Shown here one piece after another: positions 1-64,000 of a stretch of 64,000 bases of DNA. The position numbers and the translations under genes were made by a program. The stretch spans positions 124,001 through 188,000 of the forward strand of contig NZ_CP102385.1 in NCBI RefSeq assembly GCF_024628865.1, written 5' to 3'. Under the pieces are notes generated by a model that was not told where the DNA came from, made no database searches, and saw only the letters and a list, made by a program, of their open reading frames with translations. The DNA is from Sphingopyxis sp. DBS4 (lineage in GTDB: Bacteria > Pseudomonadota > Alphaproteobacteria > Sphingomonadales > Sphingomonadaceae). Position 1 is the stretch's first letter. Each line of letters begins with the position of its first letter.

Positions 1-1
1 A

Positions 2-1522
2 TCGATCGTCGTCAAGGGCGACGGGACGCGGTCCGCCTTTGCCGGCCTAGCTAACACGACCGACATCTTCGGGCCGGGCGGTGACTTCACCAGCGTGCTG
101 CGCGATTTCAATTTCGGCAACCGCAAACGCACGCAGCAGGTGGCATCCGCCTATGTTGCCGGCGATACGAGCGACTTCTTCGCTGGATGGGCAGGACCGA
201 TCGGCTTCACCGCAGGCTATGAATTCCGCCGAGAAACCGGCCGGTTTGTCTATGGCGCTGACCTCGGGACGTCGTTCAACCAGGGAACCGAATCGGCGCC
301 GCTGGTTCCGCCCTTCGTCAAGGTGAACGAATTGTTCGGCGAACTAATCGTCCCCTTGCTGTCGGATTTACCGCTGGTCCAAAAGCTGACCGTCGAAGGC
401 GCGTATCGTCGATCCTGGTATGAAAAATCGGTGGGCGCCGACCGGCGCTACGATACGAACAAGCTTGGCATCAACTGGATCGTCTCCGACGACCTACGGC
501 TGCGCGGCACGCGCCAAACCGTCATTCGCGACGCCAATATTGGCGAATTCGCTAACCCAGTCTTTTCGATTCCCTTCGCTAATCTACGTACGGTTGCACG
601 TCTTTTTCCGCGCTATGCCGGGGATCCGTGCGTGGGCGCGACCAATTCGGCGACGATCACGCAATGTACGGCGCAGGGATATCGGGGAGCCTATGATTCC
701 AACAACCCCGCAAATCTGCAGGGCGGCTATTTCTTCGGTGGCAACGCGAACATCGAAGCCGAAAGGGGCAAAACTTACACGCTTGGCGGCGTCTTCACCC
801 CGACCTTCCTGCGTGGTCTCAATCTTTCGGTGGACTGGTACAAGATCGATATTCGCAACGCGGTCGGCCAGATCCAACCCGTCGATGCGCTTACGAGCTG
901 CTACATTACCGATCCAACGCCGGGCAATCCACTCTGCGCCGCAGTAACCAGGGATCCAACCACCGGTTACATCCTCAATGCCTTTGTCGATGATCGAAAC
1001 CTTGCGCTTATCAAGCAGCAAGGCATCGACATCGACTTCCGTTATGGATTCGATCTCGATTTCGGTCCGCCGGAGAGCCGGCTCACCCTCGGCTATACGG
1101 CGAGCATCGTCACCAAATATTCGATCCAGCGTAACGCCGCGCTAACTCCCGTCGATTGCAAGGGAACCTATGGCGCTGCCTGTTCATCGGACCTTGTGAC
1201 GCTGGTTGCACCAGATTTCCGGTCGCGCGCTACGATCACCTGGGACAGCAAGCCGTTGACGGTCCAGTTCGGATGGAAACGCATCGGATCGGTTCGCGAT
1301 TCGACCGCGGGTAGCACCGGTCGGATTCCTGCTTATGATTATTTCGACCTGAACCTGGCGGTTCGTCCGCCCGTCGAGGGGCTGACCCTAGCCTTCGGGA
1401 TCGACAATCTCTTTGACAAGAAGCCGCCGCTACCGGTCAATCCCGGGGCATACAATACATTCCCGGATACTTACGACGTGCTGGGAACCACCTTTGGCTT
1501 CTCCGTCACCCTAAGGCGGTGA
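2..1522 (+). CDS. TonB-dependent receptor, C-terminal part (5' end outside window)
   Basis: The frame is open from the first bases, so only the last ~506 codons are present; full sphingomonad receptors usually have 850-1000. What is visible is beta-barrel sequence: alternating aromatic and polar strands, long extracellular loops with cysteine pairs, and the typical last-strand signature DNLFDKKPP followed by GTTFGFSVTL at the C-terminus. The family is an outer-membrane active transporter energised by TonB-ExbBD. The plug domain and TonB box are not in the window. Because the next genes handle GlcNAc and MurNAc compounds, the likely substrate is chitin or murein oligosaccharide; this is inference from context. 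A strong hairpin follows the stop codon. Confidence 0.9.
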   Translation, partial: SIVVKGDGTRSAFAGLANTTDIFGPGGDFTSVLRDFNFGNRKRTQQVASAYVAGDTSDFFAGWAGPIGFTAGYEFRRETGRFVYGADLGTSFNQGTESAPLVPPFVKVNELFGELIVPLLSDLPLVQKLTVEGAYRRSWYEKSVGADRRYDTNKLGINWIVSDDLRLRGTRQTVIRDANIGEFANPVFSIPFANLRTVARLFPRYAGDPCVGATNSATITQCTAQGYRGAYDSNNPANLQGGYFFGGNANIEAERGKTYTLGGVFTPTFLRGLNLSVDWYKIDIRNAVGQIQPVDALTSCYITDPTPGNPLCAAVTRDPTTGYILNAFVDDRNLALIKQQGIDIDFRYGFDLDFGPPESRLTLGYTASIVTKYSIQRNAALTPVDCKGTYGAACSSDLVTLVAPDFRSRATITWDSKPLTVQFGWKRIGSVRDSTAGSTGRIPAYDYFDLNLAVRPPVEGLTLAFGIDNLFDKKPPLPVNPGAYNTFPDTYDVLGTTFGFSVTLRR

Positions 1523-1526
1523 GGGC

Positions 1527-1566
1527 GTGGAGTGGAGGCATTGTAGACACCTAGCCTCCATTCCAC
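1527..1566 (+). terminator. 13-bp hairpin after the TonB receptor gene
   Basis: GTGGAGTGGAGGC (1527-1539) pairs with GCCTCCATTCCAC (1554-1566) across a 14-nt loop, with one G-T wobble. It begins 5 nt after the receptor stop. There is no T-tract, so it may be a weak terminator or an mRNA-stabilising or attenuating hairpin between receptor and symporter genes. Confidence 0.5.
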
Positions 1567-1647
1567 CAGGGCGAGTTGTCCAAGGCGCGGCGCATCAGAC
1601 GATTTCTCAGGTCTGACGTCCGCGCCTCACCGCCATCCGGGGACATT

Positions 1648-3213
1648 ATGCACACGTTACAATTTACTTCGCTGGATTGGTCGATTCTGATCGGATATGT
1701 CCTGATCCTCGCTATCGCCGGCTATGCCTCAACGCGGCGCAACATGCAGAATGCGGATGATTATTTTCTGGCCAGCCATCGCGCGCCAACATGGCTGGTT
1801 GCGGTGTCGGTTCTGTCGACCGTGCAATCGACAGCAACATTTCTGGGGGTCCCCGACAATAGCTTCAGGGGCAATTATACCTATCTGACGAGCGTGATCG
1901 GCGCGCTGATCGGCGCGTGGCTTGTTGCCGCCATCCTGATGCCGCGCTTTTATGCGATGGGCGCCACCACCGTCTATGAACTGCTCGAGGCCCGGTTCAG
2001 CCCGGCCGCTCGCCGAGCGGCAGGCGCCATGTATCTGGTCGGGCGGGTGTTTGCCAGCGGGGCGCGCCTCTATCTTGCTGCGATCGCCGTTTCGATGATC
2101 CTCTTCCTCGACGTCGCGCCCGAGCATATCATCATCGCCTCGTTTGTTTTGCTGGTCTTCGGCCTCGCCTTCACTTTTATGGGCGGCCTCAATTCTGTGA
2201 TCTGGAGCGACCTGGTCCAAGTCGTGCTTTATGTCGGAGCGGCGATCTTCGTCGTCCTGTTCCTGCTGTCCAAGATTCCTGCGCCGGCCGCCGATATCTA
2301 TACCGCGCTTGCGCATCCTCCCTCCGGAGCGAGCAAGTTGCAGGTCCTTGACTGGACGCTCGACCTCGGCACGCCCTTTTCGGTTCTGGCGGCAGTGACG
2401 GGGATGGTCCTGATCAACGCGGCGAATTCGGGTCTCGACCAAGATACGACGCAGCGCCTGCTCGCCTGCGATTCGGCGAAACAGGGCAGCCGCGCCCTCT
2501 ACTGGTCCGTTCTGGCATCGATCCCCGTCATCCTGATCTTCCTCTTCATCGGCTCGCTGCTCTACATCTTCTATGAACGCCCCGACCTGATGGCGGCCAT
2601 CCCGGGACAGATCGCGCCGACATTCCAGGGCGAAAAAATCACCGTTTTCATGAGCTTCATCCTGAGCGAAATCCCGCCCGGGTTGCGTGGGTTCGTAACG
2701 GTTGGCGTCATCGCCGCCGCCGCCATCAATTCGGGCCTGATCTCAATGGCCGCCGTAGCAATCAACGACTTCTACCGTCCTTTCATCGAGCGCAAGAGAC
2801 CGCGCGACGAGCGTCACTTCATCCTCGCGGGGCGGCTTGCGACAGTTTTGCTGGGCGTCCTCCTCTTCCTGATGTCCATCGTCTGCTTCTATTGGCAGCG
2901 ATACAGCGACATTCCCCTGCTCGAATTTGTCCTAGGAGTGATGGCATTCGCCTATTCAGGATTGCTAGGAGTCTATATAACAGCGGTGTTTTCAAAGCGC
3001 GGATCAACGGCGTCGGTCATCGCGGCCCTAGCGGTCGGCTTCATCGTCGTCATGCTGTTTCAACCGTTCACGATCGACGTGCTTGGCTTGCCCGAAGCAC
3101 TAAAGAAAATCGCTTTCCCGTGGCACTTGTGCGTTGGCGTGACAGTTTCCACGCTGGTTTGCCTCATCGGCAACGCGAACAAGAAAGAGAGAAGCACAGA
3201 TGCCGGGTACTGA
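1648..3213 (+). CDS. Sodium:solute symporter (SSS family), amino-sugar uptake likely
   Basis: The 521-aa protein has about 13 hydrophobic segments beginning with WSILIGYVLILAIAGYAST, the typical N-terminal helix of SSS transporters, and the family motifs GGLNSVIWSDLVQ and NSGLDQDTTQRLLA in mid-protein. SSS proteins import solutes across the inner membrane with sodium. I chose the ATG at 1648, preceded by GGGGA, over a TTG at 1576 whose extra 24 residues are arginine-rich and unlike the family. The gene overlaps murQ by 14 nt, so the two are probably co-translated. The substrate is inferred from neighbours to be GlcNAc, MurNAc or anhydro-MurNAc. Confidence 0.88.
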   Translation: MHTLQFTSLDWSILIGYVLILAIAGYASTRRNMQNADDYFLASHRAPTWLVAVSVLSTVQSTATFLGVPDNSFRGNYTYLTSVIGALIGAWLVAAILMPRFYAMGATTVYELLEARFSPAARRAAGAMYLVGRVFASGARLYLAAIAVSMILFLDVAPEHIIIASFVLLVFGLAFTFMGGLNSVIWSDLVQVVLYVGAAIFVVLFLLSKIPAPAADIYTALAHPPSGASKLQVLDWTLDLGTPFSVLAAVTGMVLINAANSGLDQDTTQRLLACDSAKQGSRALYWSVLASIPVILIFLFIGSLLYIFYERPDLMAAIPGQIAPTFQGEKITVFMSFILSEIPPGLRGFVTVGVIAAAAINSGLISMAAVAINDFYRPFIERKRPRDERHFILAGRLATVLLGVLLFLMSIVCFYWQRYSDIPLLEFVLGVMAFAYSGLLGVYITAVFSKRGSTASVIAALAVGFIVVMLFQPFTIDVLGLPEALKKIAFPWHLCVGVTVSTLVCLIGNANKKERSTDAGY

Positions 3214-4093
3214 AGCGATTGACCCACGTTATGCCGAAATCGACAATTGGCCGACGATCGACGCCGTGACCGCAATGATCGAGGGGCAACGAGAAGCGAT
3301 CGAAGCCTTGAACAGCCAAGCGGATGCGATTGCCGCGGCGTGCGCAGCGGCCGCGCAGCGGCTTTTGTCTTCGCAAGGACGCCTGATCTATGTCGGCGCC
3401 GGGACATCCGGCCGCGTCGCGGTTCAGGACGGTGTCGAACTGACGCCTACCTTCGGCTGGCCGGAAGAGCGATTGCTGTATCTTCTGGCGGGCGGGCTCC
3501 CGGCACTCATCGAGAGCGCCGAAGGTGCCGAAGACGATGTTGCCGATGCCGAGAGGCAGATTGCCGAGCACGCCGTGAACGCGGCCGATGTCGTGGTAGC
3601 GGTGGCGGCGAGCGGGCGTACTCCGTTCACTTTGCGGGCAATCGAGGTTGCGCGGGCGCGCGGGGCGCTTACGATCGCGATCGCGAACAATGCATCGACG
3701 CCGATCCTCGAAGCCGCGCTGCACCCCATCTTGCTCGGCACCGGAAGCGAGATCATCAGCGGGTCGACGCGCATGAAGGCTGGCACGGCCCAGAAGGCCG
3801 CCGTCAACATCATCTCGACGACTATCATGCTGAAGCTCGGCAAGGTCTATCAGGGCCAGATGGTCGACATGATTGTCTCGAACGCGAAATTGCAGCGGCG
3901 GGCGGCCGGAATCGTACAGATGCTGACGAGTTGCTCCGAGGAAGAAGCCATGGCTGCCCTCAAACGGGGCGAAAACAGCATCTCCAAGGCGGTCCTCATC
4001 GCAAAAGGCAATACCCCCGAGGGGGCGGCAAAGCTTCTCGGAGACAACGGCGGAATATTGGGCAAGGCCATCGCAGCGCTCGGGGAGAAATGA
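3200..4093 (+). CDS. murQ: N-acetylmuramic acid 6-phosphate etherase
   Basis: MurQ cleaves the D-lactyl ether of MurNAc-6-phosphate to give GlcNAc-6-phosphate and D-lactate in the cytoplasm. The 297-aa length is standard. The SIS fold motif YVGAGTSGRVA lies at residues 64-74. The two acidic positions expected in the active site are present, Glu80 in the GVELTPTFG segment and Glu111 in SAEGAEDD. A second phosphosugar loop, GSEIISGSTRMKAGTAQK, follows. The ATG at 3200 lies inside the symporter gene. Downstream are NagX-like and Nag genes that would consume the product, and a divergent FAD oxidase that could use the released D-lactate. Confidence 0.95.
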   Translation: MPGTEAIDPRYAEIDNWPTIDAVTAMIEGQREAIEALNSQADAIAAACAAAAQRLLSSQGRLIYVGAGTSGRVAVQDGVELTPTFGWPEERLLYLLAGGLPALIESAEGAEDDVADAERQIAEHAVNAADVVVAVAASGRTPFTLRAIEVARARGALTIAIANNASTPILEAALHPILLGTGSEIISGSTRMKAGTAQKAAVNIISTTIMLKLGKVYQGQMVDMIVSNAKLQRRAAGIVQMLTSCSEEEAMAALKRGENSISKAVLIAKGNTPEGAAKLLGDNGGILGKAIAALGEK

Positions 4094-4152
4094 AATGGCG
4101 CGATGTCGCAGAGCGATTTGACGGCATGCGCGGATCCTGACCGGCTGGTGCC

Positions 4153-5229
4153 ATGACGCGATTGGCGCCCGCCCGCGACCTGCCGCTCGATTTCCTGCGG
4201 GGAGTCGATGTGATGCTGATGCTGCTGGTCAATTTCCTGGTGCCCGCGGCACCAGCGATCCTCCGGCACGCCGCCTGGCACGGCCTGACGCTAGCCGATA
4301 TCGTCTTCCCGATATTTTTGTTCATTGTCGGCATCTCTGCATCGCTGGCTTTCGATGGACGTTTGCGGCGGCAGATGCCCTGGGGTGCGATTGCCCGGCG
4401 CGGGGCGTTGCTCTTCGCGATCGGCGTCGCGCTCAACTGGTGCCTGCGGCCTGGATTCGATTGGGATCAATTGCGGTGGGCAGGCGTGTTGCAGCGCATA
4501 GCCATCGTATATCTCGCTTGCGCGGTGATCGTCTCCGTCGGGCGCGGCGCGATCGTTCCGCTGGGACTGGGGCTGGCGATCATCGCCACTCACACATTCG
4601 TTCTGCTGAACATCGGTGCAGAAAATACTGTAGCCAGCCTCGCTCCCGGAGCGGGCATCAGCGGGTGGCTCGATCGGCAACTCCTGCCGGGATTGATATT
4701 GCGCGGCAGCTGGGATCCGGAGGGCATTTTGTCCACGCTGCCTTCCATGGCGAGCGGTTTCCTTGGCGTCGCGCTTGCGCGCTGGGCCAGCGCGCCGAGG
4801 CCCATCTGGCGCCTCGCGTTCGCCGGCATCCTCCTCGTGCTGACCGGGCTGCTGACGACGATCGTCATCCCGATCAACAAGGATTTGTGGACCGCGAGTT
4901 TCGTGCTTGTGACGTCGGGGATCGGCGCGTCGGGTTACGCTGCGGTTCGCGCCGCCTGGCCCGTGCTGCAGCCGCATGGGTGGGCGAAGCAGTTCGTCGC
5001 CGTGGGCCAGGCGGCGTTGACCATCTATGTGATCCATATGCTCCTGATCGCCCTGCTGCGCCTTCCGCCGGGCGGCGAGGACCGGCTCTGGGACAGCCTG
5101 CTCGCGGGGCTTCGGGCGTCCGGTCTGTCGGCCATGTGGGCGTCGGTGCTATTTGCCGTTCTTGCGGTAATTCTTTGCAGGTTGCTGCTGGCACCGCTTC
5201 AACGCCGCGGCCTTTTGCTGCGGGTGTAG
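4153..5229 (+). CDS. nagX: NagX-like membrane acyltransferase (heparan-alpha-glucosaminide N-acetyltransferase family)
   Basis: The 358-aa integral membrane protein opens with RDLPLDFLRGVDVMLMLLVN and then TLADIVFPIFLFIVGISASL, the signature of the COG4299/DUF5009 family that includes human HGSNAT and bacterial NagX. Around ten hydrophobic segments follow. NagX genes recur in proteobacterial GlcNAc catabolic clusters; the exact reaction is not settled, and transmembrane acetylation of glucosamine units is the usual proposal. It starts 59 nt after murQ on the same strand and probably belongs to the same operon. Confidence 0.82.
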   Translation: MTRLAPARDLPLDFLRGVDVMLMLLVNFLVPAAPAILRHAAWHGLTLADIVFPIFLFIVGISASLAFDGRLRRQMPWGAIARRGALLFAIGVALNWCLRPGFDWDQLRWAGVLQRIAIVYLACAVIVSVGRGAIVPLGLGLAIIATHTFVLLNIGAENTVASLAPGAGISGWLDRQLLPGLILRGSWDPEGILSTLPSMASGFLGVALARWASAPRPIWRLAFAGILLVLTGLLTTIVIPINKDLWTASFVLVTSGIGASGYAAVRAAWPVLQPHGWAKQFVAVGQAALTIYVIHMLLIALLRLPPGGEDRLWDSLLAGLRASGLSAMWASVLFAVLAVILCRLLLAPLQRRGLLLRV

Positions 5230-5281
5230 GCGGGTCCGCATGACGCCGGCGTGGTCGTCGCGGGCCTGGCGGCTTTCGGCA

Positions 5282-6652
5282 TCATGCTGCGAATATCTTG
5301 CCAGGATTGAAGATGCCCTCCGGATCGAGCGCCTGCTTGAGTTGCCGCATGATCTCGACGGAAGCCGTCCCGTTCTCGCGCAGCAGGGAGTCGCGCTTGC
5401 CCAAGCCGATCCCATGTTCACCCGTGCAGGTTCCGCCAACCGAGAGCGCGTGATCGATCATGGCATCGTTGATGACCGCCGCCTTTTGCCACGAGGGCTT
5501 GTCGTCGGGATGGAGAATGAAGAAGACGTGGAAATTCCCGTCGCCGACATGGCCCAGGATCGGAGCGAACAGCCCCGATGCTTCGATCATCGTTTCCGCA
5601 CGCGAAATGGCTTCGGCCAATCGCGAAATGGGGACGCAAATGTCGGTGATCCAGGCTTGCGCCTCAGGAACCATTGACCGCGATGCCCAAAGCAGATGGT
5701 GCCGCGCCTTCCATAGCAAGTTCCGTTCCTCCGTCGCGGTCGCGGACCTGAGTGTCCCGCCGCCGTTGGCATCTCCCAGAACGCGAACGATTTCCAATTG
5801 CTCGGAGATGCTGGCGCCGGAACCGTGGAACTCCAGAAAGAGGGTTGGACATTCGGGGAGACCGAGATGGCTCTGGCGGTTGCACGCGATCATCGCGCGC
5901 GTGTCGAGAAGCTCCATGCGCGCGATGGCGATCCCAGATTGGATGGTCTGAATCACGGTATCGACCGCACCCTCTATGCTGGCGAAATCCCAGCTTGCGG
6001 AAACGATCTGTTCGGGTTGCCCATGAAGGCGCAGGGTCGCCTCCACGATTAGGCCCAAAGTGCCTTCGGATCCGGCGAAGAGATGAGTAAGGTCGTAGCC
6101 CGCCGCCGATTTGCGGGCCCGGGTCCCCGTCTGGATCAGATCGCCAGTTGCCGTAACGACCTTGAGGGCAAGCAGATTGTCGCGCATGTTGCCGTAACGT
6201 ACAGTCGTCGTTCCGGACGCCCGGGTTGCGATCATCCCGCCGATGGTTGCGTTCGCCCCGGGATCGACCGGAAAAAAGAGACCTGTGGTGCGCAGCTCCT
6301 CGTTGAGCTGTTCGCGCGTTACGCCCGGCTGAACCACGACAAGTAGATCTTCCGGGGAAATCTCGACTATCTCGTTCATGCGCGAAAAATCTACGACGAG
6401 CGTGTCCGATGTGACGGCGGCCGCGTTCCCCTCGAGAGAAGTGCCGGCACCATAACCCACGATCGGGACGCCCTGCGCGGCAGCTGCGCGAACTAGCTGG
6501 CGAACCTCCTCGATCGACACGGGCTGTGCCACCAGTGCCGGAAGTTCGCCCGGATGGTGACCCTCGGTTTGCGTATAGGCGACGCGCGCGGTTTCAGCGG
6601 TGATCAGTCGGTCGCCAAGGAAATTCGAAAGCATGTCGCGCAGATGGGTCAT
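5282..6652 (-). CDS. FAD-linked oxidase, D-lactate dehydrogenase / GlcD type
   Basis: A 456-aa flavoprotein of the FAD_binding_4 plus FAD-oxidase C-terminal family. Visible motifs in order are GYGAGTSLEGNAA (FAD pyrophosphate binding), GANATIGGMIATRASGT, HVGDGNFHVFF and GTCTGEHGIGLGK near the C-terminus. The family oxidises 2-hydroxy acids such as D-lactate or glycolate. MurQ releases D-lactate, so D-lactate is the economical guess (inference). I took the ATG at 6652; the reading frame runs upstream to 6922, but those 90 residues are the antisense of the next gene and lack family character. Its promoter region is shared with the divergent deaminase gene and its repeat operator. Confidence 0.85.
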   Translation of the reverse strand: MTHLRDMLSNFLGDRLITAETARVAYTQTEGHHPGELPALVAQPVSIEEVRQLVRAAAAQGVPIVGYGAGTSLEGNAAAVTSDTLVVDFSRMNEIVEISPEDLLVVVQPGVTREQLNEELRTTGLFFPVDPGANATIGGMIATRASGTTTVRYGNMRDNLLALKVVTATGDLIQTGTRARKSAAGYDLTHLFAGSEGTLGLIVEATLRLHGQPEQIVSASWDFASIEGAVDTVIQTIQSGIAIARMELLDTRAMIACNRQSHLGLPECPTLFLEFHGSGASISEQLEIVRVLGDANGGGTLRSATATEERNLLWKARHHLLWASRSMVPEAQAWITDICVPISRLAEAISRAETMIEASGLFAPILGHVGDGNFHVFFILHPDDKPSWQKAAVINDAMIDHALSVGGTCTGEHGIGLGKRDSLLRENGTASVEIMRQLKQALDPEGIFNPGKIFAA

Positions 6653-6689
6653 GCCGCGAATATATCTGCCTTGCGGATCAAGGTAAACT

Positions 6690-6709
6690 GGTATTATACA
6701 GGTATTATA
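6690..6709 (+). promoter_or_regulatory. Direct-repeat operator candidate at the deaminase start
   Basis: GGTATTATA occurs at 6690-6698 and again at 6701-6709, an 11-bp period, ending immediately before the ATG at 6710. A possible promoter is TTGCGG (6671-6676) with TTATAC (6694-6699) at 17-nt spacing, so the repeat covers the -10 region. Similar GGTA-type repeats at the same 11-bp period lie at 11039 and 13064. The likely binder is the GntR/UTRA regulator at 14141; that link is inference. Confidence 0.55.
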
Positions 6710-7756
6710 ATGAACGCAGCCCGTCACCCCACCTCCACCCTGATGTTTTCCGAGGCCAGCGAGGCTGGCCAGATCGTGGCCAAGCAGTTGTCGGACAATG
6801 CTGTCTTGGCGAAGGAACTGGCGAAGCTGATACTGCGCCCCGCAACGCACACGATTTTCACCTGCGCCCGCGGCAGTTCGGATCACGCTGCCGCCTATGG
6901 GAAATTCCTGTTCGAGGCACATCTTCGCAAGACGGTATCGTCACACCCGCCATCGATGGGTTCGGTATACCGCGTACCGATGGAGCACATGGCGGGGCAG
7001 CCGTTTATCGTCGTGTCGCAGTCGGGTAAGAGCCCCGATCTGCTTGCGTCCGCCGAGGTGGCGCGAGAGGCCGGGGCGATCGTCATCGCGATGGTCAACG
7101 ACGAAAGCGCACCGCTCGTACCTCTCGCCGACATCGTCATACCGCTCCGCGCGGGACCGGAGCGAAGCGTCGCAGCAACCAAAAGCTTCATTGCGACGCT
7201 TTCGGCCTTCGCCCAGATCATATCCGAATGCGCCGGCGGACAAGCCCTCGACCCCGTCATTGCTGCCCTGCCGGATCAGTTGTGCCAAGCTTGGGCCGTG
7301 TCATGGGACGAGGCTCTGGCACCTTTCTCGCAGGCACGCAGCCTCTTCGTCCTCGGGCGCGGCCCGTCATTCGGGATCGCACTCGAAGCGGCGTTGAAGT
7401 TCAAGGAAACATGCGGAATTCATGCAGAGGCTTTCAGCACGGCAGAGGTCGCGCACGGCCCGATGGCAGTGATCGATCGCAACTTCCCTATCCTGGTCTT
7501 CCCGCCGCTCGATGAAGCCCGGGCGGGGATGGACGCATTGCTTCGCCTGTTCCTCGAAAAAGAGGCAATCGTGGCTGGGGCCGGACCAGTCGGACATGGG
7601 GCCATCGAACTTCCCGTCGTCGCAGGCCTGCATCCTGTGACCGCGCCTATCACGATGATCCAGTCCTACTACCGCCTTGCCAACGCTCTTGCGATTGAAC
7701 GAGGACTTGATCCCGACAGGCCGCCGTTGCTCAGGAAGGTTACCGAAACAATATGA
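6710..7756 (+). CDS. nagB-II: SIS-domain glucosamine-6-phosphate deaminase (NagB-II type)
   Basis: A 348-aa protein with two SIS domains and no glutaminase domain. The first sugar-phosphate loop is CARGSSDHAAAYGKF, then VVSQSGKSPDLLAS; the second domain has VLGRGPSFGIALEAALKFKE and HAEAFSTAEVAHGPMA. This architecture matches the isomerase half of GlmS and is known for NagB-II deaminases that convert GlcN-6-P to fructose-6-P and ammonia. The ATG at 6710 has no Shine-Dalgarno and lies only about 10 nt past a possible -10 box, so the mRNA may be nearly leaderless. It overlaps nagA by 4 nt (ATGA), fitting coupled translation of the two final steps of the pathway. Confidence 0.87.
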   Translation: MNAARHPTSTLMFSEASEAGQIVAKQLSDNAVLAKELAKLILRPATHTIFTCARGSSDHAAAYGKFLFEAHLRKTVSSHPPSMGSVYRVPMEHMAGQPFIVVSQSGKSPDLLASAEVAREAGAIVIAMVNDESAPLVPLADIVIPLRAGPERSVAATKSFIATLSAFAQIISECAGGQALDPVIAALPDQLCQAWAVSWDEALAPFSQARSLFVLGRGPSFGIALEAALKFKETCGIHAEAFSTAEVAHGPMAVIDRNFPILVFPPLDEARAGMDALLRLFLEKEAIVAGAGPVGHGAIELPVVAGLHPVTAPITMIQSYYRLANALAIERGLDPDRPPLLRKVTETI

Positions 7757-8883
7757 CTAGAAAGGCTTTGATCGGCGCGCGAATCCTCTCGGAAAGGGGA
7801 TGGCGATCAGATCACGCATTGCTGATCGAGCGATCGGCGATCGTCGACATCGTACCCGATAGCGGCGTCCCGACCGACTTTGATCCAGTTCGCTTGGACG
7901 GCGGCATGCTCGTTCCCGGTTTTATCGATACGCAAGTGAACGGGGGTGGCGGCGTATTGTTCAACGAATCCCCGACGATCGACGGGATTAGGGCGATCAC
8001 CGAGGCACACAGGGCATTCGGGACCACGGCCTTGCTTCCTACCCTCATCAGTGATGATTTCGACGTGATTGAGCGCGGGATAGCCGCAGTACGTGACGCT
8101 ATCGCGATCGGGACCCCCGGCGTTCTGGGAATCCATATTGAAGGCCCCTTTCTGAACATTGAAAAGAAAGGCATTCACGACGCATCGAAAATCCGCAAGA
8201 TGGATGAGCGGGCCGTGAATCTGCTTTCCTCGCTAGGTGCAGGAAAAACACTTGTGACCCTCGCGCCCGAAATGGTCGCTACCGGCCTGATCGCCGAATT
8301 GACGGCTCGGGGCGTCATTGTCTCTGCCGGACACACGCTGGCAACAAGCGAGGATATGGATCGCGCAATCAGCGAAGGGCTTCGGGCAATCACCCATTTG
8401 TTCAACGCTATGCCCCCGTTAGCTAGCCGGACGCCAGGAGTCGCAGGGGCTGGATTGGCGTCCCCGCTGATTTGTGGCGTGATAGTCGATGGCCACCATG
8501 TTCATCCGACCGCGCTGCGGGCCGCTTTCCGCGCGAAGGGTCCCGACGAATTGATGCTCGTAACGGACTCCATGCCGACGGTCGGCACCGATATCGATAC
8601 ATTCTTCCTTGGCGAGACCGAGATTTTTCGCAACGAAGGTGCACTGCGCTCGGCTGACGGAACCTTGGCCGGCTCCGACCTCGACATGGCTCGGGCCATT
8701 CGGAACGCTGTTTCGAACATGCACGTCGAACTTGCGGACGCTTGCAAGATGGCGAGCGCGACGCCGGCGGCTTTGCTGGGGCTGACCGGCACCTATGGAT
8801 GCCTCGCGCCGCGCGCGCGCGCAGATATCGTGCACCTCTCCGAAGACATTGAGATCGTCCGGACCTGGATCGGCGGCGAGTAG
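7753..8883 (+). CDS. nagA: N-acetylglucosamine-6-phosphate deacetylase
   Basis: NagA hydrolyses GlcNAc-6-P to GlcN-6-P and acetate. The 376-aa amidohydrolase has the expected metal and catalytic residues: Glu130 in HIEGPFLN, His194 in SAGHT, His215 in ITHLFNAM and catalytic Asp272 in VTDSMPTVG. The first strand carries GFIDTQVNGGGG, the NagA version that lacks the classical HxH pair. It follows nagB-II with ATGA overlap. Its 3' end faces a truncated sufS remnant on the other strand. Confidence 0.94.
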   Translation: MTRKALIGARILSERGWRSDHALLIERSAIVDIVPDSGVPTDFDPVRLDGGMLVPGFIDTQVNGGGGVLFNESPTIDGIRAITEAHRAFGTTALLPTLISDDFDVIERGIAAVRDAIAIGTPGVLGIHIEGPFLNIEKKGIHDASKIRKMDERAVNLLSSLGAGKTLVTLAPEMVATGLIAELTARGVIVSAGHTLATSEDMDRAISEGLRAITHLFNAMPPLASRTPGVAGAGLASPLICGVIVDGHHVHPTALRAAFRAKGPDELMLVTDSMPTVGTDIDTFFLGETEIFRNEGALRSADGTLAGSDLDMARAIRNAVSNMHVELADACKMASATPAALLGLTGTYGCLAPRARADIVHLSEDIEIVRTWIGGE

Positions 8884-8907
8884 CGAGCACCCTCCAGGCG
8901 GCCGACC

Positions 8908-9258
8908 TCACTTTAGGATTGCCAACGCCTCTTCCACTGCATCGGCAAGAGCGTCGACTTCATCCAGCGTGCTGTACATGGCGAACGATGCGCGGCAGGT
9001 CGAACTGAAGCCTAGCATTTGATGGAGCGGTTGAGTGCAGTGCGCGCCGGCACGGACGCAGATACCCTTGGCGTCCAGGATCGCCGCTATATCGTTCGCA
9101 TGGGCGCCGGCAGAGGCGAACGTCAGAATTGGACCGGGCTTTTCGGCATCGCCGAAGACGGTGATGTTTGGAATAGCCGCGAATCGAGCCCGCGCGTGGC
9201 GACCAAGCGCTGCCTCGTGGGTAGCGATAGTCGTACGCCCCACGCCCTCGACATAGTC
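8908..9258 (-). pseudogene. sufS-type cysteine desulfurase, C-terminal remnant cut by IS3
   Basis: About 115 codons remain, ending normally at 8908. The segment GICVRAGAHCTQPLH contains the conserved R-x-G-x-H-C motif with the catalytic cysteine, followed by the usual C-terminal helix. The PLP-binding lysine and the first two thirds of the protein are missing; the frame runs straight into the left end of the insertion sequence at 9259. No matching N-terminal part is found on the far side of the IS, which means DNA was lost rather than just interrupted. It cannot encode an active enzyme. Confidence 0.85.
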
Positions 9259-9321
9259 TGATCTGCCCCCTTCTGAGTGGTCCAAAATTGATGATATTTT
9301 GGATGACGAAGGAGATTATGA

Positions 9322-9600
9322 ATGCCGGCCAAGAAGCATCGCCCGGAAGAGATTATCGGCAAGCTGCGTGAAGCAGAGGTTGTGCTGGCGCAGGGCGCCA
9401 CGACGGCGGAAGCGTGTCGCCGGATCGGCGTTACGGAGCAGACCTACTATCGGTGGCGCAAGGAATATGGCGGCCTGAAGACCGATCAGGCGCGTCGGAT
9501 GAAGGACCTGGAGAAGGAGAATGCGCGGCTTCGTCGTGCGATCTCGGACCTGACACTCGACAAGCTGATCCTGCAGGAAGCTGCACGGGGAAACTTCTGA
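9322..9600 (+). CDS. IS3 OrfA (helix-turn-helix protein)
   Basis: A 92-aa protein starting MPAKKHRPEEIIGKLREAE, with a helix-turn-helix around residues 10-45 (EACRRIGVTEQTYYRWRKEY) and a leucine-zipper-like helix (MKDLEKENARLRRAISDLTL) that mediates multimerisation of the transposase in this family. The last codons contain the heptamer GGGAAAC (9588-9594) in the X-XXY-YYZ register, followed within two codons by the stop. This is a classical -1 slippage site, so some ribosomes should continue into orfB. Confidence 0.92.
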   Translation: MPAKKHRPEEIIGKLREAEVVLAQGATTAEACRRIGVTEQTYYRWRKEYGGLKTDQARRMKDLEKENARLRRAISDLTLDKLILQEAARGNF

Positions 9601-10493
9601 GCCCCGCGCGCCGAAGGCGCTGTATCGACCACATCAGAATGATGATGCCGGTGTCCGAGCGGCGGCTGTGCCGCGTGCTCGGACAGCACCGATCGACGCA
9701 GCGCAAGGCGCCTCGCGGGGCGGATGACGAAGCAGCTCTGACCGAGGATATCATCGCGCTGGCGCGGCAATATGGCCGTTATGGCTATCGCCGGGTGACG
9801 GCGTTGCTGCGCGATGCGGGGTGGCATGTGAACCGCAAGCGGGTCGAGCGTATCTGGCGCCGCGAGGGGCTGAAGGTGCCGCAAAGGCAGCCGAAGCGCG
9901 GTAGGCTCTGGCTGAATGACGGATCGTGCATCCGGCTCAGGCCGGAATATCCTGGGCACGTCTGGTCCTACGACTTCGTCGAGGGCCGGACACACGACGG
10001 CCGCAAATACCGGATCCTGTCGATCATCGACGAGGCAAGCCGGGAGTGCCTGGCGCTGCCGGTCGCACGCAAGCTCAAGAGCGATGACGTGCTGGCGGCA
10101 CTCGCCGAGCTGTTCGTCACGCGTGGGCCGCCGGCGCATATCCGGTCGGACAATGGTCCGGAGTTTATCGCGACGGCGGTGCAGCAATGGCTCGCCCAGA
10201 TCGGCGTGAAGACGCTCTACATCACGCCGGGGAGCCCATGGGAGAATGGCTATTGCGAGAGCTTCAACGGGTCGCTGCGCGATGAACCGCTCAACGGCGA
10301 AATCTTCTACTCGCTCGCCGAGGCCAGAATCCTGATCGAAGCTTGGCGGCGGCATTACAACACCGTCCGGCCGCACAGCTCGCTGGGATATCGGCCGCCC
10401 GCTCCAGAGGCCGTTCCATCGCCAGTCTCGCCCTCCGGTTCCGCTTCGCTCCACCTACGGCCAACACTGGCGATGGAGGCGTCAATGCACTAA
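9594..10493 (+). CDS. IS3 OrfB transposase (made as OrfAB by -1 frameshift)
   Basis: After slipping at 9588-9594 the ribosome reads about 299 further codons. The product has the HTH_21 region (RQYGRYGYRRVTALLRDAGW) and an rve integrase core with the DDE triad: first Asp in WSYDFVEG, second in IRSDNGPEF, and Glu in NGYCESFNGSLRD, followed by the usual RPHSSLGYRPPAPE ending. All catalytic residues are intact, so the element could still be active. No independent ATG with a good ribosome site opens orfB. Confidence 0.9.
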   Translation, partial: LLSPARRRRCIDHIRMMMPVSERRLCRVLGQHRSTQRKAPRGADDEAALTEDIIALARQYGRYGYRRVTALLRDAGWHVNRKRVERIWRREGLKVPQRQPKRGRLWLNDGSCIRLRPEYPGHVWSYDFVEGRTHDGRKYRILSIIDEASRECLALPVARKLKSDDVLAALAELFVTRGPPAHIRSDNGPEFIATAVQQWLAQIGVKTLYITPGSPWENGYCESFNGSLRDEPLNGEIFYSLAEARILIEAWRRHYNTVRPHSSLGYRPPAPEAVPSPVSPSGSASLHLRPTLAMEASMH

Positions 10494-10527
10494 CAATCCC
10501 CGAGGACCACTCGGTGGGGGCCGGTCA

Positions 10528-10742
10528 ATTCGAACATTGCCTTCCCCCCAACCGATCTCGCCGGCCTCCGGAGTGATTAATTCAGCAAGTGTGAAAACCA
10601 TTGACGTCGCCGTTTCGCGCATGCCGAACAAGGCGAATGCGCCGCCCTCCAAGGGATCGGGCGCATCTAGAACGGTCGCGATCAACCTTCCGAGCTCGGG
10701 TTGTGCAAGGCGCAGCAGCGCGCCGCCGTTCGCATTTGTCAT
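10528..10742 (-). pseudogene. JAB/MPN-like N-terminus of a ThiF-type or deubiquitinase-like gene, cut by IS3
   Basis: About 71 codons run from the ATG at 10742 into the right end of the IS. The sequence LIATVLDAPDPLEGGAFALF resembles the N-terminal strand and helix of prokaryotic JAB domains, where an acidic residue precedes a Gly-rich strand. Such domains stand alone or are fused to an E1/ThiF adenylyltransferase in bacterial ubiquitin-like operons. The start overlaps the multiubiquitin-like gene by 4 nt (ATGA), as expected for a partner. The metal-binding HxH...D part of the JAB domain and everything after it are gone. The family call is by pattern only. Confidence 0.45.
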
Positions 10743-10975
10743 GCCGCGCCGCCCATGATGAATTGGCGTGTCACGAGAAAGCTCAATCCGTCGACCGCGG
10801 CCAATGTCCCGTCGAGGGCGATTTCTTTTAGCCCGGTTGGCGTCTCGAGTTCGATGACGACGTTATCCAGCGGGACCCCGGCCATTGCAGCGACTTGCGT
10901 GGCGAGAAGCGGAGCGGCCCCGATTTCGTGCGGGCGGTTGTTGATGTAGATTCGATACCTTGATTCAGACGGCAT
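10739..10975 (-). CDS. Small multiubiquitin-like protein
   Basis: A 78-aa protein with a good ribosome site (CGGAGG, 7 nt upstream). The pattern YRIYINNRPHEI, then AAMAGVPLDNVVIE, then LDGTLAAVDGLSFLVTRQF resembles one unit of the bacterial multiubiquitin family, beta-grasp modifiers encoded next to JAB, E2 and E1 genes. It ends in Gly-Gly-Ala-Ala (FIMGGAA), so a GG is present but followed by AA; a peptidase would have to trim it before conjugation. The following gene is destroyed by IS3 and no E1 or E2 remains nearby, so if the reading is right this is an orphan modifier. Confidence 0.5.
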   Translation of the reverse strand: MPSESRYRIYINNRPHEIGAAPLLATQVAAMAGVPLDNVVIELETPTGLKEIALDGTLAAVDGLSFLVTRQFIMGGAA

Positions 10976-11038
10976 GCAGAATCCTCCGTTCCGTCGCGCC
11001 GTTCGACTGCTTTCGCCCGTCGATCCGATGCGCCTAAT

Positions 11039-11062
11039 ACCAGATTGTAACCAATTTTGGTA
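11039..11062 (-). promoter_or_regulatory. Direct-repeat operator candidate, HAD phosphatase / multiubiquitin divergent region
   Basis: On the minus strand GGTTACAATCT is followed by GGTATTA, giving two GGT starts 11 bp apart (plus-strand ACC at 11039 and 11050). A third inverted GGTA is at 11059-11062. The layout matches the elements at 6690 and 13064. It lies between the multiubiquitin-like gene and the HAD phosphatase gene and could serve either. Confidence 0.4.
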
Positions 11063-11207
11063 GCAGCGCAATCCGACGGAAAAGCGGCGACATCGAGCGG
11101 GCCGCGATGGTCGCGCCCCGGGATAGATTCGACGCGCCAGAATGGCCGGAATGGAAGGCGGGTCGCATAATTGGCCCTTGTATTGCGATCTGGGGCCGGG
11201 CATCAGC

Positions 11208-11948
11208 ATGGCAATGCGGGGCCCGAAAATTGATACAATAGTATTTGACCTTGACGGGACGCTTGTCGACACGGCTCCCGATCTCATTGCTGCGCTCAAT
11301 CATTCGCTGGAAGTCCTTGGCCGGCCTACCGTCGAGCCGATGCTCGTGCGCCCCCTTGCCGGCCACGGCGCGCGCGCGCTGCTGGATGCAGGACTGACGC
11401 TTAGCGGAGATGCGCCGGAGGAACTGATCGCACGAGCCATTCCCGTATTCTTGGAACACTATGCCGACAATATTTGTACGTTTTCGGCACCCTATCCGGG
11501 ACTGGAACTCGCGCTCGAAGAGTTGCGGATCGAGGGCTTCAGGCTCGCGATTTGCACCAATAAGCCGGAGGGACTTGCGAACCATCTGGTCGAAGCGCTC
11601 GGCTGGGCTGGTGTGTTCGACGCTATTATCGGTGGCGACACATTGCCTGTTCGAAAACCCGATCCACTACCGTTGCTCACCGCAATTACGCAGGCCAAAG
11701 GGGCCAAGGCCATCTATGTTGGAGATTCGGCGGTCGATGTAGCGACAGCGAGAGCCGCGGCGATGCCGTCGATTGCTGTCGGCTTCGGATTTTCCGACGT
11801 GTGCGCCAGCCAGCTTGGCGCGGATTTGCACATCGATCATTTCGACATGCTCCCCGCCGCCGTGCGGTCGATCATTGCACCCGCCACACTGATCGCACAG
11901 CGCGTGAGTCTCGACCTTGACTCCGGTCAGGCGACCGTCGCCGTCTGA
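11208..11948 (+). CDS. HAD-family phosphatase, Gph / MupP type
   Basis: The 246-aa protein has the four HAD motifs: DLDGTLVDTAPDL with both nucleophile-region aspartates near residue 15, the CTNKP threonine loop, lysine in RKPDPLPL, and VGDSAVDVATARAA. This matches phosphoglycolate phosphatase Gph and the related MupP, which removes phosphate from MurNAc-6-P in recycling pathways. Its place beside anmK makes a MurNAc-6-P role tempting, but MurQ in the same cluster uses that substrate, so phosphoglycolate or another sugar phosphate is equally possible. Start choice is uncertain (11208, 11214, or 11142). The 3' end overlaps anmK tail to tail by 22 nt. Confidence 0.8.
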   Translation: MAMRGPKIDTIVFDLDGTLVDTAPDLIAALNHSLEVLGRPTVEPMLVRPLAGHGARALLDAGLTLSGDAPEELIARAIPVFLEHYADNICTFSAPYPGLELALEELRIEGFRLAICTNKPEGLANHLVEALGWAGVFDAIIGGDTLPVRKPDPLPLLTAITQAKGAKAIYVGDSAVDVATARAAAMPSIAVGFGFSDVCASQLGADLHIDHFDMLPAAVRSIIAPATLIAQRVSLDLDSGQATVAV

Positions 11949-13024
11949 GCCTTGTAGAGCTTTCCGGCCGTGGTGGGGCTGGGCGCGCCCGTCGTGTTCG
12001 GGAAGGTCACCGGCAACCCCCGAACCGAGCGCGCCGCGATAAATCCGATGGCTTCGGCTTCGATAAAATCTCCGCGCAACCCGAAATCGTCAGCGCTTTC
12101 ACAAGCGCCAAGCACTTCTCGCAAGGCCTCCATTATGACGGGATTATGTCGCCCGCCACCGCAAATGATCCATAGTTCCGGTTGTTCGGGGAGCTGGCGT
12201 GCGCCCAGCGCCACGGAATTGGCGGTAAACGCGACCAACGTCGCCGCTGCGTCGGCGGCCGAGAGATCATCCACGATATCGAGCGGAAAGTCGTAGCGAT
12301 CCAACGACTTCGGGCCTTCACGCTCGAAATAGGGATGCGCAAGTAAATGACTCAGCACTGCCTGATTGACCTCTCCGCTCGCGGCCAGCGCTCCGCCATC
12401 ATCATATCGGCCAAGACCGCGCTTCTGGACCGTGAGATCGAGCATCCCATTGCCGGGCCCGGTATCGAGTGCGATGATTTGTTCATCGCTGCCAATGAAC
12501 GTGAAATTCGCGACGCCGCCTACATTGAGAAAGGCGATTGGACCTGACTTCCCGATCTTCCGTGCCAGTGCGGCGTGATAGATGGGAACAAGAGGCGCGC
12601 CCTCTCCGCCAACGGCCATATCGGCCTGCCGAACGTCCGCGACAACGTCAACGCCGAGCGTATTGGCGATTCTTGCAGGGTCGCCAATCTGGATCGTCAA
12701 CCCGCGGTCGGGCCGGTGAAGGACGGTTTGGCCGTGATAACCGATCAATTCGATCTTACCGGCCCCCGGTTTGGAGAGAAGTTCGCGCGCGCAGCGTACA
12801 TGCGCGCTGACAATGATATCGTCAGCCTCCGCCAACAGTCTCGGTTCGGCCGTACCGGTCGCCACAAACTGTTCGGTGGCGTCTTTGACGATGGCGCGCT
12901 CTGCGGTCGAGAATGAGGTGAGGTGCGTCGGGCCGAAGTCGTCGATTGCTTCGCCATCGGAACTCAAAATGGCCGCATCAACGCCATCGAGCGATGTCCC
13001 GCTCATGAAACCAAGAATGCGCAT
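11927..13024 (-). CDS. anmK: Anhydro-N-acetylmuramic acid kinase
   Basis: AnmK opens the 1,6-anhydro ring of anhydro-MurNAc and phosphorylates it, yielding MurNAc-6-P for MurQ. The 365-aa protein starts MRILGFMSGTSLDGVDAA, the diagnostic ATP-binding segment. It also carries GYHGQTVLHRP, FLNVGGVANFTFIG, LDTGPGNGMLDL and ICGGGRHNPVIM, all conserved AnmK blocks. I chose the ATG at 13024, preceded by GGGAACGAGAG, over an upstream in-frame start at 13069. The repeat operator at 13064-13079 lies 40 nt upstream of this start. Confidence 0.95.
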   Translation of the reverse strand: MRILGFMSGTSLDGVDAAILSSDGEAIDDFGPTHLTSFSTAERAIVKDATEQFVATGTAEPRLLAEADDIIVSAHVRCARELLSKPGAGKIELIGYHGQTVLHRPDRGLTIQIGDPARIANTLGVDVVADVRQADMAVGGEGAPLVPIYHAALARKIGKSGPIAFLNVGGVANFTFIGSDEQIIALDTGPGNGMLDLTVQKRGLGRYDDGGALAASGEVNQAVLSHLLAHPYFEREGPKSLDRYDFPLDIVDDLSAADAAATLVAFTANSVALGARQLPEQPELWIICGGGRHNPVIMEALREVLGACESADDFGLRGDFIEAEAIGFIAARSVRGLPVTFPNTTGAPSPTTAGKLYKAQTATVA

Positions 13025-13063
13025 CTCTCGTTCCCCTAACCGTAGTCGATGTTGCGCACCTGC

Positions 13064-13079
13064 TACCACTATGATACCA
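13064..13079 (-). promoter_or_regulatory. Direct-repeat operator candidate, anmK / PP2C divergent region
   Basis: Plus-strand TACCAC at 13064-13069 recurs at 13075-13080, again 11 bp apart. Read on the minus strand it is GTGGTATCATAGTGGTAG, closely matching CTGGTATTATACAGGTAT at 6688. It sits 40 nt upstream of anmK and 67 nt upstream of the phosphatase gene. Confidence 0.5.
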
Positions 13080-13146
13080 CATCATCAAGCTGCGATATCG
13101 GTCGGCGCGCAGAAGGCCGGTCGCGCGTCTATTTAATGGAGCCGAG

Positions 13147-14019
13147 ATGTTCAACGTCCGTTTGGCGGAGACTCGATCCGGAGCGGCAGCGAATGAGGAT
13201 GTGGTCGGATATACGGACTTCGCGGCCTGGGTTATCGATGGCGCATCAGGCATTGGGGAGAACCTCGTCTCAGCTGTCAGCGATGCACAATGGTTCGCGC
13301 AGCGGGTCGATAGGGAACTCCGCGATCTACTGGCTAGCAAGCCGACGATGCCTTTCGAGGATTTGTTCGCGGCCGTCATACGTCACTGCCGGTCGTCCTA
13401 TTCGACGCTGGCGCGGCGACCGCCCGCGGGGCGCCATGAACTGCCAAGCGCGGCGATAGCTTTTGTCCGCGCCCTGCCCGAAAAGGTTGAACTGGCAACA
13501 CTCGGAGACTGCAGGATCGCCTACCGGTCCCTAGGCGGAGAAGAATTCGCCGAACATGGAGACGGCGGCAATATAGGCCCTTTCGAACACCGCACCAAGG
13601 CGTTGGCCCGATCGATCCTCGCCGAGCGACCTGAGATTTCGGCGGCCGAACTTTTCGAGGAATTGCGGCCACAACTCGTCCAAAATCGAGCCTTCATGAA
13701 TGTCGATGGCGGCTATTGGGTGCTGGGTCTTCAAATGGAGGCAATCGAGCGCGCAGATCGCGCCGAACTGCCCGCCGGCGACTGGGCAATCGCGCTAGCA
13801 AGCGATGGTTTCCTGCGCCTCGCCGATATGTTCGCTCACCTTGGGGCCAGCGATCTGCTCTCAATCGAGAACCGCGCCGAATTCGAGAAATGCTATTCCG
13901 ACCTTCGCAATCTCGAGCAAGTCGATGGGTCCCTTCGCCGCCACCCGCGCGCGAAAATTTCGGACGACGTCAGCTTCATAAGGATCGATGTGCATACCAA
14001 TAGTGTGCCAAATGGTTGA
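13147..14019 (+). CDS. PP2C-family serine/threonine phosphatase-like protein
   Basis: A 290-aa protein with scattered PP2C motifs: WVIDGASGIGENL near residue 30 (motif with the metal-binding Asp), TLGDCRIAYRS near residue 120, LASDGFLRLADMF near residue 220, and a terminal DDVSFIRID. These are the positions of the acidic metal ligands in PP2C phosphatases, so it is probably a cytoplasmic metal-dependent phosphatase. What a PP2C does in a murein-recycling cluster is unclear; dephosphorylating a sugar phosphate or a regulator are both possible. It is divergent from anmK and shares its candidate operator. Confidence 0.72.
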   Translation: MFNVRLAETRSGAAANEDVVGYTDFAAWVIDGASGIGENLVSAVSDAQWFAQRVDRELRDLLASKPTMPFEDLFAAVIRHCRSSYSTLARRPPAGRHELPSAAIAFVRALPEKVELATLGDCRIAYRSLGGEEFAEHGDGGNIGPFEHRTKALARSILAERPEISAAELFEELRPQLVQNRAFMNVDGGYWVLGLQMEAIERADRAELPAGDWAIALASDGFLRLADMFAHLGASDLLSIENRAEFEKCYSDLRNLEQVDGSLRRHPRAKISDDVSFIRIDVHTNSVPNG

Positions 14020-14140
14020 AGCCGGCAACCTCAAGGTGCTATTGGACCTTTATCGGTCAGGCTGACGGGAACGAACAGGCGAAAATGCGATTGTTCCTCG
14101 GCCGCTTGCCGGATCGGAATATGTGCGGAAAGGACCAATA

Positions 14141-14908
14141 ATGCGAGACAAGCTTGCCGGATTGAAGGAGAGCAACGCGCCTCTCTACCTTCAATTGGCG
14201 CGCAATCTTCGTGAGCACATCCAAAGCGGCGGCGTGGAACCGGGCGAGCCGCTCCCGTCCGAGCGCGAACTCTCGGAACGAATGGGCATGTCCCGGGTCA
14301 CGATCCGAAAGGGCATCCAGAAGCTCATCGAGGAGGGCTTGCTCTTTCGTCGGCATGGTTCGGGAACATATGTCAGCGATCGTATCGAGGCGCGGGGTGC
14401 AATGCTAACGAGCTTTTCTGAAGATGCACGATCGAGAGGTGATGATCCTAGTGTCGTCTGGATGATGCGTAGCTACGCCAACGCCACCGACGAGGAGGCG
14501 GCCGCCTTGGAGATTCCGATCGCCACCAAGGTCGCAAGGCTCGCGCGTGTGCGCCTTGCGAATGGCGAACCGCTGGCGATAGAACATGCTGTCGTTCCCG
14601 CGGCGTTCCTCCCGGATTTGGATGCCGTGGGTGACTCGCTCTACGCAGCGCTTCAGAGTTCGGGGGTATTTCCTGTGTCCGGCACGCAGCGTATTCGGGC
14701 TGCCTTGGCCACTCCGACCGAAGCCGGGATGCTCTCGATTGCGCAGAGCTCGGAGATATTGCGCATTGAGCGCCTGACCCGTGATACGAAGGGTACGCCG
14801 GTTGAATTTACCAGGTCTGCGTATCGAGGCGATCGATATGAATTCGTCACTGACATCGCTGCCAGCACAGCGTCGGTGTCACGGCGCGATCCTGTTGGAA
14901 TGCCGTGA
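14141..14908 (+). CDS. GntR/HutC-family regulator with UTRA domain (NagR/NagQ-like)
   Basis: The 255-aa protein has an N-terminal winged helix (LREHIQSGGVEPGEPLPSER, then MGMSRVTIRKGIQKLIEEGL and RHGSGTYV) and a C-terminal UTRA ligand-binding domain (VARLARVRLANGEPLAIEHA...). UTRA regulators of this type sense GlcN-6-P, GlcNAc-6-P or related sugars and repress amino-sugar genes. I chose the ATG at 14141, 7 nt after AAAGGA, over a GTG at 14123. Being the only DNA-binding regulator in the cluster, it is the natural candidate for the GGTA direct repeats at 6690, 11039 and 13064. Confidence 0.88.
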   Translation: MRDKLAGLKESNAPLYLQLARNLREHIQSGGVEPGEPLPSERELSERMGMSRVTIRKGIQKLIEEGLLFRRHGSGTYVSDRIEARGAMLTSFSEDARSRGDDPSVVWMMRSYANATDEEAAALEIPIATKVARLARVRLANGEPLAIEHAVVPAAFLPDLDAVGDSLYAALQSSGVFPVSGTQRIRAALATPTEAGMLSIAQSSEILRIERLTRDTKGTPVEFTRSAYRGDRYEFVTDIAASTASVSRRDPVGMP

Positions 14909-14987
14909 CGGAGTTTGAGGTGTGCCCACCACATCGCGCATATCTTGCTCGGTTCCGGGGCAGTTGATTCTCGATGGCGGCACGCCA

Positions 14988-15869
14988 TCACCGGCCAGAT
15001 GCTAAAGACCCGATGGGCAGGCCGGCGAGAATCAGGGCGCCGTCGAGCGCGTCGCCAAGCGGCGCACTCAGCTTCTCGACGACACGGGCGCGCAGCCATG
15101 GCTTGATCCGCGGTGCGAGTCCACCCATCAGCACGCAACGGCTCGCGCCCTTAGCGAATATCGTCTCGATGAAGCGCTCGATATGCTGCGCGGCGTCGCG
15201 AACGATCAACAGCGCAATCTCGTCACCTATCTCCGCATATTCCATCACCAGTGGGGCAAAGGCGGCATAATCGGCCGGCGCTGCATCGTCCATCCAAGCG
15301 ATGACATTCGGGATAGCATGGTCGAACTGCTTGGTCACCGCCTGACTGAGCTGTGTCGGCCGTGTCCGTCCGTCGAGCGTGCGCAGGGCATGGCGGATTG
15401 CACTGAGACCCAACGCCGCACCGCTTCCTTCGTCTGAAATGGGAAAGCCGTAGCCGCCGATGCTTAAACTGTCCTCACCGCGCTTGATCAACCCGACGCT
15501 TCCGGTACCGAGGATCAAGATCGCACCATCGCCGCCCATATGTGCACCCAGATTGGCGATGATCGAGTCGCTGGTTAACTGAACATTGGCAAAGGGAAAA
15601 TCGAGCGCCTGGATTTGCTGCTTCATCCCCATCCGATTGATGCCCGCAATTCCCATGCCGACCCGGACGCTCCCATAATCGCTGTCGGCGACACCACCAT
15701 CCTTGAGCGCCTGGGTGCAGGCGTCGAGCAAGGATCTGTGCAGCGCGTCGAGCCCGATGCGCGTATTGGCGGGGCCGGCCTTCCCCGCACCCAATCGCAG
15801 GCCGTTCGCATCGACAAGCCTCGCTTTACTTGCGGTGCCGCCCGCGTCGATGCCTAGATATAAGACCAT
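14988..15869 (-). CDS. BadF/BadG/BcrA/BcrD-family sugar kinase, N-acetylglucosamine kinase likely
   Basis: A 293-aa ASKHA-fold protein starting MVLYLGIDAGGTASKARLVD (phosphate-1 loop), with ILILGTGSVG (phosphate-2), GGYGFPISDEGSGAALG and an adenosine loop CVLMGGLAPRIKPW. These blocks match bacterial and eukaryotic GlcNAc kinases of the BcrAD family. Phosphorylating imported GlcNAc would feed NagA. It converges with the gntR gene; the 80-nt gap has a small GATGGC/GCCATC hairpin at 14973-14989 overlapping the stop. Confidence 0.82.
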   Translation of the reverse strand: MVLYLGIDAGGTASKARLVDANGLRLGAGKAGPANTRIGLDALHRSLLDACTQALKDGGVADSDYGSVRVGMGIAGINRMGMKQQIQALDFPFANVQLTSDSIIANLGAHMGGDGAILILGTGSVGLIKRGEDSLSIGGYGFPISDEGSGAALGLSAIRHALRTLDGRTRPTQLSQAVTKQFDHAIPNVIAWMDDAAPADYAAFAPLVMEYAEIGDEIALLIVRDAAQHIERFIETIFAKGASRCVLMGGLAPRIKPWLRARVVEKLSAPLGDALDGALILAGLPIGSLASGR

Positions 15870-16511
15870 ATTATCGACCCGCTGCCATTGTGATGGGAAC
15901 CATGAAAGCTCAATCTAGCTACTGATAACAAATTCGCTACGTTATCTCCTGCTTTCCTCACTATGACTCCATGCGTGGATGGCCTCCTGGTCGCAAGAGC
16001 TTTTCTGCAGTGAAGACGGCGCGCACGCATCGACGAGGAGACCTGGGTCGGCATGGATGAACCCTGGCGGTGGAGTTCGCGGTTCAACCTGATAGTGCTC
16101 GATAGTCCTTTCTTTTCCAACTATATGACCTCGCGCACAAAACTACTGACAGGACCAAGCTCGGACGTCCTTCTTCGGCGTTGCGATCGCGATATCAGCC
16201 GCCAACTTCACACCCCGCGCCTCGGTACCTTCAACAATCTTGTCGACGATCGCTTCTATCTCGGCGGCCTCTGACATCCCGTTGGGAGTTCCTTCAGCTC
16301 GGCTTGCGGCTATCCTTGAGCACTCGAGGGGCATAACCGTCGCCCTGCCATGCCACCAACTCACGGAGGAGGCCCAGCGCCGATGAAGCCATGACATGCA
16401 CCGCTAAGCACATCATCGTTTCGATTCAGCATCTCGACCGCAGCCTGCATAAGCCATTCTGCGGCCATCATCTTATCGACAATCGCCATCCAAGCCCCCT
16501 GGTGCGGAGTC
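15870..16511. other. Non-coding or decayed stretch between the nag cluster and the transfer region
   Basis: No convincing intact gene. On the minus strand a short open stretch starts with ATG near 16490 and encodes about 42 residues beginning MAIVDKMMAAEWLMQA; it ends before 16360. A second frame (16143-16397) contains MSEAAEIEAIVDKIVEGTEA. They may be one decayed gene with a frameshift. This is where chromosomal-type content changes to plasmid-type content, so an element boundary may lie here. I see no tRNA gene or clear attachment repeat. Confidence 0.4.
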
Positions 16512-17741
16512 TCAGTGGGCAGTTGATGTTCCCGCCACCTTTATTGGGGTCGAACCACTCTGCGCAATCTGCAGACAATCACCGGGTCGCCAAGTAAGAT
16601 GCTCGACGCCTTGCGTCCGCATGAGCTGCTCGAGTGCCTCGTCATACCGCGGCTCAGGCAGGTTGTGTGCGAGATAGACCGCCGTGGCTTCGCCCCCGGT
16701 GTCAGTGAGTGTCAGGCTCGCGATCGGCATCTCGAGACCGAGATTTACCCGCATCCCCTTCACGAAATGGCGCTTCTCCTCGATCGCCTGCGTCACCAGC
16801 ATCCGTTCCTCGAGCCCCTCATAGGGAATCCATTCGCGGGTGACTGGCATCACCGACATCTCGAATATCTGCGCGAGGCCCGACGCCCCCATGGAAAAGC
16901 TTGCGGCCATGATCAAACTGCCGTCGCGATCGTCGGACCTCCAAAGCTCCTCTTCGGCCGCGAACCGCTTATGGAAGCGTCGGGCCATATCGGCGTCCAT
17001 CAGAAACGGACGTTGCGGCATATGCTTGATCAGAATCTTCTCGCCATAGCGGGCGCTTTCGATCGAACGGATCTCGCCGATCAGGATCATAATCCTGTCC
17101 GGCTCCGATCGCGCAATGGCCAGCTCCGCATCCTGACGTCCCGCGATCGCGTCCTTGTCATCGAGCCGGAATGTCTCCGGAACGAACAGGCGCTGGGCGA
17201 GTGGATCGCCCCGCACCTTGCAGCCGAGCGCCGCATTCAGGAGCTGCCGGCGAACAATATACCAGTTGCGCTTGCCCGCCATGCGCGGATGCCAGTGAGT
17301 GAGCTGCGCTCGATCCCAAAGGAAATGCAGCATCCCGCGCATCGATAGACGCTGTCCGGTAGCCTTCACATCGGGCTTGTCGTTCGTGAACGACGCTGGC
17401 GCCGCGCGCGCTGGCCCCTTTGACAGCGGGAACCCGAACTTGAGCGTCGTTACGCCATTGTCGATGTCGTCGACGATCGCGCTGCCGAGAACCTGGCCGA
17501 GTCCGGTCAGATGATCGGGCGCCTCATAATGATCGCAGTGCGGCGCGTGCCGCGGGCCCGTCCCGGGCCAGCGCGACAGCACATGCCCGCCATGCCGGTG
17601 GGCAATATAAAGATCGAGTGCGATGTCGCGCCGGCAGAGGCACCGGACTGCCTGCCTGAGCGTGTAGGCTCGCGCCACCATCGCCTCGAACCCGTCTTCG
17701 CCTGCGGCCATTTCCCGGTCGAGAACATAGTAGCGCTGCAT
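16512..17741 (-). CDS. DUF1173 family protein
   Basis: A 409-aa protein beginning MQRYYVLDREMAAGEDGFEA, with a cysteine/histidine-rich segment (CLCRRDIALDLYIAHRH and GPRHAPHCDHYEAPD) in the first 100 residues. This matches DUF1173, a family found on alphaproteobacterial plasmids and integrative elements. Function is unknown; the Cys/His spacing suggests metal binding (inference). GGAGGACTGAGC before the ATG is a strong ribosome site. The upstream gene stops 2 nt before this start, so the two are translationally coupled. Confidence 0.78.
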   Translation of the reverse strand: MQRYYVLDREMAAGEDGFEAMVARAYTLRQAVRCLCRRDIALDLYIAHRHGGHVLSRWPGTGPRHAPHCDHYEAPDHLTGLGQVLGSAIVDDIDNGVTTLKFGFPLSKGPARAAPASFTNDKPDVKATGQRLSMRGMLHFLWDRAQLTHWHPRMAGKRNWYIVRRQLLNAALGCKVRGDPLAQRLFVPETFRLDDKDAIAGRQDAELAIARSEPDRIMILIGEIRSIESARYGEKILIKHMPQRPFLMDADMARRFHKRFAAEEELWRSDDRDGSLIMAASFSMGASGLAQIFEMSVMPVTREWIPYEGLEERMLVTQAIEEKRHFVKGMRVNLGLEMPIASLTLTDTGGEATAVYLAHNLPEPRYDEALEQLMRTQGVEHLTWRPGDCLQIAQSGSTPIKVAGTSTAH

Positions 17742-17743
17742 GC

Positions 17744-18244
17744 TCAGTCCTCCGGGAGCAATGCTGAAGGCAGAAACGGCGTCCAATGTTCGCCGAGCTC
17801 GAAACGCTCGCTGAAGATTGCGCGGGGCCCTTCTGGCGCCGCCGTCCAATAAGGATTGTCCGACTTCGCCGGCATAAGCCCGCGATCGTCTGCCTCGACC
17901 CACAGCATCGCGCGAGCAGCCATCAACTTCTCGAGCTCACCGAACGACGTCGCGACCGCGAGCGGGTCGCGGCCCGCGACCGTGTACCAGAGGCAGCGCT
18001 GGTAATCGTCGCCCGCGCGGCCGAGGATGCTCGCCAGTTGCGTCTTGCCCTCAATTTCACCGCGAACGATGCGCTCCATTGCCGTGCTCAGCTCGATGAC
18101 GGCGCGCAGCCCCGCTATCGGATCGATGCCGATGCTCGCCCCCGCAAGGGCACGCACTTCCCACGCCTGCGTGTCGTCGTCACGAATATCGTACAGCGCC
18201 GCATCGACATCGATGCCTTCCAGCCATAGATTCTGCAGCGCCAT
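17744..18244 (-). CDS. Unknown protein coupled to DUF1173
   Basis: A 166-aa acidic protein with no motif I recognise. It is rich in Ala and Glu, with predicted helices (GLRAVIELSTAMERIVRGEI) and a Trp/Pro-rich C-terminus. The ATG at 18244 follows AGGAGAATATT. It is directly upstream of the DUF1173 gene with a 2-nt gap, so the pair is probably one operon and a functional unit of the mobile element. Confidence 0.72.
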   Translation of the reverse strand: MALQNLWLEGIDVDAALYDIRDDDTQAWEVRALAGASIGIDPIAGLRAVIELSTAMERIVRGEIEGKTQLASILGRAGDDYQRCLWYTVAGRDPLAVATSFGELEKLMAARAMLWVEADDRGLMPAKSDNPYWTAAPEGPRAIFSERFELGEHWTPFLPSALLPED

Positions 18245-18319
18245 AATATTCTCCTGGTTTCTCTGCCGAACACGATATGAAGATCGGCATATTATCAACT
18301 GGATCGCATCTGCGAATCC

Positions 18320-18913
18320 CTAATTCGCATCCGGTTGCTCTCGTTTTTCATCGTCCGCCTCGAGCCGTGCCCGCGCTCGCGCAAATACTGCGGGAATTTC
18401 GTTGAAAGCCTCCAAGCCTGCGGAATCGCAATAGTTGTAGAAGACTTGTTCAAGCGGGATCGCCAAGTCGTGAGTATCGTCGGCCGCAAACCCGATCACG
18501 GCGATCATCTCCGGATCTTTGGGGTCACGTCCCCCGATATAAGGGTTCGGCGCATATGCTACCCCTGACTTCTCGATCACCTTCCGCCGAAAAATCTCGT
18601 AGACCGGCTCGATCGCCTGTGCCCAATCCATATTCCCGATCTCGACCAGGCGTGTCTCAAATGCTTTGCGAACCGCATCGAGCTTGGCAACCTGATGGCC
18701 GACGAGGGCTTCATAGGCGTCCTGAACTGCGGACCCATAGTCGCTCCAGTCGTCATGAAGCGTTTCCCATCGCCGCTCATCATCGGCCATCGACTTCAGA
18801 TGCGCAGAAATTGCATCGCGCGCGATCTCCGACTTGCTCCGACCCGACTTCTTCGCCGCGGCCGCTAGCTCAGCTTCGTCTTCGCGCGACAATCGCACGT
18901 TAAAGATGGTCAT
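18320..18913 (-). CDS. Ribbon-helix-helix (CopG-like) DNA-binding protein with large C-terminal domain
   Basis: The N-terminus MTIFNVRLSREDEAELAAAA followed by SGRSKSEIARDAISAHL is a ribbon-helix-helix fold of the CopG/Arc type. About 150 residues of unknown C-terminal sequence follow. I chose the second ATG (18913), 7 nt after GGGAG; the first ATG at 18919 would overlap that site. A perfect 15-bp palindrome at 18925-18939 lies just upstream, as expected for autoregulation. Confidence 0.72.
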   Translation of the reverse strand: MTIFNVRLSREDEAELAAAAKKSGRSKSEIARDAISAHLKSMADDERRWETLHDDWSDYGSAVQDAYEALVGHQVAKLDAVRKAFETRLVEIGNMDWAQAIEPVYEIFRRKVIEKSGVAYAPNPYIGGRDPKDPEMIAVIGFAADDTHDLAIPLEQVFYNYCDSAGLEAFNEIPAVFARARARLEADDEKREQPDAN

Positions 18914-18924
18914 ACGCATCTCCC

Positions 18925-18939
18925 GATGACTAGGTCATC
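18925..18939 (-). promoter_or_regulatory. Palindromic operator before the ribbon-helix-helix gene
   Basis: GATGAC-TAG-GTCATC is a perfect palindrome with a 3-bp centre. It abuts the ribosome site of the downstream gene, and an outer CGCAT/ATGCG pair (18916-18920 and 18940-18944) extends the symmetry. Binding here would block transcription or translation of the gene. Confidence 0.5.
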
Positions 18940-19035
18940 ATGCGTAAGACAAATTTAAACAAGCAGAAAGTTTGTATTACAGGCGCCGTGGACCGGTACG
19001 AGCTGCCCTGCGATTGCGTCTGCGATCGTCCGGAC

Positions 19036-19335
19036 TTAACCGGGAGTGTCGGCAAACTCGTCGCAGATCTTCCATATTGAAATGAGGGCGTCGGCGATGC
19101 ACATCTCGACTGTGCGGACATCGACCCCCACGCACGTCGCGATCTCGCGATAACTCAGTTCGTGAACGCAGTTCAGCAGATAGACGGATCGCGCGAGCGG
19201 CCAAACGAGCTGGATCGCGAGCTTCACTTGCTCTCGGATGTCCGGCGCGGGGCCGAGATTCTGAGCATACGCGGGGTATTGCCTCAATCGGACGCGCAGC
19301 CAATAGTTTCGCCCGAAGCGGTGATGCCAGATCAT
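19036..19335 (-). CDS. Sigma-70 region-4-like helix-turn-helix protein (copy A)
   Basis: A 99-aa protein with MIWHHRFGRNYWLRVRLRQY at the start and a C-terminal HTH, LSYREIATCVGVDVRTVEMC, that resembles region 4 of sigma factors (recognises -35 DNA). Regions 1-2 are absent, so it is not a full sigma factor; a sigma-like accessory or repressor is possible. It starts by 4-nt overlap (ATGA, 19332-19335) with the upstream exported-like gene. A paralogue with the same partner lies at 19978-20265. Confidence 0.7.
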   Translation of the reverse strand: MIWHHRFGRNYWLRVRLRQYPAYAQNLGPAPDIREQVKLAIQLVWPLARSVYLLNCVHELSYREIATCVGVDVRTVEMCIADALISIWKICDEFADTPG

Positions 19336-19841
19336 CGACCTGCTGCCTTGCCTTCGGCGCCAACCAGGTGCGACCGAACCGCCATCAGCAATTGCGACAC
19401 CCCGGACGTCGCGGCGCGGACGTCGATCGTTCCGACATTGATGCGAGCGCCCGTCGCCGGCGATCGCCACTGCCCGTATGGCGACAGCTGCGGGACCAGG
19501 CGCGTGAAGGGATCGGAATCGAATTGCAGTCCGGCAGCCTTCGCAAAGAAGAGGGCTTTGCCGACGTCCAGTCCAATCCTCCGGCGACAATCGTCGTCCG
19601 TCCATCCTTCAGCAATGACGCATGCCGTCAGGGCGAGCTGCGATACAATGCCCAATTGATAGAGCAGGTCGCCCGCGCGCACGATTTCTCCCTTCGGGAA
19701 AAACGCTCGCGCGTTCTGCAGCCGCCACTGCGCATCCTCGTATCGTTCGTTGCCGGGGGAAATCGGTGAAGCGCCAAGATAGCCCACGCCGACGATCCCC
19801 GCGGCCGCGTTCAATCCGCCAATGAAGGTCCGGCGTTCCAT
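19332..19841 (-). CDS. Unknown protein with twin-arginine-like N-terminus (copy A)
   Basis: The 169-aa protein begins MERRTFIGGLNAAAGIVGVG, a short hydrophobic N-terminus with an RR pair like a Tat signal or membrane anchor. Conserved with copy B are DLLYQLGIVSQL, DDDCRRRIGL and LSPYGQWR. No catalytic motif is visible. It is translationally coupled to the sigma-4-like gene, which suggests a sensor and regulator pair similar in layout to sigma/anti-sigma units; this is inference. Confidence 0.65.
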   Translation of the reverse strand: MERRTFIGGLNAAAGIVGVGYLGASPISPGNERYEDAQWRLQNARAFFPKGEIVRAGDLLYQLGIVSQLALTACVIAEGWTDDDCRRRIGLDVGKALFFAKAAGLQFDSDPFTRLVPQLSPYGQWRSPATGARINVGTIDVRAATSGVSQLLMAVRSHLVGAEGKAAGR

Positions 19842-19977
19842 CTGACGTCCCCCGAATTGTGCGCGGGTCGCGCACGCGGAAAGGATCAGGTTCACGGTGG
19901 TTAAGTCACCCCCTGTAAATTGGTATTCCAATAAATGGGGGGTAACATGAGGCTCACGTTACAGCGGTTCCGCGGGC

Positions 19978-20265
19978 TCACTCGAACTCCCGGCGAACCA
20001 TTCTGACCGACCACAGCGCATCGGCGATACAGCGTTCGATCGTCGCCACGTCGACGTCGACCGCGGTCGCAATCGCTCCATAGGACAGATCATCGACGCG
20101 GTGCATGAGGAACACGCGCCGCGCGAAGGGCCACAACAGGTCCATCGCCAGATCCAGTTGATCGAGGACCGGCGGATCAGCGCCGAGCCGACGAGCATAA
20201 TGCGGATAGCGCTTCGCGCGGATCCGGAGCCAATAAGCGCGCGACAAGTGATGATGCCATTTCAT
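19978..20265 (-). CDS. Sigma-70 region-4-like helix-turn-helix protein (copy B)
   Basis: A 95-aa paralogue of the protein at 19036-19335. Shared blocks are WHHxxxRxYWLRxR near the start, then LLWPFARRVFLMHRVDDLSY, and IATAVDVDVATIERCIADAL. The HTH lies in the last 40 residues. It starts inside the stop of its upstream partner (ATGA at 20262-20265), the same arrangement as copy A. Confidence 0.7.
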   Translation of the reverse strand: MKWHHHLSRAYWLRIRAKRYPHYARRLGADPPVLDQLDLAMDLLWPFARRVFLMHRVDDLSYGAIATAVDVDVATIERCIADALWSVRMVRREFE

Positions 20266-20804
20266 CGTGCGCGCGCTTCGATGCGCTCGCCGGCGAGCCG
20301 GCGCCGCACCTTCGCAAGCAAGTCATTTAGTGTCGCCGACACGCGAAGCTCGTCGATCGCCGCGGTCATCGGCAGATCGGCCGCAAAAGGCCCGCGCCAT
20401 TGCCCATAGGGTGAGAGCAGCCGGGCCAGTTCGAGCATGTCGGGCTGACGATGATCCAAACCTGCCCCGTTCGCAATCGCCAATGCCTTGTCGACGAAGA
20501 GGCCGATCCGCTGCCGGCACCAATCGTCCGAAGCGCCAAGATCGAGCAAATATGCGCCGATGCCGAGCTGCGCCACGATCCCCGCCTGATAGAGAAGGTC
20601 GCGCGGATCCCGATAAAGTCCCGCGGCTACGCCCTGGTAGAATTCTTGTGCACGCTCGAAGCGATCCGCGCCGCGGCCCTGCAGGCTGCGCCCCCAATCG
20701 CTCACATTGTCGTCGATCGGCAATATGCCGGTCAGCAAAAGTCCTCCGCCGGCGCGCACAAGGCCCCGGCGCGACAAGCTCGTTGTCACGATCATCGTCT
20801 TCAT
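20262..20804 (-). CDS. Unknown protein with twin-arginine-like N-terminus (copy B)
   Basis: A 180-aa protein starting MKTMIVTTSLSRRGLVRAGG followed by GLLLTGILPI, an RR-containing hydrophobic leader. It shares DLLYQAGIVAQLGIGAYL, DDWCRQRIGLFVDKALAIA and LSPYGQWRGP with copy A, and has an extra linker after the leader. The two copies have diverged well at the amino-acid level, so the duplication is not recent. Confidence 0.65.
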   Translation of the reverse strand: MKTMIVTTSLSRRGLVRAGGGLLLTGILPIDDNVSDWGRSLQGRGADRFERAQEFYQGVAAGLYRDPRDLLYQAGIVAQLGIGAYLLDLGASDDWCRQRIGLFVDKALAIANGAGLDHRQPDMLELARLLSPYGQWRGPFAADLPMTAAIDELRVSATLNDLLAKVRRRLAGERIEARAR

Positions 20805-21719
20805 CCTGCTGTTGTTCGGTCGCGGTCCGGCGAGGGCCTCGAACGACCGAGGTCAATGAAATCAGACTTTTCGCTGTCGCGCTATACCCAGAAAGGGGGG
20901 TGTGTCTGACGTCAATAATACGGCTCCGCCGAAGTCTCGCTGGCGCGAATATCCCCCGACATTTCGTCCGGAAAGTGCGGGATTCTGCGGCTGATGGATT
21001 GGGGGAGGGGGTTGATCCGAGAATTGGAGCACGGAAAGGCGGGCCACCGAGCGGCATACGCCGATCGGCAACCTGCTCTACTCGCTAAGGCCGCGATTCT
21101 GCGATCGCGACCAAGCTCGCCGAGCCCCTGCGGGTCTCGGCCCTTCGGGTAACGATCAGGGGCACGGGAAGATGGTCGGCCGCCTTTTGGCGCCCGCAGT
21201 CGTTTTCGAGGCCTCGCCACGCTATTCGCGTGCCGAGGCGCCAGGGTGCGCGCAAACCTGTCCCGCTCCCTTCTACGCCGCCTTTCAGGCTCCCGGCGTC
21301 GCATCCGGCGGCGCGCGGGGACGCGCCCTGCGGGCGCTCAAGCAGAAAACCGGCCCTCCGGGCCTACGGTTTCCACCGCTACGCGGCGGAGCCTCCGTTT
21401 TTCAGCTTGCCCCGCGCTGTCCCCCGTCTGCTTCTTGGGGCCTGCGACGGCGGCTCCGAAGGGGATAGACAGGTGAGGGAATCGCATCGCTTTCCCCTAC
21501 CAATTTGGAACCGGCCCTCGTCGGGCCGGGAGATCTTCGCTGGCCGCGCTACCGCGCGTCTGTTTGTTGCTCCGGCTCACCAAAGAGGATCGGAATTTCG
21601 TCAAGAAAACAATGCGATAGACCGGATTTGACGGCGCCGCTATTAAGTAATGGTCAAGACGGCAACGCCGCTTTGACTTTCTGAAAAGGGGCATCGCCCT
21701 GAATTTATGGAGATACTTC
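20805..21719. other. 915-bp stretch without a trustworthy gene
   Basis: Open frames here are short, very arginine- or serine-rich, and look like shadows of GC-rich non-coding DNA. The stretch holds one copy of a 76-bp repeat (21337-21412) and several small GC hairpins. The promoters of the DUF736 gene (rightward) and of the exported-like copy B gene (leftward) must lie in it. Confidence 0.5.
21337..21412 (+). repeat. 76-bp dispersed repeat, copy 1
   Basis: It starts CTCAAGCAGAAAACC and ends TTTTTCAGCTTGCCC. Copy 2 is at 25979-26054 in the same orientation with 5 mismatches in 76 bp. The interior has GGCCCTCCGGGCC, an inverted repeat, and CCGCTACGCGGCGGAG. Each copy lies in a gene-poor gap upstream of a plus-strand gene. 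Confidence 0.75.
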
Positions 21720-22223
21720 ATGGCTAATATTGGCAATCTCAAGAAGAACAGTGACGGCGTTTTCATTGGTCGTATCGATACCGTCGCCTTTTCTAACGTC
21801 GTTGCGCTGCGTCCGGTCATCAGCCAGAATGACGCGGCGCCCAAATATGAGGTCATGGCGCTGACCCCGGCGCGCACCTGGGCCAAGGTCGGGGCGATGT
21901 TCGAGCAGATCAAGAAGTCGACGGGTGAAGTCTTCTATCAGGGTCGCATCGACGATCCGAGCATGGCGAACCCGATGGACATTGCGCTGTGGCATGACCG
22001 CGAAGGGGGATTTGCCGTCCTTTGGAGCCGTCGCCGTCCGCGTCGTGAAATCCCCGCGGGTCAGGCCGAACAGGACCTGCCGCCCGTCGGGCAGAGTTCG
22101 GACGATGGGATTGGCGGCGACTCCGGTCTGGGCGACAGCACGGCACCCGATGCGCCGCAGACCGGCAAGGGCAAGGGCGCAGCAGGGAAGGGGGGCGAAA
22201 CCGCCGACAAGGCTACCGCCTGA
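21720..22223 (+). CDS. DUF736 family protein
   Basis: A 167-aa protein: IGNLKKNSDGVFIGRIDTVA, then ALRPVISQNDAAPKYEVMAL and GRIDDPSMANPMDIALWHDR are the conserved DUF736 blocks. The last 55 residues are a low-complexity Gly/Pro/Lys tail. DUF736 proteins are abundant on alphaproteobacterial plasmids and elements; function is unknown. The ATG at 21720 follows TGGAGATACTTC. Confidence 0.85.
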   Translation: MANIGNLKKNSDGVFIGRIDTVAFSNVVALRPVISQNDAAPKYEVMALTPARTWAKVGAMFEQIKKSTGEVFYQGRIDDPSMANPMDIALWHDREGGFAVLWSRRRPRREIPAGQAEQDLPPVGQSSDDGIGGDSGLGDSTAPDAPQTGKGKGAAGKGGETADKATA

Positions 22224-22336
22224 ATGAAGGAGGCCGGGAGAGGGTCTAGCTCTTCCGGCCTCTCATGGCTGAACATTGGTCAATGTCCGCTTCGATGCTT
22301 ATCCAGTTTCCGAAGCGGCGAACAGGAAATTTCATC

Positions 22337-23305
22337 ATGGCCCGCTTCGATAACTTCGCCGACCTCGCAGAACATTATGCCAGCCTCACCAGCGCCGACG
22401 CCTTCGCGGGCGCTTTCACCAGCGAAATTGCCGCCAGCCAGCTTTCCATCCACGACGAACCCACGGCCGACGACTTGCCCGACGCCGATGCAGCGCGCGC
22501 CGTTGCTGCCCACGTCACCGGCGAGATTTTCAACCTCTTCGCCGATACGCGCCTTGCACCTGTCGCACCTCGCATCGCTTGGGGGATCGTCAACAGCTTC
22601 CACAAGGTGGCGCAGCAGCTTTCACGCCAAGAGGATGACGCCGCGCGCGAGCTTGGCGAGCTGGCGCGCATCATGGACCCTTCCGAAATCCACGCGGTGA
22701 AGGTCGAGGAGACGCAGCGCCTTTGCCAGTCGCTTCATGAAGCCGTCGCGGCGATCTGCGCGATGCGCGACCACGCCGCCGAGATTTACCGCGTCGAATG
22801 CGGCCAGCCTTGGTCCGCTACCACCGGCAGCCGAACGGGCCGCACCTTGACCGCCTCGCAGATCGACGCGCGCGACTTTCTCGCAGCGCGCGCGGTGGAA
22901 AAACGGGAAGCACACGCCCCGACTGGTCCGGTTGTCGTTTTGTCGGGCGGGCAGGACTGGACCGAGCATAAGGCGCTTTGGGATCGTCTGGACGCGATCA
23001 AGGCCCGCATTCCCGCGATGACGCTTGTCACGACTGCGCAGCACAAGGGCGCCGACGCCATCGGCGCCGCATGGGCCGCAGCGCGCGGGGTGCCGCTTGT
23101 CGCCTTCCGGCTCAATCGCCAGCTTGGCAACCGCGCCGCGTTCGAGCGTAACCGTTCTATTCAGCGATTGCTGCCAGTTGAAGCCGTTATTTGCGAAGGC
23201 AGCGGCGTCCAGATCAATCTCGCGCAGAATCTTCGCGCCGCTGGCGTCCCGCTCACCATCTTCAAACACGCAGATTTTGCGATCCGCGATCAGGCTCACG
23301 CCTGA
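22337..23305 (+). CDS. DUF2493 / SLOG-fold protein
   Basis: A 322-aa protein. The last 130 residues (VVVLSGGQDWTEHKALWDRL, then THKG-like AQHKGADAIGAAWAAARGVP) are the DUF2493 SLOG nucleotide-binding domain. The N-terminal 190 residues start MARFDNFADLAEHYASLTSA and are typical of the plasmid version of this family. SLOG domains bind nucleotides or modified NAD-like ligands; role in the element is unknown. ATG at 22337 chosen over one at 22265. Confidence 0.82.
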   Translation: MARFDNFADLAEHYASLTSADAFAGAFTSEIAASQLSIHDEPTADDLPDADAARAVAAHVTGEIFNLFADTRLAPVAPRIAWGIVNSFHKVAQQLSRQEDDAARELGELARIMDPSEIHAVKVEETQRLCQSLHEAVAAICAMRDHAAEIYRVECGQPWSATTGSRTGRTLTASQIDARDFLAARAVEKREAHAPTGPVVVLSGGQDWTEHKALWDRLDAIKARIPAMTLVTTAQHKGADAIGAAWAAARGVPLVAFRLNRQLGNRAAFERNRSIQRLLPVEAVICEGSGVQINLAQNLRAAGVPLTIFKHADFAIRDQAHA

Positions 23306-23333
23306 TCGCATTTCGCCCACCCGGAGAATTACG

Positions 23334-23678
23334 ATGCGCCTCTATCTGACCAGCACTGGCGAATGGACGGGAAATCAAAGTGACGCAGCGGGCTTGGTCC
23401 GCGCGAACGGCGGGACCTGGGAACAGATCGACGTTCCGACCGACAAGCCGGGCCTGATTGCTTGGCTCACCCAGCAGTGGACGCGTTTTCCGACGATTGC
23501 GGCACCGTCGGCGCCGATAACGGCGCCGACCGAAACCGACGCGCAGCGAGCGGAAAGCCTCCGCCGGATCAGCATCGAGGAAGAGATTCAGAATTGCGAC
23601 CTTCCCCACCTCGCAGTGCTCGCGGAAAATGTCGCTTGGCGCTTCCACGAACTGGCGCGGGCCTCGAAAGACGATTGA
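23334..23678 (+). CDS. Unknown small protein downstream of DUF2493
   Basis: A 114-aa protein opening MRLYLTSTGEWTGNQSDAAG. A CCGGAGAATTACG ribosome site precedes the ATG, and the gap to the previous gene is only 28 nt, so it belongs to the same operon. The middle is Pro/Ala/Thr-rich and the C-terminus forms a helix (LPHLAVLAENVAWRFHELAR). I recognise no domain. Confidence 0.65.
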   Translation: MRLYLTSTGEWTGNQSDAAGLVRANGGTWEQIDVPTDKPGLIAWLTQQWTRFPTIAAPSAPITAPTETDAQRAESLRRISIEEEIQNCDLPHLAVLAENVAWRFHELARASKDD

Positions 23679-23735
23679 CCCCAAAAACTGACGACATTCG
23701 ATTTTCTTGATACACGGGCCGAAGGAGCCGAACCG

Positions 23736-24041
23736 ATGAATGTAGAAATTCTCGCTCACCCCGAGTTGAAGTCCGCGCTTAACCGCCTGATAGACCTTGC
23801 GCGCGCCGACACCGGCCAATCGGCCCGCGTCACGAATTTTCTCCTCGCATGGTGGGACGGCGACCAGTGGGGAAACTTCCCGCTGACTGACCTGTTCGGC
23901 GTTGACCGGGACGTTGCCGCTGACATGGCTACCGTCTTTGCGTTTCTCGGTCAGCATGGCGGGGCCGTCTACATCGATGCTTTCGGCGACCAGTATCGCG
24001 GTCAGATGGCCGATCTGGTCGACCGTTGGCGCCCCGACTAG
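23736..24041 (+). CDS. DUF7673-like small protein
   Basis: A 101-aa protein with HPELKSALNRLIDLARADTG, then VTNFLLAWWDGDQWGNFPLT and DVAADMATVFAFLGQH. This pattern is common on sphingomonad and rhizobial plasmids (DUF7673-like); function unknown. AAGGAG lies 12 nt before the ATG. Same strand and operon-like spacing with the preceding genes. Confidence 0.65.
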   Translation: MNVEILAHPELKSALNRLIDLARADTGQSARVTNFLLAWWDGDQWGNFPLTDLFGVDRDVAADMATVFAFLGQHGGAVYIDAFGDQYRGQMADLVDRWRPD

Positions 24042-24149
24042 GGCGCCTGCCGTTCGCGGCGCCACTTCGTAATTTTCCCAGCCCTTATTGTCGCAGCAGC
24101 CGTGGGAGCATCCACCCCAGCGTGGCCGCGCTGCGTCGGATATCGTGTT

Positions 24150-24740
24150 ATGCGCTTCACACCCCATCAGGGAATCTATGCCTACGAGCGGACGAACCGG
24201 AAATTGAAGGCGGCGGAACGCCGCCTGCGTCTGGATCGCGAGAAATTCCCGCTCTTCGCCGCCGAGATCGCCGAGAGCCAGCCCACACCGGAGGAATTGC
24301 TCGACGCGCGCGGCAGAGCATTCGTCGAGAACCAGCAAGCGAACCGCGATCGCGAGGCTCGAAACTGGTGGCGCGCGCGCGCCGAGCTGCGCGCGATCGC
24401 CGAACCGGATCGCGCCGCATTCATCCGCTATTGGGGTCGCTGCAAATGTCCCGGCAACGCGTGCTATTTGCTGACCTATATCAATATGTTTCGTGACGGC
24501 CGACTGATCGTTCACGAGGGCGAGGTACGTCCGCGTAGCGATGTCGAATGGGAGCGTGATCGCAAAGCCAAGATCGCGGCGATGTCGGACCTCGAACTGG
24601 ACGTGATGATCCAGACGCACATCAGTCCGCTTCTTGCCGAATGGGGCCGCGAGGAACGTCGGCGCCGTGCGGAATTGAGCGCGGCCGTCCCGCCCGCGCG
24701 CTCCAGCTCGATGCGCCGCAAGCGGCGCGGCGTGCGGTGA
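24150..24740 (+). CDS. Unknown basic protein
   Basis: A 196-aa strongly basic, helix-rich protein (TNRKLKAAERRLRLDREKFP near the start, arginine-rich C-terminus ending RRKRRGVR). A small CKCPGNACYLL segment near residue 110 could be a structural motif. The start at ATG 24150 is preferred; the frame continues upstream to 24102. DNA binding is possible from charge, but there is no recognisable domain. Confidence 0.5.
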   Translation: MRFTPHQGIYAYERTNRKLKAAERRLRLDREKFPLFAAEIAESQPTPEELLDARGRAFVENQQANRDREARNWWRARAELRAIAEPDRAAFIRYWGRCKCPGNACYLLTYINMFRDGRLIVHEGEVRPRSDVEWERDRKAKIAAMSDLELDVMIQTHISPLLAEWGREERRRRAELSAAVPPARSSSMRRKRRGVR

Positions 24741-25014
24741 TGACCCCCCGCGCAGTTCCGCGATGTCATCTTGCTGAAGCACGACGGCGCCGAGCTGGTC
24801 GGGCGGCTGTTCGACTAGTCGTCGCCCGCAGTGGATCCCGGCGTAGAGGGCCGAGCCCTCATGCCGTGATCCAGCCCGCACACGGGCGGGGGTTGAATTC
24901 TCACATTCCGTAGATTACGTATGTTGGCGATTCCGATGATGATGATGACTTTCGAGACGATGAGAGCCGCAAGGTTCAGTTTGCCAGCATGACGATGAAG
25001 ATGATGAGGGAATC

Positions 25015-25281
25015 ATGGAACTGCCAATCGAAAAGGTCACTTCCAGTGAGGTTTCGAAGCGCTTCGGCTTCTATTACGACGAAGCCATGACGCACCCCAT
25101 CGGGATCGAGCGCAACGGCGCCACCCGCGTCGTCATGTTGCCCGCGTCCGAATATGAACGCCTCGCGCGCCTCGACCATATCGCTGTCACGCCCGAGGAA
25201 TTGAGTGATGAAGCAACCCGAAGCCTCCGGACCGCCACGGCGCGCCCCGAAGCCGTCGCCCTTAACGAGCTCATGGACTGA
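25015..25281 (+). CDS. Phd/YefM-type antitoxin-like protein
   Basis: An 88-aa protein with the Phd-like layout: SSEVSKRFGFYYDEAMTHPI, then IERNGATRVVMLPASEYERL. Such antitoxins repress their own operon through the N-terminal domain and neutralise the toxin with a disordered C-terminus. The next gene, a PemK/MazF-like toxin, starts inside this one (74-nt overlap in another frame), which fits a toxin-antitoxin operon. Confidence 0.75.
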   Translation: MELPIEKVTSSEVSKRFGFYYDEAMTHPIGIERNGATRVVMLPASEYERLARLDHIAVTPEELSDEATRSLRTATARPEAVALNELMD

Positions 25282-25675
25282 GCCGCTCCCCACTGACGTC
25301 ATCCAGTACGTGTATCTCTGGCGCGCCGAAAAGGAGCGCGGGCTTGAGGACGGCCGCAAGATTCGGCCCTGCCTCGTTCTCAGCACGTTCCGGGCTCGGG
25401 GCCAGCTACGCGTCATCACCGCGCCGATAACGACGCGTAACTATGACCCTGGCCTCTCGATAGCGATCCCGCCCCGGGTGACGGAGCACCTGGGACTGGA
25501 CGACCGTTCGCGGATCGTATGGAACGACCTCAACGAGTTCACCTGGGTTGGACCTGACGTACGAGGCGCAGCTGACGGCTCGCCCTTCATCGGCATCATG
25601 CCCGAGGCACTTTGGCGGCGGGTGCTCGATAATGTAATCAGCGCCCGCATCAATCCAACGCACCGCTCCGAATAG
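25208..25675 (+). CDS. PemK/MazF-like toxin
   Basis: A 155-aa protein. Residues from about 45 read GRKIRPCLVLSTFRARGQLR, then VITAPITTRNYDPGLSIAIP and SRIVWNDLNEFTW, a barrel pattern of PemK/MazF-type mRNA interferases. The first 30 residues are a Pro-rich extension not needed for the fold, so translation may start later. It overlaps the antitoxin gene. Stabilising the mobile element is the expected role; RNase activity is not proven from sequence. Confidence 0.62.
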   Translation: MKQPEASGPPRRAPKPSPLTSSWTEPLPTDVIQYVYLWRAEKERGLEDGRKIRPCLVLSTFRARGQLRVITAPITTRNYDPGLSIAIPPRVTEHLGLDDRSRIVWNDLNEFTWVGPDVRGAADGSPFIGIMPEALWRRVLDNVISARINPTHRSE

Positions 25676-26114
25676 CCAGTCTGCCCGATACTGTCGAAGG
25701 CTGTCCGATGCGCTGCGTCGCGATCGGCGAAGATCAGCAATCCGGCCCGACGGGTTGGCCGCTGTGCCTCCGATGACCGTGCGGACCAAAGTGCGGCGGT
25801 TCCACTTTCGCCCCCATCGGGGATCGATGCGCCACCATAGGCAGGACCGTCCCGATCGATCTTCAGCGAGCGCGGCCAGCCTGAATGGCTCCCTGCAGCT
25901 CGCCTCCTTGGGCGGCCTCGTTGCTGTCTGACGCACGTAGACAGCTCGCCCGCCTTTCGCGGGACGGGTCTATCGACCCTCAAGCAGAAAACCAGCCCTT
26001 TGGGCCTACGGTTTCCACCGCTGCGCGGCGGAGCCTCCGTCTTTCAGCTTGCCCGCGGCGAGCGGCCGCCTCCTCGAAGTGCGTCAGCAACGACACCACC
26101 CAAGGAGACAAGCC
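25676..26114. other. 439-bp gap holding repeat copy 2
   Basis: No gene I trust. The gap holds the second 76-bp repeat (25979-26054) and, 60 nt later, the start of the single-strand binding protein gene. Confidence 0.5.
25979..26054 (+). repeat. 76-bp dispersed repeat, copy 2
   Basis: It matches 21337-21412 except at 5 positions. The differences lie in GGCCCTCCGGG versus AGCCCTTTGGG, and single changes later. It ends 60 nt before the ATG of the single-strand binding protein gene, so it may contribute a promoter or a structured leader. Confidence 0.75.
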
Positions 26115-26486
26115 ATGAAACAGAAAGCCGACTTCATCATCACTGGCCGTATCGGAAAGATCGACGCCAAGGAGAAGGTCGCGCACATCGATGTCGCCAC
26201 CAAATATCCCTACAAGGACAAGGATGACAACTGGAAGGATCGCACCGTCTGGAACCGCGTCACGCTCTTCAAGAAACAGCATGAACGCGTAACAGAAATC
26301 GGCGTCGGCGACCTGGTGACCTTCGAAGGTCGCGTTGGACAGAGCAGCTACGAGCGGAACGGCGTTCGCCACTATAACGTGGACCTGACCGTCAACGACT
26401 TCACCATCGAGCGCCGGAAGGGCGAACAGGCGACGACCACGAACGATACGCCGCCCGCTGAAGACGACGATCACGTTCCCTTCTGA
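26115..26486 (+). CDS. Single-stranded DNA-binding protein-like (OB fold)
   Basis: A 123-aa protein with OB-fold blocks IITGRIGKIDAKEKVAHIDV, then TVWNRVTLFKK and VGDLVTFEGRVGQSSYERNG. It ends in an acidic tail DDDHVPF, close to the DDDIPF tail by which SSB recruits repair and replication proteins. It is shorter and divergent from chromosomal SSB, as is usual on conjugative plasmids, where it protects the transferred strand. AAGGAG precedes the ATG. Confidence 0.82.
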   Translation: MKQKADFIITGRIGKIDAKEKVAHIDVATKYPYKDKDDNWKDRTVWNRVTLFKKQHERVTEIGVGDLVTFEGRVGQSSYERNGVRHYNVDLTVNDFTIERRKGEQATTTNDTPPAEDDDHVPF

Positions 26487-26537
26487 ACCTCTCGGGGCGG
26501 CTACGTCCGCCCCTTCAGTTTTCCCAGGAGACGCATC

Positions 26538-26603
26538 ATGGAAACCGAACTCTACGACGATTATCGCGCGCTCGCATATGACGCAGGGATCAGATCGAGA
26601 TGA
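26538..26603 (+). CDS. 21-codon ORF coupled to a possibly decayed gene
   Basis: METELYDDYRALAYDAGIRS plus one Arg and stop, preceded by CAGGAGACGCATC. Its stop overlaps the ATG at 26600 (ATGA), where a longer frame begins MNFDDPDEQPMFAFAES but soon becomes arginine-rich and overlaps the opposite-strand gene at 26906. This could be a leader peptide followed by a broken gene. No function is claimed. Confidence 0.35.
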   Translation: METELYDDYRALAYDAGIRSR

Positions 26604-26905
26604 ATTTCGACGATCCCGACGAACAGCCAATGTTCGCCTTTGCCGAGAGTCTGGCAGTAAGGTCAGCCAACGGCGAAGATCTCCCGACGCCATTTAACGA
26701 ACACCCATGTGTGGGCCGGCGACGACCGACCCTTTCGCTTTGCAAGCCGCGCGCCTGTGACCGCCTCGCTCACGGCGGGAAGGTGCCCGCCGGTTCGCAT
26801 CGGCGGCACGCGGCCCTTCGCCATTTGCGCATCTCTCCGGGTATAGGCACGATCGCCTTCACTCGTTGCCTCGGTTTGCTCGCAACCAGCACATCGCCGA
26901 TCGCC

Positions 26906-27166
26906 TCAGAGCGTGTCCAACTTCTCCGCGATCCTCTTTGCGCCATGCTTCTCGATCGCCTTCGCAATGGCCGTAGCTTCGCTTCGATCCATCCGGGCAA
27001 TCTTCACCTTTCCCAGTGCGGCGAGAAGTACATCACGTCCCGCATCGCGCTCCGCTTCGCGGGCTCGGCGTTCCGCTTCCGTCACCCGCGCAAGTTCGGC
27101 TTCCAGCTCTGCGCGTCTCGCCGCAATCGCATCCAGATTGCCTTCGATCTTCTTCGCCCTTGGCAT
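26906..27166 (-). CDS. Small coiled-coil protein near the transfer origin
   Basis: An 86-aa charged helical protein: MPRAKKIEGNLDAIAARRAE, then ERRAREAERDAGRDVLLAAL and MDRSEATAIAKAIEKHGAKR. Small proteins of this look are frequent beside mobilisation genes on alphaproteobacterial plasmids, and a relaxosome or TraC-like accessory role is possible. The long plus-strand frame across it is its shadow. Confidence 0.6.
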   Translation of the reverse strand: MPRAKKIEGNLDAIAARRAELEAELARVTEAERRAREAERDAGRDVLLAALGKVKIARMDRSEATAIAKAIEKHGAKRIAEKLDTL

Positions 27167-27970
27167 CGTTTTACTCCGCTTCAGCCTATCCAATCTTTGC
27201 GCACTGCTATCACGATACGGGCGATAATCCAGCACCGAAACAGGTACACGACGTCTGTCCGCGGCGTTACGAAATCGGACAGGGAATGGACACGGAAGGG
27301 TGCCGGTTTGACTCCCCGCCGGCGACAGAATGAGTTGCGTTTTGGGTTCACGCTTCGCGCTCCCAAAACGCAATGCGCTTGTTGGCGATCGGTCCAACAG
27401 GGCGTCGCGATCGATCGGTCATCCGACCAAGCGGATGATCCATATCGTGGTTCCAGCAGGCAACCTATTCGGCATCGTCAATCAAACGAGCGTTGCCGAT
27501 TACGCTGCCCGCATGCGGACAAGCGATCAGCAAATGTCTGGCGGGGCTAGCGCCTCATGCAGGCCTGAACTCTCGTGCCCGAACCGGGCACGAATGTGCC
27601 CAGATTACAGGCAAGCTGACGGGCTATGCCCGGATTCCCTCCGATAAGCAGAATGAGAGACCCGCTTCGGGGATATCTCATTCTGAGATGCACACGGTAT
27701 GCGGCAAGCCGCAATCCTGTTCGGCGAGAAATTGCACGAAAACCGCCAGTTTCAGTGTTAGACGTTTGTCGCACAGGGTATGACAGTTGTAGCACATCAG
27801 CGTGCTACAATCGTAGCACGCGACAGAGCCAACGGAATTCCGGCCCTTGGGGGCCGCTGATTGTACAACGTCTGGAGTAAGTCAGAAGCCCACCGCGGCC
27901 GTTCGTTGACCCGCGGTGCCGCTTGATGTATCGAGGTGCTGCTTTCCGAAGGATCCACTGACCGTCTCCC
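27167..27970. other. Inverted-repeat-rich intergenic region, oriT candidate
   Basis: No gene is seen over ~800 bp. Perfect inverted repeats are: TCGTGCCCG/CGGGCACGA at 27573-27593 (3-nt loop); CAGAATGAGA/TCTCATTCTG at 27649-27685; TGCGGC/GCCGCA at 27700-27713; and TTGTAGCAC/GTGCTACAA at 27787-27810, with a third GTAGCAC at 27813-27819. The region lies just upstream of a ribbon-helix-helix gene, the coupling protein and the MOBF relaxase, which is where origins of transfer usually sit. The nic site cannot be identified by eye. Confidence 0.5.
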
Positions 27971-28261
27971 ATGGAGGGGCGGTTGGGTCACATTTCATTC
28001 AGAGTGCCGATGGAATTGCAGGGCGACCTAGCGTCGTTCTGCAAAGCCAATTCGGTGAGCGCATCGGACGTGTGTCGGGACGCGCTGCGCGTCTACTTCG
28101 AGTTCAAGTCCGGCAAAGCATTCGACCCCCAGCGAATGGCGATCATCTGCGAATATACGCAGCTTGTTGCTGACGAATGGGTCAAGAAGAACGCCCCGGA
28201 TCGACGCGACGAGTTAATGGCCGCGGTGGATGCGCGAATGGACCGCCACCATGGCAGATAA
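27971..28261 (+). CDS. Ribbon-helix-helix relaxosome accessory-like protein
   Basis: A 96-aa protein whose start GHISFRVPMELQGDLASFCK, then SVSASDVCRDALRVYFEF, fits a ribbon strand followed by two helices. It lies directly between the inverted-repeat region and traD, like TraY/TrwA-type proteins that bind oriT and help the relaxase. The start at 27971 keeps the ribbon strand; an internal ATG at 28010 would remove it. The coding end overlaps the preferred traD start by 11 nt. Confidence 0.6.
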   Translation: MEGRLGHISFRVPMELQGDLASFCKANSVSASDVCRDALRVYFEFKSGKAFDPQRMAIICEYTQLVADEWVKKNAPDRRDELMAAVDARMDRHHGR

Positions 28262-30638
28262 GTCCTCGCGCCCCAAACATCCGCGAGCCTGGTCGAGCCA
28301 CGGCGAAGCCAATCGCAACTCCGGAAACTTCACCCGCGGCTCCCAGCTCATTGGGCACCAGTTCTCTATGTGGTGGCGCGGCGCGCGCGTTCCGCTGTTC
28401 GTCTGGTTCGGGCTGCTTGCCGCATTCCTGTGGCTGAAACTGACCCTCATCCTCGACGATTATGAGTTCCAGATGCTCGGGACGAAGGCGCTCGCTGCGA
28501 CGTGGGATTTCATCGGGCTGGACGAAATGAAGCGGGCGAATGTCACGCTTCGGGACGGCAGTATTTATCAAACCTATATGGGCTACGTTCCCTATATTCC
28601 CGATGTCCAGATTGCATGGGCGAAGCTCATGAATGCTCTTTTTGGGAGCTTCATATTCGCGACGATCGGCGCCGGAACATTTGCGTGGTGGTTCATTCCA
28701 TGGGCACGCGATCGCGGTGAATCAATCCTCGCCGATCACCACGAACGCGGCGTTGAGATTGTCGAGTACGACGTCCTCAAGATGATGCTCGAGCGTCACA
28801 ATCTGAATCGGGTTCGGGAACGGGCGAAGGAAGCGTTTCCGGATCTAACGCTGGCGCAGGTCGAGGCACTTCCGCTTGCCCAGCGGAAAGAGGCCGGAGT
28901 GATTTTGCCCTACAAAATTGCCACCCTGCCGTTCCCTTACGGGTTCGAACAAAGTCATGTCATGCTCACTGGTACGACTGGTACGGGGAAGACAACGCTC
29001 ATCCGGCAGGTCGTGGCCCAGGCGATCGAGCGGGGCGATCGGTGCGTCCTGTTCGACCTCACCGGGCACTATATGGAAGCCTTCTATGATCCCGAGCGCG
29101 ACTTCGTTTTGAACCTCAACGATGCACGCTGCGAGTCCTGGTCATTGTTCAACGATTGCCATTCGCGCAGTGAGTTCGTGAACGCGGCGGCAGCGCTCAT
29201 CCCGGCGGATCACGGTTCCGATGGCGGCTTCTGGGAGAAGGCGGCGCGCACGCTGCTCGTCGAGATGTGCGACAATTTGCGAAAGAAGGGGCGCGGCACC
29301 AACAAGCATCTTTGCGACGAACTGCTGAAGGCGAACCTCAAGAAAATTTACGCGAGTCTGATGGGCACGGTCGCCGAACCGCTGGTGTCGCCAGATGCTA
29401 CAAAGATGGCGCAATCGATCCGAGCGGTCCTCAACGCCAACGCCGAAGCCATTCGGTTCCTGCCCGATGGCGGCGAGCAATTCTCGATCAAGGACTGGAT
29501 CAAGCGCGACAATGGGGAAGCCTCCCTCCTCTTTATCACGGCGCAATATGCTCACCTCGATATGTCTCGCTCGCTGCTCACGCTGTGGATGAACATCGCG
29601 ATCAATACGATCATGACGCTGAAGCATACGCGCCAACTTCGCACCTGGTTCATCTTTGATGAGCTGGCTGCGCTTCACCAGCTTCCCGCGCTCGAACGGG
29701 GATTGCAGACGGCCCGCAGCTTTGGCGGTGCCTTCTTGCTCGGGCTGCATAACTTTGCGGGTCTGCGCAAAACCTATGGCGATGATGGAGCGCAGAACAT
29801 CATCAGCCTTGCGAACACGAATGTCATTCTTCGCGTCAAGGAGCGGGAGACGGCAGAAGAATGTTCGCGGCTTATCGGGTTCCGGAAGGTCCGCACGATG
29901 GACGAGTCCTATAGTTATGGCGCGCACCAAACCCGTGACGCTTCCACCATCTCGCCTACCACCAAGGAAGAGGCATTGGTGATCGCCGACGACATCACCA
30001 GCCTCCCCAATCTGAATGCCTATATTCGTTTTCCGGAGAAGTTCCCCTCCGCCCTGGTGTCATTCCCATATGTAGGTTTTCCGGCTGTTGCAGAGGGCTC
30101 CATCGAGGCTGAGCCTCCGCCGGATATTCTTCCCGCCGACGACGATGATGACACTGAGGCTGGGGAAGAAGGGGGTGGACCGGACATTGCGGCCGATCGA
30201 CCAGAACCCGGCGTCGAGCCGGAAACAGATCGGGAAGATCGCCGCGAGATTTCGCACCTGCAGGATGGGCGAGAGGTCCGCGCGCGCGATGTTCTCGATG
30301 TAAGCCGTTCCGCAGTTGATGGACGGGTCGCGACGTCCGGTGAAGTGGATAAAGGCAACATCGCCTCCCTCGCGAAGCGCTCGATCGACGATGATCAGCC
30401 CAGGGCAGGTACTCCACGAAATGCCGCCACGGGAACCAGTGGTCAACAGGATGCCCTTGCCAACAAGGAACAGCTTCGCGGCCCGAAGGACCCCATAGAG
30501 GAAAAGGGCGGCGAGCTGGCGCGGCGTGAAGCCCGGATGGATTTCGGCGAGACCGATCAGCGCCGCGCCGGCGGCGCGGAGCTCGGCGCCGACGGCATGG
30601 CACGCGGCAGCGACGACCTCGACATGGACATGGATTGA
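28251..30638 (+). CDS. traD: TraD/TrwB-type conjugative coupling protein
   Basis: A 795-aa inner-membrane ATPase that links relaxosome to secretion channel. Two transmembrane segments lie near residues 47-70 and 125-150. Walker A GTTGTGKTTL is near residue 240 and Walker B FIFDELAALHQ near residue 465. The last 180 residues are acidic and low-complexity, as in F-type TraD tails that contact the relaxosome. Start at 28251 preferred over 28230 because of the overlap with the preceding gene; both are in frame. Confidence 0.9.
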   Translation: MADKSSRPKHPRAWSSHGEANRNSGNFTRGSQLIGHQFSMWWRGARVPLFVWFGLLAAFLWLKLTLILDDYEFQMLGTKALAATWDFIGLDEMKRANVTLRDGSIYQTYMGYVPYIPDVQIAWAKLMNALFGSFIFATIGAGTFAWWFIPWARDRGESILADHHERGVEIVEYDVLKMMLERHNLNRVRERAKEAFPDLTLAQVEALPLAQRKEAGVILPYKIATLPFPYGFEQSHVMLTGTTGTGKTTLIRQVVAQAIERGDRCVLFDLTGHYMEAFYDPERDFVLNLNDARCESWSLFNDCHSRSEFVNAAAALIPADHGSDGGFWEKAARTLLVEMCDNLRKKGRGTNKHLCDELLKANLKKIYASLMGTVAEPLVSPDATKMAQSIRAVLNANAEAIRFLPDGGEQFSIKDWIKRDNGEASLLFITAQYAHLDMSRSLLTLWMNIAINTIMTLKHTRQLRTWFIFDELAALHQLPALERGLQTARSFGGAFLLGLHNFAGLRKTYGDDGAQNIISLANTNVILRVKERETAEECSRLIGFRKVRTMDESYSYGAHQTRDASTISPTTKEEALVIADDITSLPNLNAYIRFPEKFPSALVSFPYVGFPAVAEGSIEAEPPPDILPADDDDDTEAGEEGGGPDIAADRPEPGVEPETDREDRREISHLQDGREVRARDVLDVSRSAVDGRVATSGEVDKGNIASLAKRSIDDDQPRAGTPRNAATGTSGQQDALANKEQLRGPKDPIEEKGGELARREARMDFGETDQRRAGGAELGADGMARGSDDLDMDMD

Positions 30639-30644
30639 ACTCCC

Positions 30645-30860
30645 ATGAGCTGTTCGCCTCTTCCGCCCAGTCCGCGCTGCCCAGGGATGGCGAGGTGGCG
30701 CACGGCTGTTGCGGCGAGAACCGCAAAGTTACTTCTGATGCGCGCGTGCAAAAGTCGCTTCGCCCCGCACAACGATCGCCGGCGAAAAATCGGGCTTCTG
30801 CAGCCTTATGAATGTGACCGTTGTGGCAAGTGGCATCTCGGCCATCCCGTTGCGGATTGA
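30645..30860 (+). CDS. Small zinc-ribbon-like protein between traD and the relaxase gene
   Basis: A 71-aa basic protein ending YECDRCGKWHLGHPVAD. The C-x2-C followed by W-H-x2-H pattern suggests a small zinc site. It starts 6 nt after the traD stop and overlaps the start of the next frame. No family is recognised; the C-terminal motif makes it more credible than most ORFs of this size. Confidence 0.5.
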   Translation: MSCSPLPPSPRCPGMARWRTAVAARTAKLLLMRACKSRFAPHNDRRRKIGLLQPYECDRCGKWHLGHPVAD

Positions 30861-31578
30861 AAAGGTCCGAAGCAATGACGAGACTTGCGTCATGATCGGG
30901 TTCTTCCACCTCGACGGTCTCGCGCAGTTGCGGCGACGTTTTGAGGAGCATGCCGATGCAGGTCGGCGAATTGAGTGGTTTGGAGCCGGCGCCCAGGCAC
31001 TTCGGTTGTCCGATGGCGCGACGGGCGCCGCACTTCAAGCGGCAATCGCGCCAGCAATCGAGCTTCAGCAGCGCGCCATTTCGACCAGCGGAACCGTCGC
31101 GGCCATCTCGCTGATCTTTTCCCCACCGTTCGATTTGGCAGAAAATCTCGAGGTTAATCGACGCGACAAACTCCGCTCCGCGCATGTTTCCGCGGCACGG
31201 GTTGCGTTGCATTATATTGAGGAGTGGTCAGCCGTTCGCGACGACCATGGCGAGCTAACTCGGCCGAGCGGCATTGTCTGTGCACTCTGCATGGCGGATC
31301 GCGCGTTTGTTCTCGAAATGCTCATCTTGGGGTGGGGGATCGCAGCCGATCGACAGTGGGGACTTCTCGACGGGTGGTCTATCGTCGCCCAGATCGGCGC
31401 TGCTGAGTCCATGTATGCGAGTGAGCTCGGACGTCGCCTAGCCGGCCAAGCTGTGCGCTTGGTCTGGCTGGGGCCTTCGACCGCACGCCTCAAACCCATG
31501 CTCTGGCCTGAAAACCAGTCGCGGCCGTCGATAGAAAGCATGATGCAGGATCTCGAACTCAGGCGAGGTGCGCGATGA
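30808..31578 (+). CDS. Unknown protein coupled to the relaxase gene
   Basis: A 256-aa protein from ATG 30808, or 228 aa from ATG 30892 (MIGFFHLDGLAQLRRRFEEH), which would avoid overlap with the previous gene. No domain is recognised. Two short Cys segments (IVCALCMADRAF) and a Trp-rich C-terminus are visible. It overlaps the relaxase start by 4 nt (ATGA, 31575-31578), so it is probably made in fixed ratio to the relaxase. Confidence 0.65.
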   Translation: MNVTVVASGISAIPLRIEKVRSNDETCVMIGFFHLDGLAQLRRRFEEHADAGRRIEWFGAGAQALRLSDGATGAALQAAIAPAIELQQRAISTSGTVAAISLIFSPPFDLAENLEVNRRDKLRSAHVSAARVALHYIEEWSAVRDDHGELTRPSGIVCALCMADRAFVLEMLILGWGIAADRQWGLLDGWSIVAQIGAAESMYASELGRRLAGQAVRLVWLGPSTARLKPMLWPENQSRPSIESMMQDLELRRGAR

Positions 31579-34500
31579 CCGTTTCGATTGGTCGCGTCCA
31601 TTCGCCCGGAAAGGCCGCGGACTATTTCGCCAACGACAATTATTACACTGCCGAGCAGTCCGAGGCCGCGTCGGTCTGGATGGGCGAGGGCTCTCGCGAT
31701 CTCGGATTGTCAGGGACCGTAGAGGCATCCGTGTTCGAGAAAATTCTCGACGGCAAACTGCCTGACGGTACGCAGGTCAACAATCCAGAGACCCGCGACT
31801 ATGGCCGGGACTTCACCTTTTCGATGCCGAAGTCTGCCTCGCTTCTCGCTCTTGTTTCGGGTGATAGTCGTATTCTCGCCGCGCACGTCCAGGCGGTGAA
31901 GGAAACGATGGCGTGGGCCGAAAAGAATCTTGCGGAAGCGCGCGTTCATGTCGGCGGGAACGATATTGCGGTTCGCACTGGCAACCTCGTCTACGCTCTC
32001 TTTCAACATGACACGAGCCGCGCGACGGATCCGCAAAGCCATATTCACGCGGTCATCGCCAATCTGACCCGGCTGCCCGAACGGTTTCGGAACCCCGATC
32101 GCGTCGATCCAAAGACCGGAGAGGTCACCAGCGACCATGGCTGGCGAGCCTGGCATAACGGGGCGATGTACCGGGCCAGCGCCACGCTTAGCTCGATGGC
32201 CAATGCGATCCTTCGCGAAAAGCTCGAGGGCTTGGGCTACAAGACTGAGCTAACCGGGAAACATGGCGCCTTCGAGGTTCTCGGGCCGAATGGCGAGCGC
32301 ATCAACAAGGAGGCGCTCGACGGCTTCTCCAAGCGCGGAAACGACATCAAGGCGAAGGCCGAAGAACTTGGTGTTCATAGCCCGGAGGGTCGACGCGCTA
32401 TCACCCAGCGCACCCGCGACGCCAAATTGGACGCCGGCGATCGAACCGAGCTCGCCGAGCGGTGGCGGGCGGAAGCACGAGACTATCGCTATAATGGCGA
32501 TCAGATCTACGCGATGGCCCTCGCGAAGTCGCAGGAGCGATCGTCGCCGATCGAGCGGGGAATTCTCGCCGTCAGCTCCGCTATCCGGGAAACGCGCGAT
32601 CGCCTCGTCGATTACCTGAAGCGACCCGACGATCCGCTGGTGGATTCGGGCCTTGCGAAGCTCACCCGGACGCCTGCGACGGCCCGGGCCCAATTCGCAA
32701 CGGCTAGCGCCATTCGCATCCTCAATGAGCGGGAAGCCGTGTTCAGCATCGCGGATGTTGTCAAAACGGCCATCGATCTTGGCGAAAAGGGCGTGACGCC
32801 GGAGCGCGTGGAGCGGCGCATCGCCGAGCTGGTCGAAAAGGGCGAGATCGTTCCCGAGACCTCGCAGCGGTTCGACAAGGCGGTCGACATGGTGACGACC
32901 CGGGAGGCGATCGAACAGGAACGCCGAATATTGAAGGCGATGGACACCGGCGCCGGCGAAGCACGGCCACTGATGTCTGCAGACATCGCAAAGACCCGGC
33001 TGCAGGATCTTGCCGCGCCGCGCGAGCTCAACCATGAGCAACTCGCGGCCGCGATCCAGATCGTGTCGTCGCCAGATCGCATCGTGCTTGTCCAGGGGCG
33101 CGCCGGCGCCGGCAAATCAACGATGCTCCAGCCCGTCGCCAAGGCGGAGGCTATCGACGCGGCAGCACGGGTCATCGGCGCCGAGGATACGAAGGCCGTG
33201 CTGTTGACGGCCGACATGCGGGGGGATGCACAGGCTCTCGCTTTTCAGAACAAAATGGTAGCCGATCTTCGGGCTGACACCGGAATGGAGGCGCGAACCG
33301 TCGACAGCTTCATCTATTCCAACGAGAAATTCCTGACCGGCGATGCGTCTCCCCAGGCGCTCGCGGCGCGTAAGGCCGAGCTCGCCGGCACCTATCTGAT
33401 CCTTGATGAAGCGTCGATGATCTCCAACGAACGGATGGACAAGCTCACCGCGATCGCAAATCTGATGGAGGTCGGCCGACTTGCGATCATAGGCGACCGC
33501 AAGCAGCTCAACCCGATCGACGCCGGCAAGAGCTTTTCGGTAATGCAGGCGCGCGCGATTCAGGACCAGCTCCCCGTGAGCGAGGTCAATATCAATATGC
33601 GGCAGAAGACCGAGGACATGCGTCTCGTTGCGGATCTTGCCGACGCCGGCAACGTGCGCGCCGCGATCGCGATATTGAGTGACCGCGTTATCGTGAGCAA
33701 GGATCGCATTACCGATGCGGCGAACGCCTGGCTCGCTTTGCCCGCCGACGATCGCGAGAAGACGACATTGCTCCCGTCGAGCCGCGACGGCCGCGCAGAG
33801 GCAAACCGGATTATCCAGGACGGATTGAAAGCCGAGGGCACGTTGAAGGGCGACGGGCGCGCTTTCAATGTCCGCGAGACGCTCCAGCTCACCCGGGAAG
33901 AGTATCGATACGCGCGAAATTGGCGCGATGCCCAGTTCCTCGAAGTCGGAGGCCGCGACAACAGCTTGGGGTTGCCGAAGGGAGATTACCGCATCGAGCG
34001 CGTTTTCGAGAACGGGCGCGTCGAGCTGCGCGACATGCGCGGCCGCAAACACCGTGTTGAGCCGATGAAGATCGACCCAAATGGCAAGCTCAACCGGCTG
34101 AAGCTGAGCAACGAGAAGCTCATCGACGTCCACGAAGGCGAGCGGATCCGCTGGACCGACAGCGACAAGCGCGACGGCCGCGGCATGGTCAACGCGACGA
34201 TCGCGAGCATCGAAAAGGTCCGCGCTGACGGAATCGTGGTGAAATTGTGCGACGGGGAGATTCGGGAGCTTAAGAACGGCGACCCGATGCTGAAACGCAT
34301 GGACCTCGCCTATGCGATCAATACCCATATGGCGCAGGGCATCACCAACGAGACGGTATTTTCGGTCATGGGCGCCCGCGAAACCAGCCTTTCCAATGCT
34401 CGAGCATTCCTCGTCAACCACACCCGCCAACAACTCGACGTCCGCTTGTTCACCGATGACAAGGACAAGCTCGTCCGGCAGCTCGAAAGCAACCGCGGCG

Positions 34501-34817
34501 ACAAGACGTCCGCGCTCGAGGCTATCGGTGAACTGAACGTCGAGAAGATCCTTTCAGGCAAGGACGCGCAGCGCGATCCCGGATTAGATCGAGACGGCGG
34601 AAGCACGTCGCATTCCAGTGACCTTGAGCGAAAGCTGGATCTCGGGAGCAAGTCGGATTCCGGCACGGGTTCAAAGGGCGATCTTGCCGATCACAAACCT
34701 GCCGATTTGGCTGGCGCCAGCAGTCCCCACGATAAGGGTGGCGCCAAGGCGGACGCCAAGACGCCGGGCCAGCGCGACGAACCCCAGCTGGATCGTTCGA
34801 AAGGGCTTGAACTATGA
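31575..34817 (+). CDS. traI: MOBF-family relaxase-helicase (TraI/TrwC type)
   Basis: A 1080-aa conjugative relaxase. The N-terminal TrwC domain (residues 1-280) has the paired tyrosine segment NDNYYTAEQS near residue 25 and a histidine cluster, HDTSRATDPQSHIHAVIAN, near residue 150 that binds metal. The C-terminal half is a RecD/TraI-like helicase with Walker A GRAGAGKST near residue 508 and LILDEASMIS near 610. It nicks oriT, stays bound to the 5' end and unwinds the strand. The final 70 residues are low-complexity Ser/Asp/Lys. Confidence 0.93.
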   Translation: MTVSIGRVHSPGKAADYFANDNYYTAEQSEAASVWMGEGSRDLGLSGTVEASVFEKILDGKLPDGTQVNNPETRDYGRDFTFSMPKSASLLALVSGDSRILAAHVQAVKETMAWAEKNLAEARVHVGGNDIAVRTGNLVYALFQHDTSRATDPQSHIHAVIANLTRLPERFRNPDRVDPKTGEVTSDHGWRAWHNGAMYRASATLSSMANAILREKLEGLGYKTELTGKHGAFEVLGPNGERINKEALDGFSKRGNDIKAKAEELGVHSPEGRRAITQRTRDAKLDAGDRTELAERWRAEARDYRYNGDQIYAMALAKSQERSSPIERGILAVSSAIRETRDRLVDYLKRPDDPLVDSGLAKLTRTPATARAQFATASAIRILNEREAVFSIADVVKTAIDLGEKGVTPERVERRIAELVEKGEIVPETSQRFDKAVDMVTTREAIEQERRILKAMDTGAGEARPLMSADIAKTRLQDLAAPRELNHEQLAAAIQIVSSPDRIVLVQGRAGAGKSTMLQPVAKAEAIDAAARVIGAEDTKAVLLTADMRGDAQALAFQNKMVADLRADTGMEARTVDSFIYSNEKFLTGDASPQALAARKAELAGTYLILDEASMISNERMDKLTAIANLMEVGRLAIIGDRKQLNPIDAGKSFSVMQARAIQDQLPVSEVNINMRQKTEDMRLVADLADAGNVRAAIAILSDRVIVSKDRITDAANAWLALPADDREKTTLLPSSRDGRAEANRIIQDGLKAEGTLKGDGRAFNVRETLQLTREEYRYARNWRDAQFLEVGGRDNSLGLPKGDYRIERVFENGRVELRDMRGRKHRVEPMKIDPNGKLNRLKLSNEKLIDVHEGERIRWTDSDKRDGRGMVNATIASIEKVRADGIVVKLCDGEIRELKNGDPMLKRMDLAYAINTHMAQGITNETVFSVMGARETSLSNARAFLVNHTRQQLDVRLFTDDKDKLVRQLESNRGDKTSALEAIGELNVEKILSGKDAQRDPGLDRDGGSTSHSSDLERKLDLGSKSDSGTGSKGDLADHKPADLAGASSPHDKGGAKADAKTPGQRDEPQLDRSKGLEL

Positions 34818-34893
34818 CGACCGGGCGCGCGCACCTCATCGAGACCTAATAGTTGATCTTTCCACGGTGGCCGCGTCCCGGGGACTGTCGCCA

Positions 34894-34923
34894 GTGACAC
34901 TTTACCCTCGGGCAAAGTGTCAC
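34894..34923. terminator. Hairpin downstream of the relaxase gene
   Basis: GTGACACTTT (34894-34903) pairs with AAAGTGTCAC (34914-34923) around a 10-nt loop. It lies 76 nt after the relaxase stop and 71 nt before the next gene. The symmetry suits either a terminator or an operator for the downstream gene. Confidence 0.45.
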
Positions 34924-34993
34924 GAATGACAAAGCGCCGCAGCCGCGAATTAGGGGATTCACTTTTCGTTCCCCATGTGCATGATTCGTTTTG

Positions 34994-35572
34994 ATGTTGG
35001 AAACCGCCCTTCAATCCCGATGGGACAATCGCCCGCTCGATATGCCGGGACTGCTCGAGGTGCTCGCGCACAACTCGTCGCGCCCCCGCTACGCCTTCAT
35101 GGTGTTGAACCTTATCGCAAAGGCGGCTGGAGCCAATGGCAGCGCGGGCCCTCTCATCGCCAATGACGGCGAGATGCTGACGGTGCGTGACTGGCTTTGC
35201 GATGCGCTCGCCCCTATGGGCCACCGCGACCTGAGGCGGCACGCGCTCGTCGAGCGCGTTCGCGAGGAGATGGTGGGGAAGGGGGGCCTGCCTGCCAACC
35301 TTGCCGATGCGGAGCGCGCGATAGAGACCGAGGTCCGGGCGCGCGTGCGCGTCTCGGGCAAGACCAATGTCAGCCGCGCAGTCTCCGATCTCGTGCGTGC
35401 CGGTCTCCTGTTTCGGCACTATCAGGGCTATTGCATCGACCACCACAATCGCGGCGGGCAGCGGCAAGCGGTCTATACGCTAACGCCCGCAGCGCGCGGG
35501 CTTCTCCAGGCAGAGACGGGTCCGCCTGCTCCGCGGCCCCGTTTCAGGCAGGCCTCGCTACCCTTCGGCTGA
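34994..35572 (+). CDS. Unknown winged-helix-like protein
   Basis: A 192-aa protein. The C-terminal half (KTNVSRAVSDLVRAGLLFRH, then RGGQRQAVYTLTPAARGLLQ) looks like a winged helix with its wing, as in MarR-type or small replication proteins. The start is ATG 34994; a TTG lies one codon earlier. It follows the relaxase gene and a strong hairpin, so regulation of transfer or copy control is possible. No family name is justified. Confidence 0.6.
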   Translation: MLETALQSRWDNRPLDMPGLLEVLAHNSSRPRYAFMVLNLIAKAAGANGSAGPLIANDGEMLTVRDWLCDALAPMGHRDLRRHALVERVREEMVGKGGLPANLADAERAIETEVRARVRVSGKTNVSRAVSDLVRAGLLFRHYQGYCIDHHNRGGQRQAVYTLTPAARGLLQAETGPPAPRPRFRQASLPFG

Positions 35573-35837
35573 TTGAGGATGCTCCACCGGCATGCCGGAA
35601 GGCATCGCTGATCAGCTAGTGCCGCAGCATGGTGATGGCCACCTCGGGATTATCCGCGAGTGCATCGCGCAGCGCGAGCGTGCGATGCACTCCTCATCCT
35701 GATCTGGATAGTATAGGGCTCGGGAATCTGAAACGCGTGTCTGGAAACTGCATGATCGAGTCGCATGGTGATGCACATCACCAGACTGCGAGGTCCAATA
35801 TTAAGGCCTTTCGGTCTCCTGTGTTTTGGGGTGCGCT

Positions 35838-36797
35838 ATGACTGCCGGTCGCCCCAAGCGACATCATTATGTGCCGCAATTCTATCTGCGGCGTTTTGCT
35901 TGTGCGGATGATCCCAACAAGGTTCGCGTTGCCGAACAGCACCGCGATTATTTGGTGACCGATCGTAAGTCGATCGACCGGATCGGCTATGAAGATGCGC
36001 TTCACGATTATCGGGAGGATGGCGCCACGCGATCCATCGAGGGCGATCTCAACCGGGTGATCGAAACGCCTTTTGCAGCCAGTTCGACCTGGACGAAGGT
36101 CAGCGACGGGGCTTTGGAGACGTTGGATGATGGCGATCGGGTGCCAATCTATGGCTTTGCGCGACATCTCCAGCGGAGAAACCTCGAGACGCTGCGGTTC
36201 ATTGAGGCTGAGAATGAACGCTTCAGGGCGGGTGGGCTTGCGTTGGACCTCGACGATGAAGATGCCGACATGCACGAATGGATCGCGGCGTCAGCGCAAG
36301 GCGCGCACGCACTGTTCCGCGAGGGCGCGATGGACACCTCGTTGCCGCCCGATGCTCATGCCATCAATGTGATGGTCTGCCATTCGCCAATTGCGCTGCG
36401 GACTTCGACCAACCCGACATTGCTGATCTCGTCGCCGGGACGGCAATCGGTCTTCGGCTCCTTGTTCAACGATCTGCGGACGTGGTGGTTGACGCTGGAC
36501 AGATATTGGGGCGCTTTCATCATTGCCGGCGGGCCGCCGGGTTTCAGCAATCTGCCGATGCCCGCGGACGCGGCGCGGGTGATCAACCGGCAATATCTGG
36601 TCCAGCACCAGAATAGTCTGTCGGTTCGCTATATGATCGCCGACGATGAGCTTCTCGACGAGGATCTCGCCTGGGCCGACTATCGGTTCGAACGGCAGAC
36701 CACGCATGGCGCCCGCTGGCTCAAGCCAAAACGACAGCCTAGAGATCATCCTTCTTCATCGACGCCAGTACTACCTCCGGCTGGTGACGGGCGGTGA
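35838..36797 (+). CDS. DUF4238 domain protein
   Basis: A 319-aa protein starting RPKRHHYVPQFYLRRFACAD, the DUF4238 signature. Further blocks (HLQRRNLETLRFI, NPTLLISSPG) fit the family. DUF4238 proteins occur in accessory and defence islands; activity is unproven. It overlaps the next gene tail to tail by 59 nt. It opens the cargo segment between the relaxase module and the T4SS genes. Confidence 0.75.
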   Translation: MTAGRPKRHHYVPQFYLRRFACADDPNKVRVAEQHRDYLVTDRKSIDRIGYEDALHDYREDGATRSIEGDLNRVIETPFAASSTWTKVSDGALETLDDGDRVPIYGFARHLQRRNLETLRFIEAENERFRAGGLALDLDDEDADMHEWIAASAQGAHALFREGAMDTSLPPDAHAINVMVCHSPIALRTSTNPTLLISSPGRQSVFGSLFNDLRTWWLTLDRYWGAFIIAGGPPGFSNLPMPADAARVINRQYLVQHQNSLSVRYMIADDELLDEDLAWADYRFERQTTHGARWLKPKRQPRDHPSSSTPVLPPAGDGR

Positions 36798-37425
36798 GGC
36801 AGGCGAGCATCAGCATGCCGGCAAGTTTGGTTGCTTCGAAGAAGGTGTCGACGGCTTCGAAATAGGTTTCGTCGGGGCGCTGCGGGTCATGTCCGCTGAT
36901 CTGGAAATAGGCTGTTCGCGTCTCATCGTCGGTTCGGGCGATCGAAACCTCGAAGTGGCGACCGGAGAGGTGGACGAAATCGGAGGTTCGTTCATAGACG
37001 GGGCTGATCCAGGCATGGTCTGAGGCCAGCTTCTCTCTCAGATAGGCGTCGGACATCTTATTTCCGTCCCGATCCTTGAGACGGTTGAATTGCTCGCCAT
37101 CCAGGACGGCCTTGCAGGTTGCGTCCGGATCATCGACCAGGGAGAGGGCGTTGATCCGCATGGCTGTATCGATCTGCAAGCGTAGAATGGCGGCAGCACA
37201 GGGGAAATTTCGGGCCTCTATAAGATCGCGGAACCCGCGTGCCTGCGCCAGCGTTCGCCGCAGCGCGCCGAAAATGAAGAAGTCGGCATGGGTTAGGTCC
37301 ACGGCCTTTCCCAGAATGGCTGCGCCTTTGCGGGTCAGCTCGCTTTCGAGCTGGTCGATCCGCTTCAACCGATCGACGAGGCCGGGCTGGGCCATGGATA
37401 TCGTCTTTTCCTGACTATCGGTCAT
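36739..37425 (-). CDS. Unknown protein, DUF5677-like
   Basis: A 228-aa helical protein. The segment FFIFGALRRTLAQARGFRDL, followed by NFPCAAAILRLQIDTAMRIN, resembles DUF5677-type helical bundles, which are related to HEPN folds. SDFVHLSGRHFEVS lies near residue 150. AAGGAG lies 12 nt before the ATG at 37425. Its neighbours suggest defence or stress cargo. Confidence 0.5.
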   Translation of the reverse strand: MTDSQEKTISMAQPGLVDRLKRIDQLESELTRKGAAILGKAVDLTHADFFIFGALRRTLAQARGFRDLIEARNFPCAAAILRLQIDTAMRINALSLVDDPDATCKAVLDGEQFNRLKDRDGNKMSDAYLREKLASDHAWISPVYERTSDFVHLSGRHFEVSIARTDDETRTAYFQISGHDPQRPDETYFEAVDTFFEATKLAGMLMLACLTARHQPEVVLASMKKDDL

Positions 37426-37710
37426 AGCTGCATATGCTCCTTGAAACCTTTGTCGGACATGAGCGGCATTTTGAAGGGGGCTGCGCTCTCGACTTAGGAG
37501 CCAGCCGGAGAAATTGGCGGCATTTTGCGATGCTGTTCGCGGCGCGGTCGCAGTTGATGAAGCGAATCCCGGTTAGAGTCGAGACCGCCCTGGTGTGGAC
37601 GGCGGTCTGGCGATTTGTCGCTTATGACAGGATGGGCAGGATCGCGGGGCGGTCGCTCATCCGCCGCGAGCACGATATCCTAACATGATCCCCAGAATAG
37701 CTGCCCTGAG

Positions 37711-38697
37711 TCAGTCGTATCGAGATTGAAGTTCCATCTCTATCACGAATGCGGCTGTGCAGATCGCGCCATGCAGAAATTCCATATTTGCTCTCACCCG
37801 CTGGAATTGCACGACTGCTGAATGCGGGTCGTGATTGGCTCGGACCTTAGCGATACCCTGACTCCACGCGCCGTGTGGGATGGCGTGATAGCGTGGAGCG
37901 TACTTCTTCCACGTCGTCTTGACGAAGTTGACCGCTTCGATCCGGCGGGATGTATTGAAGTGCGTCTGTTCGAGCCCTTTCTTTTCCAACGCCATGTCGC
38001 GGGCGTGCTCGAACTGAACTTTTTTTAGGATTTGCGAAGTTGGCAATCGTGGCCAGGTATTCTCGATCAAAAAGCGGAAGGACATGACAATCGATTGTCG
38101 CTCCTGCTCCAGTTCGTCGGCGAGCGCGTTCTGGATCGTTTGTCCAGGTTCGATGTCGATCTGCGCATCCAGCGCGGCGGCAAGTTTGGCCCGGTTGATC
38201 TGTCCGAGAGAACCGTCCTGTTCGACGGAGGCGTCGTAGTAGCGACGGCCGATCTCGGTGAAGGCGAAGTTGCTCACCCATGTGTGAAACGCCATCTCAA
38301 AGCGGGTCAGATACTGGCAGGCGAAGCGGAAGTAGAGGATACAAAGCGGCCGGAGATAGGCGCCGCCACCGAAACCTTCATGATACGCGGTGTTTCGGTG
38401 CTCATGTGCGGCGAGTACGAAATCCGCCTCTAGCCTTGAAAGCTCGCTGACATGCACCAACGCGGCAAGTCGGTCTTCTAACTTCTGACTGCGCGCCCGC
38501 TGGCGCTGGCTTGCTGTGTTCAGGCCTCCCGGATGGTCACCACCGAAACTGGTATGGACCGCCAACGAATGGCGCATCATAAGTTCGATGGCGTTGTCGA
38601 TGAGAATAAGGGCCAGCCTGTTGTGAAGCGGATGGTCAAGGCGTAACTCGACAGCCGCCCGGTCAAGCTGTTCGGCAAGAGGCAGGAGCTTATCCAC
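37711..38697 (-). CDS. Unknown protein with HEPN-like RNxxxH motif
   Basis: A 328-aa protein with GTG start (38697). The segment LAAHEHRNTAYHEGFGGGAY contains R-N-x3-H, the R-x4-H motif typical of HEPN ribonucleases. Upstream helices (LILIDNAIELMMRHSLAVHT) could complete a HEPN four-helix bundle. HEPN RNases are common effectors in toxin and abortive-infection systems. The remaining C-terminal 180 residues are unknown. The upstream gene stop is 18 nt away, so the two are probably one operon. Confidence 0.55.
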   Translation of the reverse strand: MDKLLPLAEQLDRAAVELRLDHPLHNRLALILIDNAIELMMRHSLAVHTSFGGDHPGGLNTASQRQRARSQKLEDRLAALVHVSELSRLEADFVLAAHEHRNTAYHEGFGGGAYLRPLCILYFRFACQYLTRFEMAFHTWVSNFAFTEIGRRYYDASVEQDGSLGQINRAKLAAALDAQIDIEPGQTIQNALADELEQERQSIVMSFRFLIENTWPRLPTSQILKKVQFEHARDMALEKKGLEQTHFNTSRRIEAVNFVKTTWKKYAPRYHAIPHGAWSQGIAKVRANHDPHSAVVQFQRVRANMEFLHGAICTAAFVIEMELQSRYD

Positions 38698-38715
38698 TTT
38701 GCCTACCGACCTAGT

Positions 38716-40038
38716 TCAGGGTTGGAGCCACTTGTCATAAACAGATTTTGAGCTCGTCGGGATGCTGCTCGGCTGGAGTGCATGGACGATTTCCTTGAAC
38801 TTTGCTTTGCATCGGGCATGGGAGTTCACCCGTCCCGCAAGCACCGTTTGCGACGAAACGACTTCGAACATCATCTGTATCTCTCGCGGCGAAAACCCCC
38901 TTATCATCTGCATATAATAGATGTCGGCTGAGTTGGCTGTTCCATAGGGATTGCCCACCGAGCAGGTGACGACGGTTTCCACGAACTCGCGACGGACTGT
39001 TTCGGGGACTTGGTGGCCTTCGGAGAGCTTGGCGACGCGCTCCGCAAAAGGCGTTTCATTGTAGAAGTTGTTGAGCCCCTGGTGGATCGTCATCAGGTTC
39101 TTGCAAGCCGTCGAAATCAGGGAATGCCGCTCTGTTTCCGACAAAAGTCCGATGATCTTGAGGTTTTCGAAGAAGGCCTGCGAAGCCTTGAAGCGTTCCT
39201 GCTCACCCTTTGCCTGATATTTTTGGTGCTGATTGATGAGCAGTGAGATGGAACTGGGTGAAAAGGATGCAGCAAAATGGTTGCAGACGGTTATTGCCGT
39301 TACCCGAGAATGTTCCTCCTTGGACGGATCGCAATAGATGCCGTGAAGCATGCCAAAAATTGCATCTCGTTGCGCGTCGAAGGTCTGCGTAATGCGCTGA
39401 CACCAAATCTGCATTTGCTCCGTAGAGAAGCTGGCTGCGTTGAGCGCGGTCATGAATTCTTTGATGTCGACGCCCGCAGTGTTTTGCTCGTCGCTGAGAG
39501 CATGGCGACTGCATCGGTTCAGGAAGCTGATGAATTCATATTCGTCAATGTTCCCGATGACGGGGTGAGCGGCGGAAAAATTGTTCCTAATGTCCCGGCA
39601 CTGATCGAGCATGAAGTAGCCGGTTTCGGAAATGAGATTCAGCTTGAGGCAAAGAGTCAGCAGTTCCGCATCTTGCATATCGAGCAACTTCTTCTCGTCG
39701 AAGTCTTTGTCGATGATCTGCGGGATGATATGGATTCCGAAGCGTCGAACCTTTTCACGGAGTTCGACGACCGCTGCGTTCCAAGCGTAATTTATGGCGG
39801 AATCGAATAGGCCGGTGGCGACCGCCACGCACATCCGCATTACGCCTTCCGTCCTTAAATGGGGCGGAATATTGCTCAGTAACTGGGGCAGATTCTGCCA
39901 AGCGTTCTGAATCTGAATGTCCGACGCTAACACCGATCGATCTATGCCCAATGCATCGGTTAGGGCAGTCAACATCGGCGCTGAAAAAGTGGAGACCGTG
40001 GGAAGCTGTACGGGACTCAAGACAAGCTGGTTTGCCAC
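38716..40038 (-). CDS. Unknown large helical protein with second HEPN-like motif
   Basis: A 440-aa protein with GTG start at 40038 and GGAGA 10 nt upstream. DQCRDIRNNFSAAHPVIGNI near residue 155 contains R-N-x5-H, an R-x6-H HEPN-type motif. The segment FDSAINYAWNAAVVELREKV before it looks like the first HEPN helices. The C-terminal half is helical without recognised motifs. With the gene at 37711 it forms a candidate two-gene unit. Confidence 0.55.
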   Translation of the reverse strand: MANQLVLSPVQLPTVSTFSAPMLTALTDALGIDRSVLASDIQIQNAWQNLPQLLSNIPPHLRTEGVMRMCVAVATGLFDSAINYAWNAAVVELREKVRRFGIHIIPQIIDKDFDEKKLLDMQDAELLTLCLKLNLISETGYFMLDQCRDIRNNFSAAHPVIGNIDEYEFISFLNRCSRHALSDEQNTAGVDIKEFMTALNAASFSTEQMQIWCQRITQTFDAQRDAIFGMLHGIYCDPSKEEHSRVTAITVCNHFAASFSPSSISLLINQHQKYQAKGEQERFKASQAFFENLKIIGLLSETERHSLISTACKNLMTIHQGLNNFYNETPFAERVAKLSEGHQVPETVRREFVETVVTCSVGNPYGTANSADIYYMQMIRGFSPREIQMMFEVVSSQTVLAGRVNSHARCKAKFKEIVHALQPSSIPTSSKSVYDKWLQP

Positions 40039-40135
40039 TTAAGGTGTCTCCGATCTCTAATTCGGTGTAAAACGCGTTCTCCTAACACCGCTCCCCTAGA
40101 AGCGACAATCATTGCCGCGCACCCTTATGTCGAAA

Positions 40136-40507
40136 CTTGCTCGCGACAGCACTCCTCTGGTCATCGAACATGGCCCACCCGAGCATATCAGGTCTGACAA
40201 CGGCCCCGAGATCGTCGCCCATGCGGTGCGCGAATGGCTCGGTCGGCTCGGCGTCCCCACCCTCTATATCGAGAGCTTTAATGCCCGCCTGCGGGATGAA
40301 CTGCTCAATGGTGAAATCTTCTACAGTCTGGAGGAGCTCCGGTGCGTCACCGGCTGGTGGCGCGATCATTACCATCGCCTCCGACCGCACAGCAGCCTCG
40401 GATATCGACCACCGGTTCCGGAAACGATCAAGATGCGAGCCTGGCCGCTCGGCTCCGCTGCGCTCCGCGTCCCGCTCAGGCTGGCATCGGAAGCGATCTT
40501 CAACTAA
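40136..40507 (+). pseudogene. IS3-family OrfB remnant
   Basis: The C-terminal third of an IS3 transposase: PPEHIRSDNGPEIVAHAVRE, then LYIESFNARLRDELLNGEIF and RPHSSLGYRPPVPET. It lacks the N-terminal part, and about 11 codons are deleted between LYI and ESFNA, removing the turn before the catalytic Glu. It differs clearly from the intact IS3 at 9259 and is a separate, dead copy. Its left neighbour is the promoter of the 440-aa gene. Confidence 0.85.
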
Positions 40508-40717
40508 CTATGCAAACGGACCAGTCATCGCGGGCGGTCCATTTTCACTGGGCGCGGGAATGATGTCGTCGAGATATTCGGCAGTGGAGCCTATGTCGAA
40601 GGCGGGGACGGGTACGACTATTTCGTGTTCGCCGACGCGTCGTTGATCGCTGACCCGTGGATTACGAACTGGGTCGAGACACGACGCTACGCGCAGCCGG
40701 AACACATCGATATTTAA
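40508..40717 (+). pseudogene. Fragment with RTX-like glycine-aspartate repeat
   Basis: The frame reads GNDVVEIFGSGAYVEGGDGY then DYFVFADASLIADPWITNWV before a stop at 40715-40717. GGDGYDYFVF resembles a calcium-binding RTX nonapeptide and its following strand. It has no start codon and is preceded directly by the IS3 remnant, so it is probably the 3' end of a gene disrupted by that insertion. Confidence 0.4.
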
Positions 40718-40741
40718 CATAATCTTTGTTATCGCATATTG

Positions 40742-40784
40742 ATTTATCCCACATTTGACGACTTTAAGAAATTGTGGGATAAAT
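40742..40784 (+). promoter_or_regulatory. Promoter enclosed by a 12-bp inverted repeat
   Basis: ATTTATCCCACA (40742-40753) and TGTGGGATAAAT (40773-40784) are perfect inverted copies with a 19-bp centre. Between and within them are TTGACG (-35, 40755-40760) and GATAAA (-10, 40778-40783) at 17-nt spacing. A dimeric repressor bound here would cover the whole promoter. Transcription should begin near 40790, at the annotated ATG (40789). Confidence 0.65.
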
Positions 40785-40788
40785 TCTC

Positions 40789-41790
40789 ATGGACACCCTT
40801 CGCACCTTCAGCGATGAGCAATCCCGGCTTCTCGTCAACCTCCGGCAACGATATGAAGCTTGGGTCGAAAACGAGCGCGCCCGGGCTGCGCTGCCTTATG
40901 ATTTGCGCCGCAAGACCGTCGGCGAATATGAATATCTCTATCAGATCCATGATCGTAGCGGAAACGGCAAGTCGCTCGGTCGCATGGACGCTGCGCGGGA
41001 AACCGAGTTCCAAGCTTATCGCGAACAAAAGGCCGAACTGAAAGAGCGCGGTGCATTACTGAGCTCCAGTCTTGCCGAAAGCGCCGCTCTGTACCGGGCT
41101 CTGCGTCTTCCCCTGCTTTCCAGCGATGCCGGTCCCATTCTTAGGGAATGCGACCGTCGCGATCTCCTTGGCTCGCACCTGCTCGTCGTCGGGACCAACG
41201 CGATCGCGGCCTATATGATTGAGGCCAATGGCTTCATGCTCCTGCCCGACGAAACCGAAGATTTCGATCTCGCATGGGTTGCCGCCGCGCAAGAAGATTC
41301 CGAACAAACTGTCTGGCAGATGCTGAAGACCGTCGATCCAACATTCACGATCAATAGCGAGCGTGATTTCCAAGCGCGGAATGCCCGTGCATATGAGGTC
41401 GAGTTGCTCGTAGCTCCGTCTCGTGCCGGAACACTGAGCGACCGCGATCAACCGCGGCCGATACCTTTGGCAGAGCAGGAGTGGCTGCTGCTTGGTCGAC
41501 CTGTCGACCAAGTCGTCGGCTGCCGCGATGGGTCCCCTGCCCGGATCGTGGCGCCGGACCCTCGATGGTTTGCGCTCCACAAACTCTGGATGTCAGAGCA
41601 GGCCAAGCGCAATCCTCTTAAGCGTCCGAAGGACCGTAAGCAGGGGCTGGCGCTGCTCGACGCCGTCGCCGAGGCCATGCCACACTATCCGCTCGATGAG
41701 GCATTCGAAGCGGCGATTCCGCCCGATTTGCAGGTGATTTTCGAGAATTGGCAGAAAAATACCACATCTGGACGCAAGTCCAAATGGTGA
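40789..41790 (+). CDS. GSU2403-type nucleotidyltransferase-fold protein
   Basis: A 333-aa protein. LLVVGTNAIAAYMIEANGFM followed by ETEDFDLAWVA is the NTP_transf_8 (GSU2403) pattern, with a Gly loop and the D-x-D of a nucleotidyltransferase active site. Members are found in accessory regions and may modify tRNA or proteins like AbiEii-type toxins; substrate unknown. If the promoter above is right the mRNA is leaderless, or the true start lies further in. No partner gene overlaps it. Confidence 0.72.
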   Translation: MDTLRTFSDEQSRLLVNLRQRYEAWVENERARAALPYDLRRKTVGEYEYLYQIHDRSGNGKSLGRMDAARETEFQAYREQKAELKERGALLSSSLAESAALYRALRLPLLSSDAGPILRECDRRDLLGSHLLVVGTNAIAAYMIEANGFMLLPDETEDFDLAWVAAAQEDSEQTVWQMLKTVDPTFTINSERDFQARNARAYEVELLVAPSRAGTLSDRDQPRPIPLAEQEWLLLGRPVDQVVGCRDGSPARIVAPDPRWFALHKLWMSEQAKRNPLKRPKDRKQGLALLDAVAEAMPHYPLDEAFEAAIPPDLQVIFENWQKNTTSGRKSKW

Positions 41791-41814
41791 TGTGAGAGAG
41801 CCTTTCGGAAGAGA

Positions 41815-42012
41815 TTATGCGGCTTTGTTTACCTCGTCGATCAGCGCCTGAACCTTCCCAATCGGTGTTTCGTCAATTGGCCGGATCGTCTCGCCGCAAC
41901 CTTGGCATTCGACCGTTCGCCGCAAGCGCAACGTCCTGTAAGTGAGGTTCAGCGCGAAACCGCATACCGGGCAGTTCGTCTGCGCCCTGATGTCGTCCAG
42001 TTCGTTCGCCAT
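41815..42012 (-). CDS. Small double zinc-ribbon protein
   Basis: A 65-aa protein with two CxxC knuckles, NCPVCGFALNLTY and VECQGCGETIRP, spaced as in a treble-clef or rubredoxin-like zinc ribbon. ATG at 42012 preferred over 42063. It converges with the nucleotidyltransferase gene with 24 nt between stops. Function unknown. Confidence 0.65.
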   Translation of the reverse strand: MANELDDIRAQTNCPVCGFALNLTYRTLRLRRTVECQGCGETIRPIDETPIGKVQALIDEVNKAA

Positions 42013-42142
42013 AGGCCATAATACCACACTGACGGTGCCCCGGCTACGCGGTGATGTCCTCACGCGGTGTTTCTGCCCGTCTATAATCGAATTACATCTT
42101 TAGCGACAGAAGCTGTTCACCAATTGCTGCTAGTGTGCGCCC

Positions 42143-42646
42143 ATGGTTGAACTTGCCGATCACGACAGAGCCTTTTGGGACGATGGCGAATGGGTCAGCT
42201 GGGACGAGATAAATCAGCAGATCGAATACAAGGAATGGCGGGCGAAATATCCGAATGCCGACATCTCGCTCGTTCCGATCTTCGAAAGCCTTCTCTCGAC
42301 AGCGTGTAGCTACAACGCCCACACCGGGCAGCATCTGCAGGTTTACGGCGACATCGGCGAATTATATGGCGCGATCACCCATGGCATCCGGTTGAACCGG
42401 AATTATGCGCAAGGGTCCGACGGACGGCTCGACAACGACCTGATCGAAATCAAAACGATCACGCCGTTCAAGCGGACGGACACCGTTGAAATTAATATGG
42501 CGCGGAACTTCAGCAAGGTTCTAATCGTCCGCATCAATGATGAGTTCGATATCAGCGGGAAGCTGATCGACCGGAAATCGCTGCCCAAGGCTAAAGGGAA
42601 AATCCGTGTAAGCTGGAGTGAGGTTTCAGGTCATTCGATCATCTAG
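42143..42646 (+). CDS. PD-(D/E)XK-like protein (DUF6998-like)
   Basis: A 167-aa protein. VYGDIGELYGAITHGIRLNR and then GRLDNDLIEIKTITPFKRTD give the E...D-x-E-x-K spacing of restriction-endonuclease-fold nucleases. That suggests a small nuclease or inactive relative. It stands alone, divergent from the zinc-ribbon gene and converging on the PLD operon with 19 nt between stops. Confidence 0.6.
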   Translation: MVELADHDRAFWDDGEWVSWDEINQQIEYKEWRAKYPNADISLVPIFESLLSTACSYNAHTGQHLQVYGDIGELYGAITHGIRLNRNYAQGSDGRLDNDLIEIKTITPFKRTDTVEINMARNFSKVLIVRINDEFDISGKLIDRKSLPKAKGKIRVSWSEVSGHSII

Positions 42647-42665
42647 GTTTTCCGCTTTCCCGGGC

Positions 42666-43241
42666 CTAGTCGAACACCATCTTCCGGGTGACCGACGTCG
42701 TTCCCAAGGTTGCGTACGAACCGCCTTCCAAGAGCTTGGCTAAGCCGACGCAATTGAACCATTTGGCGTTGATGCCATTGTCCGCAAGATATTTGGTCAC
42801 ATAGGCCTTGGACCAACCCTGACTGGTCGATGCCAGCCGGTTGCCGCGACCCACGATTGTCTCTTCTGGATTGCCGATCCCTATCGAAGAGCAACGGTAG
42901 GTGTCCGGGACAATCAGCTTTTCGCCCTCGAACCGGATCCCGCTGATGTTGCCATCGTTCGGCAGGGTCCTCACTTCCCCGGCAGAGATATCGATTGTTC
43001 GAGACATTTGCGCCGCATGAACGCATTCGTAGCCATCCTTAATCGACCAGCAGCGGGTCAGCGCGTCCGAAAAGCCTTCGACGCCCGATTGCGCTACAAA
43101 GCTCCCGTCTGCCACCTTCTCCCAAGTCACCGTCTTTTCAGCCGATCGCGGCATATCGACCGGGCGTGATAGGAAAATCCAAGCGCCATAACCGGCGGCG
43201 ATGGTCGCGACGGTGGCCACCCCGATCCAAAGCTTGCTCAT
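42666..43241 (-). CDS. Unknown single-pass membrane protein, third gene of PLD operon
   Basis: A 191-aa protein with one N-terminal transmembrane segment (LWIGVATVATIAAGYGAWIF), then a periplasmic-looking domain with four to five cysteines (TRCWSIKDGYECVHA, TYRCSSIGIG). It starts by 4-nt overlap (ATGA, 43238-43241) with the PLD gene. No family is recognised. A membrane effector or anchor for the upstream proteins is a reasonable guess only. Confidence 0.65.
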   Translation of the reverse strand: MSKLWIGVATVATIAAGYGAWIFLSRPVDMPRSAEKTVTWEKVADGSFVAQSGVEGFSDALTRCWSIKDGYECVHAAQMSRTIDISAGEVRTLPNDGNISGIRFEGEKLIVPDTYRCSSIGIGNPEETIVGRGNRLASTSQGWSKAYVTKYLADNGINAKWFNCVGLAKLLEGGSYATLGTTSVTRKMVFD

Positions 43242-45607
43242 TCGCCCGCCGCCCTCTCCGCACCAACCGCCGCGTCTTCCGCCGCGATGATATTATCCGC
43301 GTTCGCCCGCAACCCCAGTCTGATTCCGATCGAGCGATCCAAGCCAGCGCGGATGTCCGCGGCGATGGCGCCAGTCAGCTCGGCGCTCGTCAGGCCTAGC
43401 AGTTTGATCATCAGCACTCGAAGCTTGGAGACATATGGCAGGAAGTCACGATTTGCACGATTGTTGGGCATCAGCGCCTCGATGGTATCTAGCGCCCAAA
43501 GCGAGGTTACCCAGCATTCCATAAAGTCGACAGGCATTTCGACATATTCTCGCGCCATCATGAGCCTGGAGATAGCCGGCGATCGACTGCCGAAAAATGC
43601 GACGAGCGCCCGTACGACCAGCCGGGGCCATGATTGGGGTGCGCTCGAGCAGTCGAGCCCCTTCGGGAGGTCGTTACAGCGAGCCTTGTAAAGCAGGAGC
43701 AGGATCCAATAGCGAAGACGGAGGACCTCGGCTGATCCGATGGCACCCTCTCCATCTTCGATTTCCTCCGCATAGGCCCAGATATAATATTCGAACTCTT
43801 TGGCATCTACTGTCCGAAGCTCGACAGGCTCCCGATCAGCCGAAGTCGACGGGGCGGGTTCGACGTCGGCATCCGGCATGTCATCCATGTCATCCGCTTC
43901 GTCGCCCATATCGAGCCAGCCGTCATCGTCGCGATCGGTGCTGGGCTCGCCGCGCCCGGTCAACAGATTTAGAAAACCCCGAATGCTGTCGGTGTAGGTG
44001 CCGGCCAGGCTATTGGCTCCATTCCCGCCCCCCCGCGTAGCGCCCGGGCGCGCTTCGGTGAATTCCTCATAGCTGAGATTTGTTGGATCGGCTCCGGCTC
44101 CGACTTCTTTCGGATCTCGCGGACGAGCGCTTGCGATCACGGCACCCTCTTTGTTCTCCGAAAAATCGGCGCGGACCAGAGTTTCGAATGCTTCGTGCAT
44201 CCAAAGCTCAAAATCAGTTCCATCGGTGAAGTGGGAGAGCGCCCGAGCGACGCGGCCGCTGGCTGCTTCCCGGCGACTTTCCCTGAGCGCCTGCCGGTGC
44301 GAAACGTGGGCCGTTGTCGAGATATATTCGCCGCGGACAATGCGTGCAAAGTAAAGCTTCTGCTGAAGTTCCGAGGCGATTGACACAACTCGTCGAGCGC
44401 CAACGCTCGCAAACGACGTCGCCGGAACGTCTGCCACCACCCTGCCGGTGCGGTCGAGAAGCTGGACGGCTCCATCCCCTGCGTCGCCGATGGGCGGCTG
44501 CCAGAATAGCGAGCCTTGATCCAGTTCGAAGGAGCCAGGACGCCGAGCCGCCAAGGCCACCAGCGGGATTTCGGGCCGAGCTTCGCGGTCCGCTAAATCG
44601 GAGAGCTCAAGCCGATCAGCGTCAATCCAGCGATCTAGCGCTAACGCTTCGACTGCGGCCCCCGCTGGCAATCGGCGATAGATGCATGCCTCTGCGTTGC
44701 TGCCGACGCTGGTCAGTGCCGCCGTCGTACAATTCGCGCTCCCCAATAGGACATGATCATGATGCTTCGTCATCGCGACGAAGATTTTCGCATGAGTGAA
44801 GCGCGATGACGGGTAATCAAGATCTACGAGCCGCACCCTTTTTGCGAAGGCTGCTTCGATGGGGAATTCGTGTTGTTCGCTGTCGATCGGAAGAATGATC
44901 TCTTTAGGCGAGAGTTCGGCCGCCAATTCAGACAGGGCGCTGAGGTTGTTATCCCAGTAGGGACTGACAATGATCAGCCTCCGCACCTTCTCGTCGCCGA
45001 TCCATTCCACGAACCGGTCGGCAATCCCGTGATCTGATGATGAAGGAAGGAAGCCAATTGCAGAACCGTCCCCCAGTTCTTTAAGCGGTGCCCCGACCGG
45101 CCCTTCCAGCCAAGGCGCACGTTCCCGGGCCCAGCGTAGCGCATCTCGCGCTGGGCACGCCTCATCAGGCACCAGCGAGTGCAAATACTGCCAGATAGCG
45201 CGGAGCAGTTCTCGTTCGGGCCCCTCTTCACTGCCAGACTCGATCTCAATGGCGATCTCCACATTCCCGCCGAGCCCGGCAGCAGTAGCATTGGCCGAAC
45301 TGACAAATGCCCTTCCCGTCTCGCGACCGAGTTGCAGAATGATCTTGGGGTGGAAGATGCCGTCGCTCGCTGGCGGACTATGAAGCGCGTAATCTCGGCC
45401 TAGTGCGATGGGTAACCTCGAGCCGTCGGAAAGGGCCATTGCCACCATGCGATCGTCGGCGATCATGAGAAGATTGGTGGCGCCGCTTGCCATGATCTGC
45501 GGCAGCAGTATTTCTTCGACCGCGGCGAATTCAACCGCGAACGTGGTCGCGATGGCGCTGTGAAAGGGCTTGCGGGGTCGCCGACCCAGCCGATCAGGCA
45601 GTTTCAT
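43238..45607 (-). CDS. PLD-like nuclease-family protein, second gene of three-gene operon
   Basis: A 789-aa protein with two HKD-like halves. The first has DGIFHPKIILQLGRETGRAF followed by SSANATAAGLGGNVE; the second, near residue 270, has SSRFTHAKIFVAMTKHHDHV followed by LLGSANCTTAAL. These are H-x-K...N patterns of PLD-superfamily nucleases found in restriction and defence proteins. No helicase domain is fused. The C-terminal 300 residues include an acidic low-complexity linker and an unknown helical domain. It overlaps both neighbours by 4 nt, so the three products are probably made together. Confidence 0.75.
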   Translation of the reverse strand: MKLPDRLGRRPRKPFHSAIATTFAVEFAAVEEILLPQIMASGATNLLMIADDRMVAMALSDGSRLPIALGRDYALHSPPASDGIFHPKIILQLGRETGRAFVSSANATAAGLGGNVEIAIEIESGSEEGPERELLRAIWQYLHSLVPDEACPARDALRWARERAPWLEGPVGAPLKELGDGSAIGFLPSSSDHGIADRFVEWIGDEKVRRLIIVSPYWDNNLSALSELAAELSPKEIILPIDSEQHEFPIEAAFAKRVRLVDLDYPSSRFTHAKIFVAMTKHHDHVLLGSANCTTAALTSVGSNAEACIYRRLPAGAAVEALALDRWIDADRLELSDLADREARPEIPLVALAARRPGSFELDQGSLFWQPPIGDAGDGAVQLLDRTGRVVADVPATSFASVGARRVVSIASELQQKLYFARIVRGEYISTTAHVSHRQALRESRREAASGRVARALSHFTDGTDFELWMHEAFETLVRADFSENKEGAVIASARPRDPKEVGAGADPTNLSYEEFTEARPGATRGGGNGANSLAGTYTDSIRGFLNLLTGRGEPSTDRDDDGWLDMGDEADDMDDMPDADVEPAPSTSADREPVELRTVDAKEFEYYIWAYAEEIEDGEGAIGSAEVLRLRYWILLLLYKARCNDLPKGLDCSSAPQSWPRLVVRALVAFFGSRSPAISRLMMAREYVEMPVDFMECWVTSLWALDTIEALMPNNRANRDFLPYVSKLRVLMIKLLGLTSAELTGAIAADIRAGLDRSIGIRLGLRANADNIIAAEDAAVGAERAAGE

Positions 45608-47118
45608 GCGGCCGCCTCCAGCAGGGAACGCGCGCGCGCGGTCGGGCCATCTTCGTTCAGGAGGTGAATGTCTTCGAGAAACTGGATCGCCGGCACCAGA
45701 CGAGGAGTCGTCGCGACTGGCTGATAGCCCTTGAGGTAGATCAATCGACCATCCCGTGCCTCGAACAGGAAGGTATAGTCTCGTTGCCTGCGGAGCTTTT
45801 GCATCGCGACCCAGCTATGACGTCGAACCACACGCTCGACTACATAGTCGGCGATCTTCTCGATGACGGTCTGATCTTCCTTCAAGGCCAGCCAATTCAG
45901 CTCGGTGCGGAGCGAATGCGCCATACCGCGCGCAGGAAAGCCCTGATCGACGCGGCCCGCTAGGTCGGGACGCTCCAACGTTCGTTGATGGAGCGCTGCC
46001 ATCAACTGAATGGCGGCTATGGCCTTCTCGTCAGGCGCGCCGCGCGAATTTGTCAGCTGGTTCCAGGTCGCTCGGAAGTCATATTTCGCGCTGTCGATCT
46101 TGGATCGGAATTCGCCCCAAGATCTAGCGAAACCCGTCTCGGCTTGCGACACGAGATCGTCGACGACCTGCGCACGAATCTCAGGAATCGATAGGCCGCC
46201 ATCGGAGGTATTGAGCAGCGAGATAGCCCAAGCCAACAGCGATGCGGCCGCCACCTGCATCAGGTCCTGGCAGTTGTAGACCTCCCAGTTCAGTCGCTGA
46301 GCTTCGAGTTCTAAGGGCAGAAAGTCCGCGGGCGGATTGAAGAGGTGCCATCGGACGTCTTCCGGTCCGGGGCTCTCTGCGATGGCACGAGCCGTTTCGA
46401 GGACGAGGCGCAGAGATGCACTTCGGCTGCGCGCGTTCTCTGAGGCAGTGTCTGCGTCTGCGAATAGGAGCATTTCGTAAAATTCGCACTCGGCGCTGCC
46501 CTCTTCGATTTCGGATGGAGCAATTCCGCTGAGGCGCTCGAGATCGGGAACGCTTACGCTGGCATCCGCGATCTTCTTCTTGAGCAGCTTCGCAACGTCC
46601 GGGCCGATTGCGTTGGCGAACAAGATCGCGGCTCGTTTGCCGAGCTCGCGCGTGGCGACCTGAATGCCATGCTTGTTGTAGGTGAAGAGCCCCAGTTCTT
46701 CCATTTGGGAAAAGTATGCGCCACCGAAGACGCCGAGCGCTTGGCGCAGATATAGTTTCTGCGATCGATCGGTAGTGGCGGCTGCAGCGAAATCGATGAC
46801 CTTCTTGCCGGCGGCAAGCCTTCCGTTCGCCCATTCGGTTCCCCCGACGCCAGTCTCATTGGCATAGGCAGCGACAAGGGCATAGAGCGCCTCAGCTCTG
46901 CGGAGCCAAGTTCGCCACGCCTCGAAATCGTCGGAAGCTCCGCTGCGTGCATAAGTTTCGCTGACCCAGCAATAGTAGCAGTAGTAGCGCATGCGAAGGG
47001 TAACATTGCTGATTCCCGGCAAAAGCGCTTGGTACAGGAGGACACCGCTATTTTGAATGCCAAGGGGGTCTAGGCCGCGCTTCTCCGCCTTCTCCGTCCA
47101 CTGAGGTAACAGATCCAA
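45604..47118 (-). CDS. Unknown 504-aa protein, first gene of three-gene operon
   Basis: Starts at a TTG (47118) with GGGGGGAAA a few bases upstream. The N-terminus reads LDPLGIQNSGVLLYQALLPG then RMRYYCYYCWVSETYARSGA, an unusual aromatic/cysteine stretch. The rest is helical with no transmembrane segment and no ATPase, nuclease or protease motif I can see; the C-terminus has WVAMQKLRRQRDYTFLFEAR. It is coupled to the PLD gene by ATGA overlap. A specificity or sensor subunit is possible; function is not known. Confidence 0.7.
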   Translation of the reverse strand: MDLLPQWTEKAEKRGLDPLGIQNSGVLLYQALLPGISNVTLRMRYYCYYCWVSETYARSGASDDFEAWRTWLRRAEALYALVAAYANETGVGGTEWANGRLAAGKKVIDFAAAATTDRSQKLYLRQALGVFGGAYFSQMEELGLFTYNKHGIQVATRELGKRAAILFANAIGPDVAKLLKKKIADASVSVPDLERLSGIAPSEIEEGSAECEFYEMLLFADADTASENARSRSASLRLVLETARAIAESPGPEDVRWHLFNPPADFLPLELEAQRLNWEVYNCQDLMQVAAASLLAWAISLLNTSDGGLSIPEIRAQVVDDLVSQAETGFARSWGEFRSKIDSAKYDFRATWNQLTNSRGAPDEKAIAAIQLMAALHQRTLERPDLAGRVDQGFPARGMAHSLRTELNWLALKEDQTVIEKIADYVVERVVRRHSWVAMQKLRRQRDYTFLFEARDGRLIYLKGYQPVATTPRLVPAIQFLEDIHLLNEDGPTARARSLLEAAA

Positions 47119-47137
47119 AATTTCCCCCCAATCGGGG

Positions 47138-47147
47138 ATTCCGGAAT
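47138..47147. promoter_or_regulatory. Palindrome upstream of the three-gene operon
   Basis: ATTCCGGAAT is a perfect 10-bp palindrome 20 nt upstream of the TTG start, flanked by GGGG and CCCC blocks (GGGG 47134-47137). It could be an operator; the remaining intergenic DNA to 47349 shows no gene. Confidence 0.3.
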
Positions 47148-47349
47148 TTCGTCCCCTTTATCATGTAAGACGTTCCGCGCCCCTTTTTTTGCGGAAGTGC
47201 CGCTGAGATTGTGTTGGCCGATGCAACTCTTCCCCGCGAGCGTTTCTCAGCTTATCGAATTTTGACGGCGGTGCTATTGCGATCTGCGCCGTTTCGGAAC
47301 GGTGTAGAGATTGACGTCGCCAGCGAAAGTCAGCGTTATAGGGGTGCGG

Positions 47350-48099
47350 TTAGTTGGTGATCGCGAGTTCAATGAGGTTGCGGCTGATTTCTCTTGAGCG
47401 GGCGACGAGGCCGCGTGTTTGGTCACGAAGCATAAGTTGGCCGATAATGCCTTCGACATAGGCCGGATTGGTTTTATCGATAACTTCCAGCGCGTTTTTG
47501 CATTTGTCGAGCGGGCATTGCTTGAGGGCAGACACCACATATTCCGACCCGAAATGCTCGGAAACAGCGGCTAGATCGAACATATCACGAGGTTGGAAGC
47601 TCCAGCCGCGATAGAATACCTTCTTGGCGATGATTTCCGCTGGCGTCTCCAAAGCTACTGCATGCCCTCGTACATCGGTCGCTGTGGTCGGGTCTGGAAG
47701 GATATTATCGCAGCAAATGAAGTCGATTTCGCCCAAATTCTCATATGCGAGCTTCAGGACGTCCGCGCCGGCTTGGTAGCTATCGGGAGCTTGGTCGAGC
47801 TTGATACCCTGCGTCTCGGGATTCAAGAACGGTAGATATTGCGGATCGTCCAGAAACAGATCGATATCGTGGCTCTCGCGATGATCGATCTGCAACATCA
47901 GGGCAGTCCCGCCGCCGAAGCTCCATTGGGGCGAAAAACCATTTTTTTCGTCGAAATGCTTCAGGATGCCGATGGCGAGATCGAAGAGGACCGGCCATTC
48001 GCTTGGCCGCTTCTCGGGCACGGCGTCAGGCCGCCAGCGGCAATGCGTAACCCGAAAGCTGCGAGACCTGCTCTGCGACTTGGCTAGCCAGTTGCTCAT
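47350..48099 (-). CDS. AbiEii/AbiGii-like nucleotidyltransferase toxin
   Basis: Up to 249 aa. QWSFGGGTALMLQIDHRESH followed by DIDLFLDD is the diagnostic AbiEii motif set (GG-x-A/T and D-x-D of the nucleotidyltransferase), then DFICCDN and ETPAEIIAKKVFYRG. AbiEii toxins transfer nucleotides to tRNA or other targets. The frame start at 48099 overlaps the previous gene by 74 nt; a GTG at 48021, just past that gene's stop, is an alternative that keeps the conserved part. The usual AbiEi antitoxin is absent. Confidence 0.78.
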   Translation of the reverse strand: MSNWLAKSQSRSRSFRVTHCRWRPDAVPEKRPSEWPVLFDLAIGILKHFDEKNGFSPQWSFGGGTALMLQIDHRESHDIDLFLDDPQYLPFLNPETQGIKLDQAPDSYQAGADVLKLAYENLGEIDFICCDNILPDPTTATDVRGHAVALETPAEIIAKKVFYRGWSFQPRDMFDLAAVSEHFGSEYVVSALKQCPLDKCKNALEVIDKTNPAYVEGIIGQLMLRDQTRGLVARSREISRNLIELAITN

Positions 48100-48289
48100 T
48101 CACATTCATGGCCCACATGAACTGCTTCTGGACCTGAAGCGGAACTTCCGAGAAAAATGCGAAAACCGGCGCATTGAAGTCAATCGCGCTCTGGGAATCG
48201 ATGATCATAGCGGCAAGCTGATGTGCGGAAACAGCCGCCCCGTAAGGGGCGTTCACCGTCGTAAGCACTTGAGTTACAGCGTTTGCCAT
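48026..48289 (-). CDS. Small unknown protein upstream of AbiEii-like gene, possible antitoxin
   Basis: An 87-aa helical protein, MANAVTQVLTTVNAPYGAAV then QKQFMWAMNVNEQLASQVAE. It is the nearest upstream gene and overlaps or abuts the AbiEii-like gene, the position of an antitoxin. It does not resemble AbiEi, which is larger and has a winged helix. No function is claimed beyond position. A second ATG lies one codon earlier at 48292. Confidence 0.5.
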   Translation of the reverse strand: MANAVTQVLTTVNAPYGAAVSAHQLAAMIIDSQSAIDFNAPVFAFFSEVPLQVQKQFMWAMNVNEQLASQVAEQVSQLSGYALPLAA

Positions 48290-48487
48290 CATCCGACTCT
48301 TAACGCGATCCTGATTGGATCGTTGCTCTCATATAGCGTCGCGCGGTTATCAAAACAAGAATGCCAGCTTTGACGGGCAAATCCTGCTCAGAATTCGCAG
48401 CGTTCGACGCTTACCCGTTACCGCAAAACACACAGCAACTTGCCGTTCAGGGGTGTTTCCTGTATGTTCGCGAAGAAGGATAGCGCC

Positions 48488-48772
48488 ATGGACGATCAGT
48501 ATCACGGCTTTCACGATGACTCGGAGCATCTTCGAAACGAGGATCTGATGAGTCAGCTAATTGATCCCACGCACCCGCTGTACCTGTCGCCGGCATCGGC
48601 CGCGCCGACGCATTTCGCGTCGACCGTGGATGCTGATTTTGATCCAGCCTCGCAGACGGCTGCCGGTCAGGGTGCGGGCGAACTGGGACCTTGGGGCAAG
48701 CGTTTCGTCTATTCGTGGTTCGCGCTTGGCGCAGCCTACTTCGGCCTCATCTTTATCTTTGGAGCACATTGA
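48488..48772 (+). CDS. Small C-terminally anchored membrane protein
   Basis: A 94-aa protein, acidic and polar for 65 residues, ending with one transmembrane helix (RFVYSWFALGAAYFGLIFIF). AAGGA lies 8 nt before the ATG at 48488; an in-frame ATG at 48464 is possible. It is the only plus-strand gene next to the transfer operon and converges with traG. Possibly entry exclusion or an element-specific accessory; not recognised. Confidence 0.6.
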   Translation: MDDQYHGFHDDSEHLRNEDLMSQLIDPTHPLYLSPASAAPTHFASTVDADFDPASQTAAGQGAGELGPWGKRFVYSWFALGAAYFGLIFIFGAH

Positions 48773-48803
48773 ACACAGCCGGCGACATGTCTCCGGCTGT
48801 GTT
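48772..48803. terminator. Bidirectional hairpin between convergent genes
   Basis: AACACAGCCGG (48772-48782) and CCGGCTGTGTT (48793-48803) form an 11-bp perfect stem with a 10-nt loop, exactly between the stop of the small membrane gene and the end of traG. Position and symmetry suit a two-way terminator. Confidence 0.65.
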
Positions 48804-48805
48804 GA

Positions 48806-51800
48806 TTAGCGCTTCCGTCCTCGACCTCGCTGCGGCTTCGGATCGTGTTCAATGTGAAGATGGTTGTTCGCCGGCTTGTCCTTGAACGTCTCGAAATTGA
48901 CGTCGTAGTCGGGGCCCAGTCGCTCCCGGACATCTCGAGCCCACTGGCGCCCCTGGCCAACACTAATGTCGTTCCCGCGCAAATCGACGCCTTTCCCTTC
49001 CGGGTGAAGACTGCCACGAGAATGCTGGCTGTCGCGCGCAGAAGTCACCACGCGCTGTGGCAGCCCAAGCGCGTGGGCTGAAGCTGCCGCGGCGGTCAAT
49101 GCCGGCGCCATACTCGAGTCCATCGAACTCAAATTGGTCCCCGACTTAATTCCGAGACCCGCGGCCGAGGCAACACCTCCGAGGTTGACCCGTTCTCCAC
49201 CGAGCGGCGCTTCTGCCGCGCTGTCGAGGCCGAGCGCACGAAGCGCAGACGCCACGCCAGGCATTGTACGGATAACCCAGCTGTCATTGCGAGCTTCTGC
49301 GGTCGCACCGAGGCTATCAGCTTGCCGGCGATCTCCGAGCAGAGTTGCGCGCATGCCCTGTCCATATTCTTCAAGCCGAGCAACACTCCCGTCCAGTCGG
49401 CCAGAGACGTCGTTCTCGAGCCCGACGTCTCTCGCGGAACCGGAAACATCGACTGCAGGACCGCGCGAGGAGATGTCGGCCATGCCGGCAGCACCGATCG
49501 CACGGATGTCGTCGGCTGTGGAGAACGACGGGCCAGCGATTGTCGCCCCCGGCGCATCGGGGACGACGCCGAGATCGCGGTGCATTTGGTCAACGCGATC
49601 ATCCATGAACTGCTTCAGCAAGGCATCCTGCGTCATCGCTTGAGTTGTCGTCATGTTGACAAGTCCAGGATGGTAGCTCTGGTCGAGATGGCGGTTTTGC
49701 GGATCCATCATCGCCGTTTGCGCATAGCGCACGAAGTCCTGGCTCAGATTCTTGTTGAGCGAATAGCCGTCGCGCTCGAACTGCGAGAATTCGTTCGACC
49801 AACGCTGGTATTGATCTTCGGCGCGCGAAGCTTCCTCGCTGAGACTTTGCGAATGGCGAAGATCCTGTGACACTTCTTGACCGAGTCCACGAACCTGGCT
49901 GTCGGTTGACGACGTAGTAGCCCGATAGAAGCTCTCGCGTGCTTGGCGAGCGGCTTCCGAATTGGATTCCCTCTCAAGCCACTGCAAGGCATCCGTATTG
50001 GAATTCTGCGTCGACACGCCCTGTTCGGTATTTCGCGTGTCAGTAGATTTTCCATTCAGCCCGGCGCGTAAGCTGCCCTGAGCGGAGAGAGGTCCTCTGC
50101 CCTTAAGGGTGCCGCTTCCGTCGACCCCATAACTGCCCGTCAGCGCAGTGTCGCGTGCAAGTTTGTCGGCCTCGGTCTTGGTCATACCGAACTGAGTTTG
50201 CAAGGTATTCGACCATTGCGCCGACAAGTCCTGAACCTGCGCAATTGACGACTGGAGCGCGCGGCCTTCTTCAGTGGTTGCACTTGCTGACGTCTGCGCG
50301 GTGTCAAAGAGGCGCGCCGATTCTGTTCGGGTCGTAGCCCAGCTATCGTTTGCCGCGACCCGCTTCTGTTCCACCACGCTCGAACCTTGGCTAAGTCCCT
50401 TCTGCAGCTGCGAGCCATAATCCTTGCTCGCCGAAATCGCGAAGCCGAGGTTCGAAATACCCTGACTAGTATCATAGGCGAAAGTGCCGTCCTCGTTATA
50501 CCGGGTGAACGCGCCGTCGCCGGAGCGCTGCTGGATGGATCCGGCGCCGGTTTGGAAGCTCGGCGCGGTCGAATATTGATCGCGGCTGAGCGTATTGATT
50601 TGACGGTTCATCAGAGACGCGTTGCCATAGGAATAATTGCCCGTCGTGGCTTCGGCCGCAGCCTGTTCGGCCGCATTCTGGCTGGGCGAGAGAAAACTCG
50701 CCGAATGCGATGCGATCGCCATCGCACCCTTCGCCATGCCGGCAGCAATGAAGGGCACGGACATGATCATGTAGCCGGCGAGTGCGCCGACATCCTGATT
50801 GACGGCCGAGATGCCCGAGAAGTTGGCAGCGGTCATGCCGCCGCTCGCGCCCCACGACGCCAAGGAATCCTGCCAGCGCGACATGAAGATCATGTTCAGA
50901 ATGACGAACAACGGCCCCCACGCGGCGAGGTAGAAGAAGCCGGTGATATAGCCTTTCGCAACCGTCATTCCGTTTGTCGGCAGCAGCATGAGCAGGAAAA
51001 GGATCGGGAACAGCGAATAGAACACGACAGTCAACACGATGTTCAGCAAGGGAACCCACTTCATCGCGCCCGACGCGATCGTAGAATAGGTGTTCCGCGT
51101 CTGAATGTCCGCGCGGGTCTGAGCGAACGCATCGATCGCCCCCTGCGCCGAACCGTTCGCAAAGCTGTCTCGAGCTTCCGTCAAGGCGTTGATGAACATC
51201 GCCTGCCGAATGAGCTGACCGCTGCTTGAGCCCATACCCGCAGCGTTCATGCCGCTCATATCGTTGTTCAGCCGAGTTGAGGCCTGCGCGACAGGTATGC
51301 CCGGGAAGAACTGCGACGCAATTTTGGGTGCCGCGACCGCGTAATAGCCGTTCCAGCCATTGCGAATGAAATTATAGGCCGTTTCGCAAGTGACGATTCC
51401 GGAGGTCCCGTCGGGATAGATATATTGCTGCGACAGCGCGACCGACCCCGGCCCCATGGCGGTAAGCAGGTCCGGAGACTTCAGAATGTCGTCATAGGTC
51501 TTGCGGCCGAGCAGGATGTCATAAAAGACGCACTGCTTGAAATGCTCGTTGAGGTTGGTCGCGTAGACCGGATCGTCGATACGAAGGCCCTGGGTGGCGT
51601 CGAGCAGTTTCGCGCCATAGATCATGCCACCAGTCGAATAGTTGAGGACCTGGGGCATCGCGAATACGGTTTCGGCCGCGCGCGTCAGATAATCGCCGAT
51701 TTGGCTGGTGAAGCCGGCGATCAGGCCGAGTCCGATCGGAACATTATCGACGACCGCGGCCGTCACACCCGGGTTGGTGCGGTCGGTGACCTTGACCGAA

Positions 51801-52027
51801 ATCGTCGGCACCAAGATGACCATATACATCAAGGTCGCCTGCATGAACCATTTTAGCAGTGCGCGCGGATCCATGTTCCACGCCGTGACGAGGAGCGCCC
51901 AGGTGAAGGCCATGACCATCACCACGCGAATGAGGCCCCGGTAGCCACCGGAGCCAGCCCACGACGCGACCGCGTTGAAGACGTTGACGAGATACTCCCC
52001 GCCCCCAACCGTGAAGACCTCGATCAT
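48806..52027 (-). CDS. traG: TraG mating-pair formation/stabilisation protein with C-terminal M15-like domain
   Basis: A 1073-aa protein. The N-terminal half is membrane-embedded (GLIRVVMVMAFTWALLVTAW, LLNIVLTVVFYSLFPILFLL, GYITGFFYLAAWGPLFVILN) and matches F-type TraG_N, needed for pilus assembly and mating-pair stabilisation. The central part is a long polar, glutamine/serine-rich periplasmic region. The last ~90 residues differ from F TraG: SLHPEGKGVDLRGN fits S-x-H-x6-D, and NNHLHIEHD gives a final H-x-H, as in M15 zinc peptidases that cut peptidoglycan. It ends the visible transfer operon. Confidence 0.88.
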   Translation of the reverse strand: MIEVFTVGGGEYLVNVFNAVASWAGSGGYRGLIRVVMVMAFTWALLVTAWNMDPRALLKWFMQATLMYMVILVPTISVKVTDRTNPGVTAAVVDNVPIGLGLIAGFTSQIGDYLTRAAETVFAMPQVLNYSTGGMIYGAKLLDATQGLRIDDPVYATNLNEHFKQCVFYDILLGRKTYDDILKSPDLLTAMGPGSVALSQQYIYPDGTSGIVTCETAYNFIRNGWNGYYAVAAPKIASQFFPGIPVAQASTRLNNDMSGMNAAGMGSSSGQLIRQAMFINALTEARDSFANGSAQGAIDAFAQTRADIQTRNTYSTIASGAMKWVPLLNIVLTVVFYSLFPILFLLMLLPTNGMTVAKGYITGFFYLAAWGPLFVILNMIFMSRWQDSLASWGASGGMTAANFSGISAVNQDVGALAGYMIMSVPFIAAGMAKGAMAIASHSASFLSPSQNAAEQAAAEATTGNYSYGNASLMNRQINTLSRDQYSTAPSFQTGAGSIQQRSGDGAFTRYNEDGTFAYDTSQGISNLGFAISASKDYGSQLQKGLSQGSSVVEQKRVAANDSWATTRTESARLFDTAQTSASATTEEGRALQSSIAQVQDLSAQWSNTLQTQFGMTKTEADKLARDTALTGSYGVDGSGTLKGRGPLSAQGSLRAGLNGKSTDTRNTEQGVSTQNSNTDALQWLERESNSEAARQARESFYRATTSSTDSQVRGLGQEVSQDLRHSQSLSEEASRAEDQYQRWSNEFSQFERDGYSLNKNLSQDFVRYAQTAMMDPQNRHLDQSYHPGLVNMTTTQAMTQDALLKQFMDDRVDQMHRDLGVVPDAPGATIAGPSFSTADDIRAIGAAGMADISSRGPAVDVSGSARDVGLENDVSGRLDGSVARLEEYGQGMRATLLGDRRQADSLGATAEARNDSWVIRTMPGVASALRALGLDSAAEAPLGGERVNLGGVASAAGLGIKSGTNLSSMDSSMAPALTAAAASAHALGLPQRVVTSARDSQHSRGSLHPEGKGVDLRGNDISVGQGRQWARDVRERLGPDYDVNFETFKDKPANNHLHIEHDPKPQRGRGRKR

Positions 52028-52051
52028 CGCACGCGCTCCTTCAGCCCAAAA

Positions 52052-53500
52052 TCAGGGCCGCAAACCTTGCGCCGACAAGGCGCGTGAGAAGTTGAGCGAT
52101 GCCGCCATCCCGGGAGCCATGCGCGTTTGCAGCGTACTTTCGATCATCATCGCGCGATCGACGATTTCGAACGTGCGGGTAACGCGCTGGTTCACCGTGC
52201 TTTCACGTTCGAACAACCGCTGCCGCACACGCGCGAGTTGCTCATTGAACTGCCTCAGGTTCTCCGAGTCTGCCTGATTGCTGTTGTTCGATTGGCCGGC
52301 GGCAACCTGGTCGAGCATTCGCTGGACGATCGAATTGAGAAGATCGATCGCCGTGACTTCCGCAAGCGAATTGAGTTCGCCCGGTGAAAGATTGAAGCCG
52401 GATGCGGCTTGCACGGCGACAACCTTGTACAGCGGGATGCTGGCGATACCGAGAAGGTTCTTCTCTTCCGTCGTCAGCGCCGCGTTGGTGCGAACCTTAT
52501 CACTCATCGACTGGATGAGAGCTGCAACGCGCGGGCGGAGCGCTGTTCCTCCCAGCGCGGGGATAGTGCGCTTGCTCGGGCCCAGGCACTTGTCCGTTTC
52601 GTCGCAGCCGAGCACATCGATCGCCTTGTCGCCATCGAGGAGCGCATCCAGGATCGCGGGATCGCCCTCGCCGCGATAAATGATCGGCAGCGGATCATTG
52701 TCGGAAGGCCGCTTGCCGACGACGATCGTCCCGGTCAGCGTCATCACCAACTCGCGCATCTGACGATCGGCACTCTCCAGCGGAGATTGCTTGATCATGT
52801 CCCAGGCATAATTCTTGGGTCCGGGGGTCATTGCTGCCAGCGAAGGATCGGTGTTGGAATTGATCGTCGACGATCTTTCACCGCCGTTGCCGCATCCACG
52901 ACGCGACTTCGCCCAGTCAGAGAACCGACCGGCTGACGTGCCGATCGATTGACAGATACGATCTTCGGCCGCGTCGACCTTCGGCCAGACGGCGCCGACA
53001 GCCGCGGCGGCCGCCTCGCAGCTCTGCATGTTGAACTGGTTCACCTTGTTGGCGATGTCCTGGAGCTGGTCCATGACGCCCCCGATTTGCGGGCTGATGC
53101 TGTCGATCGCGAGCTTGAAAGCGAAACCGATCGCGTTGTTAGCGATCGCCTTCAGGTTCGCGACGAACTCGGACATATTGATGAACGAAAAAGAGCCCGA
53201 GAAAATATCGATACCGCCGCAGCCGGCGCGAACCTTCGGGAGCTGGATGTTCGCAGGGTAAACGCTCTTTTGCGGGAATCGTGCCCAGACCGAGCCCAGC
53301 GAATAATAGCCGGCTGACTGGCCCTGATAGGCCGTGGCACCGGTGGCGTTCGCCGAAGCGCCCATATCGTTGAAAAAGTCGCTCATTTCGTCGCCGACGC
53401 CAGCCTGTGCCGGCGCTGCCGCCACCGACAGGGCAATGACGCCTATACTGATGCGCGAGACTGCCACGCGGATCCGCGCGATGAATGTGATTGCGGTCAT
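52052..53500 (-). CDS. traH: TraH conjugal transfer protein
   Basis: A 482-aa secreted protein with signal peptide (IGVIALSVAAAPAQAGVGDE). VRAGCGGIDIFSGSFSFINM is the hallmark TraH segment, and SCEAAAAAVG and conserved cysteines follow. TraH is a periplasmic/outer-membrane component of F-type pilus extension. The start shares one base with the TraF stop (TGATG). Confidence 0.92.
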   Translation of the reverse strand: MTAITFIARIRVAVSRISIGVIALSVAAAPAQAGVGDEMSDFFNDMGASANATGATAYQGQSAGYYSLGSVWARFPQKSVYPANIQLPKVRAGCGGIDIFSGSFSFINMSEFVANLKAIANNAIGFAFKLAIDSISPQIGGVMDQLQDIANKVNQFNMQSCEAAAAAVGAVWPKVDAAEDRICQSIGTSAGRFSDWAKSRRGCGNGGERSSTINSNTDPSLAAMTPGPKNYAWDMIKQSPLESADRQMRELVMTLTGTIVVGKRPSDNDPLPIIYRGEGDPAILDALLDGDKAIDVLGCDETDKCLGPSKRTIPALGGTALRPRVAALIQSMSDKVRTNAALTTEEKNLLGIASIPLYKVVAVQAASGFNLSPGELNSLAEVTAIDLLNSIVQRMLDQVAAGQSNNSNQADSENLRQFNEQLARVRQRLFERESTVNQRVTRTFEIVDRAMMIESTLQTRMAPGMAASLNFSRALSAQGLRP

Positions 53501-54360
53501 CAGAAGTCGCTCCCAACTTTGGTGCTCGTGAGCGTGAAAATGCGTTCGGTGATTTCGTCGGCCGACAATATGCCCGTGCCGATCGGGATGGGGCGCCGAT
53601 TCACAGTGTCGTAGAGCACGAGTGCCGGCGTTGCCTTCGAGGTCAGACCCATCTTGGCGTGTTGACCGACGTCGACGACATAATTGGGGAACACGCCGTT
53701 CGGACCGCCGTCCATCGACACCGCGACGACATTGAAGCCGCTGCTTGTCGCAAGCGATTTCAGGATCGGAGCGAAGATGTCACACGCGCCGCAGCTCTGC
53801 GCGTAGAAATAGAAAATCCCGTAACGGCGCGAGAGGTTGCGAAGCGCTGCTTCCTGCTCGGCTTTGCGATTATCGATCCATGCGCGCTTCGCGAGCGTCG
53901 ATACCGGGCGCTGCAGCGTGTAGTCCAATTCGGGATTCTGCCACATCGTGCGCTGCCAAACGTCGGAGAATGTCGACGCCCGATCGAGCTGTTCGCGCTG
54001 GAAACGAATATAGGCGGTAACATTCTGCTCCGAGGGCTCGAGGATCGCTCGTGCCTTCAGCTCGTCTAGCTGCTTGCTGATCGCCGCCAGTCGTTCGCTG
54101 GCAGCCGCGGAAGCAACTGCCGGCGCCGGTTTAATACTCGGCCGCGGTTTCGGCTTGTCACAATAGAACCAGGTCCCGAGTTTCCGTGCGCCACAGTAGA
54201 AATCTTGATTGGGAACCTCGTCTGTCGCACCCGTCGTTGGCTCTTCGGCCGAGGTCTGCGACGCACCTGAATCGGAGCTGAGTTTTCCATGGACGGGTGC
54301 ACCGGCAACGATATGAGATGCTCCGGCCAGCGCAATCACGCAGCGGATCGCCGTGTTCAT
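53500..54360 (-). CDS. traF: TraF, thioredoxin-like conjugative pilus assembly protein
   Basis: A 286-aa periplasmic protein with a short signal sequence (MNTAIRCVIALAGASHIVAG). The thioredoxin domain holds YGIFYFYAQSCGACDIFAPI with the intact C-x-x-C, unlike F-plasmid TraF, which has lost it. It probably helps form disulfides in the cysteine-rich TraN, TraH and TraU. The start at 54360 is preferred over one at 54384 that would overlap traN. Confidence 0.9.
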   Translation of the reverse strand: MNTAIRCVIALAGASHIVAGAPVHGKLSSDSGASQTSAEEPTTGATDEVPNQDFYCGARKLGTWFYCDKPKPRPSIKPAPAVASAAASERLAAISKQLDELKARAILEPSEQNVTAYIRFQREQLDRASTFSDVWQRTMWQNPELDYTLQRPVSTLAKRAWIDNRKAEQEAALRNLSRRYGIFYFYAQSCGACDIFAPILKSLATSSGFNVVAVSMDGGPNGVFPNYVVDVGQHAKMGLTSKATPALVLYDTVNRRPIPIGTGILSADEITERIFTLTSTKVGSDF

Positions 54361-54364
54361 CCTG

Positions 54365-57300
54365 TCAATTCCCTCCCGGTCCATGCTGTTTGTAATAGGC
54401 GTCGATCTTCGCCTGAATGTCGCTCGCCATCTGCGCTTCGTCGGGCAGTTTCACAGCCTCGAGAAAATCCGCATAGATGTCCGAGAAGTCCATTTTGCTG
54501 AGGTCGAGGCGCGAGAATTCCTCGACGGTGAAGCCTTTGCATTGCTCCTCCTTCGGTTTGTCCCACGGCTTGTTGATTTGCGGCCGCCCCTGCTCCTGCA
54601 GGATGCGCGTCAGCTTCGATTCAAAGCAGCAATAGGCTTTCCGCTTCGTCTGGCAGACGCCGAGGAAACTCGACGAACAATAGCTTCCGATCGAGACGCA
54701 AAGCCCAAGGCGATCCTTCACATCGAGCTGCTTTTCTTCATTCGAGCAAAGGAACGTCGTCAGGAACTGGGTAGCAACGCCGGCCAGAGCCGCCGGACCT
54801 CCACTGAGCCCCGCCCAGGCGGCCGCAGCGGCGACACCGCCCGAGAACAAACCCGACACCTTGCCGGCGCAACAGTTGACCAGACCGAACACGGGCTTGT
54901 GACAAGTTTCGCGTGTTCCTTTGAACAAGCCCAACGTGTCGGGGTCGAATTCCTTGCCGACCTGGTCGATCGCGCCCATCGCAACCAGCGCATCCTTGAA
55001 CTCGTTCGAGGCTTCATCCTCGATCTCGCTGCAGCTCCCGTTGATGCAATACATCGAACCGCCGCAGACATATTCCTTCACATCGGTCGGCGGCGAATTC
55101 GGAATGGGGCATTTGAACGTCCGCTCCATGACCTTGCACGGGCCATTCGGTTCTTCGTCGAGACAGGTATCGCGCACATGGCTGCATTTCGGATTGGCCT
55201 CGAGCTCGGCGCATTCGCTCTGGCCAGCACTCTCGCCATAGCAAGTTCCATTCTGCTCGGTGGCTCCCGGGGGGCAAACCATCGTGACGGTAGCCGGCAA
55301 CGACAACGTCATCGAACAGGTCGTACCCGAGAGCGTGTAATTCGCGGGACAGCTATAATTGGGCTGCGCGGGATACGTCTTGGTGCAGGTCGTACCCGAC
55401 AGCGTGAAGTCAGTCGGGCAGCTATAATTCGGCGTCGCCGGCTGCGTTTCCGTCTTGCTGCACATATTGCCGCTGAGGCTGTACCCCGACGGGCAGGAAT
55501 AGATCGGCGTCGCGGGCTGGGAGAGCACAGACCGACACTTGTCGCCCTGGACCTGCCAACCCGACGGACAGCTGTAGGTGACGTCTGCCGGCTGTGCGAG
55601 GTCGATCGTGCAGACCGAGCCCGACAGCGACCCGCCATTCGGGCAGCTGTATGTGACCGTCGCGCTTGATTCGTCGGTCCGCGAACAGGTCGTGCCGGAG
55701 AGGTTATAGCCGGAAGGACAATAATAGACCGGGCTCGCTGCCGTCGACGTGACGATAGTGCAGGTCGTTCCGTTCAAGGTGCCCCCGTTGGGGCAGGTAT
55801 GCGTGACCGTCGCCGGCAACGAGCTGCTCGTATTGCAGATGTTGCCCGCAAGCGTGCCGCCACTCGGACAGCTATAGGTAACCGTCGCGGGGCTGCTCGA
55901 GCTCGTCTGGCAATTCGTACCATTGAGCGTTCCGCCGTTCGGACAACTATAGGAAACCGTGCCGGGAGTTGCTGAAACCATCGTGCACATCGAGCCTTCG
56001 ACGACATAGGCGCCGGGGCAGGTGTAATTGACTTTCGGGTGGAAGAAGCACTTCGTGCCCGAATAGCCTTGCGCCTTGCCTTCCTTGTAGAAGCCGATCC
56101 AGCCAGTCGGACAAGTCTTGCCCGTCTTTGCGAAACCGCAGTAGGGGGCATTTTCAAAGGTATAGAGATCCATCGGCAAGGCCCAGCCGCTGCACTGGTA
56201 GACCGGCGTGCCCGGCGTCTGGGACGTTGTCATGCAGTTCGTGCCGTTGAGCGTACCACCGTTGGGGCAGCTATAGCTGGCGGTCGCCGCATAACTTCCC
56301 GAGGTGACGCATTCGGTCCCCTGCAGCGTGCCTCCATTCGGACAGCTGTAATTGGGCGTAGCGCCATAGCTTCCGGTTGCCGTGCAGGTCGTACCCGAAA
56401 GTGTATAACCAGACGGGCAGCTGTAGTTCGGAACAGCCGTATAGGTTCCGGTCTGCGTGCACGTCGTGCCGTTCAGATCATAACCTGCCGGGCAAGTGTA
56501 ATAGACATCAGCCGGCTGCGAGAGCGTCCGCGAACAGGTTGTGCCGGAGAGATTATAGCCAGCCGGACAGCTATAGCTTGCCGTAGCGGCGTAGGTCGAT
56601 TTCGACCGGCAAGTGGTTCCTTCCAGCACATAGCCTGCAGGGCAATTATAGTTGGGCGTCGCCGATTGCTCGAGCGTCCGGACGCAACGATCTCCCTCGA
56701 GCATATAGTCTGCAGGGCAGCTGTAGCCGGTAATGACCGCCGGTTCGGTCGTCGTCCGAACGCAATTCGTCCCCTGCAGCGAAAAGCCCGCGGGACAGCT
56801 ATGGCTCGACACCGAAGCGGGCTGAGTGACCACGCACGTCGTGCCTTGCAGCACACCGCCATCCGGACAGGTATAGGTCACATCGGCGGGTTGCGTCAGG
56901 GTCTTCGAACAGGTCCGGCCAACGAGGGTATAGCCATCGGGACAGCTCAACTCCTCGACGCGATCGGGCGTCGTCACGGTTACGCCGACATCGCAGGTCG
57001 CGTCATAATAATCCTGCTTTTCGCCGACTTTGACTTCTTCGCAGGTTCCCGGCGTATTGCTGATGTTTTCGCCGAGCTCCGAGCTCCCGGCGTTTTCGTT
57101 GATCTCTTCGCCCTTTTTGATGATGTCTTCAAAGGACGACGGGTCGACGGTCGCGCGATTCGCACCGGCTCCCATCATGACTTCCCACGCCTCGTTCCCG
57201 ACGGCCGTGCCGCCGGCGGAGTTCAAGGCACCGTCATCGCTCCCAAAGAGATTCGACAGATCGCTTGGGGCGGTGGAGTACCCGGGGATGACGTCGCCGT

Positions 57301-57541
57301 TGACTTCCTGATCCGGGATCGAGGCTGCGCCTTCTTTGCCCGACTTGGCGAAGGCTTCGCCGTCTTTCTGCGCAGAAGTGATGTCGCCAGATGGAGCGGT
57401 TTGCGCCCGAACGACGGGCATCGGACCAACGACCATTGAAAGCGCGGCCACGATCGCGACCATCGAGCGGCTGAAGCGACGGCCAAGACCGAGAGTTCCA
57501 GCGTTCTGATCGATTGCGGCACCATTCACAGCATCGGTCAT
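54365..57541 (-). CDS. traN: TraN outer-membrane mating-pair stabilisation protein with expanded cysteine repeats
   Basis: A 1058-aa protein. A hydrophobic leader (FSRSMVAIVAALSMVVGPMP) ends at VRAQ. From about residue 195 to 760 there are roughly 20 tandem units of 22-25 residues of the type YSCPSGYTLSGTTC, each with two cysteines, interrupted once by a GWALPMDLYTFENAPYCGF segment. The remaining 300 residues are the usual TraN region with many cysteines (ECAELEANPKCSHVRDTCLD, ...FGLVNCCAGK). F TraN is near 600 aa; this one is enlarged by the repeats. TraN contacts recipient surface receptors during mating. It overlaps trbC by ATGA. Confidence 0.9.
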   Translation of the reverse strand: MTDAVNGAAIDQNAGTLGLGRRFSRSMVAIVAALSMVVGPMPVVRAQTAPSGDITSAQKDGEAFAKSGKEGAASIPDQEVNGDVIPGYSTAPSDLSNLFGSDDGALNSAGGTAVGNEAWEVMMGAGANRATVDPSSFEDIIKKGEEINENAGSSELGENISNTPGTCEEVKVGEKQDYYDATCDVGVTVTTPDRVEELSCPDGYTLVGRTCSKTLTQPADVTYTCPDGGVLQGTTCVVTQPASVSSHSCPAGFSLQGTNCVRTTTEPAVITGYSCPADYMLEGDRCVRTLEQSATPNYNCPAGYVLEGTTCRSKSTYAATASYSCPAGYNLSGTTCSRTLSQPADVYYTCPAGYDLNGTTCTQTGTYTAVPNYSCPSGYTLSGTTCTATGSYGATPNYSCPNGGTLQGTECVTSGSYAATASYSCPNGGTLNGTNCMTTSQTPGTPVYQCSGWALPMDLYTFENAPYCGFAKTGKTCPTGWIGFYKEGKAQGYSGTKCFFHPKVNYTCPGAYVVEGSMCTMVSATPGTVSYSCPNGGTLNGTNCQTSSSSPATVTYSCPSGGTLAGNICNTSSSLPATVTHTCPNGGTLNGTTCTIVTSTAASPVYYCPSGYNLSGTTCSRTDESSATVTYSCPNGGSLSGSVCTIDLAQPADVTYSCPSGWQVQGDKCRSVLSQPATPIYSCPSGYSLSGNMCSKTETQPATPNYSCPTDFTLSGTTCTKTYPAQPNYSCPANYTLSGTTCSMTLSLPATVTMVCPPGATEQNGTCYGESAGQSECAELEANPKCSHVRDTCLDEEPNGPCKVMERTFKCPIPNSPPTDVKEYVCGGSMYCINGSCSEIEDEASNEFKDALVAMGAIDQVGKEFDPDTLGLFKGTRETCHKPVFGLVNCCAGKVSGLFSGGVAAAAAWAGLSGGPAALAGVATQFLTTFLCSNEEKQLDVKDRLGLCVSIGSYCSSSFLGVCQTKRKAYCCFESKLTRILQEQGRPQINKPWDKPKEEQCKGFTVEEFSRLDLSKMDFSDIYADFLEAVKLPDEAQMASDIQAKIDAYYKQHGPGGN

Positions 57542-58308
57542 GACCCCTGCCCCCTCTTCAGCCGGGAAAGTGCCTGGCCCGCGATCGCCGATCCCGGGCC
57601 CCGCCCGTTCACAAAGGTCTCCAGCGCATATTCGAGCGGCACGTTGCCGGTCATCCGGTCAAAGGGCGGAACCGTCGTTCTGCAGTCGAAGCCGTCGCAC
57701 AGTTCGAAATCGGAGGTGACGACGACGATCGCCGGCACGGCCGTCACATCGAACGCGCGGAACAGTCGCGGGTCGATCCCGATGCTGCCATAGGCGTCCT
57801 GGTTATCGACCACCTTCATGATGCCCTGCTGAAAGGCTTTCATGGAGTTGCCGGGGAACCCGTTGAAGACAACAGTGCCGCCAACCTTCGCGGTATCGCG
57901 AATGAGCTTCTTCAAACTCTGTTCGGGCATCGACAACGACGCGAAGACGATGAGCTGGGGCGCGCCCTTGTCGCTCGCCTCGAGATCGGTCGACGCGGCA
58001 AGCATTTGGTCGAAATCGATCGGACCCGTTGGTCCGCCGCCAAGCACACCCTTGTTCTCAGCCAGATTGCGGTTGCCGGCGTCGGCAGCATCCTTCGCCT
58101 CTGCCCGCATCTCATCACCGCGGCGCGAGACCTCGCGGATGAGCGCTTCCGCATCTGCATCGGCCGCTTCACCGCGACCAATAATCTGCTGAATGTCGAG
58201 ACCCTCGACGTTCTGCGCGAGCGCAATGCCGCCACCGCAAACCGACAGGATCGCGACGCCGGCAAAGAACTTCCCTTTTCCGGAAAGGTTTTTCAAAGGA
58301 CGCAGCAA
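57538..58308 (-). CDS. trbC: TrbC, F-type pilus assembly protein
   Basis: A 256-aa periplasmic protein. GAPQLIVFASLSMPEQSLKK, then GGTVVFNGFPGNSM and GIDPRLFRAFDVTAVPAIVV are the TrbC thioredoxin-like core. I infer a TTG start at 58308 because GGAGGAAG lies 5 nt upstream and a leader (GKFFAGVAILSVCGGGIALA) follows; there is no ATG or GTG in a good place. The start overlaps the end of traU. Confidence 0.88.
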   Translation of the reverse strand: MLRPLKNLSGKGKFFAGVAILSVCGGGIALAQNVEGLDIQQIIGRGEAADADAEALIREVSRRGDEMRAEAKDAADAGNRNLAENKGVLGGGPTGPIDFDQMLAASTDLEASDKGAPQLIVFASLSMPEQSLKKLIRDTAKVGGTVVFNGFPGNSMKAFQQGIMKVVDNQDAYGSIGIDPRLFRAFDVTAVPAIVVVTSDFELCDGFDCRTTVPPFDRMTGNVPLEYALETFVNGRGPGSAIAGQALSRLKRGQGS

Positions 58309-59357
58309 TTTCGCTTCCTCCAAACAAGATAGCCCATGTCTTCGCCAACGGCGGGATAGGTGTTGCCGGATCCCGGCTTCATGTCGGAGGCGCCGATCGG
58401 CGGGCAGGCCCAGCGTCCCTTCACCATCGGCGACGGCACCGTGGCCTGGAACCGATATTGCTGCTTCTTCATGATCGGCATGATGTATTTGCCGCAGAGC
58501 CCCTTCTTGCCCATCGTCCCCCACGCGATACCTTGCCGATGAAGCTTGAAGGCGAAGCGCGACAGTGCGAGCCGGCTCGACTGGACGTGGCCGATGTGCG
58601 CGGAGATGTTTCCGTTCATCGGATACATCGGCCCGAGGCAGCCAGCGCACCAGAAGAGCGGATCCAGCGGAAGTTTACCGGTGGCGGCGCCACAGTCTGC
58701 CGCGCACGCCGTTTGCGCGAGCGGATTGGCGAAGAGCGCGACTTCCGGATTGATCAGCGCCGTCAGCGTATCATCCTGCCAGAGCGGGTCGATTTCGGTG
58801 ACATAGGCGATGTCGAACGACGACTGCTCGAGGCAGGCGACATCCGTGAGGAGCTCCATCCAGTAGAGCAGCGGATAGACATACCAATGGACATGCCATT
58901 TCGCGCCGCGATCATGTCCGTCGACGCTATCCGCCGCGCGGCCGTGGCCGATATTGAACCCCGGCGAAATCTTCTTGCCGCCGAGACTCGCAAAGCACCA
59001 CGGCTTCATCGTGACATCGGCAAGGCGGACCGGCTCCCAAAAGCCCATCGCTACGCCAATGCGCGGGAGCGGCGACCCGCAAGCGCAGATCGGGAGATCG
59101 GGATTGTCCGTGTCGGGACGATCCGACGGCATGATCTTCAGGCCCCCCACCGACAACGGAAACAGGCAGGACCAGCAGACGTCCGTGATGGGGTTCACGA
59201 ACTTGCCCGTACACTTGCCCGGGGTTCCGTCGATCCCCGCCGCCCCAGCGGTTGCCGGCGCAAGGATTGCGAAGGTCAGCGCCGCGAGCGCGGCGCGAAC
59301 AGACGTGCGAGCGGCCCGGACGACTCCGCCAACAGATTTGGAGAGGCGGCAGCTCAT
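58293..59357 (-). CDS. traU: TraU conjugal transfer protein
   Basis: A 354-aa exported protein with leader (AALTFAILAPATAGAAGIDG). CTGKFVNPITDVCWSCLFPL and later MGFWEPVRLADVTMKPWCF are conserved TraU blocks; it ends MGYLVWRKRNCCVL. TraU is a cysteine-rich periplasmic protein required for DNA transfer. ATGA overlap with traW upstream. Confidence 0.92.
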   Translation of the reverse strand: MSCRLSKSVGGVVRAARTSVRAALAALTFAILAPATAGAAGIDGTPGKCTGKFVNPITDVCWSCLFPLSVGGLKIMPSDRPDTDNPDLPICACGSPLPRIGVAMGFWEPVRLADVTMKPWCFASLGGKKISPGFNIGHGRAADSVDGHDRGAKWHVHWYVYPLLYWMELLTDVACLEQSSFDIAYVTEIDPLWQDDTLTALINPEVALFANPLAQTACAADCGAATGKLPLDPLFWCAGCLGPMYPMNGNISAHIGHVQSSRLALSRFAFKLHRQGIAWGTMGKKGLCGKYIMPIMKKQQYRFQATVPSPMVKGRWACPPIGASDMKPGSGNTYPAVGEDMGYLVWRKRNCCVL

Positions 59358-60010
59358 TTGCGCCCCACACCGAGCGGGATTTCAGAAACCCGCATCGTCT
59401 TCCCGTTCGGTTCGACCACCGCCGGCACCGCTCGAATCCCGAAGCGGCCGACAAGAAAACCGCCCTGGTCGAAATAGAAGCGGCGCTGATGGGCGGTCAT
59501 CGCATCGAGCGGCGCACCCTTGACCATGACGAGCTTGGCGCCGCGGTCATCGAAGCGGCGCAGCGCCCAATTCACCTGGTCGCGGTCATCGCCGTCGATG
59601 AACACGAGCTTTTGACGGATCGTCACGAAATCCAGCGGGTTCACGCGCTGGCCCGCGCGCGCGATCACATTGCCCTTATTGTCGAGAATATCCTTGTCGA
59701 CCTGCATTGTTGGGTCGAAGATCCAGCTCCGCTCGCGAACGGCAAGGGCGATGCCGGCGACGGGACGGGGACGGCGGACCCCGGCTTCCGTGCGGCGCGT
59801 GAGTTCGGCGTTCATCCGTTCGATGCCGCCGCTCGCCTCGAGCGTGCGAAGCTTCTGCTCGATCGTGCGCAGAAGATCGGGCTCGGAAATCCGGAACACC
59901 GCAACCTGCTGACCATAATCCTTCGCGCTGGCGCTAGGCATAGATGCAAAGAGAGCGAACGGCACAAGCCCAGCGGCGAACGCAGCATGGCGACGGGCGG
60001 CGCGCGTCAT
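59354..60010 (-). CDS. traW: TraW conjugal transfer protein
   Basis: A 218-aa protein with signal peptide (FAAGLVPFALFASMPSASAK). SWIFDPTMQVDKDILDNKGN and RVNPLDFVTIRQKLVFIDGD are standard TraW segments; the C-terminus VGRFGIRAVPAVVE resembles the TrbC/TraW shared domain. The ATG at 60010 overlaps the upstream stop (ATGA); upstream in-frame starts are less likely. Confidence 0.9.
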   Translation of the reverse strand: MTRAARRHAAFAAGLVPFALFASMPSASAKDYGQQVAVFRISEPDLLRTIEQKLRTLEASGGIERMNAELTRRTEAGVRRPRPVAGIALAVRERSWIFDPTMQVDKDILDNKGNVIARAGQRVNPLDFVTIRQKLVFIDGDDRDQVNWALRRFDDRGAKLVMVKGAPLDAMTAHQRRFYFDQGGFLVGRFGIRAVPAVVEPNGKTMRVSEIPLGVGRK

Positions 60011-60555
60011 AGCAGCGACCATTTCGATACTCCAACAATCTGACGGGTGCATACGAAGCCGATGGCGGCATAGCGGCTATCGAAGCCGTCGGGATGCGGG
60101 CTCCCCATGTAATAGCAGCCGCTCGGGATCACGCCCGTCGGCCCGGGAACGAGTTTCTCGCCGACCGAAGATACGGGCTTTAGCTTCCCGACCAGCTGCT
60201 CGGACGGCGCGTCGTTTCCCGCCCCCGCGGACCAGGTGACGATAACGTCCGCACCGCGATGTACGACGGTATCACCCGGCATCCCATAGACGATCTTGCC
60301 AAAGACCGGAGGTTCGGCGCCGAAATGCGAATGAACCAGCTTGTTCGACGGAGGGACGAAAAACGCCACCTCGCCCCGCTTCACCATCTTGCCGCGCTCG
60401 AAATAATAGGCCCAATTGGGGAGCGAGGGCGAACGGTTGATGAAAAACCCATGACGCTGCGCGTAGCTGTCGAGCGAGAGCCAGGCGTTAGTGGCCGCGA
60501 CGATCCCGATCGCGATCACCGTGTTGCGAAGGAAAGGCGATCGCAGCACGCGCAC
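60007..60555 (-). CDS. TraF-type S26 conjugative signal peptidase
   Basis: About 182 aa from a GTG at 60555. One transmembrane anchor (NTVIAIGIVAATNAWLSLD) precedes INRSPSLPNWAYYFERG, which holds the catalytic serine, and VFGKIVYGMPGDTVV, which holds the lysine of the S26 Ser-Lys dyad. It likely processes pilin or other transfer proteins. The reading frame continues to a GTG at 60594 inside trbI; no good ribosome site decides the start. Confidence 0.82.
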   Translation of the reverse strand: MRVLRSPFLRNTVIAIGIVAATNAWLSLDSYAQRHGFFINRSPSLPNWAYYFERGKMVKRGEVAFFVPPSNKLVHSHFGAEPPVFGKIVYGMPGDTVVHRGADVIVTWSAGAGNDAPSEQLVGKLKPVSSVGEKLVPGPTGVIPSGCYYMGSPHPDGFDSRYAAIGFVCTRQIVGVSKWSLL

Positions 60556-60559
60556 CGCG

Positions 60560-61132
60560 TCACTGCCCGCCGCCGGGCAGCAGGCCGCCGCCACCGAACA
60601 CAGGTGAGTTTGCAGCTGCCGCCGCGGGGGCCGACGGCATCAGCGCCGGCATTGCAGGCGCCGGGGCGGCGGCCGCAACGCGCGGCGGCGGATTGCGCTT
60701 GATAAATTCGCCGACCGCTGCGCGCACATCGGGAGTGATGTCCGGCATCGAGGCCGCCACCACCGCTTCGCTCACCACGATCGTTTCGCCGGCGGCCGCA
60801 CGGTCCTGAAGGGTGCGCTGCATGGCCGACATAAAATGCCGTGTGTCGGAATCGACCTGTTTTGGGCTGGCGCCCGAGCGCGCTTCCGCCATGATGAAAT
60901 CGTTGGCCATGCCGGCGAGGCTGATCGAGACGATCCGCCGTTCCTTGAGGATCATGAGCTCGCGCGTTGCCCATCCACCCCACACGAGCGCGGCAACGAG
61001 GGCCGTGCCGCCCAAAATCTGGCCCCAACTGAACCCGGCAAAACCGCGGCGGCGGGACGCTGGCGCCGCCGCGGCATCGGTCGAAGGAACAAGCGGCTCC
61101 CCACCGATCGTCAATGCGAGTTGTTCAGTCAT
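60560..61132 (-). CDS. trbI: TrbI-like F-type transfer protein
   Basis: A 190-aa protein with a single transmembrane helix near residue 40 (ILGGTALVAALVWGGWATRE), then a segment (RRIVSISLAGMANDFIMAEA) typical of F-type TrbI. The C-terminus is Ala/Pro/Gly-rich. It overlaps the upstream gene by 8 nt. TrbI affects pilus outgrowth and retraction in F. Confidence 0.75.
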   Translation of the reverse strand: MTEQLALTIGGEPLVPSTDAAAAPASRRRGFAGFSWGQILGGTALVAALVWGGWATRELMILKERRIVSISLAGMANDFIMAEARSGASPKQVDSDTRHFMSAMQRTLQDRAAAGETIVVSEAVVAASMPDITPDVRAAVGEFIKRNPPPRVAAAAPAPAMPALMPSAPAAAAANSPVFGGGGLLPGGGQ

Positions 61133-61511
61133 TGGAAATTGCCCCCTTGGCTGTAGCGGTCACCGAGAGCAGCGCCGAGCGCCGCACGATGCAGAAAAAC
61201 AGAACGAAGCCGCCAAAGAGGTGCAGAAGCAGCTCGGCGAACTCGCCGCGCCGATCGCCGTCGGCCGCGAGATAATGATTTGAGAGATTCGCCGTTTCGG
61301 CAAAAAATTGGTCGACGCTGAGATTGGCCATCAAAGCGAAGAAGCCGAGCAGAAGACCGCCGGCAGCCAGACAGTTGATCGCGAGCCAGCACGTTACCGA
61401 TACGAACGAATAGGCGATGTCCTGGAACAGCGATCGTCCGGGGATTGTACCGGGCGCTGACCGTACAGGAGTCGAGCCTGCGCCAATTGCAGATGGCTGC
61501 GCGGCGCTCAT
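61125..61511 (-). CDS. Unknown transfer-operon membrane protein
   Basis: A 128-aa protein with two to three hydrophobic segments (VTCWLAINCLAAGGLLLGFF, ELLLHLFGGFVLFFCIVRRS). It sits between traC and trbI with overlapping ends on both sides (ATGA with traC at 61508-61511). No family is recognised; the position suggests a transfer-channel component. Confidence 0.7.
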   Translation of the reverse strand: MSAAQPSAIGAGSTPVRSAPGTIPGRSLFQDIAYSFVSVTCWLAINCLAAGGLLLGFFALMANLSVDQFFAETANLSNHYLAADGDRRGEFAELLLHLFGGFVLFFCIVRRSALLSVTATAKGAISND

Positions 61512-64000
61512 TCCGCCGCTACCGCATAATCGGCGCCGCCGCCCTGGCGGGCCTTCACCGATCCCGGGAATGCGACGTCCTCGATCGCTTCCGCCATGCT
61601 CATGCCCGCGGCCGTCTTCGCGTCGATCGCCGCGAACACTTGCGGGCTCGAGGAGTAGAGCGTCGCCGAATAGGGATCGAGCACCAACCTGCCCATCGCC
61701 AACATCTCCGGGCCCTTGATGAGCATGTCGGAATATTCGGTGCCGTTCCGTTTCAGCGACCGCATCATCGATTCGACCGCATCATTCATGTCGAAGCGAT
61801 CGAGCTTCTTAAAATCCGCGATCGTTTCAGGCTTCTGCTGAAGGATCACGAACCAGTCGCTGTTCTCAAGCGCCGCGATCGACCCTTCGGACTTATAATA
61901 GTCGTTGAGCGACTGGGTCGCGGTAATGAGGGACGCCCCATATTTGCGACAGGTACGGGCGTAGGTTTCGACGAAATCAGCCATGGAGCCGCCCTTGAGG
62001 AGCTGCCACGCCTCATCCAGCAGCAATGCCTTGCGCGTGCTGCGATCCTTCCGCATCGCCTGGCTCGACAGGAACATGATCGCCGTCAGAACGACGGAAC
62101 GTAGCTCCTCGCGCGCGGACAGATCCGAAAGCTCGAACACGGTCAGGTCGGCGCCGATCTTCAAGGTGGACTGACCTGTGAAGAAACGGCCGTAGGTGCC
62201 AGCGCTGGAAAAGGGTCGCATCGCGATCGCGAGCTCTTCGCCCTGAATATGCTGTCTGGCGTTCAGCGCCTCGATAACACCATCGATCGAGCCCTCTGTA
62301 CCGCTCTTTTCCCATTCGGCATTAACCGCGGCATCGATCAGGCCACGCTCCGTATCGTTCAAACGGTCGATATGCCGACCCATCTGGCCGATGATCGCTT
62401 TCAGCATCGCGATGCAGTCGAGACGATAGTCTTCGTCGCGCTCGGCCTCATCAGCGTCGATCATCGAGAAGGGATTGAGACAGAAGCCCGAGCTCATCGT
62501 GAACTCGACGAATGCCCCGCCCTGAAGTTTGCAGCTATGCTCGAAGCTGCGGCCGTCATCGATCACGATGACCTTCGCGCCGGCGCCGACAAGCGCCGAG
62601 GTCATTTCCTGCAGCGCGACAGATTTACCCGAACCTGACTTACCGAACACCGCAACATTGTGGTTGCCGGCAGTGTTCTCGAAGGGCGACCAAAAGAAGG
62701 GCTGACCGCGGCGGCCAAGAAGCAAGAGATGCGGAATGGGGCCACCATTATATTCGCCCTGCAGCGGCGCGATGTTGGCAACCGTCGTCGTCAGCATCGT
62801 GCGGAAGCGTTTCAGGCGCTCGAAATCTTTTGCGAGCCCATTCGCCATCGTGAGCGGCATGACCGAGATCAGCCCGGCCATCTGCAGATAGCGTTCGTCC
62901 TGGAGCTCCCAGCCCGCGGCTTTGTATACCGCCTTCAAATTGCGTTCGTGACGATCGCCCTCGCCGTAGGGCGAGACACTCATCACGCTGTAAAAGACGC
63001 GAACGAGTTTCTGCCCCTGCCGGAGCTGGTCCTGGACATATTCCCACTCGCGCGACTGGTCGCGAATCTGCGGGGTGAATTTCGCGCTCTGCGAATTCGC
63101 CAGACTCGTCGTGCGCATGAACTTGAAGGCCGCACGCGAGGTGGCGGCCTGTTCATCGGGATAGGTGATGGTGAGCATCGTCGCCACCGGACACGGCATC
63201 CGGAGCTTATCGAAATAGGGATCGCCAATGAGCTTCACTGTATCCCACGGCGCCCAGCGTGGCGGCAGGTTGCGGATCGCGTAACAGCGAATATCGAACC
63301 GGTCGGGCACGATCTCGCCAATGTCGGGAACCCCGTCCTGCAGCGCGCCAAGCGCGCGAAACCGTTCGGTGCGGATGAGGATGCGGTTGGGATCGGTGAC
63401 GATCTCCATATCCCGGCGCACCGCCTGGTCCGCGATCGGATCGAAACGGTTATAATCGACGACATCTTCACCGGACACAGTGGTCGGCGACGTCAGATCG
63501 TCGACGAGCTTGAGAAGCCCAACGGGATCGAGGATTTGCGCCTCGACGTCGATCGAGCGAAGCATGGACGCCATCGATTCACGAAGAGTAATCAGCTCCT
63601 CGTCGGTGACCTTCGCACCTTCCGGCACGCCGAGCGAAATGAAGACCCGGTGCGATCGCAGATGGAACGGAGCATCGGCGGACAGGCTCGACCAAACCCC
63701 TCCTTCGAGATAATCTGCGCGATGCTGTGCAATCCGCTCGTAAACGCCCTTCGCCATTTGGCGCGGGATGAACCACTGCACCATGCGTTCGGCGATCCGA
63801 GGGCTCATCCACTGCAAAATCTGGATCGACGTCTTGTCGGGAATACCTTCGGAGAGAAACTGCGAGATGATCTCGCTCGTCCGATCGTCGGCGCCGACCA
63901 GAGGCGAAACCTCCAGAATGAACCCGCGCGAGGCACTGTTGTAATAGAGCCCGGTCTTCGGATTGAAGCTGCGATACGGCAGCCAATCCGCAAACATCGG
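61508..64000 (-). CDS. traC: TraC F-type conjugation ATPase (5' end outside window)
   Basis: About 830 codons are present. The reading frame is open to the edge; a Met at 63997 (MFADWLPYRSFNPKTGLYYN) is probably internal because F-type TraC has residues before this block. Walker A VFGKSGSGKSVALQEM lies near residue 450 of the visible part, with KALLLDEAWQLLKGG (Walker B) near 665. TraC is the VirB4-like ATPase that powers pilus assembly. It is the most upstream gene of the operon seen here. Confidence 0.92.
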   Translation of the reverse strand, partial: PMFADWLPYRSFNPKTGLYYNSASRGFILEVSPLVGADDRTSEIISQFLSEGIPDKTSIQILQWMSPRIAERMVQWFIPRQMAKGVYERIAQHRADYLEGGVWSSLSADAPFHLRSHRVFISLGVPEGAKVTDEELITLRESMASMLRSIDVEAQILDPVGLLKLVDDLTSPTTVSGEDVVDYNRFDPIADQAVRRDMEIVTDPNRILIRTERFRALGALQDGVPDIGEIVPDRFDIRCYAIRNLPPRWAPWDTVKLIGDPYFDKLRMPCPVATMLTITYPDEQAATSRAAFKFMRTTSLANSQSAKFTPQIRDQSREWEYVQDQLRQGQKLVRVFYSVMSVSPYGEGDRHERNLKAVYKAAGWELQDERYLQMAGLISVMPLTMANGLAKDFERLKRFRTMLTTTVANIAPLQGEYNGGPIPHLLLLGRRGQPFFWSPFENTAGNHNVAVFGKSGSGKSVALQEMTSALVGAGAKVIVIDDGRSFEHSCKLQGGAFVEFTMSSGFCLNPFSMIDADEAERDEDYRLDCIAMLKAIIGQMGRHIDRLNDTERGLIDAAVNAEWEKSGTEGSIDGVIEALNARQHIQGEELAIAMRPFSSAGTYGRFFTGQSTLKIGADLTVFELSDLSAREELRSVVLTAIMFLSSQAMRKDRSTRKALLLDEAWQLLKGGSMADFVETYARTCRKYGASLITATQSLNDYYKSEGSIAALENSDWFVILQQKPETIADFKKLDRFDMNDAVESMMRSLKRNGTEYSDMLIKGPEMLAMGRLVLDPYSATLYSSSPQVFAAIDAKTAAGMSMAEAIEDVAFPGSVKARQGGGADYAVAAE

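Follow-up and report, generated by a model that had tools for sequence, protein, structure and literature searches.

A candidate relative of the Azaca phage-defence system, with two genes and no helicase, in a conjugation gene cluster of Sphingopyxis sp. DBS4

Our analysis of the window (the whole stretch of 64,000 nucleotides from Sphingopyxis sp. DBS4) points to a pair of overlapping genes, here called A and B, which on balance is likely to be a relative of the Azaca phage-defence system that has two genes and no helicase, its activity in defence being presumed. Judged by their sequences, the products of A and B are distantly homologous to ZacA and ZacB, respectively. The conserved unit is this pair and not the trio of A, B and a third gene, C, which the first-pass annotation of the window had taken for a unit. 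Azaca, which among named systems is the one nearest to the pair, had not been considered there.

Much of its description of the genes themselves stands. All three ORFs are present on the minus strand at the positions that it had given (Table 1), both junctions are 4-nt overlaps with the sequence ATGA, and the middle protein carries two H-x-K...N halves (H86-x-K88...N106 and H272-x-K274...N292). Its portrayal of B as a PLD protein that has no dedicated helicase gene and stands beside a partner of unmatched fold in defence-type surroundings is borne out, and in keeping with its remark on named systems, none was matched in full by the genes scanned.

Table 1. Coordinates of the genes and predicted protein regions discussed in the text (window positions unless residues are given).
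Feature	Position	Strand	Basis or remark
Gene A, ZacA-like, 504 aa, TTG start	45604..47118	(-)	ORF list; PADLOC ZacA, E 9e-4
Gene B, ZacB-like tandem PLD, 789 aa	43238..45607	(-)	Pfam PLDc_2; PADLOC ZacB, E 1.5e-16
Gene C, 191 aa, N-terminal hydrophobic segment	42666..43241	(-)	apparent passenger, outside the conserved unit
Overlap of A stop and B start, ATGA	45604..45607	(-)	4 nt
Low-confidence acidic linker of B	residues about 447-598		structure model
C-terminal helical domain of B	residues about 600-765		structure model
AbiEii-type nucleotidyltransferase, 249 aa (longest ORF)	47350..48099	(-)	Pfam AbiEii, E 1.1e-11
DUF4238 gene	35826-36797		in segment unmatched by pSfKp5.2
DUF5677 match, sub-threshold	36739-37425		in segment unmatched by pSfKp5.2

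The trio had been staked on the co-occurrence of its homologues, which holds for A and B and fails for C. B adjoins A in 44 of the 49 loci with an A-family gene, these being the window and 45 others (B in 42/46) and three viral contigs (B in 2/3). As to the exceptions, the sequences of L016 and L078 end in or just past a partial A, L073 (Rhizobium phaseoli) has A reduced to a fragment, and L057 and L061 have distant A proteins without B. When 46 A sequences are grouped by single linkage at 50% identity, 16 of the 18 resulting clusters include B; the loci L002, L003, L004 and L025 are counted as one case because they are 99.98-100% identical across A-B-C. The gene order is B then A in one cluster (L067, L071, L074, L075), so the pair persists through a change of order. 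On the plasmids L071 and L074 the reversed pair adjoins a ParB-family gene, and the existing annotation calls A, probably wrongly, a septum formation inhibitor-activating ATPase. Counted from longest-ORF starts at the loci with both ORFs picked, the A/B overlap is exactly 4 nt in 26/32 loci and 8 to 56 nt in the remaining six.

Searches of 72,556 plasmid records agree with this picture. The B query matches 16 records, ten of which also match A, and each of the remaining six (H26-H31) has an adjacent A that is detected by profile only. The A query matches 13 records, ten of which also match B; three R. phaseoli plasmid records match over 14% of A and show no B match. Hosts of the pair belong to the Alphaproteobacteria, the Betaproteobacteria (Polaromonas, Cupriavidus, Undibacterium) and the Bacteroidota (Myroides, Prevotella). 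The pair is uncommon: with the genome of the window counted each time, an A match was found in 7/398 Pseudomonadota genomes, one of which (G513, locus L061) has no B, and in 6/249 genomes of the window's own family.

C, by comparison, looks like a local passenger rather than a part of the conserved unit. Across all loci examined by tblastn (E 0.01) it lies beside A+B in five Sphingopyxis loci only, namely the window, L002, L003, L004 and L025. Among 123 proteins scored, 14 match C; a remote relative (24.7%) occurs on pBSY17_4, a Sphingobium plasmid, close to a Tn3 transposase, with no A+B in the stretch shown. Of the membrane helix previously assigned to C there remains a single N-terminal stretch of modest hydrophobicity (Kyte-Doolittle 1.72 across 19 residues, starting at residue 6), which may act as an anchor or as a signal peptide. 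In the Sphingobium loci L005 and L008, a common protein of 271-275 aa, by eye similar to class III nucleotide cyclases, follows downstream of B and is itself followed by a protein of 425 aa; the two genes are possibly lineage-specific accessory genes.

The product of A had been described as free of recognizable motifs. We find a ZacA-type motif at residues 34-51, PGISNVTLRMRYYCYYCW, together with a weak match to the PADLOC ZacA model. The pattern PGxSx4RxRYx5W aligns without gaps between window A and four ZacA proteins, and a related form is present in 33/33 rows of the A8 alignment of A proteins. The odd YYCYYCW stretch noted earlier does exist (residues 45-51), with only its second Cys kept among close relatives: YYCYYCW occurs in 2/28 aligned sequences, window counted, and YYGYYCW or YYGFYCW in 21/28. 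The ZacA model is matched by 26/33 A members at E 0.01 (best 5e-6). Six further, more distant A proteins gave no ZacA match and their four scanned B partners match ZacB, which brings the PADLOC totals to 26/39 A proteins for ZacA and 24/24 B proteins for ZacB.

Profile comparison of A with ZacA by hhalign gave E 4.5e-5 at a probability of 69. When only a small number of picked ORFs is searched, the A profile retrieves the ZacA of L033, L034 and L036, not that of L038, and the ZacA profile retrieves seven A members; in a larger six-frame set at E 1e-4 the link is left in L065 alone and is therefore weak on its own. At E <= 0.001 the A family comprises 501 proteins among 7,996 scored candidates. 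An AF2 model of A (mean pLDDT 88) is confident and found no convincing match in the PDB; the protein is mostly helical, possibly with a winged helix inside. Distant A-family proteins in L057 (7527-9101) and L061 (7393-9075) have no B match in the stretch examined, and the A family may have other partners besides B.

B is a tandem PLD protein: it has two HxK...N half-sites within one PLD fold, and Pfam PLDc_2 is matched narrowly above the cut-off (E 2e-6, 28.1 bits against 27). The H, K and N of both HxK/SxN sites (residues 86-106 and 272-292) are invariant across 20 B sequences. The classical PLD motif also carries a D, TDP1 being an exception; both sites of B are without this D. In a Foldseek search with the B model TDP1 and PLD4 rank on top (human TDP1 best, E 2.4e-8), whereas by VIA-align PLD3/PLD4 and lipid enzymes score equal to or above TDP1. 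These enzymes share with B the tandem PLD fold (B residues 1 to about 346) and the two half-sites, but are only 11-13% identical to it, and B adds the linker and the helical domain (Table 1) and is paired with A. By sequence profile, all 20 B members match the PADLOC ZacB model at E 0.001 (best 7e-20), a model which also finds matches in 5/14 control genomes. L007 has a short B of 417 aa followed by another ORF, and in L017 and L065 A or B is broken into pieces; such short and split genes suggest that some lineages have been losing the pair.

For comparison, true Azaca loci were fetched via the ZacA model, which matched in 7/289 genomes of the class and in 0/14 control genomes; six of these matches are strong and the seventh is an A-family member. 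The Azaca loci show the order ZacA (392-412 aa, with DUF6361), ZacB (617-618 aa where measured) and helicase (1,059-1,077 aa where complete), with DUF6361 detected at 5e-89 and 2.5e-15 in two true ZacA proteins. A+B resembles them in that a ZacA-type motif protein is followed, in the same order, by an adjoining PLD protein, and in the PADLOC matches to ZacA and ZacB. It differs in that A is about 100 aa longer than ZacA and, remote ZacA homology notwithstanding, has no detectable DUF6361 (window A matches nothing in Pfam at E 0.1, this domain included), in that B has 789 aa against about 617 and shows the linker and the C-terminal helical domain in its model, and in that the ZacC helicase is absent. 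A ZacC query taken from L033 detects 6/6 Azaca genomes at E 1e-10, its own included, and gave no match at this threshold in the genome of the window. ZacC is missing from 11 of 12 A+B genomes tested, and the twelfth has one partial match, interrupted by a stop; one of the 12 genomes, G678, has broken A and B. Since DUF6361 and ZacC were both looked for and not found, A+B cannot be filed as Azaca. ZacC has been named among SF1/SF2 helicases (PMC12278908), Azaca is listed as PLD-containing (PMC10952713), and the table of a 2026 review gives its mechanism as unknown (PMC12926258).

Other named systems are less close. DrmC of DISARM shares the PLD motifs and gives weak profile matches (best E 4e-7 for window B), but the match covers a short domain only; among eight window proteins scanned with PADLOC, neither the DISARM core proteins DrmA and DrmB nor the Mokosh helicase and PLD models were matched at E 0.1. 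The PADLOC candidate PDC-M27B matches 17/20 B members (best 2e-8), whereas ZacB matches all 20 with a better best value, and no A member matches the PDC-M27 partner models at E 0.01.

The pair is probably a compact defence module, with its role in defence presumed, and a nuclease effector is the most likely form of this reading. B would be the effector, a putative phosphodiesterase or nuclease that cuts foreign DNA via its two HxK...N sites. A would bind both B and a trigger, such as a feature of invading DNA or a replication intermediate, and would keep B inactive or position it. Recognition would be passive, for example by binding DNA ends or a phage protein, because there is no ATP-driven helicase. 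On the plasmid of the window, A+B would shield the host or the plasmid itself from phages or competing elements. It is possible, if a good deal more tentative, that the pair is a separate, motor-free stand-alone defence type, in which a PLD effector is placed under a large partner without a match among solved structures and of which Azaca is a sister or a descendant with an added helicase. If so, proteins with the ZacA-type motif would form a general family of PLD-controlling sensors. The comparison suggests for Azaca a sensor-plus-PLD core that is conserved and a helicase that is optional, and a minimal system of two genes could serve to test how the core works. Because PADLOC-DB 2.0.0 labels the sensor half (A) weakly at most and Pfam not at all, the module has probably been overlooked in genome surveys despite its presence in at least two phyla.

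Several other explanations have to be weighed. That A+B is a diverged Azaca whose helicase is supplied in trans, by the host or by a neighbouring defence system, is unlikely: helicases of several families do occur near the pairs (SNF2/DrmD-family in L022, UvrD in L056 and L066, HsdR in L023 and L065) and the plasmid relaxase contains an AAA_30 region, but the helicase family changes by locus and none is constant, no helicase was recognized among the scanned cargo ORFs of the window, and ZacC is missing from nearly all pair genomes, as described above. The overlapping two-gene layout, found partly on mobile elements and here adjoined by an AbiEii-type gene, would also fit a toxin-antitoxin pair that stabilizes its element, with B as toxin and A as antitoxin. 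Both proteins are large, however, usual antitoxins are far smaller than A, and the nearest named relatives of A+B are defence proteins, which makes this reading very improbable.

Lipids and protein-DNA joints are the best alternative substrates of B. Little weight goes to an abortive-infection module in which B is restrained by A until infection and then damages membrane lipids: TDP1 and PLD4 hold the top Foldseek ranks, the sequence profiles of B point to ZacB and to DrmC, the DISARM PLD protein, and no segment of B is strongly hydrophobic (best Kyte-Doolittle 1.53). Least probable of all, in our view, is a TDP1-like enzyme acting on covalent protein-DNA joints (relaxase-bound strands, terminal-protein genomes), by which the pair would block conjugation or protein-primed phages. 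The human TDP1 match, the lack of the D in both sites and the position inside a conjugation gene cluster are all consistent with it, but the match reflects the general fold, given the scores of PLD3/PLD4 and lipid enzymes in VIA-align.

Neighbouring genes were scanned or read at 21 loci (L011-L015, L018-L025, L055, L056, L064-L066, L070, L071, L074). A defence-type gene lies nearby in 11/21, a count that is no enrichment test since the scanned neighbours were chosen by size. These genes comprise type I RM (L019, L023, L024), zorA with presumed Zorya genes (L021), a DrmD-family helicase (L022), a Tiamat-type TmtA with a GajB-like helicase (L066), HEC-05 with a type I R protein (L065), a type III methylase (L055), a BrxHI-like helicase (L013), a type II-like methylase (L012) and an HsdR-like protein (L011). 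The other ten loci have nothing as clear, though the AbiEii-type gene is present in L025 and a HipA gene in L064.

The mobile-element setting suspected for the window is confirmed, the region being of the F-type conjugative plasmid type. The trio sits between traG (48806-52027), on the side that also encodes TraC, TraU, TrbC, TraN and TraH, and, further left, the genes for a coupling protein and a TrwC relaxase. The contig has 200,350 bp in a genome of five contigs. A 31.5-kb stretch of the Sphingopyxis fribergensis plasmid pSfKp5.2 has the same backbone and matches 42068-48490 at 84.7% identity; it gave no match to 35.5-40.7 kb of the window. L064 (5819-16222) holds a second A+B lineage, with A 27% identical and in a different cluster, in another F-type conjugation cluster, where its neighbours are the HipA gene and then traG/traH. 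Cargo genes may have settled next to traG repeatedly.

As for the neighbours named in the first-pass annotation, the AbiEii-like gene and a nucleotidyltransferase (NTP_transf_8, E 1.3e-32) were recovered by profile, and the PD-(D/E)XK-like and HEPN-like labels went unconfirmed. The former label has a sub-threshold DUF6998 match alone (E 0.011), and the candidates for the latter, ORFs of 440 and 328 aa, have no Pfam match. A small ORF (48026-48292) overlaps the 5' part of the AbiEii-type gene and may form a TA pair with it; the AbiEii gene as annotated in pSfKp5.2 begins after the small ORF. Convergent to C lies a 167-aa ORF (42143-42646) with no more than a sub-threshold DUF6998 match, which has a counterpart of 169 aa in the Sphingopyxis loci. 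In the segment 35500-40700 the 440-aa ORF has a weak SngB match (E 0.023) and the 328-aa ORF has no matches, and beside these ORFs lies what appears by eye to be an IS3-type integrase remnant (40112-40507).
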